Shown in pieces: positions 1-36,329 of a DNA stretch of 36,329 nt. Position 1 is the stretch's first letter. Each line of letters begins with the position of its first letter. Both the position numbers and the translations under genes were made by a program. The notes below the pieces were generated by a model. The model saw only the letters and a list, made by a program, of their open reading frames with translations, was not told the DNA's origin and searched no databases. Source of the stretch: an uncultured Bacilli bacterium (GTDB lineage: Bacteria > Bacillota_I > Bacilli_A > RF39 > UBA660); the NCBI GenBank assembly GCA_944358945.1, contig CALVSH010000080.1:1-36329 (forward strand), in the 5' to 3' direction.

Positions 1-198
1 ACATGATAAACTATCTGATGCCCACATATTTCTTACAGCATTAACATACTCTTTAGATGTAGAAATAAATGTATCCTTTCTTGAGTTTTCGATGTAACGA
101 GTCATTGCAGGAATTGCTACCATCATTAAGATACCCATGATAACAATAACAGCAAGTAACTCAATCAAAGTAAAACCGTTATTATTTAACTTCTTCAT
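1..198 (-). CDS. Type IV prepilin-like protein, 3' part cut by the left edge
   Basis: The reading frame starts at 198 on the minus strand and runs off the left edge after about 66 residues. The N-terminus is a short basic leader followed by GFTLIELLAVIVIMGILMM, which is the class III prepilin signal: cleavage by a prepilin peptidase between G and F, E at +5 of the mature protein, then one hydrophobic helix. Such proteins form type IV pili or competence/type II-like pseudopili. The start follows a GAGAGG-type ribosome binding site. It lies downstream of a second prepilin gene (308-838) on the same strand, with a good promoter in between. Assembly genes (ATPase, membrane platform, peptidase) are not in view, so the machine it belongs to cannot be named. 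Confidence 0.85.
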   Translation of the reverse strand, partial: MKKLNNNGFTLIELLAVIVIMGILMMVAIPAMTRYIENSRKDTFISTSKEYVNAVRNMWASDSLSC

Positions 199-231
199 TT
201 TAAAATTCCTCTCTTTCTATTTTACAAAATA

Positions 232-260
232 ATCATACTATATAATTTTTCAAAAAGCAA
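232..260 (-). promoter_or_regulatory. Candidate sigma-A promoter for the left-edge prepilin
   Basis: On the minus strand TTGCTT (255-260) is followed after exactly 17 bases by TATGAT (232-237). It sits 34 bases before the start codon at 198. This would let the second prepilin be transcribed apart from the one at 308-838. Confidence 0.55.
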
Positions 261-307
261 TACCTATTTTTCATTTTTAAAAAAAATTGACAAATCAGTT
301 TACAATT

Positions 308-838
308 TTACAAACTTGTATAAATACTATTACATGATACATGAGATATTGCAGCATCTGGCTTAGCCAACTCACCAGAACCACCATTCTGAATCAAATC
401 CCCCGGTTCATTACCATACAACTGTTCATAAGATTTATAAGCAATACCACGATGAGAACCATCTGTTAAAATCTCATCTATTGTAACATAATAAAGATAT
501 TGATTTTTTCCAGCAGCCGTTGGTTGATTGACAATAATAACATAAGAATTTGTCTTATCATACTTTCCATTATTAGGAGCATTATCAAATTCAGAATTAT
601 CCAAATAATTTAAGGACATAACTGTACACTGATTCTGGGGTGGACGAAATGAAGGATTAGCTCGAAACTTATATTCCGCCAAGGATAATAATTTTTTAGC
701 ATCTTCTACATATGCATCCGCCTTACTATTATTTAAAATTCCCAAAACATTAGGAACAGCAATTACCATAATAGCCACTAAAATAACCATTGCCGCCAAC
801 AATTCAACCAAGGTAAACCCCTTATTATTTAACTTCAT
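308..838 (-). CDS. Type IV prepilin-like (pseudopilin) protein
   Basis: The 176-residue protein begins MKLNNKGFTLVELLAAMVIL, a textbook class III signal: processing between G7 and F8, with Glu at +5, followed by a hydrophobic helix to about residue 30. The rest (about 35-176) is soluble and hydrophilic, ending SHVSCNSIYTSL. Two cysteines (C71 near NQCTVMSL and C169 near the end) could form the C-terminal disulfide loop seen in many pilins. After peptidase processing it would sit in the membrane or in a pilus/pseudopilus fibre. The start is supported by GGTGATGAATA-ATG and an upstream extended -10. It shares its N-terminal helix with the gene at 1-198 but the remainder differs, so this is probably a minor pilin or competence pseudopilin. 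No assembly genes are visible nearby. Confidence 0.85.
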   Translation of the reverse strand: MKLNNKGFTLVELLAAMVILVAIMVIAVPNVLGILNNSKADAYVEDAKKLLSLAEYKFRANPSFRPPQNQCTVMSLNYLDNSEFDNAPNNGKYDKTNSYVIIVNQPTAAGKNQYLYYVTIDEILTDGSHRGIAYKSYEQLYGNEPGDLIQNGGSGELAKPDAAISHVSCNSIYTSL

Positions 839-870
839 TATTCATCACCTTATCCTAATCATATACTCCA

Positions 871-879
871 ATTATACCA
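871..879 (-). promoter_or_regulatory. Extended -10 promoter for the prepilin at 308-838
   Basis: On the minus strand TGG-TATAAT (TGn extended -10; TATAAT at 871-876) lies 33 bases before the start codon at 838. The -35 region is weak (TTTGTC at 16-bp spacing). It lies in the gap between this gene and the glycosidase-like gene, which ends at 900. Confidence 0.5.
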
Positions 880-899
880 TAAATTAGAAAAAGACAAAG

Positions 900-2063
900 T
901 TATTTTAATACTTTTTTCATATTCGTAATTTCACTCATAGTAGTTTCCGTTTCTAACTCTGGATTAAATAAATAATCATATCGAAATAAAGAAAAGCCTT
1001 GATACTGTTTTAAATTTCTAGTTAATATAATCTCTCTCATAATAATATCATCATGATTCATCCACTCTTCACTACCGCTTTTCGCAAAAGTATCAACTGC
1101 ACCTACTTTATAAAAAGCAAGTACCGGTAATAGTTCTACCTTAGAAGCTAAATTCTCCCATTCATCTAAAACAGAAACAAAAGCTTTTGTTTCATTATAA
1201 AAACCATAATATATCTGAGGCATCAAATAATCAACATAACCATCACTACTTCCCCACTTTTTAACATCCGCATAATGTTTTTGATAATTATTATCAATAT
1301 TGCCATCAGGAGAAACAGCAAACAACACATCATGTTTATGACAAACCTTATACACTCTTTCAATCAAATCATTAACCTGCATCAAACGAAATTCTTCAAT
1401 CGAAGTATCTGGATTTTCTTCCTGATAATTTTGAAAATCAACAGCATCAACATCACCACTAGGATAAAAATAATCATCAAACAAAACACCATCCACATCA
1501 TAATTAGAAACAAGTTCTAAAACCCCATCTACTATCAACTGTTTTACTTCTTCTTTTGCAGGATTATAATAAACACCACTAGATACAAAAACCGTATCTG
1601 TTCCTAGATAAGAATATGCAGGATTATCTACTGACAAATCACTAACATCACTATCCCCACGAATACGATAAGGATTAATCCAAGCAAATAATTTCATATC
1701 TTTTTTATGACAATAATTTAAAAATACCTTCAAAATATCATATCCCGGACTAACTCCCTCTTCTCCACTAATAACCGCACTCCAAGGATAAATATCAGAA
1801 GAATAAAAAGCATCACTAAAAGTCCGAACCTGTAACAATACCATATTAAATCCTGCATCATCTATATTAGAAACCATAGATTGAATCACTTCTTTAGCTT
1901 CCTTTTTATCTTTATACCTCAAATAATTACCAAGTTCAATATAACTAACAAAAATACCTCTATCCTCTTTTTCTAAAACAATGGTATCTTCTTCAGTCAA
2001 AAAAGAAATAACAAAAAAGCAACTACACATAAATAGTAATAATAAAACAATCTCTTTTTTCAT
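900..2063 (-). CDS. Secreted or membrane-anchored GHL10 (YngK/DUF187-like) glycosyl hydrolase-like protein
   Basis: The protein is 387 residues from the chosen start. An upstream in-frame start at 2111 exists, but 2063 is preferred: it follows a GGTGATACT site and puts the hydrophobic signal MKKEIVLLLLFMCSCFFVIS at the very N-terminus. The body matches the GHL10/DUF187 family: RGIFVSYIELGNY, then GFNMVLLQVRTFSDAFY, LFAWINPYRI, a DGVLFDDYFYP segment with paired acidic residues, FAVSPDGNI and DYLMPQIYYGF. These form a TIM-barrel glycosidase fold. Family members act on cell-surface polysaccharide or peptidoglycan-related glycans outside the cell; the substrate here is not known. The signal has cysteines but no clean lipobox, so either a secreted or an N-terminally anchored form is possible. 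It lies 44 bases downstream of the DUF421 gene, probably in one operon. Confidence 0.85.
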   Translation of the reverse strand: MKKEIVLLLLFMCSCFFVISFLTEEDTIVLEKEDRGIFVSYIELGNYLRYKDKKEAKEVIQSMVSNIDDAGFNMVLLQVRTFSDAFYSSDIYPWSAVISGEEGVSPGYDILKVFLNYCHKKDMKLFAWINPYRIRGDSDVSDLSVDNPAYSYLGTDTVFVSSGVYYNPAKEEVKQLIVDGVLELVSNYDVDGVLFDDYFYPSGDVDAVDFQNYQEENPDTSIEEFRLMQVNDLIERVYKVCHKHDVLFAVSPDGNIDNNYQKHYADVKKWGSSDGYVDYLMPQIYYGFYNETKAFVSVLDEWENLASKVELLPVLAFYKVGAVDTFAKSGSEEWMNHDDIIMREIILTRNLKQYQGFSLFRYDYLFNPELETETTMSEITNMKKVLK

Positions 2064-2107
2064 AGTATCACCACTAAAAAAATACCATAAAAAAAGAAAA
2101 AAGATTG

Positions 2108-2752
2108 TCACTTTATTGCTTCTTTACAAATTAAAAACAATCTATTTTTCTGATAAAATCCATAGAAAACATCTTCCAATTGATAATTTTCTTGACGTAA
2201 AGCTTTATTAAGCCAAGTAGTATCTTTTCCTATCTGATATAAAACATCTTTTTGTACTTTACCATCAATAATAACAGGTAAAGGATAAGTTCTATTTTTA
2301 TCTTCATTCTTCTTAAAAACAGACAACTTTCCACTAGTCTCCAAAATAGCATAATCCACTTCTTCAATAGACTTAATACCTCTACCACGTAACTGTACTA
2401 ATAAATCATCCAAATTATATCTTTGTTGTAGCATTTCTTTAAAATTAATCTTTCCTCTTTCTATAATCACAGAAGGATCTCCATCTAAAACACTTCTAAT
2501 AGTAGAACTTTTTAAAGACACACGAGATATTACCACCTGTATGACAACCAAGGCAATAATAGGCACAATCGATAAAAACATATTCTGTTTATAATTATCA
2601 ATAGAAATAGCCGCAATTTCCGCAATAAAGATAGAAACTATCAAATCCATAATAGAAAGTTCTCCAACTTCTCTTTTTCCCATAATACGATAAATTACCA
2701 TAATTAAAAAATAAAAAAATAAAGTTTTACCAAGTACTATAAAATAAGCCAT
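2108..2752 (-). CDS. DUF421 (YetF/YrbG-like) membrane protein
   Basis: The 214-residue protein has an N-terminal membrane part with about three helices (residues 5-75) and a C-terminal cytoplasmic domain. Family hallmarks are the segment YRIMGKREVGELSIMDLIVSI near the start, then GDPSVIIERGKINFKEM and the NLDDLLVQLRGRGIKSIEEVDYAILETSGKLSVF stretch (residues about 115-155) typical of DUF421. The family is widespread in Bacillota, including spore formers. Its biochemical role is not established, although some members affect spore germination or stress. The start is fixed by GGGTGATAAT-ATG. It is divergent from the gene at 2825 across a 72-base gap and followed by the GHL10 gene. Confidence 0.9.
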   Translation of the reverse strand: MAYFIVLGKTLFFYFLIMVIYRIMGKREVGELSIMDLIVSIFIAEIAAISIDNYKQNMFLSIVPIIALVVIQVVISRVSLKSSTIRSVLDGDPSVIIERGKINFKEMLQQRYNLDDLLVQLRGRGIKSIEEVDYAILETSGKLSVFKKNEDKNRTYPLPVIIDGKVQKDVLYQIGKDTTWLNKALRQENYQLEDVFYGFYQKNRLFLICKEAIK

Positions 2753-2824
2753 ATTATCACCCAGTAATAGTTTAAATCATTTCATAAATTTTATACAAAA
2801 ACATACAATAAATTGAGGTGACCC

Positions 2825-3187
2825 ATGAATATAATTAAAAAATATACTTTTTGTTTTTTATACATGATTCTATCTTTAACAATTATTCTTTTATTATTAA
2901 CTACTCTTTATCATTTTGACATAATTTCTTCAAATATTTATCATTTATTAAAATTAATAATGTTTTTAGGAATACTATTATTAACTGGTATTTCATTAGG
3001 TAAAAAAGCTACAAATAGAGGATATTTAGAAGGAATAAAATTAGGAACATTTACAATTGTTTTATTTACTTTACTAACTCTTTTAACTTCTCAAGATTTA
3101 AAATTAAAACTTTTATTATATGACTTAATTATTTTGATAACTTCTATACTAGGAGGAATGATTGGTATAAACAAAAAGAAAGATTAA
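2825..3187 (+). CDS. TIGR04086-family (YrzE-like) small membrane protein
   Basis: This 120-residue, highly hydrophobic protein has four predicted membrane helices at about 10-30, 40-58, 70-88 and 95-113. The last pair carries the motifs GISLGKKATNRGYLEGIKLG and ITSILGGMIGINKKK, typical of the TIGR04086/DUF3792 family. That family is common in Bacilli and Clostridia and lies near preprotein translocase genes in other genomes. No molecular function is established. The start is preceded by GAGGTG six bases upstream. It is one of only three plus-strand genes in the window and is divergent from the DUF421 gene. Confidence 0.75.
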   Translation: MNIIKKYTFCFLYMILSLTIILLLLTTLYHFDIISSNIYHLLKLIMFLGILLLTGISLGKKATNRGYLEGIKLGTFTIVLFTLLTLLTSQDLKLKLLLYDLIILITSILGGMIGINKKKD

Positions 3188-3232
3188 TTATCAATAGACA
3201 AGTTATTGACAGATATATTAAATGATTAGAGA

Positions 3233-3261
3233 TAGACAAATAAGCAATTTCATATTACAAT
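3233..3261 (+). promoter_or_regulatory. Weakly supported promoter before the PepSY gene
   Basis: TAGACA (3233-3238) and TACAAT (3256-3261) are spaced by 17 bases. The predicted start of transcription would fall almost at the ribosome binding site (GAGGTG, 3268-3273), so the 5' leader would be very short. A TTGACA at 3205-3210 could serve an alternative start but has no good -10 element. Confidence 0.3.
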
Positions 3262-3278
3262 AATGTCGAGGTGATAAT

Positions 3279-3836
3279 ATGCCAAAATGGGCAAAAATTT
3301 TAATTGGGGTTTTAGCGGTTGGAATTATTATCATAATTGCATTAGTAATCTATATAAGTGTTGCATTCATTGGTGAAGATGGAGTAATGAATTCTCTTAC
3401 CGATTATGTCCAAGCTGAAGATGGACAAATTACAATTGATAGTATGGAATTAAAAATAACAAAAAACCAATACGAAGTAGATTTTTTCTTTAACAAGAAT
3501 GAATATGAAGCAATATTAAATGCGAAGACTGGTGAAGTGCTTTCTACTGATTATCCAGATACGACACTTGAACAATTCTATGAAAATGCACAAAATGAAA
3601 ACGTTACAACCTCAGAATTGCCAGAATTAAAAACTGTTGAAGAAGCGCAACAAATTGCTTTAGAACATGCAGGATTAAATGAAGCTGATGTTACCCTTGT
3701 AAAAGCGCAGGAAGAAACAGATGATGGAAGATCATATTATGATATTGAATATCGTGACGCAACTTTTGAATACGACTTTGAAGTATTAAAAACAGGTGAA
3801 GTATACAATTATTCAAAAGAACCAATAAATGATTAA
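3279..3836 (+). CDS. Membrane-anchored PepSY-domain protein
   Basis: The 185-residue protein has one N-terminal membrane segment (residues 6-31) and an acidic extracellular part. A first PepSY-like half (about 46-83) ends NAKTGEVLSTDYPD. A second, clearer PepSY domain (about 110-180) has the classic layout: TVEEAQQIALEHAGL, then DVTLVKAQEETDDGRSYYDIEYRD and FEVLKTGEVYNYSKE. PepSY domains are found in peptidase propeptides and in membrane proteins of Gram-positive bacteria, where they are thought to restrain peptidases or sense envelope signals. The target is unknown here. The gene has its own GAGGTGATAAT-ATG start signal and ends at a bidirectional terminator facing the surface-protein gene. 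Confidence 0.85.
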   Translation: MPKWAKILIGVLAVGIIIIIALVIYISVAFIGEDGVMNSLTDYVQAEDGQITIDSMELKITKNQYEVDFFFNKNEYEAILNAKTGEVLSTDYPDTTLEQFYENAQNENVTTSELPELKTVEEAQQIALEHAGLNEADVTLVKAQEETDDGRSYYDIEYRDATFEYDFEVLKTGEVYNYSKEPIND

Positions 3837-3863
3837 AACTTCGAAAATTTCGAAGTTTTTTTA
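3837..3863. terminator. Bidirectional intrinsic terminator between convergent genes
   Basis: An AACTTCG/CGAAGTT stem with an A/T-rich loop (3837-3857) is followed by a run of T on the plus strand; the minus strand also reads into a T-rich run. It separates the PepSY gene from the convergent surface-protein gene ending at 3868. Confidence 0.8.
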
Positions 3864-3867
3864 TACA

Positions 3868-6828
3868 CTAAACATCTACAATAACAGCTGTACCATGACC
3901 TCCTAATTTATTTTGTACCCAGGATCTTACATCTTCATCTTTTACGAAAACTTCTAAATTTGAAGTACCATTAAACATATTTACATAATTAGTTACAGCT
4001 GAGAAATCTGCATTTCTAAAATCAAGCTTTCTTAAACTGATACAACCATTAAACATATGAGATACGCTTGTTACATTGGAAGTATCAAAACTACTCAAAT
4101 CCAAACTACTCAAAAAACCACACCCATTAAACATACCGGAAAAATCTGTTATGTTAGACGTATTAAAATTACTAACATCTAAACTAATCAAAGAGCTACA
4201 ACCAGAAAACATAGATGCCATTTTAATAACTTTTTCAGTATTAAAATTTTTTAAATCTAAGCTTTCTAAACTAGAACAATAATTAAACATACTACTCATA
4301 TCAGTCACTTTAGAAGTATCAAAACTACTCAAATCAAGTTTAGCCAAACTACTACATTGATTAAACATGGTAGACATATTTTTAACCTTTGAGGTATTAA
4401 AATTACTAACATCAAGTTCTATCAAGCGACTACAACCAGAAAACATACGAACCATAGTAGTTACACTAGAAGTATCAAATTGACTAAGATCAAGTTCTAC
4501 TAAACTACCACAACCTGCAAACATCCATTCCATAGAGGTTACCTTTGAAGTATCAAAACTACTAACATCTAAACTTTCTACACTAGAACAAGAACCAAAC
4601 ATATGAGACATATTAGTTACATTTGAGGTATTAAAGTTACTGACATCAAACTCACTTAAATGACTACAGCCAGAAAACATAAACTGCATATCATTAACTT
4701 TTGATGTATTAAAATGAATTAAAGGTAAAGCAGTTAAAGAATTACAACCCCGAAACATAAATCCCATATTTGTAACATTACTTGTATCAAAAGTAGATAT
4801 ATCTAAATTTTCAAGGTGATTACAACCATCAAACATGAAAGACATATTAGTAACTTTCGAAGTACGAAAACTACTTAAATTCAATTCTAATAAACTGCTA
4901 CAACCAGAAAACATATTTGCCATATTGGTTACATTAAAAGTATTAAAGCTACTCACATCTAAACTTGCCAAACTACTACAATTCCAAAACATACCATACA
5001 TAGTAGTAACTTTAGAGGTGTCCAGTTCACCAATACTAAGCTCTAATAAATTTGTACAACCACGAAACATCCCCTGCATAATTGTTACTTTAGATGTATT
5101 AAAGTTACTAATATTTAAAGTACTTAAATTAGTACAACCATAAAACATATTTAACATATTTGTAACATTTGAAGTATCAAAATTATTTAAATTAATATTG
5201 ATTACCCCAGTAAAATTTTCAAACAAAGAAGCACTAGTAGAATTTGCGATGACTCCTCCTCGACCACAAATAGTAACTTTATACGTGCCATTTTCACTTC
5301 CATCATCTTCTAGATAGGCAATCACACTTCTATCTTCTGCTTGTGAGGCATCCCAAGAATAGATTGCTGTATCAGAAATATCCGTATTAGTTTTTACCAC
5401 TATACTGGTGATATCTGCTCTATCATATTCACTTGTCCACCAATCCCTTCCCTTCATGATAGGATCCCCTTGTTCACTGATTACGCCATCCATAGACTTA
5501 GCTAACTCTATCTTAGACCATTTCGCCCTCAAAGTAACATTCTCTTCAGGCATCACAAAATAATCACTACCTATTTTTTTGACTCCATCAGTAATTACTT
5601 CCCATCCTTGAAAGATATAACCTTTACAACTTGGTTCTTCCTCTGTTATTTCTACGGTATCAAATACTGACTGAGCTTCGCTACTTGGAATATTTTCTAC
5701 ACTACTTCCTTCAGGAGCATTTCCATCATAAATAACTTGATATTTCTCTGCCAATGTTGGAGTTAAATTACTACTCACATCTTCAGTTTGATTTTCCATT
5801 TTTGATATTACTTCTTCGCTCTTGTTAGTAGGATATACTCCATCCTGTCCAATATACTCATCTTTTAAAGACAAATCCATCATTAACTTAGCTTTCCGAC
5901 CCGATAAATAATTAAGAATTGTCCAAGTTATTTTTTGTACGCCATTCTCTTCCGTCAGTGTTACTTCTCCATCGCTTACTTTATTATCATCGACACTGTT
6001 CAACGTATAATAATCGTTATCTATATAATCAACAATTTGAAATTCTTCATAGGGAATGGGAGTGATACTTGATTCTCCTAATACTTCTCCTAAATTATCC
6101 TGAAAAGCTAAATACTGATTATCACTAACTTCTTTTAGTTGATTGATAATTGTATCTCCCATTTCGTATTGAATGGCATTTACTGTTAAATAAGGATATG
6201 TCTCTTTTAAATATTTATACTCTACTACCTGATTAGGATTACCCTCATATGGATAACCATCTGTTAGAAACAGCATCACTACTTCTCTATTATCTTGTTT
6301 CTGATAACCTTGTAGTAGTTCATCAACCTTTAAAAAAGCATTATAGTAATTAGTAGAATTACCAACCTGTAAATTATTTATTTCATTTATTAAAATATCT
6401 TTATCATTGGTAAAGTCAGTGTGTATAGTTGCGTAAGAATTGAATTCTATTAAGGAAATACGATTATTAGCATTTGATAATATATCATTAATAAAACTGG
6501 TAGAATCAGTCTTTACTTGATTAAGTTTATCTCCTTCCATAGACCCTGAGGTATCCACGACAAAAATAATATCACTAGCCTCTTCTTTAGACATTAAAGT
6601 AGTATCGACATCAAATGTTACTCTAGCCTTACCCTTACTAATCCACTTAGCACTCTTCTCTACTTGCCATGAACCTTCTTCTTTGTTCTCATAATTTGTA
6701 TTCTCTGACGTTATAATAACACTAGAAATTGGCGCAGATATAGCATAAGCATATGACATAGAACAAATAAAAATCATTACCACTAATAAAACTCCTGCCA
6801 CTATCTCTTTTTGATACTTTCTCATCAT
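3868..6828 (-). CDS. Large secreted VWA / InlB-type / BspA-like (DUF285) repeat surface protein
   Basis: The 986-residue protein has a signal peptide or anchor (residues 8-29, ending SYAYA). A von Willebrand A domain (about 84-265) carries an intact MIDAS: DTSGS at 92-96, Thr159 and Asp190 in LTDG. A Listeria-Bacteroides (InlB-type) beta repeat follows at about 363-437 (GYIFQGWEV...VTLRAKW), then a short linker domain and 16 tandem 26-residue BspA/DUF285 repeats (549-964), each built on DTSxVTxMxxMFxGCxSLxxLDLS. Such proteins bind host or bacterial ligands at the surface; the intact MIDAS suggests metal-dependent binding. No LPXTG motif or C-terminal membrane tail is present (it ends GTAVIVDV), so anchoring would be by the uncleaved N-terminus or non-covalent. 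Two consecutive ATG codons follow AAGGAG; either could start it. A putative invertible promoter lies just upstream. Confidence 0.9.
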   Translation of the reverse strand: MMRKYQKEIVAGVLLVVMIFICSMSYAYAISAPISSVIITSENTNYENKEEGSWQVEKSAKWISKGKARVTFDVDTTLMSKEEASDIIFVVDTSGSMEGDKLNQVKTDSTSFINDILSNANNRISLIEFNSYATIHTDFTNDKDILINEINNLQVGNSTNYYNAFLKVDELLQGYQKQDNREVVMLFLTDGYPYEGNPNQVVEYKYLKETYPYLTVNAIQYEMGDTIINQLKEVSDNQYLAFQDNLGEVLGESSITPIPYEEFQIVDYIDNDYYTLNSVDDNKVSDGEVTLTEENGVQKITWTILNYLSGRKAKLMMDLSLKDEYIGQDGVYPTNKSEEVISKMENQTEDVSSNLTPTLAEKYQVIYDGNAPEGSSVENIPSSEAQSVFDTVEITEEEPSCKGYIFQGWEVITDGVKKIGSDYFVMPEENVTLRAKWSKIELAKSMDGVISEQGDPIMKGRDWWTSEYDRADITSIVVKTNTDISDTAIYSWDASQAEDRSVIAYLEDDGSENGTYKVTICGRGGVIANSTSASLFENFTGVININLNNFDTSNVTNMLNMFYGCTNLSTLNISNFNTSKVTIMQGMFRGCTNLLELSIGELDTSKVTTMYGMFWNCSSLASLDVSSFNTFNVTNMANMFSGCSSLLELNLSSFRTSKVTNMSFMFDGCNHLENLDISTFDTSNVTNMGFMFRGCNSLTALPLIHFNTSKVNDMQFMFSGCSHLSEFDVSNFNTSNVTNMSHMFGSCSSVESLDVSSFDTSKVTSMEWMFAGCGSLVELDLSQFDTSSVTTMVRMFSGCSRLIELDVSNFNTSKVKNMSTMFNQCSSLAKLDLSSFDTSKVTDMSSMFNYCSSLESLDLKNFNTEKVIKMASMFSGCSSLISLDVSNFNTSNITDFSGMFNGCGFLSSLDLSSFDTSNVTSVSHMFNGCISLRKLDFRNADFSAVTNYVNMFNGTSNLEVFVKDEDVRSWVQNKLGGHGTAVIVDV
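3937..5184 (-). repeat. 16 tandem 78-bp units encoding BspA/DUF285 repeats
   Basis: The region encodes 16 consecutive 26-residue units with the core DTSxVTxMxxMFxGCxSL. The last unit is degenerate (NADFSAVTNYVNMFNG, lacking the Cys). Units differ at many codons, so the array is diverged rather than freshly amplified, but it is still a likely substrate for repeat-number change. The period also produces spurious antisense open frames at 4076-4282 and 4835-5143. Confidence 0.9.
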
Positions 6829-6859
6829 AAAAACTCCTTGATATAACTACATCACAAAA

Positions 6860-6884
6860 TCACAAAGGTTGATACTTTATGATT
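6860..6884 (+). repeat. Left arm of the inverted repeat
   Basis: Positions 6864-6884 are the exact reverse complement of 7128-7148 (21 of 21 bases). With one mismatch the match extends outward by TCA to 6860, giving 24 of 25. On the minus strand the arm lies within the predicted 5' leader of the surface-protein mRNA. Confidence 0.9.
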
Positions 6885-6893
6885 TAGCCTTGA

Positions 6894-6922
6894 AATATAA
6901 GAGTTTTAGATAATTTGACCAA
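6894..6922 (-). promoter_or_regulatory. Leftward promoter for the surface-protein gene, inside the inverted-repeat segment
   Basis: The minus strand has TTGGTC (6917-6922), a 17-base spacer and TATATT (6894-6899). The predicted start of transcription is near 6887, just inside the left arm. The leader to the ATG at 6828 would be about 60 nt and includes the whole left arm. Confidence 0.5.
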
Positions 6923-7062
6923 AAAATTGACTAAAAAACATTCGACAAAATTTTTACTCTCTCGTTGTTTTTATAAGCAATAAGTGACTGAAAATTTGAC
7001 TAATTAAAATATAATTTTATATAAAATTCAAATATTTTTTCTAAACTAAAAAGTTAAAATAA

Positions 7063-7091
7063 TTGAAAAAACACCAAATATAGTGTATATT
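7063..7091 (+). promoter_or_regulatory. Rightward promoter-like pair inside the inverted-repeat segment
   Basis: TTGAAA (7063-7068), a 17-base spacer and TATATT (7086-7091) would start RNA near 7098. That RNA would run through the right arm and stop at the hairpin 7157-7190, giving a transcript of about 90 nt. After inversion this pair would face the surface gene instead. The region is very AT-rich, so chance is possible. Confidence 0.35.
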
Positions 7092-7127
7092 TAGTGTAGA
7101 AAAGATAGAAAAAGTAGACATATTTAC

Positions 7128-7152
7128 AATCATAAAGTATCAACCTTTATGA
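7128..7152 (-). repeat. Right arm of the inverted repeat
   Basis: The plus strand reads AATCATAAAGTATCAACC and on, identical to what the minus strand reads at the left arm (21 perfect bases at 7128-7148, 24 of 25 to 7152). It stops just before the terminator at 7157-7190. Confidence 0.9.
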
Positions 7153-7156
7153 AAAC

Positions 7157-7190
7157 AAAAGACTACAGAAAAAATTTCTGAAGTCTTTTT
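7157..7190. terminator. Bidirectional intrinsic terminator after the CDF pair
   Basis: The stem 7160-7170 / 7176-7186 (AGACTACAGAA with TTCTGAAGTCT, one internal mismatch) is followed by T-runs on both strands. It ends the leftward CDF operon and would also stop rightward transcription out of the inverted-repeat segment. Confidence 0.8.
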
Positions 7191-7191
7191 A

Positions 7192-8055
7192 TTAATCTAT
7201 ATGACTGGTAACATAAATAGTTGGATATTTTACATGAAAAGAATGATGTCTTACTAATTCCCTTTTAATTTTTTCTTCTAACCTAGTTACTTGTCTCAAC
7301 GTTAAAGATGAATCCATCTCCACAATTAACTGTAACTTATAGTACTTTCCATAACGAATTAAATAAATCTTAACTTTCTCAACTCCCTTTATTTCCAATA
7401 AGAACTGTTCTATTTCTGAAGAAAGTTTAGAATCTACTTCTACTTTTCCAATCAAATTCATAGAGTTTTCGATCATAATTTCAATCGCAGTCTTTGCCAC
7501 CAACAATCCAATACAAACTCCAACAACTAAATCAACATAGCGAAAAACTACAATTCTATCTGAAAATTGTAATAAAATAACCGCAACCACAACACCAAGC
7601 GATGCATACAAATCCATCTTAGATTCTTCAAACGAAGTGATAAGTAACTGACTATTAATCTTCTTACCAACGGTATAAAGTAAAATAAGTACAATAATTT
7701 TTAAACCAAAACAAGCAAACAATATCCAAAGTACCGAAAGACTAGGAATATGCCATTGACTTCGAATTCCATTAAAAATAATAAAAATTGACAGTAACAA
7801 TAACAATACTCCAACAAACAAATTAGTAAGATATTCTATCTTTCCAAAGCCAAACGGATGACTTCTAGTAGGTCTCTTTTTAGAAAATTTTGCCCCTAAA
7901 AACGAAACAATATCAGTAACAAAATCGCTAAAAGTTTGTAACCCATCTGCAAGCAAAGAACCAAATTGAAAGAAAATACCAGCTACTATTTTAAAAATCG
8001 AAATAACTAAATTTGAAACCATACTAAATATCAAAACTCTAGATTCCTTACCCAT
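7192..8055 (-). CDS. Cation diffusion facilitator (MntE/YdfM-like), second of a tandem pair
   Basis: The 287-residue transporter has about six membrane helices (residues 8-30, 35-55, 78-96, 108-128, 148-165, 170-190) and a C-terminal cytoplasmic regulatory domain (about 205-287). Family hallmarks are SLLADGLQTFSDFVTD in helix 2 and HPFGFGKIEYLTNL in the loop. CDF proteins export divalent metals (Zn, Mn, Fe, Co) in exchange for protons, usually as dimers. The metal-site pairs here are Q40-x3-D44 in helix 2 and E144-x3-D148 in helix 5, where related Mn exporters typically have N/D-x3-D and D-x3-D. The ribosome binding site lies in the last codons of the upstream paralog (4-base gap), implying coupling and perhaps a heterodimer. 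Confidence 0.9.
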   Translation of the reverse strand: MGKESRVLIFSMVSNLVISIFKIVAGIFFQFGSLLADGLQTFSDFVTDIVSFLGAKFSKKRPTRSHPFGFGKIEYLTNLFVGVLLLLLSIFIIFNGIRSQWHIPSLSVLWILFACFGLKIIVLILLYTVGKKINSQLLITSFEESKMDLYASLGVVVAVILLQFSDRIVVFRYVDLVVGVCIGLLVAKTAIEIMIENSMNLIGKVEVDSKLSSEIEQFLLEIKGVEKVKIYLIRYGKYYKLQLIVEMDSSLTLRQVTRLEEKIKRELVRHHSFHVKYPTIYVTSHID

Positions 8056-8059
8056 AATT

Positions 8060-8929
8060 TTACTCCCTTTCTAAATCATTTGTAATATAAATAGTCGGAT
8101 ATTTCACATGAAAAAATCGATGTCTCATCAACTCACGTTTTAATTTATGTTCTAAATTAGTAATTTGTCTAACACTTAAATTACTATCTACTTCTAACAT
8201 AATATGAATTTGATAATAATTTCCATATTTAATCAAAGTAAACTTTGTATCTGTAACACCATGAAAACTAAGAATAAACTCTCGAATATTAGAAACTAAC
8301 TCAGAATTAATTTCTGCTTCTCCTAATAAAGACAAAGAATTTTCTGAAATAATTTTTAAAGCCATAGTCAAGACCATAAGACCAATCATACTAGATCCAA
8401 TGATATCAGCATATTTTAAAACAGGAAAAAGATTAGAAAACTTTAAACACAAGACAACGATAAAAACAATAATAGTAGAATATAAATCAGCTTTTGCTTC
8501 TCTTAAAGAGGTAATCAATACTTGACTACGAATCTTTTTATTAGTATACCCTAAGAACACTAAAACAATGACTTTTAAGAAAAAAACTGTAAGAAGTAAG
8601 AAAAACACAACATTATCTGGATAAGTTACCTCACTCAAGAATCCCTGAATAATAATATAGATAGACAAGACAACAAGTAACATTCCAACAAACAAATTAG
8701 TAAGATATTCAACCCTTCCAAACCCATAAGGATGATGTCTCGTAGGCCTTTTTTTAGAAAGATGAACCCCAAGGAAAGAAACCAAGTCTGTAATAAAATC
8801 ACTCAGTGTATGAAGACCATCTGCAAACAAACTTCCTAAATGAAAAAACAATCCTCCTGAAAACTTAATAATAGAAATAATAAAATTATAAAACATACTA
8901 AATACTAAAGCTTTTAATTCTCTTGTCAT
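8060..8929 (-). CDS. Cation diffusion facilitator (MntE/YdfM-like), first of a tandem pair
   Basis: From the ATG at 8929, preceded by AGGAG, the protein is 289 residues; the frame stays open upstream but without a better start. It is closely similar along its whole length to the downstream gene: the same SLFADGLHTLSDFITD helix 2, RPTRHHPYGFGRVEYLTNLFVG loop and FHVKYPTIYI C-terminus. The metal-site pairs are H40-x3-D44 and E144-x3-D148, so it differs from its partner at the first residue (His instead of Gln). It is a membrane metal/proton antiporter by family; the metal is not predictable from sequence because the helix 5 Glu is unusual. An extended -10 promoter lies just upstream. Confidence 0.9.
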   Translation of the reverse strand: MTRELKALVFSMFYNFIISIIKFSGGLFFHLGSLFADGLHTLSDFITDLVSFLGVHLSKKRPTRHHPYGFGRVEYLTNLFVGMLLVVLSIYIIIQGFLSEVTYPDNVVFFLLLTVFFLKVIVLVFLGYTNKKIRSQVLITSLREAKADLYSTIIVFIVVLCLKFSNLFPVLKYADIIGSSMIGLMVLTMALKIISENSLSLLGEAEINSELVSNIREFILSFHGVTDTKFTLIKYGNYYQIHIMLEVDSNLSVRQITNLEHKLKRELMRHRFFHVKYPTIYITNDLERE

Positions 8930-8954
8930 ACCTACTACTCCTATCCTATTAAAA

Positions 8955-8983
8955 ATTATATCACAAAAGTAAAAAAACTCTAA
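8955..8983 (-). promoter_or_regulatory. Extended -10 promoter for the CDF pair
   Basis: The minus strand carries TGA-TATAAT (TATAAT at 8955-8960) with a weak -35 (TTAGAG, 8978-8983) at 17 bases. It lies 26 bases before the start codon at 8929. Confidence 0.55.
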
Positions 8984-9002
8984 TAACAATTGTTTTTAAA
9001 AT

Positions 9003-9037
9003 AAAAAAAGAAGCTGAAATTATTTTCTATCAACTTC
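9003..9037 (-). terminator. Intrinsic terminator of the dnaG-rpoD-trmK operon
   Basis: On the minus strand GAAGTTGA (9030-9037) pairs with TCAGCTTC (9010-9017) and is followed by seven T. The stem begins inside the last codons of trmK, and its stop codon lies in the loop. Confidence 0.8.
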
Positions 9038-9691
9038 TTCTTTCAACATCTTAATTTCTCTTTTCACCAAGAACTTCTTAAAACGATAGTTTTTAGGTAA
9101 AACTTTAATTAAAATTTTTCGAGACACTAACTCTCTTTTATAATATTCATGAAAAAGTTTTCCCTTCTTCTCTAATAATACTGGTCCAAAGAAATATTCT
9201 TTTCTACTATATTTTCTCTTTCCTTTTTTAAAAATTAAAATTTGATAAATAAACTTTCCCTCTTTTACAAGTTCTTCATTAGCTAAATAAAACTCATTTT
9301 TACACAAAAACTTTTTAACATCAATTTGATAATTATTAGGACTAAGAATAATAGTATTTACCTTTTTTAACACTTCCATATGAGCCTTAAAAATACCAAT
9401 CATGCTTCTTCCACCCATACCAGAAATAATAATTGTATCAATATCATCACTATAAGTATCAAGACCATCACCAAGTCTACATTCTATCTCATCTTCTAGA
9501 TGATATTTTTTAATATTTTCTCGAGCGTGATTCAAAGGCCCCTCTTTAACATCACTCGCAATTGTTTTAATATTCTTTTTTCTTTGTACCAAGTAAATAT
9601 CTAAAAACGCATGGTCACATCCAACATCTAAACAAAAGGAATTAGCTTCCACTAAATCCCCTATTTTTTTTAACCTATTATTAATTTTCAT
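9020..9691 (-). CDS. trmK: tRNA (adenine(22)-N(1))-methyltransferase TrmK
   Basis: The 223-residue Rossmann-fold methyltransferase would use SAM to methylate N1 of adenine 22 in the D-loop region of tRNA. Visible are the SAM-binding motif FCLDVGCDHAFLDIYL (residues 19-34), the acidic end of strand 2 (IASDVKEGPLNHA), GDGLDTY, and the family signature IIISGMGGRSMIGI (about 88-101) followed by ILSPNNYQ. The C-terminal 60 residues are lysine-rich and helical, as in TrmK, suiting tRNA contact. Its ATG overlaps the rpoD stop codon by one base (TAATG), so it is translationally coupled. Gene order dnaG-rpoD-trmK is the classical Bacillota arrangement. Confidence 0.95.
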   Translation of the reverse strand: MKINNRLKKIGDLVEANSFCLDVGCDHAFLDIYLVQRKKNIKTIASDVKEGPLNHARENIKKYHLEDEIECRLGDGLDTYSDDIDTIIISGMGGRSMIGIFKAHMEVLKKVNTIILSPNNYQIDVKKFLCKNEFYLANEELVKEGKFIYQILIFKKGKRKYSRKEYFFGPVLLEKKGKLFHEYYKRELVSRKILIKVLPKNYRFKKFLVKREIKMLKEEVDRK

Positions 9692-10782
9692 TAATCAGTT
9701 AAGAAATCCTTTAATTTTCTAGAACGAGATGGATGTCTTAATTTACGTAACGCTTTTGCTTCAATTTGACGAATTCTTTCACGAGTAACTCCAAAGATTT
9801 GACCAACTTCTTCTAGAGTACGACATTGACCATCATCAAGTCCAAAACGTAGACGTAATACTTTTTCTTCACGATCTGTAAGTGTTCCTAAAACTCCTTG
9901 TAACTCTTCTTTTAACATTTCAATAGTAGCATACTCTTCAGGTCCCATGGTTCTCTCATCTTTAATAAAGTCTCCCAAATGAGAATCATCCTCTTCTCCA
10001 ATTGGTGTTTCTAGTGATACAGGATCTTGAGAAATCTTATAAACTTCACGAACCTTCTCAATAGAAATTCCTAACTTTTTAGCAATCTCTTCATCCGTTG
10101 GCTCCCTATTTAAATCTTGTGTTAATTGACGTTGTACACGAGCTAATTTATTAATAGTCTCCACCATATGTACTGGAACACGAATAGTTCTAGCTTGATC
10201 AGCAATTGCACGAGTAATTGCCTGACGAATCCACCAAGTTGCATAAGTAGAAAATTTATATCCTTTAGTAGGATCAAATTTATCAACAGCTTTCATTAAT
10301 CCAATATTACCCTCTTGAATTAAATCCAAGAATAACATACCACGACCAACATAACGTTTCGCAATACTAACAACTAATCTCAAATTAGACTCTGCTAACA
10401 ATCTTTTTGCTTCTTCGTCTCCCTCTTCAGCACGCTTTGCATATTCAAACTCTTCATCACTAGTAAGCAAATTAATACGACCAATCTCTTTCAAGTACAT
10501 ACGTACAGGATCATTAATTTTAACATCTTTAGACAAAGTCAAATTTTCAACAGGGACTTCCTCAGTAATCTCTTCACCACTAACCTCATCTTGTCCATCT
10601 TCAGAAACAATACTAATTTCTGCTTCCATCAAAGAATTATAAAGTTCATCTAAGGTATCACTATCAATATCTAATCCTTTTAACTCATCTGCTAATTGTT
10701 CATAAGTTATATGACCTTGTTTCTTTCCTAACGCTAGCAACTTCTCTTTTCTTTCTTCTATTGTCTTAATTTCTCCAACCAT
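9691..10782 (-). CDS. rpoD: Primary RNA polymerase sigma factor RpoD (SigA)
   Basis: The 363-residue housekeeping sigma-70 has a short region 1.1 (residues 1-80), then region 1.2 ([17 protein letters not shown], about 91-107). Region 2 contains [17 protein letters not shown] and [18 protein letters not shown], with the -10 recognition helix [19 protein letters not shown]. Region 3 ([16 protein letters not shown]) and region 4 ([15 protein letters not shown], and the helix-turn-helix [27 protein letters not shown]) complete it. It directs RNA polymerase to TTGACA/TATAAT promoters such as those seen here. Its start overlaps the dnaG 3' end by 17 bases and follows AGGAGA. Length and domains are normal for Bacilli. 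Confidence 0.98.
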
Positions 10783-12511
10783 TCTTATTATCTCCTATCC
10801 GTAACTTCCGAATCTTCTCAGCAATTTTAGCTTGTTCTATAGGGTCTACTTCCTTCTGTAAAGAATTTGTAAGTCTTTTTATTTCTTGAGTGCGACTATA
10901 TTCACGAATCACTCCAAAATACTCAAACAATTCTTCACGAGTAGTATTTTCCATATAATTAGATGCTAAAATATCGTTAAGAAAATTAACAATCTCTTCT
11001 TTATCTTGAACATAAGTATAAAAATCTGGAATATTAATATCTCCATACGTCGTATAATAATATACAATTTCACTCGCTAACAATCGACTCTTTTCATTAG
11101 GAAAAATAAATCGTTCCTTTTCAAATAAGCTTATCACCCAGTCATTGTTTAACATAAAATAAAGAATTTGTTCCATTGCCTTTTCATACTTTGTTTTTTT
11201 CTTATTTTTAACTTGATACGTAACAACCGTTTTCACTGTCTTAGGTTTAGGTTTTTCTAATTCTCGAAAACGCATTTCCAGTGTATTATAACTCAAATCA
11301 AACTCTTTTGCAAGTTTTTTTAATATGATTTCTACTCTAATAGGATCTCCAACCTTAACAGTTTCTTGTAATACTTGGTTAATATATTGTGCAGTTTGTT
11401 CATCACTACGAAAGTCAACTGTCTCTTTTAACTTTCTAAGTTTAAAATCATTAAAGGTAACTACACTTCCTAATAAATTTTCAAATCTATCTTTACCTTC
11501 TCTTAATATAAAACTATCAGGATCATCTGGATTTGGTAACACTAATACTTTAGCTTCAATCCCCTCTTCCAACAACATATCACCAATACTTAAAGTAGCG
11601 TGAACTCCAGGGTCATCTCCATCTAAACATAAAATAATATTATCAGAAAGTCTTTTAATCAACTGAATTTGTTCATGAGTAAGAGCCGTTCCCATTAACG
11701 CAACAGTATTTCTAATACCAATCGTACTAGCACGAATGACATCCATAAATCCTTCCATGACAATAACCGATTTCTTCAACCGACATTCTTCTCTAGCTAC
11801 ATGATAATGATAAAGTAACTGACCTTTTTTAAAAATCGGTGTCTCCTTCGTATTCAAATATTTATTCATACCATTATCTTGATAAATTCTTCCACTAAAT
11901 CCAACGACTTTACCAGTCAAATCATATAAAGGAAATATAATACGATCAATATAAACATCGCGTGCATCACTAGAAAGTCCAATCGTATTTAAATCTGCCA
12001 AACTGTATTTTTTACTAACAAATAATTTAGTTAAATCATCACTTTGAGCTAAAGAAAGTCCAATCTCAAACTCTTTGATTACATTATCATCAATACCACG
12101 ATTAGCTAAATAACTTCTCGCAAATTTTCCAGCCTTTGACAACAAATTATTTTGAAAATATTTTAAAGAAAAAGAATAGGCATCATAATAAGGATCAAAT
12201 CTAGTGTTTTTCCTAGCTACTCTAACACTAGAAACATCAACTCCAACTTTTTCTCCTAAATAACGAAGTGTCTCTTTAAAATCCATATGTTCATAATTCA
12301 TCAAAAAAGTAAAAACATTTCCTGTCGCATGACAAGAAAAGCATGTATAAATCTGTTTCTCACGAGAAACACATAAAGATGGATTAGAATCATCATGAAA
12401 AGGACAAACTCCAAAATAATTTTTTCCCCTAGCTACTAACGGAATTCTCTCACCAATGATATCAACAATATCACACTTACTACGAACTTGATTGGTAAGT
12501 TCATTATTCAT
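10766..12511 (-). CDS. dnaG: DNA primase DnaG
   Basis: The 581-residue primase makes RNA primers at the replication fork. The N-terminal CHC2 zinc finger has C36, H39, C57 and C60 ([10 protein letters not shown] ... [10 protein letters not shown]). The RNA polymerase domain follows, with [16 protein letters not shown]. Then comes the TOPRIM fold with E253 (VMEGFMDV) and D297-x-D299 ([11 protein letters not shown]) for metal binding. A helical C-terminal part (about 420-581) is where the replicative helicase binds. ATG at 12511 is chosen over GTG codons six and nine bases upstream because AGGAAG lies eight bases before it. It is the first gene of the dnaG-rpoD-trmK operon. Confidence 0.97.
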
Positions 12512-12539
12512 TGACACCACTTCCTATAAACTAGTCTTA

Positions 12540-12568
12540 ATTATATCATATTTACACGATTTTTTCTA
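12540..12568 (-). promoter_or_regulatory. Promoter of the dnaG-rpoD-trmK operon
   Basis: On the minus strand TAGAAA (12563-12568) is followed after 17 bases by TGA-preceded TATAAT (12540-12545), an extended -10. It overlaps the last codon and stop of the upstream unknown gene, so the replication/transcription operon can be driven separately. Confidence 0.6.
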
Positions 12569-13027
12569 TATTTTATAACTCTTTTGTTTACTTCTTTTCA
12601 CCTCAGAAATCATATCACGACAAAAAGCATTCATTAAAGTATTAGAATACCAAATATCTTTAATAACTTCTGAATCCATAACTTTTCCTTGCTTCTGATT
12701 AAAAATAAAATTTGCCATATCTAAATAATAATTCATACTAAATAAACTTAAAGGATAAATTCTTTGATAATTATTATCGTCTAAATAAGAATTTAATTGA
12801 TATTGAACATCTAAACAATTAATACAAATTCCTCGTAACATAGGATTCCATTGTTGCTCTAAGTCACTTGCTCTAAAATAGTCAACAGAATAGTACTCTT
12901 TATGTTTTTCTAATAATTTAATATTAGTATCAATTCTTGTTTTTACCTGCGTAAAACTATCAACACCAGTATCAGTATATTTTTCATATTCTTTTAATAA
13001 TTCATCACTTTCTTGAAATAATTTCAA
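12566..13027 (-). CDS. Unrecognised small helical protein, last of a five-gene cluster
   Basis: The 153-residue soluble protein has no signal or membrane segment and is predicted mostly helical. The start codon is TTG at 13027, supported by AGGTGATATA just before it; there is no in-frame ATG for a long stretch. Residues about 78-106 (LDDNNYQRIYPLSLFSMNYYLDMANFIFN) resemble the DNYQEIxxLGxFC segment of the genes at 13062 and 13654, so it is probably a diverged paralog. It has several tyrosines and a basic tail (KRSKQKSYKI). I do not recognise the family. It is followed by dnaG, whose promoter overlaps its 3' end. Confidence 0.75.
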   Translation of the reverse strand: MKLFQESDELLKEYEKYTDTGVDSFTQVKTRIDTNIKLLEKHKEYYSVDYFRASDLEQQWNPMLRGICINCLDVQYQLNSYLDDNNYQRIYPLSLFSMNYYLDMANFIFNQKQGKVMDSEVIKDIWYSNTLMNAFCRDMISEVKRSKQKSYKI

Positions 13028-13061
13028 TATATCACCTAACCTCTTCTTTTTTATTATAATT

Positions 13062-13649
13062 TTATTTTTTAATTTTTGTTTTTTGATTATCTAAATCATT
13101 AATATAACACTCAGCTTTATGAGTACAAAAATCCCAAACTAAGTTAGTAGATTGTTCAATATCACTAACAAAGGATGGATGATACATATCTTCAGACCCT
13201 TGATTAATATTATCGTAAATAGCGTCAACACTTAAGCCAGCTCTTCTTATAGTATCAACAAAAACCTGATTGCAAAAGTCCCCTAACCGACTAATCTCTT
13301 GATAATTATCAGAAGTAAGTTCTTGTAAAAAATCAGACTGTAAAGAATAAAAAGTTTTACATATATCAATACAAAACTCCATCGACAATATCTCACCCTC
13401 TAGTGCTTCCACTTTCGGAATTTCCCAAATTAAAGGTGGAATAACTAACATATAATAGAAAGAAATCTTAAATTTTTCTAGTTTTGTTTTTCGAATACTC
13501 TCTTCCCAGGATGTAATCTGTTCGGAAATATCATCACAAAAAACTTCTTGTTGATACGTAGCATCTTCTAAATTAGAGACTTCACTATCAGATACAATAT
13601 AATTTAAATAAGCTTCTCTTACTTCCTCTTCATCTCGAAATAACCCCAT
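13062..13649 (-). CDS. Unrecognised helical protein (DNYQEI-type paralog)
   Basis: The protein is 195 residues from the ATG at 13649, which follows GGTGATTTC; an ATG 15 bases upstream has no ribosome binding site. It is acidic in the N-terminal half (MGLFRDEEEVREAY, EVFCDDISEQITSWEESI), with a short hydrophobic stretch MLVIPPLIW at about 73-81 that is too short to be a clear membrane helix. TSDNYQEISRLGDFC (about 126-140) is shared with NQDNYQEIEKLGCFC of the next gene upstream, and both have a FCDDIS or SCDDVS motif at about residue 38 or 30. The two are therefore paralogs. The function is unknown. It starts four bases after the stop of the upstream gene, implying coupled translation. Confidence 0.8.
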   Translation of the reverse strand: MGLFRDEEEVREAYLNYIVSDSEVSNLEDATYQQEVFCDDISEQITSWEESIRKTKLEKFKISFYYMLVIPPLIWEIPKVEALEGEILSMEFCIDICKTFYSLQSDFLQELTSDNYQEISRLGDFCNQVFVDTIRRAGLSVDAIYDNINQGSEDMYHPSFVSDIEQSTNLVWDFCTHKAECYINDLDNQKTKIKK

Positions 13650-13653
13650 GAAA

Positions 13654-14238
13654 TCACCTGCCATTTTTTATAAACAACTTCTCATTTTTGTAATCAGATT
13701 GATGCACTTCACCCATCTTCTCATCACGAAAAGTCAAAAAATTACCAATTGCTGTTAAAACATTATCAAACGTTGATGGATCAAAACGGCGATCAAATCC
13801 TTCTTTTATATTATATCCCGAAATAATATCTGCTTGATTAATATAATCAATAACTTCTTTCCCATAATCAAAACAAAAACATCCTAACTTTTCTATTTCT
13901 TGATAATTATCTTGGTTAACTTCTGAATGTAATTCCTTAATAGTATAATACAATTTATACATAAATCCATATCGAATCTTACTTGCTTCATTTTGACTAT
14001 GACGAACAACATAATATTTAGAAATAGAAAGTCGTCCACCTAATAATTTTATAGCGGCATCACTAAAGAAATTACTATGATCTAAATCCAATAAAGCATC
14101 ACCAAGAAAAATACAATAATCACTCAACCGATCCGAAACATCATCACAACTATCTGAAGGATTAAAAACTTCATAATCAGAATAAGAATTTTTAAGATCA
14201 TCATAAGAAAGATATAAACTAAATTTATTTTCTAGCAT
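13654..14238 (-). CDS. Unrecognised helical protein (DNYQEI-type paralog)
   Basis: The 194-residue protein is predicted soluble and helical. Shared features with the downstream gene are an N-terminal LSYDDLKNSYSDYEV segment matching EEEVREAYLNYIV, SCDDVSDRLSDY matching FCDDISEQITSW, and NQDNYQEIEKLGCFCFD (about 122-138). After that comes a region ending FDPSTFDNVL, matching YHPSFVSDI. The protein is rich in Asp, Tyr and Ser. It overlaps the upstream gene by seven bases and has AGAAGG eight bases before its ATG. I cannot assign a function. The conservation of three blocks between neighbours indicates local duplication followed by strong divergence. Confidence 0.8.
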   Translation of the reverse strand: MLENKFSLYLSYDDLKNSYSDYEVFNPSDSCDDVSDRLSDYCIFLGDALLDLDHSNFFSDAAIKLLGGRLSISKYYVVRHSQNEASKIRYGFMYKLYYTIKELHSEVNQDNYQEIEKLGCFCFDYGKEVIDYINQADIISGYNIKEGFDRRFDPSTFDNVLTAIGNFLTFRDEKMGEVHQSDYKNEKLFIKNGR

Positions 14239-14663
14239 AATGTCAACCTTCTTCTTGAATAGATATAATCATCAATAAAATCAAAAAAAGCATCAACCGA
14301 AGTATTTACTTCATCTAAAGATAACCTATTAGTAACTAAATTTTCATAGGCCAAGCTAGTCTCTGAAAACATATCATCTATAAACGGTAACAAATCACAA
14401 ACTAAGAAAGTATTATCCAAAAAATATTCCTCGTTCTGAAACACTTCATACTGTTTTTTAAATTTATCAAAAACACTTGCACCGCTAATATTGATATCTT
14501 CCATAACACTATTTTTATCTGAATTCATTTTATTTAAATTTATTCTTTCATTAGAATTTTCAATACCACGTTCAATATCACCAAACAAGTCTTTACTAAT
14601 TTTCTCATATAAATAATTATTAACAAATAATTCTCTATATTCATCCTTTGTCTTATATAACAC
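14232..14663 (-). CDS. Unrecognised small acidic protein, GTG start
   Basis: The 143-residue protein has a GTG start at 14663, seven bases after an AGGGGG site; no alternative ATG precedes the DEYRELF segment. It is predicted soluble and helical with a low-complexity Asn/Ser/Glu region (about 33-55) and a hydrophobic-helix pair in the second half (FLVCDLLPFIDDMF and VDAFFDFIDDYIY). The opening KTKDEYRELFVNNYLYE resembles the openings of the neighbouring cluster members. It overlaps the next gene by seven bases. The function is unknown. Confidence 0.7.
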   Translation of the reverse strand: MLYKTKDEYRELFVNNYLYEKISKDLFGDIERGIENSNERINLNKMNSDKNSVMEDINISGASVFDKFKKQYEVFQNEEYFLDNTFLVCDLLPFIDDMFSETSLAYENLVTNRLSLDEVNTSVDAFFDFIDDYIYSRRRLTLC

Positions 14664-14681
14664 AACTCTACCCCCTAAGAA

Positions 14682-15200
14682 TTATTTTTTTATCTTTACA
14701 TTCGCTATTGTTTCTACATGAGATATCATACCATCATAAAAATCTGAAAATGCTTCTCTTGCCTCTATTACGTCATCTAAATAAAGACAAGGAAACGAAG
14801 TTAAATACTTATCTTTCTCTGCTATTGTTTGATCAATATTCATAAATTGCCAAAATATGAACTTTTCCATATTACTAAGTGCTTTAGAATTTAACATCAT
14901 TTGTGCTTCGTATACTTGCAGATAATAATCATGAAATTCTAAACAAATATTCATCCCTAAGCATAGTAACTCTCTTCTATTTTTATAATAACACAAATCA
15001 GTGTCACCACACAGTAAACCTTTCATCTTCTCGTAAAACATAAACTTTTCATTACGCAAATACTCTTTAGTATAAAATCTACCTTTAGAATCAATGACAT
15101 CACAAGCTTCCAAATCACAAACTAAATCTTGATAAGGGTAACCATGCTCCCTAAATTCTAAAAACATCTTTATATAATTTTTTTTATCATTTATAAGCAT
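14682..15200 (-). CDS. Unrecognised small protein, first of the five-gene cluster
   Basis: This 172-residue soluble protein contains six Cys (including LVCDLEACDVID and GLLCGDTDLCYY) without a clear zinc-finger spacing. It is predicted helical, with aromatic-rich segments ICLEFHDYYLQVYEAQMML and FIFWQFMNID. The C-terminal part LDDVIEAREAFSDFYDGMISHVETI resembles the C-terminal helices of its neighbours in pattern, but I cannot show clear homology. It begins ten bases after yqeH with GAGGAG before the ATG, so the five genes are probably co-transcribed with yqeG-yqeH. I do not recognise the family. Confidence 0.75.
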   Translation of the reverse strand: MLINDKKNYIKMFLEFREHGYPYQDLVCDLEACDVIDSKGRFYTKEYLRNEKFMFYEKMKGLLCGDTDLCYYKNRRELLCLGMNICLEFHDYYLQVYEAQMMLNSKALSNMEKFIFWQFMNIDQTIAEKDKYLTSFPCLYLDDVIEAREAFSDFYDGMISHVETIANVKIKK

Positions 15201-15210
15201 ATAAACTCCT

Positions 15211-16221
15211 CTAAATCATATTTCGTCTTAAAAACGAGTCAACGTTCTGATCAATATAAACATCTATCTCACACTTATCAACCATCTTAATAAATCCTAA
15301 ACCAGATATTACTAAATCTTCTCCATATTTCACTAAATAAGTCTTCTTACTCAAATCTTTTAAATCATCCTTATTACTAGAATTTAATAATCTCTTTACT
15401 TTCAAATCATTAGAAATATACAAAGTAAAACTATTTCTCTCACCATCTACATAATCAATTCTTAAGAAATCTTCAATAATAATAGATTGATTCTTCTTAA
15501 TTTGATAAGTCTTCGGTTTAATCTCTTTTACAGGAGAAATCTTTTTTACCATACGAGAATCTACTACATTTAAAATAGAACCACTATCAATTAATCCTGG
15601 AGTATCAATCAATGTCAAATAATCATTAATCTCAATAGTAATAGTATTTAACGTGGTAGAAGGAAGTGGAGACATCGTAAGTTCCTGCGTCTTATCAGAA
15701 TAATTCTTAATCAATTTATTAATCAAACTGCTCTTACCAGCATTCGTATGTCCAACGGCATAAACATTCTTACTAGTCTGATAATACTTAATTCTCTTAA
15801 GTAAGTAATCAATATTATAATTCTTATTAACACTAACAACAATAATCTCTTCAAAATTTAAGCCCATCTCTTCAAAATAAGCAATCAATTTTTCTTCTTT
15901 AACAGATTTAGGTAAAGCATCTTTCTTATTTAATACCAAGATCATCTTATTGGGGATTGCCTTACGTACCACTTCAATATCTTTATCTACATTTAATAAA
16001 TCCGTAATATATAAAACTAAATCCTTAGTACGACCTACACTCTTTAAAATAGACAAATACTCTTCATTCGATTTCGCAACCATCTGATATTCCCCATAAT
16101 TTTTCATACGAAAACATCTCTGACAAATATCATTTTCTAAACTCGTTGTATACCCTTCTTGTAAAATATTTTCATCCTGTAATAATACACCACAACCTTG
16201 ACATTTCTTTTCACTAGTCAT
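15211..16221 (-). CDS. yqeH: Ribosome biogenesis GTPase YqeH
   Basis: From ATG 16221 the protein is 336 residues. This start follows GAGGT and overlaps the yqeG stop by eight bases; the frame is open 36 bases further without good signals. An N-terminal four-cysteine zinc finger (CQGC at 7-10, then ICQRCF) precedes a circularly permuted GTPase domain. The G4 motif LNKKDALP comes first, then G1 GHTNAGKSSLINKL, a G2 Thr-containing loop (PLPSTTLNT) and G3 DTPGLID. A C-terminal RNA-binding region follows. YqeH-type GTPases act in assembly of the small ribosomal subunit. In Bacillus the next genes are usually aroE, yqeI, nadD, yqeK and rsfS; here five unknown genes follow instead. Confidence 0.96.
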   Translation of the reverse strand: MTSEKKCQGCGVLLQDENILQEGYTTSLENDICQRCFRMKNYGEYQMVAKSNEEYLSILKSVGRTKDLVLYITDLLNVDKDIEVVRKAIPNKMILVLNKKDALPKSVKEEKLIAYFEEMGLNFEEIIVVSVNKNYNIDYLLKRIKYYQTSKNVYAVGHTNAGKSSLINKLIKNYSDKTQELTMSPLPSTTLNTITIEINDYLTLIDTPGLIDSGSILNVVDSRMVKKISPVKEIKPKTYQIKKNQSIIIEDFLRIDYVDGERNSFTLYISNDLKVKRLLNSSNKDDLKDLSKKTYLVKYGEDLVISGLGFIKMVDKCEIDVYIDQNVDSFLRRNMI

Positions 16222-16732
16222 AATAATTACCTCTCTTAAACTTACCACGTTTTTCATAATGACGAATAATTTTATCTTCCCAATATCGATTGATACCAGT
16301 AATTTTTAAATCTTTTTTTCCTAACGGATCAACTAAAACTGTCATTATATGAAACCGTTTACCAGCAAGCACATCTGTTACAATCTGATCTCCTATCATA
16401 ACCATTTCTTTCTTCTTAACATTATACTTTTTCTGTATTTTACGAAGTCCTCTAGTAGATGGTTTCATTGCTAAACTGACACCACCTACACCTAAATCTT
16501 CCATATAAGGTTTAATTCTTCTCATATTATTATTAGATGCAATAAAAATCAAAAAGTCATCTTGTAAACCTTTAATTAATTTTTTTACATTTCGAGGACA
16601 TTTTTCATTATCTAATAATCCTAGTGTATTATCTAAGTCGAAAACAAGGCAACGAATGCCTTTTTCCTTTAGTTTTTCATAATTGATATCAAAAATATTC
16701 TTTCGATACATACTTGGTTTAAAAATCCCCAT
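16214..16732 (-). CDS. yqeG: YqeG-family HAD (subclass IIIA) phosphatase
   Basis: This 172-residue HAD phosphatase has motif I as LVFDLDNTLG (nucleophile Asp in DxDxT), motif II as FIASNN, the motif III Lys in AMKPSTRGL and motif IV as IGDQIVTDVLAG. It is of normal length for YqeG, which is related to mitochondrial phosphatidylglycerophosphate phosphatase. In bacteria it may act on phosphatidylglycerophosphate or another phosphate ester; the true substrate is not settled. The start has TAGGTGATTTT before ATG and a good promoter. yqeG-yqeH is a conserved pair in Bacillota. Confidence 0.93.
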   Translation of the reverse strand: MGIFKPSMYRKNIFDINYEKLKEKGIRCLVFDLDNTLGLLDNEKCPRNVKKLIKGLQDDFLIFIASNNNMRRIKPYMEDLGVGGVSLAMKPSTRGLRKIQKKYNVKKKEMVMIGDQIVTDVLAGKRFHIMTVLVDPLGKKDLKITGINRYWEDKIIRHYEKRGKFKRGNYYD

Positions 16733-16749
16733 AAAATCACCTAAAAACT

Positions 16750-16778
16750 ATTATACACTAGTTTTTTTAATTAGTCTA
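16750..16778 (-). promoter_or_regulatory. Promoter for yqeG-yqeH and the downstream cluster
   Basis: On the minus strand TAGACT (16773-16778), a 17-base spacer and a perfect TATAAT (16750-16755) end 17 bases before the yqeG start. The -35 overlaps the stop codon of the deacetylase gene. Confidence 0.6.
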
Positions 16779-18257
16779 ATTATTTACACGTTGAACAACC
16801 ATATCCGTATATGGACCAATTGCTTCAAAACTATAACCATTGGCTAGTCCATAATCAATAATTTTTCCAACAGCATCTTTCGTAGCAACCTTTACATCAT
16901 GCATCAACACCATATTTACTTTATCATAAGAAAGATTAGAAATAACAAACTCACTAATTTCATCAGCATCATATTTTCCACCTTCTGCATCATGAGAATC
17001 AATATTCCAATCATAATAGCGATATCCTCTACTGACAACTTCTCTTGTCAAATAACTCATAATACCAGGTGTATACTTTTTACTAATAGTATTACTACTT
17101 CCTCCCGGAAAACGAATCAACATTGACTTCTCTCCCGTAATTTTTTCTACTCGATCAGAAACAATTTTTAAATCATTAAAATAAGAATCAATAGAACCAT
17201 AGACAACAGAATAATCATGACTAGCCGTATGTAACCCAATTGAGTGTCCTTCATCATACATTCTCTTTATCAAATCATCAGGTCCTCCACTAGTAACAAA
17301 AAACGTAGCGTGTACTCCCTTTTCTTTCAACACATTCAAAATAACATCCGTAGTTCCACTTCTAGGACCATCATCAAACGTTAAGTAAATTACTCCTTTT
17401 TTCACTGGCTCCATTACCACAACTTTTTGTTTTACTTCAGTAGCATTCCCAGCCTTATCAACTGCCTTATATATCTTTTCATACTCCCCTACTTGACTCA
17501 TATCAACATCTCCAGAAATACTAACATCAACATCTCCACCACAATTATCTTCTACTTGATAAGTAGAATTCTGAAAACTATCTCCTTTCGTAACCATCAC
17601 TGTATTTCCAGAATCCAGTGTTAAACTAGGTCCTTCTACATCTTCATAAAAGACATCTCTAAAAACCTCTGTCTGATTACCAAAACTATCCTTAACTTGA
17701 TATCGCATCTTACCATTCTTTTCAACAACCTCAACTGAAGAAGTAATATCACCATCATAATTATCAGTCGCCTTATAATCATCATAAAGGTACTTTTGAT
17801 TAGGACAAATATACAATTTTTTCTTATTTCCTGTAAATTCTATGCTTGGTCCTTTAGAATCAACCACTTTTACAATTCTAGTCTTAGTAATTACTTTTCC
17901 TTCATAAAAAACTTGATAGACAACTGGATATTCTCCTACTTTAGAAGTATCAACCTTACCAGTTACTTTGACCTTAGAACTAATATCTTTTCCACGATAA
18001 CTAGATATATAACCAGGTTCTGAATACTTATCTTGATATTCAACTTCTAAAACTCTATCTCCTTCTAACATAATCCTAGGAAAAAAAAGCATTTGATAAC
18101 TTGCCATCAAACAAACACCAATTACCAAGAACAACGATAATTGAATAAACATTTGTAAGTGCAACCTAGAAAGCCTTTTTTTCTGTAGTGCATTCAATTT
18201 AGAAAATGAACGAAAAGAAGGTCTATACCTATGATTTAAATTATATCTTTTTCTCAT
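16776..18257 (-). CDS. Membrane-anchored polysaccharide deacetylase with Ig-like (DUF5011) domains, PgdA type
   Basis: The 493-residue protein has a basic cytoplasmic N-terminus (1-33), one membrane helix (about 36-60), three DUF5011-like Ig domains (about 62-132, 136-206 and 209-282, each ending in a VKVVD/VFYED/VVVME strand) and a NodB deacetylase domain (287-490). Catalytic motifs are intact: TFDDGP (Asp295-Asp296), HTASH (H343, H347), RFPGG (R382), YDWNIDSHD, and LMHD (H453). Such enzymes remove acetyl groups from N-acetylglucosamine of peptidoglycan or related wall polymers outside the cell, often giving lysozyme resistance. The Ig modules would reach through the wall. It has its own strong promoter and lies just downstream of sigK. 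Confidence 0.93.
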   Translation of the reverse strand: MRKRYNLNHRYRPSFRSFSKLNALQKKRLSRLHLQMFIQLSLFLVIGVCLMASYQMLFFPRIMLEGDRVLEVEYQDKYSEPGYISSYRGKDISSKVKVTGKVDTSKVGEYPVVYQVFYEGKVITKTRIVKVVDSKGPSIEFTGNKKKLYICPNQKYLYDDYKATDNYDGDITSSVEVVEKNGKMRYQVKDSFGNQTEVFRDVFYEDVEGPSLTLDSGNTVMVTKGDSFQNSTYQVEDNCGGDVDVSISGDVDMSQVGEYEKIYKAVDKAGNATEVKQKVVVMEPVKKGVIYLTFDDGPRSGTTDVILNVLKEKGVHATFFVTSGGPDDLIKRMYDEGHSIGLHTASHDYSVVYGSIDSYFNDLKIVSDRVEKITGEKSMLIRFPGGSSNTISKKYTPGIMSYLTREVVSRGYRYYDWNIDSHDAEGGKYDADEISEFVISNLSYDKVNMVLMHDVKVATKDAVGKIIDYGLANGYSFEAIGPYTDMVVQRVNN

Positions 18258-18280
18258 AATCTACCACTCTCACTATCATA

Positions 18281-18309
18281 ATTATACTCCATTTAGAATT
18301 ACCTGTCTA
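18281..18309 (-). promoter_or_regulatory. Strong sigma-A type promoter for the deacetylase
   Basis: The minus strand has TAGACA (18304-18309), a 17-base spacer and a perfect TATAAT (18281-18286), 24 bases before the ATG at 18257. It is among the best promoter matches in the window. Confidence 0.65.
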
Positions 18310-18326
18310 TTTATATTCTACAACAA

Positions 18327-19028
18327 TTATTCTTTATCATACTGCTTATCTTTAATAAATTCTCTTAATATCTTAGTAAGTGCTCGTTTTTCTATTCTAG
18401 AAACATAACTTCTAGAAATCCCCAACTTTTTTGCAATCTCTTTTTGTGTTTCTTCATCTTGATTACCAAGTCCATATCTCCTAACTAAAATCTCCCTTTC
18501 TCTAGGAAGTAATACTTTCATATACTTTTTTAATAATTGAATATGATCTTTCATATTAATATCTTCAACAAAATCTGGTTTAGGACTTTTTAACACATCT
18601 TGTATCGCAATCTCATTTCCATCCTTATCAAATCCCACGGCTTCATTAATAGAAATATCTCTACTATATTTATTATTACTACGAAAATACATTAATATTT
18701 CATTTTCTATACATCTAGCACAATAAGTTGTAATTTTAACACCTTTATTACTAGAAAAACTATCAACACCTTTAATTAATCCAATCGTTCCAATACTAAT
18801 CAAATCATCCGTATCGTTAGGTTTTTGATCAAACTTCTTGACAATATGAGCAACCAATCTTAAATTATGTTCAATTAATTGGTTACGAGCATTCCTATCC
18901 CCTGCTTCCTTTTTTCTAATACACTCTTCTTCCTCTTCAGGACTAAGTGGTTCAGGAAATACTTCATTAGAATAACTCCCCGTAAAACAAAGTACATCCT
19001 TTAACATAGAAAACAATTGAAAAAACAT
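18327..19028 (-). CDS. sigK: Sporulation-type sigma factor SigK-like
   Basis: The 233-residue sigma-70 factor lacks regions 1.1 and 3.0-rich insertions. The segment VFPEPLSPEEEEECIRKKEAGD aligns with the SigK opening. Region 2 reads ARNQLIEHNLRLVAHIVKKF, DLISIGTIGLIKGVDSF and ITTYCARCIENEILMYFR. Region 4 has LPREREILVRRYGL and the helix-turn-helix [24 protein letters not shown]. SigK drives late mother-cell genes in sporulation. The first 17-20 residues (MFFQLFSMLKDVLCFTG) are hydrophobic, like the pro-sequence cleaved by SpoIVFB in Bacillus. The gene is uninterrupted by a skin-type element. SigE is a related alternative, but the PLS opening and the spacing fit SigK better. It starts after TAGGTGATTAT; CATATAAT upstream hints at a SigE/SigK-type -10. 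Confidence 0.85.
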   Translation of the reverse strand: MFFQLFSMLKDVLCFTGSYSNEVFPEPLSPEEEEECIRKKEAGDRNARNQLIEHNLRLVAHIVKKFDQKPNDTDDLISIGTIGLIKGVDSFSSNKGVKITTYCARCIENEILMYFRSNNKYSRDISINEAVGFDKDGNEIAIQDVLKSPKPDFVEDINMKDHIQLLKKYMKVLLPREREILVRRYGLGNQDEETQKEIAKKLGISRSYVSRIEKRALTKILREFIKDKQYDKE

Positions 19029-19078
19029 ATAATCACCTAACGAATTATATGTTTTTTCTTGTCGAATTATTTAGTTTT

Positions 19079-20497
19079 CTAACTTTTCTTAAAAGATTTA
19101 AGTCTATGAAAAACAGCATTCATACTAGTTTTTAAAAATTCTCGATTCATCCAATAAGAATAAATTACAACGACAACTAAACTTAAAATATCTAGATAAA
19201 GATTACGTTGATAATAAATAACTATTGCAAAAATAAAGATACAAATAGTTTTAATTAATAATCCCTTTTCATAAGTAATCATCATATATTTTTTTAAATC
19301 AAAATGTCTATAAACCATCATTACAAAGTAACTAACTGCCGTAGAGATTGCTGCTGCATAAAGGCCAATAAATTTAACTAGACCAAGATTAACTACAATA
19401 TTAATAACAGCTCCAATAATCGATGTTGTTGCAACCTGTTTTGTCATTTTCTTAGCAATATATACAGCACTATATAAACAGATAATAACATTAAACACTG
19501 CTCCTAATACTAATATTGGAATATAGTAATAAGCATCATCATAACTATGATTAACTAACAACGGAAAAACAAATGGCATACAGGCAATCATTCCTACCCC
19601 TAAACAAGTAAACAACTTAGTAACGGTATTCGAAATATCAGAGAAAAATTCATCTCGATCAGGACTATCAATATGTAAAGCTGCAGACTCACTCCAAGAT
19701 AAATTAAAAATACCAAGTAAACTAGATAAAATTGTTGGAAATTTATTACTAACAGCATAAATACCATTCGCAGCAGTTCCTAAAATAGCAGTAATGATTG
19801 TTCTATCCGAAACATTAACAATCCACCAACTAATACCATTAGGTACTAAAGGAATAGAATAATGATACATCTCTTTAATTAACTTCTTATCTTTCTTTTT
19901 AAAGTCAATATAACGCCACATCTTTAAACGAACAAATAAGTAAATAGCTCCTAATCCATTCGCTAAAGCAATAGAAGTAATCATACCAAAGGCACCAAGT
20001 TTAAACACAACAATCAATAAAATATTAAATAAGATTGTACTTGCACCCGTAATAATACAACTAATAGCATAATCAAGGGTTCTACCTACACCTCTTGCAA
20101 TCTGTAAAAAGTTACCAGAGAAAGTACAAATAACAATATCAATCAATATTAAGAATCGATAATCAAACTTCCAAAAACAAGTAACAATCAAATACCCTAT
20201 AACAAAAATAAGTAATGAGAAAAGTAAAATAATAAAATTATTACTAAATACTTTTTTAGTCTCTTCTTTATCTTTTCTACAATCTACTAAGTATCTAAAA
20301 ACACTCATCTCAAGTTCCAACGTAATAATTGGAACAATCAAAGTAACATAAGTAGTAATTAAATCAACAAAACCATACTCTTCTGTTACTAAATAACTTG
20401 TATATAATGGTAATAGTAAAAAAGAAATTAACTGGGTACATACTTTGCCCATAAAAATAATAATTGTATTTTTTGCCAGTTCTTTTTTCTTACTCAT
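19079..20497 (-). CDS. Wzx-type oligosaccharide flippase (MOP superfamily)
   Basis: The 472-residue integral membrane protein has about 14 helices. It opens LAKNTIIIFMGKVCTQLISFLLLPLYTSYLVTEEYG, the standard N-terminus of polysaccharide biosynthesis/Wzx proteins (gate for lipid-linked sugar). It also has SIPLVPNGISWWIVNVSDRTII in the middle and a polysaccharide-biosynthesis C-terminal region with AAISTAVSYFVMMVYRH. It would move undecaprenyl-linked oligosaccharide across the cytoplasmic membrane for capsule, teichoic acid-like or surface glycan assembly. No adjacent glycosyltransferase is here, but a five-gene GT-C array lies about 10 kb away. It overlaps the VanZ-like gene by eight bases, so the two are coupled. 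Confidence 0.9.
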   Translation of the reverse strand: MSKKKELAKNTIIIFMGKVCTQLISFLLLPLYTSYLVTEEYGFVDLITTYVTLIVPIITLELEMSVFRYLVDCRKDKEETKKVFSNNFIILLFSLLIFVIGYLIVTCFWKFDYRFLILIDIVICTFSGNFLQIARGVGRTLDYAISCIITGASTILFNILLIVVFKLGAFGMITSIALANGLGAIYLFVRLKMWRYIDFKKKDKKLIKEMYHYSIPLVPNGISWWIVNVSDRTIITAILGTAANGIYAVSNKFPTILSSLLGIFNLSWSESAALHIDSPDRDEFFSDISNTVTKLFTCLGVGMIACMPFVFPLLVNHSYDDAYYYIPILVLGAVFNVIICLYSAVYIAKKMTKQVATTSIIGAVINIVVNLGLVKFIGLYAAAISTAVSYFVMMVYRHFDLKKYMMITYEKGLLIKTICIFIFAIVIYYQRNLYLDILSLVVVVIYSYWMNREFLKTSMNAVFHRLKSFKKS

Positions 20498-20957
20498 CTA
20501 ATACCTCCTTTAACTTACGTCTAAATAATAAGTAATAAAGACCAATACCAAACATCGCTCCACTAGTGTCAATCAAGACATCACTAAACTGTCCACTTCT
20601 TCCCGGTACAAACAACTGATGCACCTCATCTGTACAAGCATAAAGAAATGCTAAAAACAAGGAAAGAAATAAAAGTTTCCAAATAGGAAAAGAAAACTCT
20701 CTAAAAAAACTAATAAGAGTAATCCCTAAGACAAAATAGATAAAAAAATGGGCCGACTTTCTAACAGGAACAAAAAACATATCAATAATTTCTTGTTGCT
20801 GCTTTTTTGTTAAAGAATCCATTCCTAAAAGATTAGTAACTTCTATAATAACACCTTCACTTTTCTTAGTAGATTCTACTGAATTATCTGTAGAAAAGAA
20901 AAAGATTATCATCATACACAATAAAACAACAATTCCCTTAATAATCTTCTTGCTCAT
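20490..20957 (-). CDS. VanZ-like family membrane protein
   Basis: From ATG 20957 (after GGTGATAAAG) the protein is 155 residues; a GTG three codons upstream lies inside the ribosome binding site and is rejected. About four helices are predicted (6-24, 68-88, 92-110, 130-148). Family marks are RKSAHFFIYFVLG and the segment DEVHQLFVPGRSGQFSDVLIDTSGA. VanZ-like proteins are small membrane proteins of unknown mechanism; the founding member raises teicoplanin resistance. With the flippase it probably forms an envelope operon. Confidence 0.9.
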   Translation of the reverse strand: MSKKIIKGIVVLLCMMIIFFFSTDNSVESTKKSEGVIIEVTNLLGMDSLTKKQQQEIIDMFFVPVRKSAHFFIYFVLGITLISFFREFSFPIWKLLFLSLFLAFLYACTDEVHQLFVPGRSGQFSDVLIDTSGAMFGIGLYYLLFRRKLKEVLDE

Positions 20958-21010
20958 CTTTATCACCTATCTAAAATAATAACATAAATAAAAAGGAAAA
21001 GAAAGAAATA

Positions 21011-22366
21011 CTACTTAGATTTCACACTAGACAAATCATTTTTTTCCTGCAATCTATCATAAAATTTATTTTGATAAGAAATAGGCAAGCAAGTGTTAGA
21101 ATGAAAACTTCGTGTATCTTGATGAATATCAACATATCCTTCTATATATTCTGGCAAAACATGATAAACAGTATCACCACCATTTTTACCCCAGATTTTC
21201 TCTCCATTATCAGAAGTAAACACTTCTTTAGGAAAAGAAAAAAGTATATTAGTATTTCCTTTATAAGAATAAGATAGTATTCCAACAAAACCTTCTTTAT
21301 AAGTAACATCTAAATCATTATTCATACTTTGAAAATAAGTCATATTTCCAATATCACATGTTTTAGAGGCAAGCCCTTCTCTTAATATTTCTTCACAATG
21401 AGCATTAGTACCATGTATTGCCAACAAAGTACTTTCATCCTCATACAACTCTTCTATTTTTTTGCCATATTCCCTATCATAAACACCATCATATCGAAAA
21501 TACTGATAAGTCACTTTTTCAATCGACTCAGGAAGTAGATAATGATAATTAGAATCAACCTCAATACCAAGTACATTTTCAATATGATAGTTCTCTAAAA
21601 CAGACATAGGTAAACCATGATGTTTTTTTTCTTGTTCTCTAATTTCTTCAAATAAATATTTTTTAGGAATTTTATACTTAGAAGAATCCACTTCTTTAGG
21701 AGATGAAATCTCATCTAAAACATCTTGATAGCTTTTTTGAAAATAACGAACCGCTAAAGAATCAGAAACAATAGAAGAAATCTCTTCCTTTTTCTTTTGA
21801 CAATATAATTGATATAAAGAATTATTTGAAGTTTTATCATACTGAATATTTTTAGAGTCTAAAAGAACAATTTCTTTCATAAATTCTAAATCTTGTTGTA
21901 AATATTCATACTTATCTAATAAATATAAAACACTATTTTTATTATCGTCTAAATTTTGAATATTCTGTTGAATAGTAGTAAGTTGCAATTGCCAATCAAT
22001 TTGTCTATTTTTAGTCTCAGAAATCTGATAATTGACATGTTTTTCTTCCATGTTATACTCTTCTATTTTTTTCATCAACTCCTGACGTTTACTTCTAACA
22101 TCGCGAATCTCTGTTTCTCTTTTTTCTTTTTCTTTTATATAATTCTGATACTTAGAAGAAAAGATTCTTTGAAAAAAATTAAACTTTTGATAAGGTACCA
22201 TAAGAGGTTCTATAGTATTTTCAAGCTTAGCAGTTAACTCTGCCTTCTTATTTTCCAATTGTTCTTTTTTATCATTCAAGTCATGATAGTTTTTTATCTC
22301 TTGGTTAACAGAAAGCAATTCTTCATTTAATTCTTCTAACTCTTTTCTAATCAATGACTGTAACAT
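21011..22366 (-). CDS. Coiled-coil protein with a C-terminal PARP/ART-like HGT motif, coupled to nnrD
   Basis: From ATG 22366 the protein is 451 residues. The start lies one base after the nnrD stop codon and uses a GAGGAG at the end of nnrD; the frame extends upstream into nnrD. Residues about 3-145 form long charged heptad-type coiled coils, broken near 52-75. A middle region (150-300) is of unknown fold. The C-terminal part contains LLAIHGTNAHCEEILREGL (H318-G319-T320), which has the shape of the first catalytic block of PARP/ART ADP-ribosyltransferases (HGT/S, then an ILxxGL helix). Later come MTYFQS (Y344), a beta-rich stretch and HVLPEYIEGYVD with E407 or E409 as a possible last acidic residue. 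NAD-dependent ADP-ribosyl transfer is an inference from this motif only. No signal peptide is present, so it is probably cytosolic. Confidence 0.7.
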   Translation of the reverse strand: MLQSLIRKELEELNEELLSVNQEIKNYHDLNDKKEQLENKKAELTAKLENTIEPLMVPYQKFNFFQRIFSSKYQNYIKEKEKRETEIRDVRSKRQELMKKIEEYNMEEKHVNYQISETKNRQIDWQLQLTTIQQNIQNLDDNKNSVLYLLDKYEYLQQDLEFMKEIVLLDSKNIQYDKTSNNSLYQLYCQKKKEEISSIVSDSLAVRYFQKSYQDVLDEISSPKEVDSSKYKIPKKYLFEEIREQEKKHHGLPMSVLENYHIENVLGIEVDSNYHYLLPESIEKVTYQYFRYDGVYDREYGKKIEELYEDESTLLAIHGTNAHCEEILREGLASKTCDIGNMTYFQSMNNDLDVTYKEGFVGILSYSYKGNTNILFSFPKEVFTSDNGEKIWGKNGGDTVYHVLPEYIEGYVDIHQDTRSFHSNTCLPISYQNKFYDRLQEKNDLSSVKSK

Positions 22367-22367
22367 A

Positions 22368-23264
22368 TTAAATATCAACTCCTCGAATAACCTTAACCGC
22401 ATCTCCTACATGAGAAAGAATATCACCACTGATCATAGAGATATCGCTTTCCTCCTCTTCTGCTATACACCCTGCAATACCATGTAAGAAAACCCCAGCT
22501 GCAATCGATAACAATCGAAAATCAAGATAACTAAATAGTCCAGCCAAGATACCAGATAACACATCACCACTACCAGCAGTAGCCATACCACTACACCCTG
22601 TTGTTATAAGGTAAGAACACCTCCCATCAGAAATAACAGTAGTATGTCCCTTCAACAAAACACAAACATCATATTTTCTAGCAAAACTAGATACCAAGTC
22701 AATTTTATTTAAAGAAATCTCTTCTATGTCTTTTGAAGTTAATCTAGAAAACTCTTTCAAATGCGGAGTAAGTAAAATATTACATGTTTTCTTTCTTAAT
22801 ATATCTAAATCCATCCTAGACAAAGTATTTAATCCATCTGCATCAATAATTAGATTACCCTGATAATGACATATAATAAAAGACAATACATCTTCTAACT
22901 TATTATCTCTTCCAAGACCCATACCAAATGCTAACGAATCCAAGTCACTTATAGAAGACAATAACTTATCATAAAATAAAGAATCATCATAATCAGGTAA
23001 AACACAAATGGTCTGTTCTAAAATATTAGGACCAAGTAAAGGCAATACTTCACGTTTAGTAAGAATTCTACTAATACCACAACCACTTCTCAAACTAACA
23101 AGTGATAAATACGCAAGCTTTAACGCTCCAGAATATTCTAAACTTCCTCCATAAATACCAGCTTTACCAAACATCCCTTTATGAGAATCATCTTCTCTTT
23201 TTGAAAACAATTCTCTAATATCAGAAACTTCTAATTCATATACACTATCATCAATTCTTCTCAT
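22368..23264 (-). CDS. nnrD: ADP-dependent NAD(P)H-hydrate dehydratase NnrD
   Basis: This 298-residue ribokinase-fold enzyme repairs hydrated NADH and NADPH (NADHX, NADPHX) back to NAD(P)H using ADP. Typical family segments are HKGMFGKAGIYGGSLEYSGALKLA (about 28-51), FGMGLGRDN, LIIDADGLNTLSR, ILLTPHLKEFSRL, VLLKGHTTVISDG and the nucleotide-binding GCSGMATAGSGDVLSGILAGL, in which GSGD carries the catalytic Asp. The epimerase half (NnrE) is not fused here. The start follows GAGGTTGTT. Its 3' end carries the ribosome binding site of the coiled-coil/ART-like gene, so the two are tightly coupled. Confidence 0.95.
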   Translation of the reverse strand: MRRIDDSVYELEVSDIRELFSKREDDSHKGMFGKAGIYGGSLEYSGALKLAYLSLVSLRSGCGISRILTKREVLPLLGPNILEQTICVLPDYDDSLFYDKLLSSISDLDSLAFGMGLGRDNKLEDVLSFIICHYQGNLIIDADGLNTLSRMDLDILRKKTCNILLTPHLKEFSRLTSKDIEEISLNKIDLVSSFARKYDVCVLLKGHTTVISDGRCSYLITTGCSGMATAGSGDVLSGILAGLFSYLDFRLLSIAAGVFLHGIAGCIAEEEESDISMISGDILSHVGDAVKVIRGVDI

Positions 23265-23279
23265 AACAACCTCAACTAA

Positions 23280-23415
23280 TTACTTTTTAACTTTAACATT
23301 ATTTACACAAAGAACATTATTATGACTATTTAAATATTTTTTAGTAGCATCAGGATAAGCTTCCATTAATTTAAACACAAGATCAAAAACATCCTTCTTT
23401 TCTGACTTCGATGCA
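23280..23415 (-). other. Possible frameshifted C-terminal extension of the YkgJ-like protein, or a small gene
   Basis: Between the YkgJ-like stop (23416) and nnrD (23264) a +1 frame stays open and encodes a plausible hydrophilic, helical tail (IDDASKSEKKDVFDLV, then FKLMEAYPDATKKYLNSHNN). It ends at TAA 15 bases before nnrD. No good start codon exists near 23416; the nearest in-frame ATG is at 23477, inside the YkgJ-like gene, with a weak ribosome binding site. One base fewer in the six-A run at 23423-23428 would join it to the YkgJ-like frame as LFKGKIDDASKSEKK, giving about 266 residues. It may be a sequence error, a true mutation or a separate small gene. Confidence 0.45.
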
Positions 23416-24078
23416 TCATCTATTTTTTCCCTTAAACAAACTCTTAATAAGTGGAGTTTCCATAATATTATTTTCATAAGTATCTTCGTATTTTTGATAA
23501 ATATCTGGATAATGCTCCTTAAGTTCTTCTGCATATTGACTATAAGAACGTAATACATCATAAGAGACATTAGAATGATAAAAAGATTGGTCAATATCAG
23601 CAAAAAACGAAATCATATCTCTTTCTAATTTTTCTTCAACTAAAACACCAGAAAAATCATAAGCTAACTTCTCTAATATTTCCTGATAAGGCTTCCAACT
23701 TTTAATTATATCCTCACCAGGTACCAATTTCTTACAATAAACATAAAACTCAATATTAGGAATTAAATTACGTCCTCCCCTAGGTCTATCATCATAAGAA
23801 TAACTACATCCATCATCCTCTAACATCATACAACGACTAGGTAAAGATACTAAATCAACAATATCCTTACCTACATTTCTACTTCTCAAATATAAAATTC
23901 TATCATCATTTATAAAATCAAAATAAGAAACAATAGAAATATTACCTGTTTTTAAAGCTTCATACAACAAATCATAATCAACCTCTAAAAAATCACTAGC
24001 ATCATAATCACAGCCACCACTCTTACAACAACGACCTCCACAACTACGACAGATATCTAAATTCTCATTCTTCTCCAT
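23416..24078 (-). CDS. YkgJ-family cysteine-cluster protein
   Basis: The protein is 220 residues from ATG 24078, which has AAAGG eight bases upstream; the ATG at 24084 is too close to it. An N-terminal cluster CRSCGGRCCKSGGCD (10-24) plus RCMMLEDDGCSYSYDDRPRGGR (about 81-102) supplies the cysteines typical of the YkgJ/UPF0153 zinc- or iron-binding family. The later C117 (YVYCKKL) may complete the site. The role is uncertain; the family has been proposed to bind Fe-S or zinc. The C-terminal 100 residues are helical. The frame ends at TGA shortly after a six-A run, followed by an open +1 frame that looks like its continuation. Confidence 0.85.
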   Translation of the reverse strand: MEKNENLDICRSCGGRCCKSGGCDYDASDFLEVDYDLLYEALKTGNISIVSYFDFINDDRILYLRSRNVGKDIVDLVSLPSRCMMLEDDGCSYSYDDRPRGGRNLIPNIEFYVYCKKLVPGEDIIKSWKPYQEILEKLAYDFSGVLVEEKLERDMISFFADIDQSFYHSNVSYDVLRSYSQYAEELKEHYPDIYQKYEDTYENNIMETPLIKSLFKGKNR

Positions 24079-24167
24079 AACCATTACCTTTCAACCAACT
24101 TCTTAATAAAAGGTTTTTCTATAATTATTTTAATAAGTACCTGAATAACAATATCACAAAATATCCA

Positions 24168-25613
24168 TTACTCACTAACCTCTTTTAGTTCACAATTTTT
24201 AACAGCTAAATATGCCTCTTCTTCATCATTAAAGTAAATAGTTTCATTCTTTAATTTTTCATAAGTTTCATTACCTTTACCTAATATTAAGACCATATCT
24301 TTATCTTTAGCCATATCAATTGCTCTTTGGATAGCCTTTCTTCTATCAAGTACAATTTCATAATTATCATAACTATCCTTTATATCTTTAATAATATCCT
24401 CACAAATATCTTTAGGATCTTCACTTCTAGGATCCTCATACGTAAATATGGCATAACTAGCATTTTTAACAACAACTTCTCCAACCTTAGGTCGTTTTAG
24501 ATAATCTCTTTCCCCTGCTTGCCCAATCACTACAATACTTCGGTTAATATCTAAAGTATGTACAAAATTTAAAAGTTTACTAATACCATTAGGAGTATGA
24601 GCATAATCTACCATAACATAATAAGACGTATGAGTATCTAACAAATCAAGTCTACCACTTATCTTAATATCTGAAATTCTCATCAAACAATCTTTAATAT
24701 CAACACCTAAACAAAGACTCGCAAGTAATCCCGCAGCAAAATTATATACATTAAAATCTCCAAGTAAAGGACTATCCACTTCATAAATCTCATCTTGATA
24801 TTTAAAATGAATCAAGGTATGCTTTGGATAAACCTTATAATCAACAATCACTAAATCTGCATCCTTATTCATTCCATAAGTAACAACTTTACCATTACTA
24901 GCTTCTCTTACTTTATCATAATAAGGATCATCCATATTTAAAACACAAAAACCATCTTTTTTTGTTTGTCTAAATAATTGTAATTTACAATCTACATAGT
25001 TTTCAAAACTACCATGAATATTTAAATGTTCTGAAGTAATATTGGTATAAACACTTAAATCAAATTCTAAAGTTTTAAGTCTTCCTCTAAAAAACGCTTC
25101 ACTACTAGCTTCCATAGCCACATACTTACAACCATGATCTAAAAACTCCCTAAAATAAGAATACAACAAATGAGTATCAGGAGTAGTATTAGGATTATCA
25201 CCAACAAATCCACGACAACTTCTACCATTAGTACCAATATAACCACATAAATCATCACCAATTAAAGTCTGCATAATAGTAGCAGTTGAAGTCTTACCAT
25301 CAGTTCCCGTAATACCTAAGACTTTAATCTCCTTATCAGGATAATCATAAAACCTCTGACATAAATAAGGAAGTTCTTTATTTGTATCATCAACTTTCAC
25401 AACAGGAACCGACTTATCTCCTACTTCACGACTCACTAAAACAGCACTAGCTCCATGTGAAATAGCATCATCAATAAAATCATGTCTATCAGCAGTAACT
25501 CCCATCGTACAGACAAATAAATCACCTTCACTACATTCTTTAGAGTTTATTTTTATTGCTTTTATTTCTACATCCGAACCACAATTAGGATACAATTCAC
25601 TAAGTTTTTTCAT
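24168..25613 (-). CDS. murE: UDP-N-acetylmuramoyl-tripeptide synthetase MurE
   Basis: This 481-residue Mur ligase adds the third residue to UDP-MurNAc-L-Ala-D-Glu in the cytoplasm. Domain 1 has KINSKECSEGDLFVCTMG. The ATP site is GITGTDGKTSTA (about 106-117). Family motifs are DNPNTTPD, AMEASSEAFFRGRL (SSxG/A), TNITSEHLNIHGS, the Lys of VDCKLQLF (carbamylated in the family), DYAHTPNGI and the GERDYLKRP motif. The specificity loop reads YEDPRSEDP, not the usual DNPR of meso-diaminopimelate enzymes or D(D/N)P(N/A) of lysine enzymes. Arg is kept, as in diaminopimelate-type and the Thermotoga enzyme, so the third residue is uncertain. The start follows AGGTGATTGT. It heads the run murE-ykgJ-nnrD-ART-like gene. 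Confidence 0.95.
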   Translation of the reverse strand: MKKLSELYPNCGSDVEIKAIKINSKECSEGDLFVCTMGVTADRHDFIDDAISHGASAVLVSREVGDKSVPVVKVDDTNKELPYLCQRFYDYPDKEIKVLGITGTDGKTSTATIMQTLIGDDLCGYIGTNGRSCRGFVGDNPNTTPDTHLLYSYFREFLDHGCKYVAMEASSEAFFRGRLKTLEFDLSVYTNITSEHLNIHGSFENYVDCKLQLFRQTKKDGFCVLNMDDPYYDKVREASNGKVVTYGMNKDADLVIVDYKVYPKHTLIHFKYQDEIYEVDSPLLGDFNVYNFAAGLLASLCLGVDIKDCLMRISDIKISGRLDLLDTHTSYYVMVDYAHTPNGISKLLNFVHTLDINRSIVVIGQAGERDYLKRPKVGEVVVKNASYAIFTYEDPRSEDPKDICEDIIKDIKDSYDNYEIVLDRRKAIQRAIDMAKDKDMVLILGKGNETYEKLKNETIYFNDEEEAYLAVKNCELKEVSE

Positions 25614-25997
25614 ACAATCACCTAATAGTTATATTTACTATTTCTTCCTTTCATCTAACTTTCTATTACTAGAACTATAAAATGTAACGACTTAAAATCA
25701 GGTAAAAAAACACCAATCATATAGTCAAAATCTTCTAGTACAACAACAACTATTATACAGGAAAGAACCAGAAAAAGAAATACTTTTCCCATACCATCTA
25801 AGGATATTATTTTATAAATACAAAATAAACCTGAAAGTAATATATTTTAGTAATTTTCTAATATAAACCTACTATTTCTACCATTTTCTAATAAAGAAAA
25901 AGATTTTATTACAATATACAGTAAAGAATATGAAAAAAAGATAGTTTTTCTTGATATCTCCTAGCATTTATTCTAAAATGTAAGAGGGTGAAAAAAT
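25614..25997. promoter_or_regulatory. 384-bp divergent intergenic region (murE / arginase family)
   Basis: No gene or structured RNA is recognisable. For the leftward murE there are two weak candidates: TTGTAC (25738-25743), 16 bases, TATGAT (25716-25721); and an isolated TATAAT at 25752-25757. For the rightward gene there is a good promoter at 25951-25979. The middle (about 25760-25940) is AT-rich, with a direct repeat of ATTTTCTAAT (25853-25862 and 25882-25891) and nothing else I can support. Confidence 0.5.
25951..25979 (+). promoter_or_regulatory. Promoter for the arginase-family gene
   Basis: TTGATA (25951-25956), a 17-base spacer and TAAAAT (25974-25979) precede the AGAGGGTG ribosome binding site and the ATG at 25998. 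Confidence 0.55.
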
Positions 25998-26900
25998 ATG
26001 AAAACATTTGTTGTAGGTGCTGGAAGCGACTTAGGAGTTCATATAGATGGAGCTCATTTAGGTCCTGTTCAGTTGATGAACGATTTAAAAGGATTTTATA
26101 AAGGAGAAAGTACTTCTTTCGTCCAAGATGAAAATATTATTAAAAGTAGAAATTTATCTGATAGAAGAAAAAATGAATATGAAATAGATAAATATAATAC
26201 AAAATTATATCAAGCAATACTTGAAAAAGTAAAAGAAAATTACTTTCCAATTACGATAGGAGGAGACCACTCGATTGCGGTAGCTAGCGCTCTAGCAAAT
26301 GCCAAGGTTCATGAAAATATTGGTATTATATGGATTGATGCTCATACAGACTTCAATACTTTTGATACTACTGTTAGTGGAAATATTCATGGACTACCAC
26401 TGGCTGCTATTACAGGATATAAAAATCACGAATTAAGATATTTCTTTGATGGTAATACAATTCAACCATCAAAGGCCGTAGTAATTGGCGCAAGAAGTAT
26501 TGATGACTGGGAACAAGATAATATCAGATATTCAGGTATAACAGTATTTACAACTGAAGATATCAAACAAAAAGGTGTTGAAGCTGTAGTAGAAGAAGCT
26601 TTTCGCATCGCTGGAGAAAAAACAAAAGGAATTCATATTAGCTATGACCTAGATGTCATTGATCCGGAAATAGCTCCAGGTGTATCAATACCAGAATTTG
26701 ATGGAATCACCGAAGAAGAAGCCATGAAAATAAACGAAACAATTATAAAGCATATAGACCAAGTAACTTCTTACGACTTGGTAGAATTTAATCCATTAAG
26801 AGATGAAGGCAGAAAAACAGAACAAATCGCCATCAACTTATTAGCACAAATAATAAGAGCTGCAGAAAATAAAGGAAAATTTACTCCTAAACAATACTAA
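25998..26900 (+). CDS. Arginase/agmatinase-family (ureohydrolase) protein
   Basis: This 300-residue ureohydrolase-fold enzyme has a complete binuclear manganese site: H91 (TIGGDHS), D114, H116 and D118 (WIDAHTDFN), and D217 and D219 (ISYDLDVIDP). SGNIHGLPL contains H131, at the place of the arginase catalytic His. Such enzymes hydrolyse a guanidino or formimino group from arginine, agmatine or formiminoglutamate, releasing urea or formamide. The NIHGLP and SIPEFDGIT segments favour an arginase-like over an agmatinase-like member, but the substrate cannot be fixed. It is a single-gene plus-strand unit with its own promoter and a strong terminator, standing alone among minus-strand genes. Confidence 0.9.
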   Translation: MKTFVVGAGSDLGVHIDGAHLGPVQLMNDLKGFYKGESTSFVQDENIIKSRNLSDRRKNEYEIDKYNTKLYQAILEKVKENYFPITIGGDHSIAVASALANAKVHENIGIIWIDAHTDFNTFDTTVSGNIHGLPLAAITGYKNHELRYFFDGNTIQPSKAVVIGARSIDDWEQDNIRYSGITVFTTEDIKQKGVEAVVEEAFRIAGEKTKGIHISYDLDVIDPEIAPGVSIPEFDGITEEEAMKINETIIKHIDQVTSYDLVEFNPLRDEGRKTEQIAINLLAQIIRAAENKGKFTPKQY

Positions 26901-26901
26901 A

Positions 26902-26934
26902 AGAGTTGTTAGAAAAAATCTAACAACTTTTTTT
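26902..26934. terminator. Strong bidirectional intrinsic terminator
   Basis: A perfect 10-bp stem AGTTGTTAGA / TCTAACAACT (26904-26913 with 26919-26928) and an A5 loop are followed by a T-run on the plus strand. It lies between the convergent arginase-family and beta-propeller-like genes. Confidence 0.9.
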
Positions 26935-27877
26935 ACTTTTTAATCTTCATTTTAGCAATATAATTTACCGAATCATGAGTATACCACTTATAATAATTAG
27001 AAGCACTTTCAAATAAAACATATAAACTATCATCAACAGATACGATAGCTTCACTCATCGGTGGTAAGCGATAATCCTTATTTAAAACACTAGAGTCTAA
27101 ATACCACAAAGGAATTTTTTTGTCATCAATCATATAATAATCATCATGTTCCTTTTCTAATACATTTTGAAACACTTTAATATTAGAAGACTGAAAACTC
27201 CAGAAAGATTGGCTAATAATAAACTCACCATCACTTGTAAAAGCAAGACCTTGTACCCTATCAGGAATAGAAATAACATATTGAATGTCCTCTAACATAG
27301 AACTATCATCTACGCTATATCCAGTCAACAAAGCATAATTTTTATCTCCACTACTAGTTTCTAAATCATGACCCGCCTTAGTAGGATATATTTTAGGATA
27401 ATAATACTCACCTACCCAGAAAATTCCATCATGATATCTCGCAAAATCAGCTTTCGTAAAAGTAGAAACAACATCATCATAAGAAACATTAGACATATCA
27501 CTAGATGCCATAAGATTCTCTAAAGAAAAACTATAAATACGATAATCATCCACCAACCAAAAAACATTATCATCAGTCGCAATACCACCAGTATGTCCTT
27601 TATAAGAAGAACCATCAGGATTAGCTAAAAACAAAGTCTTTACTAATTTACCACTAACAAAATCAATAAAAAACAAAACGGAAGCCCTATCTTTTTGAAA
27701 ATAACTAGATGTAATAATCATATTATACTTTTTAGAATAACACATTCCCTGAGGAATCGCACTTTCTCTTAAACCAGGTATCACTGTAAAAGGAGTAGAT
27801 AATTCTAGAAATTCTGAATATCTATTTTTAGAAACACTTGAAAACTTCGTCTGTTGTGTATAATAAATATTTTTCAT
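26933..27877 (-). CDS. Beta-propeller-like protein of unknown function
   Basis: From ATG 27877 (after GGTGAGATAT) the protein is 314 residues; an in-frame start 21 bases upstream lies in front of this site and is not preferred. No signal peptide or membrane helix is seen. Repeated blade-like segments are rich in beta-strand and Gly/Asp turns: IPQGMCYSKKYNMIITSSYF, GHTGGIATDDNVFWLVDDYRIYSF, YHDGIFWVGEYYYP, VQGLAFTSDGEFIISQSF and MSEAIVSVDDSLYVLFES. The pattern resembles SMP-30/NHL-type propellers, and the family is not otherwise recognised. It lies downstream of ftsZ but behind a terminator, with a promoter-like TTGATT, 16 bases, TGA-TATGAT overlapping that terminator. Confidence 0.75.
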   Translation of the reverse strand: MKNIYYTQQTKFSSVSKNRYSEFLELSTPFTVIPGLRESAIPQGMCYSKKYNMIITSSYFQKDRASVLFFIDFVSGKLVKTLFLANPDGSSYKGHTGGIATDDNVFWLVDDYRIYSFSLENLMASSDMSNVSYDDVVSTFTKADFARYHDGIFWVGEYYYPKIYPTKAGHDLETSSGDKNYALLTGYSVDDSSMLEDIQYVISIPDRVQGLAFTSDGEFIISQSFWSFQSSNIKVFQNVLEKEHDDYYMIDDKKIPLWYLDSSVLNKDYRLPPMSEAIVSVDDSLYVLFESASNYYKWYTHDSVNYIAKMKIKK

Positions 27878-27901
27878 ATATCTCACCAAGAAAATCATAT
27901 C

Positions 27902-27931
27902 AAAAAAAAGACTTCAAATCAAACTGAAGTC
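27902..27931 (-). terminator. Intrinsic terminator after ftsZ
   Basis: On the minus strand a GACTTCA/TGAAGTC stem (27925-27931 with 27910-27916) is followed by eight T-equivalents (27902-27909). It ends the ftsA-ftsZ unit before the beta-propeller-like gene. Confidence 0.85.
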
Positions 27932-27938
27932 CATATAA

Positions 27939-29060
27939 TTAATAATTCCTATCTCTTAAGAATGGTGGTAAATCAAAATCTCCATCATCAGAATCATTAG
28001 CATCCAACATTTCAGGAACTCCTTCACCAACGGAAGCACTTCTTCTACTAGGTGCAGCATTACTAAATACTGGTTCCTTAACTTCTGCTTTTGCTTTAGC
28101 TTGAGCATTCTTTTTATCAAATCCAGTTGCGATTACAGTAACGATAACCTCATCTGACAAGTTCTCATTAATAACAGAACCAAAGATTGTATTAATATCA
28201 GTATTGGCAGCATTACGAACAACTTCCGCAGCTTGTTCTGCTTCGAATAATGTTAAGTTAACTCCACCGGTAATATTAATAATTGCATCTGTAGCCCCTG
28301 TAATTGGTGTTTCCAAAAGTGGTGATGAAACAGCCTGTTTAGCAGCCTCAATAGCTCTATCTTCTCCCATACCAATACCAATACCAATAATAGCATGTCC
28401 ACTTTGTTCCATAACAGCTTTAACATCTGCAAAATCAAGGTTAACAAGACCTACAACAGCAATCAAATCTGAAATAGATTGAACTCCTCGACGAAGAACA
28501 TTATCAACCTCTTTAAATGCTTCTAACATTGGTGTAGTCTTGTCAATAATTTCTCTCAATCTATCATTAGGAATAACGATTAACGTATCTACATGTTTTT
28601 TTAACTCATCAATTCCTTGTAATGCATTATCCATTCTTCTCTTACCTTCAAAAGAAAATGGTTTAGTAACAATCGCAACTGTTAAAGCACCAAGTCCTTG
28701 AGCAATTTCTGCAACAATAGGTGCAGCACCTGTACCAGTACCTCCACCCATTCCACAAGTAATAAACACCATATCAGCACCAGCTAAGGCATCTTCTAAT
28801 TCTTTTTTAGACTCCACTGCAGCTTCTTTTCCAACTTCAGGCTTAGCTCCTGCACCAAGTCCATCAGTTAATGAAGCACCAATTTGAATCTTAACATCTG
28901 CCTTAGAAGAATTTAATACTTGTAAATCCGTATTAGCAGCAATAAATTCAACACCTTTTACTCCTGATTCTACCATTCTATTAACGGCGTTTCCACCACC
29001 GCCACCTAAACCAATAACTTTGATTTTAGCTAATTGATCTAATTCTAATCCACCTATCAT
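27939..29060 (-). CDS. ftsZ: Cell division GTPase FtsZ
   Basis: The 373-residue tubulin homologue polymerises into the Z-ring at midcell. The GTP-binding domain has [15 protein letters not shown] (about 15-29), NTDLQVL, the tubulin signature [19 protein letters not shown] (about 99-117) and the T7 catalytic loop [11 protein letters not shown]. The C-terminal domain ends near residue 318. A short variable linker (about 320-358) leads to the conserved tail peptide [10 protein letters not shown], which binds FtsA and other partners. The start follows AGGAGGACTAGGT, a near-perfect ribosome binding site. It lies 12 bases downstream of ftsA, in the classic order. Confidence 0.98.
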
Positions 29061-29072
29061 ACCTAGTCCTCC

Positions 29073-30302
29073 TTAGTTATCAAAAAAATGTCCAAACACT
29101 TTACTAATAATATTATCATTATTGATTGTCTTATCGTCAGGAGACATCAAAGTTTGAACATCACTTTCTGATATCATACTGACATTTTTTCCTCGTAAAG
29201 ACATCTTATCATCAAAATATTCTATCGCTCCAAGCACACTACTATATCGATTATGTCTCAGACCCATTGTATTAATATTACAAACCTTAGCATTTAATCC
29301 AAAGACAGACTCCACAATATATTGAAATCCTGCCATCTCACTAAGGCCACCTGTTACTATTATATAACGTATTTCTCTATTTGTTAAGTTTTTTATTTCT
29401 TTTTTCGCTAAATTTAAAATTTCATCTAACCTAGCTTCTACAACTTTAGAAATACCCACTTGAGAAATCTCTTTTTCTTCCTCTCCTACTGAAACAGTAA
29501 CACTATCATTACTATCTGCATAAACCTGCATACTAACAGCAAATTGCTCTTTTAATCTTTTAGAATCGGCCTCTCTTATTTTAAAAATATAAGTAATATC
29601 CCGATCCACATTATGACTTCCAATAGGAATAGTTGCATTCTTTATCTGTATTCCCTTATTAAAAACGGAAACATTGGTAATATCTTCACCAATATTAATG
29701 ATAGCTCCTACTTCTTTTTGAAGTCTCGCATTACGAACTGCATAATAATCTCCTGTAGAAGTGAAACAAACATCAATAGCATCTAATCCACTAAGTTTTA
29801 ACACCTCTAAAATCCGATATAATGGTTCCTTAGGTAAAGTAGCAACAACCACCTTCACCTCAAGCATACTACCTCGCATTCCCTTTGGATCAAGAATACC
29901 TTCTTCCTCATCAACCGTAAAATTAATAGGCACAGCCGTAACCAATTCTTGATTTTCCTCTATTCGACCAATCAAGGCATCTTTTAACACCCGTGATACA
30001 TCATCACCAGTAATAACACCATCTATATCAATAGAACCAACGGCAATATCCAACATACATCCAGTAGGAGGAACTACAGCAATCGCCTTAATAATTTTAA
30101 TGCCCAACATATCATCAACTTTTTTTAAAGCAGCCCTCACACTAGAAACACATTTCTTAATATCAACTACCTGTCCCTTAGAAACACCATCACTAGGGCT
30201 ATGAACAGACGCTAAAACATGAAATTCATCTTGTAGCTTTTCCAAAACAACAACTTTAATACTATCAGTGCCTAATTCAATTCCCGTATATACTTGACTC
30301 AT
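29073..30302 (-). CDS. ftsA: Cell division protein FtsA
   Basis: This 409-residue actin-like protein tethers FtsZ to the membrane. ATG 30302 is chosen because GGGAG lies nine bases upstream and MSQVYTGIELGTDSIKVVV is the normal FtsA opening; the frame stays open for 33 codons upstream across the promoter. Phosphate-binding motifs include IELGTDSIKV, GAIINIGEDITNVSVF and VTGGLSEMAGF. The SHS2/1C insertion (PPTGCMLDIAVGSIDIDGVITGDDVSRVL) is present. The C-terminus ends NIISKVFGHFFDN, an amphipathic membrane-targeting helix. A good promoter directly upstream serves ftsA-ftsZ. FtsQ and other wall-cluster genes are not adjacent. Confidence 0.96.
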   Translation of the reverse strand: MSQVYTGIELGTDSIKVVVLEKLQDEFHVLASVHSPSDGVSKGQVVDIKKCVSSVRAALKKVDDMLGIKIIKAIAVVPPTGCMLDIAVGSIDIDGVITGDDVSRVLKDALIGRIEENQELVTAVPINFTVDEEEGILDPKGMRGSMLEVKVVVATLPKEPLYRILEVLKLSGLDAIDVCFTSTGDYYAVRNARLQKEVGAIINIGEDITNVSVFNKGIQIKNATIPIGSHNVDRDITYIFKIREADSKRLKEQFAVSMQVYADSNDSVTVSVGEEEKEISQVGISKVVEARLDEILNLAKKEIKNLTNREIRYIIVTGGLSEMAGFQYIVESVFGLNAKVCNINTMGLRHNRYSSVLGAIEYFDDKMSLRGKNVSMISESDVQTLMSPDDKTINNDNIISKVFGHFFDN

Positions 30303-30327
30303 GAAAGCATCTCCCATCTTAAATTCA

Positions 30328-30356
30328 ATTATACTATAAAAGAAAAAAATCGCCAA
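30328..30356 (-). promoter_or_regulatory. Promoter of ftsA-ftsZ
   Basis: The minus strand has TTGGCG (30351-30356), a 17-base spacer and a perfect TATAAT (30328-30333), 25 bases before the ftsA ATG. It separates division genes from the upstream glycosyltransferase array. Confidence 0.65.
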
Positions 30357-30369
30357 GCATTTTGACAAT

Positions 30370-31695
30370 TTAATTTTTATAATAAATCGCAAAATCCTCA
30401 TAAGAATCGACTTTTTTATAAGAATCCATTACATATTCTACAATCGCTTTATTAAATTGATTATATGGATTATCATTACGATAAAAAACTAAATTAACAA
30501 TAATATAAACATCATCCATATTTTTTATTTTATTTATCATTTTTTCATCCCCATGATAACCAAAGTTACCATCCATAAAAAGATCAAAATAAGTAATATC
30601 CTCTCCTCTACTAGTTTTATACTGCATAGCATTAGGGGATAAAATCAACTTATTATCATATTGATCAAAAAACTCAAAATATTCAATAGATTTCTGATAC
30701 TCTTCTTTAGCACACAAAGTATACTGAAATCCTAAAATATCAGAAGCCCAGACTGGTTTTAGTAAAACACAAAAACTAATAAACAACAAAACAGAATATA
30801 AAACAGATAAAAAAACTATTAACCCATAATAATAATTTTTCTTAATAGGAATAAAATCTAATATTTGTAATACAAAACAAATAGAATAAATCGCAAAATG
30901 ATGAAAATCAAACAATGGAATCATAAAACTAAATCCCATAATCAAATAACAATTATGAATATCTTTTTTATTCTTTATAGTGATAATAATCTGAATAATC
31001 AAAAGAAAAATACTAAAAAAGAAAGATAGAGAAAAAGGACGACTATTATCACTCGAAAAATCTAAAAGTCCTAAAAAACATAAATCAATAAATGGATATA
31101 AAGCATCATTCCATAAAAGATAAATAAGAAAGATAGTACAAGGAACAACTACTCCCACCGCTCTACGTAACAATTTTTTAAAATCTCTAAAATAATAAAT
31201 AATAGAAGGAATAATTAGAAATAATCCAAATGTATGCTTACTCAAAATTGCACATCCTATTACAAAACCAATTAAATAATCTTTATCTGGATATTTTTTT
31301 TCTAAATATAAAAGAACTATTAACATAAATAATGCCATAAAATTATAAGTAGCATTAATTCCTAAAAAGTTAAATAAACAAATACAAAGTAATAAAATAT
31401 AAGTTTTCTTACCATACATTTCAAATAAAAAATAAAACATAATAGTAACTAAAATACTCTGTTCAATAACAAACATTAAATAATTATCAAATATAAACAA
31501 CCCTAATGACATAACGAAAACATATAAAGGCGTAGAAATAATATTAAAATCCAAATAAGGAATCTGCCCATTAACAATAGCGTGACTAAACGCATAATTA
31601 TTAAGTGGATCACCATAAGTATTAGAAAATCCAAAAAACTCATAAATGCAAAAAACAAAGATAAAAATAAACAAATATCGTATCCACTTTTTCAT
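30370..31695 (-). CDS. GT-C-type membrane glycosyltransferase-like protein (array copy 5)
   Basis: The 441-residue protein has about ten membrane helices and a soluble C-terminal domain (about 325-441). The first extracytoplasmic loop carries D29 (YGDPLNNYAFSHAI) and D49 in IPYLDFN, the layout of catalytic/metal Asp residues in the PMT/ArnT (GT39/GT83-like) superfamily. Helix-loop motifs DYLIGFVIGCAILSKHTFGLF and FIDLCFLGLLDFSSDNS are shared with the other four copies. The C-terminal domain has ITYFDLFMDGNFGYHGDEKMI. It would transfer a sugar from a lipid carrier to an extracytoplasmic acceptor; donor and acceptor are unknown. It starts two bases after the previous gene with GGAGGAG upstream and is last before ftsA. 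Confidence 0.8.
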   Translation of the reverse strand: MKKWIRYLFIFIFVFCIYEFFGFSNTYGDPLNNYAFSHAIVNGQIPYLDFNIISTPLYVFVMSLGLFIFDNYLMFVIEQSILVTIMFYFLFEMYGKKTYILLLCICLFNFLGINATYNFMALFMLIVLLYLEKKYPDKDYLIGFVIGCAILSKHTFGLFLIIPSIIYYFRDFKKLLRRAVGVVVPCTIFLIYLLWNDALYPFIDLCFLGLLDFSSDNSRPFSLSFFFSIFLLIIQIIITIKNKKDIHNCYLIMGFSFMIPLFDFHHFAIYSICFVLQILDFIPIKKNYYYGLIVFLSVLYSVLLFISFCVLLKPVWASDILGFQYTLCAKEEYQKSIEYFEFFDQYDNKLILSPNAMQYKTSRGEDITYFDLFMDGNFGYHGDEKMINKIKNMDDVYIIVNLVFYRNDNPYNQFNKAIVEYVMDSYKKVDSYEDFAIYYKN

Positions 31696-31697
31696 AC

Positions 31698-33023
31698 TTA
31701 CTCCTCCAATACATAAACTTCATAAAAATCAACAGTTTGAATTTTCTTACCATGTTCTAAAACATATTCCAAAACCATAGGATCCGTCTGATTATGAACA
31801 GTCTCATTGGGATTAATTAAAAATAAAGTATCATCATCCGTCTTCTTAACTTCAGCAAGTAACTTTCTACTTCCCTGATACCCTAAATTTCCCTGATTAA
31901 TTAAATCCAAATATCCAACATCTTTATCATTTATAATTTTAAAATAATAAGAATCAGAACTTAAAAACAAAATTTCTCTATCTTTATTTTTATTAAGAAA
32001 ACGATTCATCTTTTTTGTAAATTCTAATCTATCATGATTAATAAATCTCATCTCAAAATGATTAACTGTATTCGGATAATAACGCATATCAAAATCGTTA
32101 TTTATTGCTGTAATAAAAGCTAAAACCAAAACACAAACAATACTAAGAACAGCATAATTAACATATTTTTTCTTGGTATTTTTACAAACTAATAGTAAAA
32201 ATGCCCAGAAAGCATAAATCAAATGAAATAAATCAACAATTGGTACAACAATACTATAAAAACATAAAACATAATAATTAAGAACATCTTTAGGGTTTTT
32301 CTTTATATAATAAATGGTAAATAAAAGGCTAATAAGAAAGAAAACCATATAGATATTAAAAATTTCACTATTACCAGAAAAATCAAATAATCCTAAAATA
32401 CATAAATTAATAAAAGAAGAAAAACTATTTGTAGTAATCAAATAAATAACAAAAACTAAAATAGGTATCAAGCATCCTACTACTCTTTTTAAAAACACTT
32501 TCTTTTCTTTAAAATAATACAAACTTGGAAAAAGCAAACATAATCCAACCGTATGCTTTGTAAGAATAGTAATACCTAACAAGAAACCTATCAAATAATG
32601 ACTCCATGAATATTTAGAAATTACCTCTTTTTCCATATAACACAACAATACCAATAAAATAAATAAAAATAAATTATAACTAGGAAAAGTAGCATTCACT
32701 GGAAAAAAGAAAAACAAGAAAAATAACCACATCTTATCCTGATACATCTTCTCTAACAAAAATAAACACCCGGTTAATATCAAAGCGTTAGTAATATGAA
32801 AAACTAACATACTTGACCCAGACAAATAAAATGGTAAAGACATAAGCCATGGATAAAAAGGAGGTATTATCATGTTAAAATCCACATAAGGAAGTAGTCC
32901 CTGATACAAATTATTACTAAATCCATAATTCCAAATCTCATCTAAATTAATAGGACTACAAACAAGATTAAAGATTAAAATTACTAAAAAGATAAAAACA
33001 TATTTAATTACTTTCTTTATCAT
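31698..33023 (-). CDS. GT-C-type membrane glycosyltransferase-like protein (array copy 4)
   Basis: The 441-residue paralog opens with a membrane helix (8-25) and then NLDEIWNYGFSNNLYQGLLPYVDFN (D28, E29, D48). The DE pair at 28-29 is closer to the classic GT-C DE motif than in the neighbours. Shared blocks are HYLIGFLLGITILTKHTVGL, FINLCILGLFDFSGNS, and a C-terminal soluble domain with VGYLDLINQGNLGYQGSRKLL and VLEYVLEHGKKIQTVDFYEVYVLE. The start follows AAGGGAG. As in the other copies, sequence divergence is high in the membrane helices while the two loops and the GNxGYxG motif are kept, suggesting related but not identical sugar or acceptor choice. Confidence 0.8.
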   Translation of the reverse strand: MIKKVIKYVFIFLVILIFNLVCSPINLDEIWNYGFSNNLYQGLLPYVDFNMIIPPFYPWLMSLPFYLSGSSMLVFHITNALILTGCLFLLEKMYQDKMWLFFLFFFFPVNATFPSYNLFLFILLVLLCYMEKEVISKYSWSHYLIGFLLGITILTKHTVGLCLLFPSLYYFKEKKVFLKRVVGCLIPILVFVIYLITTNSFSSFINLCILGLFDFSGNSEIFNIYMVFFLISLLFTIYYIKKNPKDVLNYYVLCFYSIVVPIVDLFHLIYAFWAFLLLVCKNTKKKYVNYAVLSIVCVLVLAFITAINNDFDMRYYPNTVNHFEMRFINHDRLEFTKKMNRFLNKNKDREILFLSSDSYYFKIINDKDVGYLDLINQGNLGYQGSRKLLAEVKKTDDDTLFLINPNETVHNQTDPMVLEYVLEHGKKIQTVDFYEVYVLEE

Positions 33024-33034
33024 AACTAACTCCC

Positions 33035-34390
33035 TTACTCAAAATAATACACTTCATACACTCCTATAGACTTTACTTTTTCTCCACGCTTCATAATATA
33101 ATCTACTGCATCTTTCAAATACTGTTGTGGTGGAGACGGCATCTCATAGGCCTCTTTATCAATAACAAAATAACCACTATCTACACTTTTCAACCTAGAA
33201 ATAATTTTAGCCGTACCATCATAACCATAATTCCCATAATTAGGTAAATCAAAATAGCTAATATCTAAATTACTTTTTATTTTATAAAAATAATTTTCAC
33301 TACCCCTTAAAAAATAAATAACATCATCATCTAAAGTCTCTATATACTGATTCAACTGTTCAACAACTTTACTATATTTTTCAGAAATCAAACTAAACTC
33401 AAAATTAGGATAGTTTATTATCCTTAAATCTGTAAAATACATATTTTGTATCACAAACCAAATAACGCTTAAGGCAAGAACAAAGAAAATAAAATATTTG
33501 TAAATTTCTATTTGAATAGAACCATCTAGCAAAAGCAAAATAAAAAAGCCTGCCAAGAATAAGGAAACATGATAATAATCAATAATAGGATAAACGCAAC
33601 TAGCAAAAAGTAATACATAGTAATTACAAATATCTTTAGGCTTTTTAACAATTCGAACAACAAGAACAATCATAACTAACATAAAACAAAGAAAATAAAA
33701 CCAATCAACATGTAAATTACTATGACCAAAATCAAACAACCCTAAAAAACACAAGTCAACAAAAGAAGAAAAACTTCCTTGTACCAATAAAACCAATAAA
33801 ACAAAACAAACTGGTATCAAAAAACCTAAAATTCTTTTTCCAATCTTTTTATAATCAACAAACAAATAATATAAAGAAGCAACTGCCAACAATCCTCCAA
33901 CTGTCTGTTTTGTTAAAAAAGCACATCCTAATAAAACTCCAATCAAATAATCACTTTTATTCTTTTTTTCACAATAGATAAGGAGTAATAGAAAAAACAA
34001 CAACAAGAAATTGTATCCTGGAAACATAACCGATACCATCGCAATAGGAAAAGGAATTGACAATAATATTAAATAAATCCATGTCTTATTACCAATTAAA
34101 CGAAATAAAACTGCGAAAAACAGAGTCAATAATAAGGCTTGTTCTAAATAAAAAACTAAAATAGAAGAATCAAAAAATAAGAAAATAGAATATAACCAAG
34201 GAGCAAGAGGTGGAATCACTAAATTAAAATCAACATATGGAATCTCACCTCTAGTAATGGCATAACTAAATCCAAAATTGACATAGCTATCCCCTCTAGT
34301 CAAATTGTACGCTAACACCAAGCAATAAAAGAAATAACAAAACAAAAATAAATATTTTAAGTTTTCCTTCTTAAAAATTTTACTTTTCAT
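33035..34390 (-). CDS. GT-C-type membrane glycosyltransferase-like protein (array copy 3)
   Basis: The 451-residue paralog has a loop with D34 (RGDSYVNFGFSYAITRGEIPYVDFN) and D54. About ten helices follow, with DYLIGVLLGCAFLTKQTVGGL and FVDLCFLGLFDFGHSN. The C-terminal soluble domain (about 335-451) contains ISYFDLPNYGNYGYDGTAKII and ends VYEVYYFE. The start at 34390 overlaps the upstream gene by 11 bases. The best purine-rich site (GGGAGGGGG) is about 12 bases upstream, so translation probably depends on coupling. By superfamily it uses a polyprenyl-phosphate sugar outside the membrane; the specific product is unknown. Confidence 0.8.
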   Translation of the reverse strand: MKSKIFKKENLKYLFLFCYFFYCLVLAYNLTRGDSYVNFGFSYAITRGEIPYVDFNLVIPPLAPWLYSIFLFFDSSILVFYLEQALLLTLFFAVLFRLIGNKTWIYLILLSIPFPIAMVSVMFPGYNFLLLFFLLLLIYCEKKNKSDYLIGVLLGCAFLTKQTVGGLLAVASLYYLFVDYKKIGKRILGFLIPVCFVLLVLLVQGSFSSFVDLCFLGLFDFGHSNLHVDWFYFLCFMLVMIVLVVRIVKKPKDICNYYVLLFASCVYPIIDYYHVSLFLAGFFILLLLDGSIQIEIYKYFIFFVLALSVIWFVIQNMYFTDLRIINYPNFEFSLISEKYSKVVEQLNQYIETLDDDVIYFLRGSENYFYKIKSNLDISYFDLPNYGNYGYDGTAKIISRLKSVDSGYFVIDKEAYEMPSPPQQYLKDAVDYIMKRGEKVKSIGVYEVYYFE

Positions 34391-35708
34391 AAATTAAATA
34401 ATCCCCCTCCCGAGCAACTAAAGAAAAATGTTTCATAATATAATCACAAACCTCATATAAAAAATCTCCATCTTCCCCTATTTCCTTCATCTCTTGTTGA
34501 TTAATAATATAAAGATCATCAGACTCCTTCACTCTATCTATTACTTTACTACTTCCATTATAACCGTAATTTCCATGTAAGAAAACTAAAAAATAATTAA
34601 CATCTAAATCATTCCCCGTATAAATAAAACTATTTTTAGTCGACAACAAAACAGGCACTCTATCTTTCTCATAGTATTTCAAAAACACCTGATTCATCTC
34701 AGAAAGAATTTCATATTGATTAGGCTGAACCAAGTAGTATTCTAAATTAGGTAAAAAATTTAATCTCTTACTAGAAAATCCTCGATAACTATAAAAATTA
34801 ATAAAACAAAGAAAAATACTTAAAATCAAAAACAAATAACAGACACCTTTACTAACATTTACTTTAGTCATGATATATACCAATAAACTACACAAAAATA
34901 ATAAAAAGTGATAACTATCAAAAAGTGGAACTACGAAAGAAAAAGTCGCAAGCGTATAATATGCTTCAATTTTTCTATCTTTTTTAAAGACATAAAGAAA
35001 TAAAAGAATAAATGCAATAATAGAAAGATAAAAATGAATAGTTTTTCCACTACTATTTTTAGAAAAATCAAATAGTCCAAAGAAGCATAAATCAAGAAAA
35101 GCCATAAAACTATGAGTAACAAGTAAATAAGTAAGAAATACCAAGCACGGAATAACAAATCCTATAAATCTTCGTCCCAGTTTTTTGAAATCCTTAAAAC
35201 AATATACAATACTAGCTAGTAGAAAAAAGATACCAATCGTCTGCTTTGTCAAAACACTAAGTCCTAAAACAAATCCAATCAAATAATCACTCTTATGATT
35301 TTTCTCAAGATAAACTAACAAAATAAAAAGACAAAAACAAAATAAATTATAAGTAGGAATAATCGTATGTAAGAAAGGAAACAATAAAGCAAATAAAACA
35401 ATAAAACTACGTTGTTGAATTAATTGAAACAACAAATAAAAAGTAAAAGTAAGTACCAAGGACCAACCAAAAACATACCATAAATAATTATTACTAAAAA
35501 TTAAAAAGATAGAAAAGAAAAAAGCACAAAAAGGAGTAGATACTGTATTAAAATCAAGATAAGGCACCTCTCCTCTAGCTATAGCGTAACTAAAACTATA
35601 ATTCCAAAAAGAATCATAGGAATGATTATAAAAACTAAAAACTAAAAGCACAAAAAAGAAAAACAAAAACAAAAAAACATAATTATGATACTTTCTGATA
35701 TATTTCAT
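34380..35708 (-). CDS. GT-C-type membrane glycosyltransferase-like protein (array copy 2)
   Basis: The 442-residue paralog has first-loop residues D32 (YDSFWNYSFSYAIARGEVPYLDFN) and D52. Then come DYLIGFVLGLSVLTKQTIGIF, FLDLCFFGLFDFSKNSSG and a C-terminal domain with VNYFLVFLHGNYGYNGSSKVI. It starts with GGTGGGAGAGT-ATG inside the last 26 bases of the upstream copy. The repeated long overlaps between these genes indicate one tightly coupled operon, probably arisen by tandem duplication. Confidence 0.8.
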   Translation of the reverse strand: MKYIRKYHNYVFLFLFFFFVLLVFSFYNHSYDSFWNYSFSYAIARGEVPYLDFNTVSTPFCAFFFSIFLIFSNNYLWYVFGWSLVLTFTFYLLFQLIQQRSFIVLFALLFPFLHTIIPTYNLFCFCLFILLVYLEKNHKSDYLIGFVLGLSVLTKQTIGIFFLLASIVYCFKDFKKLGRRFIGFVIPCLVFLTYLLVTHSFMAFLDLCFFGLFDFSKNSSGKTIHFYLSIIAFILLFLYVFKKDRKIEAYYTLATFSFVVPLFDSYHFLLFLCSLLVYIMTKVNVSKGVCYLFLILSIFLCFINFYSYRGFSSKRLNFLPNLEYYLVQPNQYEILSEMNQVFLKYYEKDRVPVLLSTKNSFIYTGNDLDVNYFLVFLHGNYGYNGSSKVIDRVKESDDLYIINQQEMKEIGEDGDFLYEVCDYIMKHFSLVAREGDYLIYEK

Positions 35709-36329
35709 ACTCTCCCACCTTATCTATGATTTGATAATTTCTTAAAACATAGTCAATAACATCCATATTAAATTGACTATTAGAATCAACATTTTGATAC
35801 TCAAAAGAGGATAGAATAAAATAAGCATTTTCTTCTTTTTTTAAAGATTTTAATAATTTCTCAGTACCATGATAACCATGATTTCCGTAATTCAACAAAT
35901 CATAATGCGTAATATCTAACTGATTACTAATTTTAAAAAAGTAAGCATCATTTGTTAAAAATATAATATTTTTATCACTGTTTTTCTTTATATAATCAGA
36001 TAATACCAAGATATTTTTTTCCATTTTTTGACTAATCTTTATCATTTCAAAATTAGAAAAGCTAGCTATATGTGGTATTTCGAAGCGATGACAAACCATC
36101 ATAAAAACAGGATAAATAATAACCGATAAAACAAAACTAAAACCAGTTAACCACTTCTTAGAAAAAGACACCCTAGAAAAGATAAGATAACAAAAAACAA
36201 ACAAAAATAGACCTACATGATAATGATCAAAAAGTGGATATGAAATAGTAGAAAAGCAAAGTAAATATCCCGTCAACAATTTATTATCCTTTTTAATCAA
36301 AAAATAAAGTAAAACAAAAACACAAAAAA
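35683..36329 (-). CDS. GT-C-type membrane glycosyltransferase-like protein (array copy 1), 5' part beyond the right edge
   Basis: Only the C-terminal half (about 215 residues) is in the window. The frame continues open through 36329 with membrane-type residues and no stop, and the family length of about 440 residues means the first half lies outside. A TTG at 36300 is not a likely true start. The visible part has the last helices (GYLLCFSTISYPLFDHYHVGLFLFVF) and the conserved C-terminal domain with ITHYDLLNYGNHGYHGTEKLL and VIDYVLRNYQIIDKVGEYEIYQ. It is clearly paralogous to the four following genes. Confidence 0.8.
   Translation of the reverse strand, partial: FCVFVLLYFLIKKDNKLLTGYLLCFSTISYPLFDHYHVGLFLFVFCYLIFSRVSFSKKWLTGFSFVLSVIIYPVFMMVCHRFEIPHIASFSNFEMIKISQKMEKNILVLSDYIKKNSDKNIIFLTNDAYFFKISNQLDITHYDLLNYGNHGYHGTEKLLKSLKKEENAYFILSSFEYQNVDSNSQFNMDVIDYVLRNYQIIDKVGEYEIYQKVS

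Follow-up and report, generated by a model that had tools for sequence, protein, structure and literature searches.

A probable phase-variable promoter inverton, member of a multi-locus family, upstream of a VWA/PARCEL surface-protein gene in an uncultured Bacilli bacterium

The window, by which we mean the whole 36,329-nt stretch of DNA analysed here (contig C80 of G000, a 69%-complete metagenome bin of 102 contigs), carries on its minus strand a gene for a 986-aa secreted or surface protein (3868-6828) that combines a VWA domain with PARCEL (TIGR02167/DUF285) repeats. The locus adjoins sigA and trmK. Upstream of the gene, two arms (6859-6883 and 7129-7153) form a near-perfect inverted pair around 245 bp of non-coding DNA. 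The ribosome-binding site, AAGGAG, is read directly on the minus strand at 6834-6839, between the proximal arm and the start codon. Elsewhere the window encodes a protein of 176 aa whose N-terminus bears a pilin-like methylation motif (PF07963; 308-838), five consecutive small ORFs of 143-200 aa that look like a lineage-specific cluster (12566-15200), and a local family expansion in which five or more paralogues in tandem specify multi-membrane proteins, each about 440-450 aa long, that share a PYxDFN-type motif (30370-36327).

With a perfect stretch of 21 nt, the arm pair is the longest perfect inverted repeat of the window for loops of 60-1000 nt; in 60 dinucleotide shuffles, used as a chance control, the longest reached 17 nt, with a mean of 13.6. 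Matches to the arm occur in the window at these two places only, where 0.01 would be expected with up to three mismatches. A first-pass annotation of this DNA had described perfect repeats at 6864-6884 and 7128-7148, extendable to 6860-6884 and 7128-7152, around 243 nt of non-coding sequence. These repeats are indeed complementary, at 21/21 and 24/25 positions respectively, and no gene-sized ORF lies between them. Comparing copies gives a consensus core site built as a palindrome, ATCATAAAG, a 7-bp spacer and CTYTATGAT, with half-sites of 9 bp. The gene-proximal site (6859-6883, plus strand) reads ATCACAAAG-GTTGATA-CTTTATGAT, that is half-site, spacer, half-site; the gene-distal one (7129-7153), read on the minus strand, is TTCATAAAG-GTTGATA-CTTTATGAT. 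Both arms thus carry the spacer GTTGATA. They differ in their outer half-sites, while each half-site stays within one mismatch of the consensus, and the half-sites of the proximal site recur at 18 listed places in the genome. All listed core-site copies share this 9-7-9 architecture of inverted half-sites around a spacer that falls within the 6-8 bp of tyrosine-recombinase sites. Judged by this architecture, each arm of the window is a core site of the tyrosine-recombinase type.

The interior is organized as well. From the surface gene outward it contains an accessory direct repeat, Q1 (6915-6933, plus strand, TTGACC-N6-TTGACTA), a candidate arm-type integrase site; a second repeat, Q2 (6984-7002, plus strand, GTGACT-N6-TTGACTA); and a promoter, P (7063-7091, plus strand), with TTGAAA at 7063-7068 separated by 17 nt from TATATT at 7086-7091. 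P agrees with the sigma-70 consensus at 10 of 12 positions, a match which by itself is not above chance; it is because the element is conserved that we assign it as a promoter. Sixteen invertons from three species align collinearly, in the order core, Q1, variable region, Q2, P, core, and 15 of them (the exception being that of C37) have a TTG-type -35 box 17 nt from TATATT, so that the segment holds a predicted promoter with a definite direction relative to the flanking gene. The promoter motif TATATTTAGTGTAGAAAAGA has seven matches in the genome with up to three mismatches, all inside invertons. Likewise, TTGACY-N6-TTGACTA has 12 exact matches genome-wide, 11 of them inside invertons.

As assembled, P is directed away from the surface gene, towards a terminator-like hairpin just beyond the distal arm (7157-7189, plus strand; -12.9 kcal/mol, z -5.8; absent from the list of a stricter terminator scan). 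This suggests that the assembled orientation is OFF, and that flipping the segment would switch the gene on. The promoter had previously been proposed to be TTGGTC-17-TATATT, pointing at the surface gene. Such a sequence does exist on the minus strand (6894-6922, with GACCAA at 6917-6922 and AATATA at 6894-6899), and its spacing is common to the close paralogue at C67, but not to most other invertons. It is not kept in most sister invertons, its -35 box lies within Q1, and the conserved promoter is that of the plus strand, facing away from the gene.

The segment had been presented as a single inverton placed before one surface gene. The segment is real; it belongs, however, to a multi-locus family with a probably shared recombinase. 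Two pattern searches of the genome for the same arms recovered five further inverted pairs, making six: five with arms 263-290 bp apart (C80, C11, C67, C36 and C93) and one, at C37, with arms separated by 1.3 kb. Single or broken copies of the core site were also found at C39, C46, C60, C72 and C77. Most core sites have a VWA/PARCEL paralogue directly downstream (a protein search of the genome yielded 14 matches), the exceptions being C46, a lone site, and C11, whose gene side now borders on a fragment of a transposase that inspection suggests to be IS110-like. At C77 (L051, 4010-4034) a lone intact core site stands upstream of a VWA paralogue without P or partner arm, as a decayed switch. Matches within cdsA (C54 and orthologues in several genomes) were set aside as conserved coding sequence, not arms. 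The sister species G012 has 13 inverton pairs; G000 and G012 were the only genomes to show this multi-locus form.

The spacers are informative. Tyrosine recombinases require an identical overlap sequence in both recombining partners. Among 20 arm pairs from G000, G012 and G003, 18 have identical spacers, with 12 spacer types overall; random pairing yields a mean of 2.1 identical pairs and a maximum of 10 in 100,000 trials. The two non-identical pairs are both in G012 and differ by one base each. Identity within the pair, together with variety between loci, is the pattern expected for recombining sites and not for operators. Locus-specific spacers also suggest how inverted sites at separate loci avoid cross-recombination.

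The observation that no recombinase is encoded in the window was right, and the suggestion that one should be sought elsewhere in the genome, among tyrosine and serine enzymes, was fruitful. The 1.3-kb arm pair of C37 encloses the gene of a 359-aa tyrosine recombinase, with the domains Phage_int_SAM_3 and Phage_integrase. Both at C37 and in G008 the recombinase ORF lies between Q1 and Q2. R198, K243, H305, R308, H331 and Y341 are invariant across six homologues; we take these residues to be the catalytic R, K, HxxR, H and Y. The best solved relative of the enzyme is the Tn1549 integrase, by sequence and by fold. In an AlphaFold model built from a six-sequence alignment (mean pLDDT 76, pTM 0.49), residues 8-64 form a beta-beta-beta-alpha domain; they have no match to a Pfam arm-binding domain. 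As modelled, this N-terminal domain would fit an arm-binding role, and the TTGACY-N6-TTGACTA repeats, specific to invertons, are putative arm-type sites. From its position within the same arms, the C37 recombinase is probably the cognate enzyme of the invertons. Other tyrosine recombinases of the genome are encoded on C5 and C55 (XerC/D-sized) and on C78, where a second enzyme of the same family (L053, 238-1371), 43% identical, lies directly upstream of signal-peptidase-like and camelysin-like genes; no core site was found at its flanks, its contig beginning nearby. A serine resolvase (PF00239) had no match in this 69%-complete genome, and a recombinase of the C37 family was not found in the 72%-complete assembly of G012.

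In the sister species G003, the orthologue of the C37 enzyme also sits between the same arms. Enclosure of the recombinase by inverted arms extends well beyond this genus. A scan of named genomes gave 80 relatives, mostly from Lachnospiraceae, Oscillospiraceae, other Clostridia and Bacilli; in 50 of the 70 that had sufficient flanking DNA, the recombinase lies between perfect inverted repeats of 16 bp or more, as against 0.4% when upstream and downstream regions were mismatched, and direct repeats in 6 of the same 70. An internal palindrome is present in 46 of the arms flanking relatives, and the arm is present twice, inverted, in the 37 relatives examined. In Ruminococcus bicirculans 80/3 the site pattern matches the genome at two places only, both beside the recombinase, and in Blautia massiliensis GD8 the pattern of that strain's own site likewise matches at two places. 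Flanking inverted arms in most relatives indicate that the presumably self-inverting recombinase module is the common form. In one Oscillospiraceae relative (L151), the contig start (1-99) is an inverted copy of the flank past the opposite arm (1481-1579); this 99-bp overlap may be an assembly trace of both orientations, and is only suggestive.

More distant relatives (33-35%) occur on Enterococcus raffinosus megaplasmids, some with flanking inverted repeats. Comparing the megaplasmids of E. raffinosus strains did not reveal an inverted orientation; a 1.5-kb length difference between strains looks like an inserted element, present in many other Enterococcus plasmids. No long flanking repeat was found at the relatives in Ruminococcus albus pRUMAL02 or Bacteroides finegoldii. 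On Enterococcus gilvus pCR1A (L225, 3498-5638) the genes that immediately follow a distant relative encode WxL surface proteins; this relative, too, lacks long inverted repeats at its flanks. Relatives of the surface protein itself were not found in viral contigs.

Comparing copies of the inverton brings both orientations to light. Over a 116-nt stretch of arm and outer flank, C37 and C39 are 95.7% identical, and yet their inner ends are opposite, the Q1 end in one facing the P end in the other. Similarly, C37 and C60 have a VWA leader flank in common and opposite inner ends. Among the loci of G000, G012, G008 and G010 at which the gene could be placed together with P, or with the inner end, P points towards the VWA gene at five (C37, C45 and C6 of G012, G008, and C3 of G010) and away from it at about 13. 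At the syntenic sigA-trmK locus, the inverton of G008 bears a recombinase, has P directed at the VWA gene and has a distal arm disrupted by the loss of 2 bp. That of G012 is small and, as in the window, in the OFF orientation; its two spacers differ by one base, and its contig stops before the gene. What is compared here are paralogues and sister species, not a single locus of a single strain, and binned assemblies may orient short invertible segments arbitrarily.

The same comparisons inform us about descent. C60 retains the last codons of the recombinase and so descends, through an internal deletion, from an inverton that bore it. To judge by this remnant, recombinase loss has produced at least one of the small invertons. 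At C39 a deletion fused the first codons of the recombinase (MGRK) in frame with internal sequence of a VWA paralogue (L046, 19055-19549, contig coordinates), apparently at the short shared sequence GGAAGAAAAG. At C37 itself, P is without its -35 box, removed by a 12-bp deletion, so that its ON orientation may be weak.

Taken together, 6859-7153 is in our view, with a probability of about 0.86, a phase-variable promoter inverton of a multi-locus switch system. The integrase of the Tn1549/Tn916 kind from C37 would bind the 9-bp half-sites, and perhaps the Q repeats, and would exchange strands across the matching 7-bp spacer, inverting the 245-bp interior; as assembled, P would fire into the terminator, away from the surface gene. 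This one enzyme would serve every inverton of the genome in trans. Sitting as it does in its own inverton, before another VWA paralogue, it would make cells differ in the surface paralogues that they express. The initial proposal of a phase-variable promoter inverton therefore stands for its inversion-type arms, interior promoter, surface gene and recombinase encoded elsewhere; it needs amending in that the conserved promoter faces away, hence the OFF state, and in that this is no lone switch.

Other explanations deserve to be weighed. Every arm is palindromic and close to a promoter, and arms recur by many paralogous genes, as they would if they were operators of a shared regulator flanking a fixed segment. 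An operator would explain neither a 7-bp centre that varies between loci while matching within the pair, nor a tyrosine recombinase between the same arms in G000 and G003, nor the swapped inner ends at paralogous loci, so that we hold this reading to be very improbable. The coexistence at several loci of recombinase-bearing, autonomous copies with recombinase-less ones, and the resemblance of C60 to an internal deletion of the C37 type, might instead recall a small MITE-like transposable element, the arms being its terminal repeats and not parts of a regulated switch. This account is made improbable by the placement of nearly all copies in front of VWA paralogues, by the constant order of promoter and accessory repeats, and by spacers matched within each pair.

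If the segment does invert, one may ask whether it is through the C37 enzyme, and whether it still does so. The three further tyrosine recombinases of the genome might do the work, be it an XerC/D-like protein (C5 or C55) or the C78 paralogue. We consider this an improbable substitute, because none but the C37 type lies between these arms. The G003 orthologue shows the same enclosure, and so do 50 of the 70 wider relatives, each of which has arms of its own sequence. The window inverton could also have been functional once and now be locked or inactive: decayed relatives are known (the broken distal arm of G008, C77 with one site and no promoter, the deleted C39), and the window arms do differ in their outer half-sites. 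However, its spacers are identical, its half-sites have one mismatch at most, neither the two Q pairs nor P show damage, and the genome encodes a recombinase that retains every catalytic residue. Such loss of function is unlikely.

How does the arrangement compare with known switches? In the Vpma/Vsa systems of Mycoplasma a tyrosine recombinase switches a family of paralogous surface genes; there, clustered genes shuffle to a promoter, whereas here the genes are dispersed, each with its own inverton. With the integrases of Tn1549 and Tn916 the C37 enzyme shares core-binding and catalytic domains and perhaps, as the model predicts, an N-terminal domain of beta-beta-beta-alpha fold; Tn1549 Int is its closest solved relative by sequence and fold. 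Those integrases serve the excision and integration of conjugative elements, while here the inverted core sites enclose just a promoter or a recombinase. Hin of Salmonella is a serine recombinase with a single locus. Its gene lies within the inverted segment (PMC5903667, PMC2784873), as does that of the C37 recombinase, while the window inverton itself is without the gene. In Bacteroides fragilis, Mpi acts in trans on many scattered invertible regions (PMC5903667), a situation to which ours would correspond, with one recombinase for many dispersed regions; Mpi, though, is a serine recombinase, the class not found in our 69%-complete genome. The likeness to Clostridioides difficile that had been put forward is loose: RecV, a tyrosine recombinase, acts in trans on several switches with repeats of about 20 bp before surface genes, as the C37 enzyme would here, but the cwpV promoter lies outside the inverted segment and switching is proposed to occur via terminator formation (PMC2784873), while the conserved promoter described here lies inside, so that the arrangement is not of the RecV/cwpV attenuator kind. 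Close, too, are the promoter invertons of gut bacteria found by PhaseFinder-type scans, in which short inverted repeats enclose a promoter that precedes surface genes, and a tyrosine recombinase is nearby or shared. In one such study, Clostridia inverton group 139 is linked to tyrosine invertase group 35 (PMC11892184), which is possibly of the same broad family as the C37 recombinase. What differs here is the presence, in an uncultured Bacilli lineage, of at least six invertons in one genome with one core-site type, locus-specific spacers, accessory repeats and a recombinase within an inverton.

Invertons, master recombinases (Mpi, RecV) and a recombinase inside its segment (Hin) are thus already known. 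Their combination here, with a tyrosine recombinase in an inverton of its own, derivatives at paralogous loci that lack the recombinase, and spacers specific to the locus, seems new; the literature searched, mostly outside subscription papers, contained no description of it, which is weak evidence for novelty. If the reading as a multi-locus switch system is true, many promoter switches served by one tyrosine recombinase diversify a large family of surface proteins in an uncultured gut lineage. The coexistence of autonomous with recombinase-less copies would then suggest how multi-locus phase variation grows from a single self-inverting module. Tentatively, and at somewhat less than even odds, we would generalize as follows: self-inverting recombinase modules, common in gut Firmicutes, might be a portable on/off cassette, multiplied in this Bacilli genus into an autonomous copy and many recombinase-less mini-invertons, separated by a spacer code, so that one recombinase would drive independent switching of a large surface-protein family. 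The presence of cultured strains in the wider family (R. bicirculans 80/3, B. massiliensis GD8) makes the idea directly testable.

Finally, a small ORF of C39 (L046, 19864-20085, contig coordinates) resembles, by inspection only, a small acid-soluble spore protein of the alpha/beta type, a likeness that would point to a lineage able to form spores.
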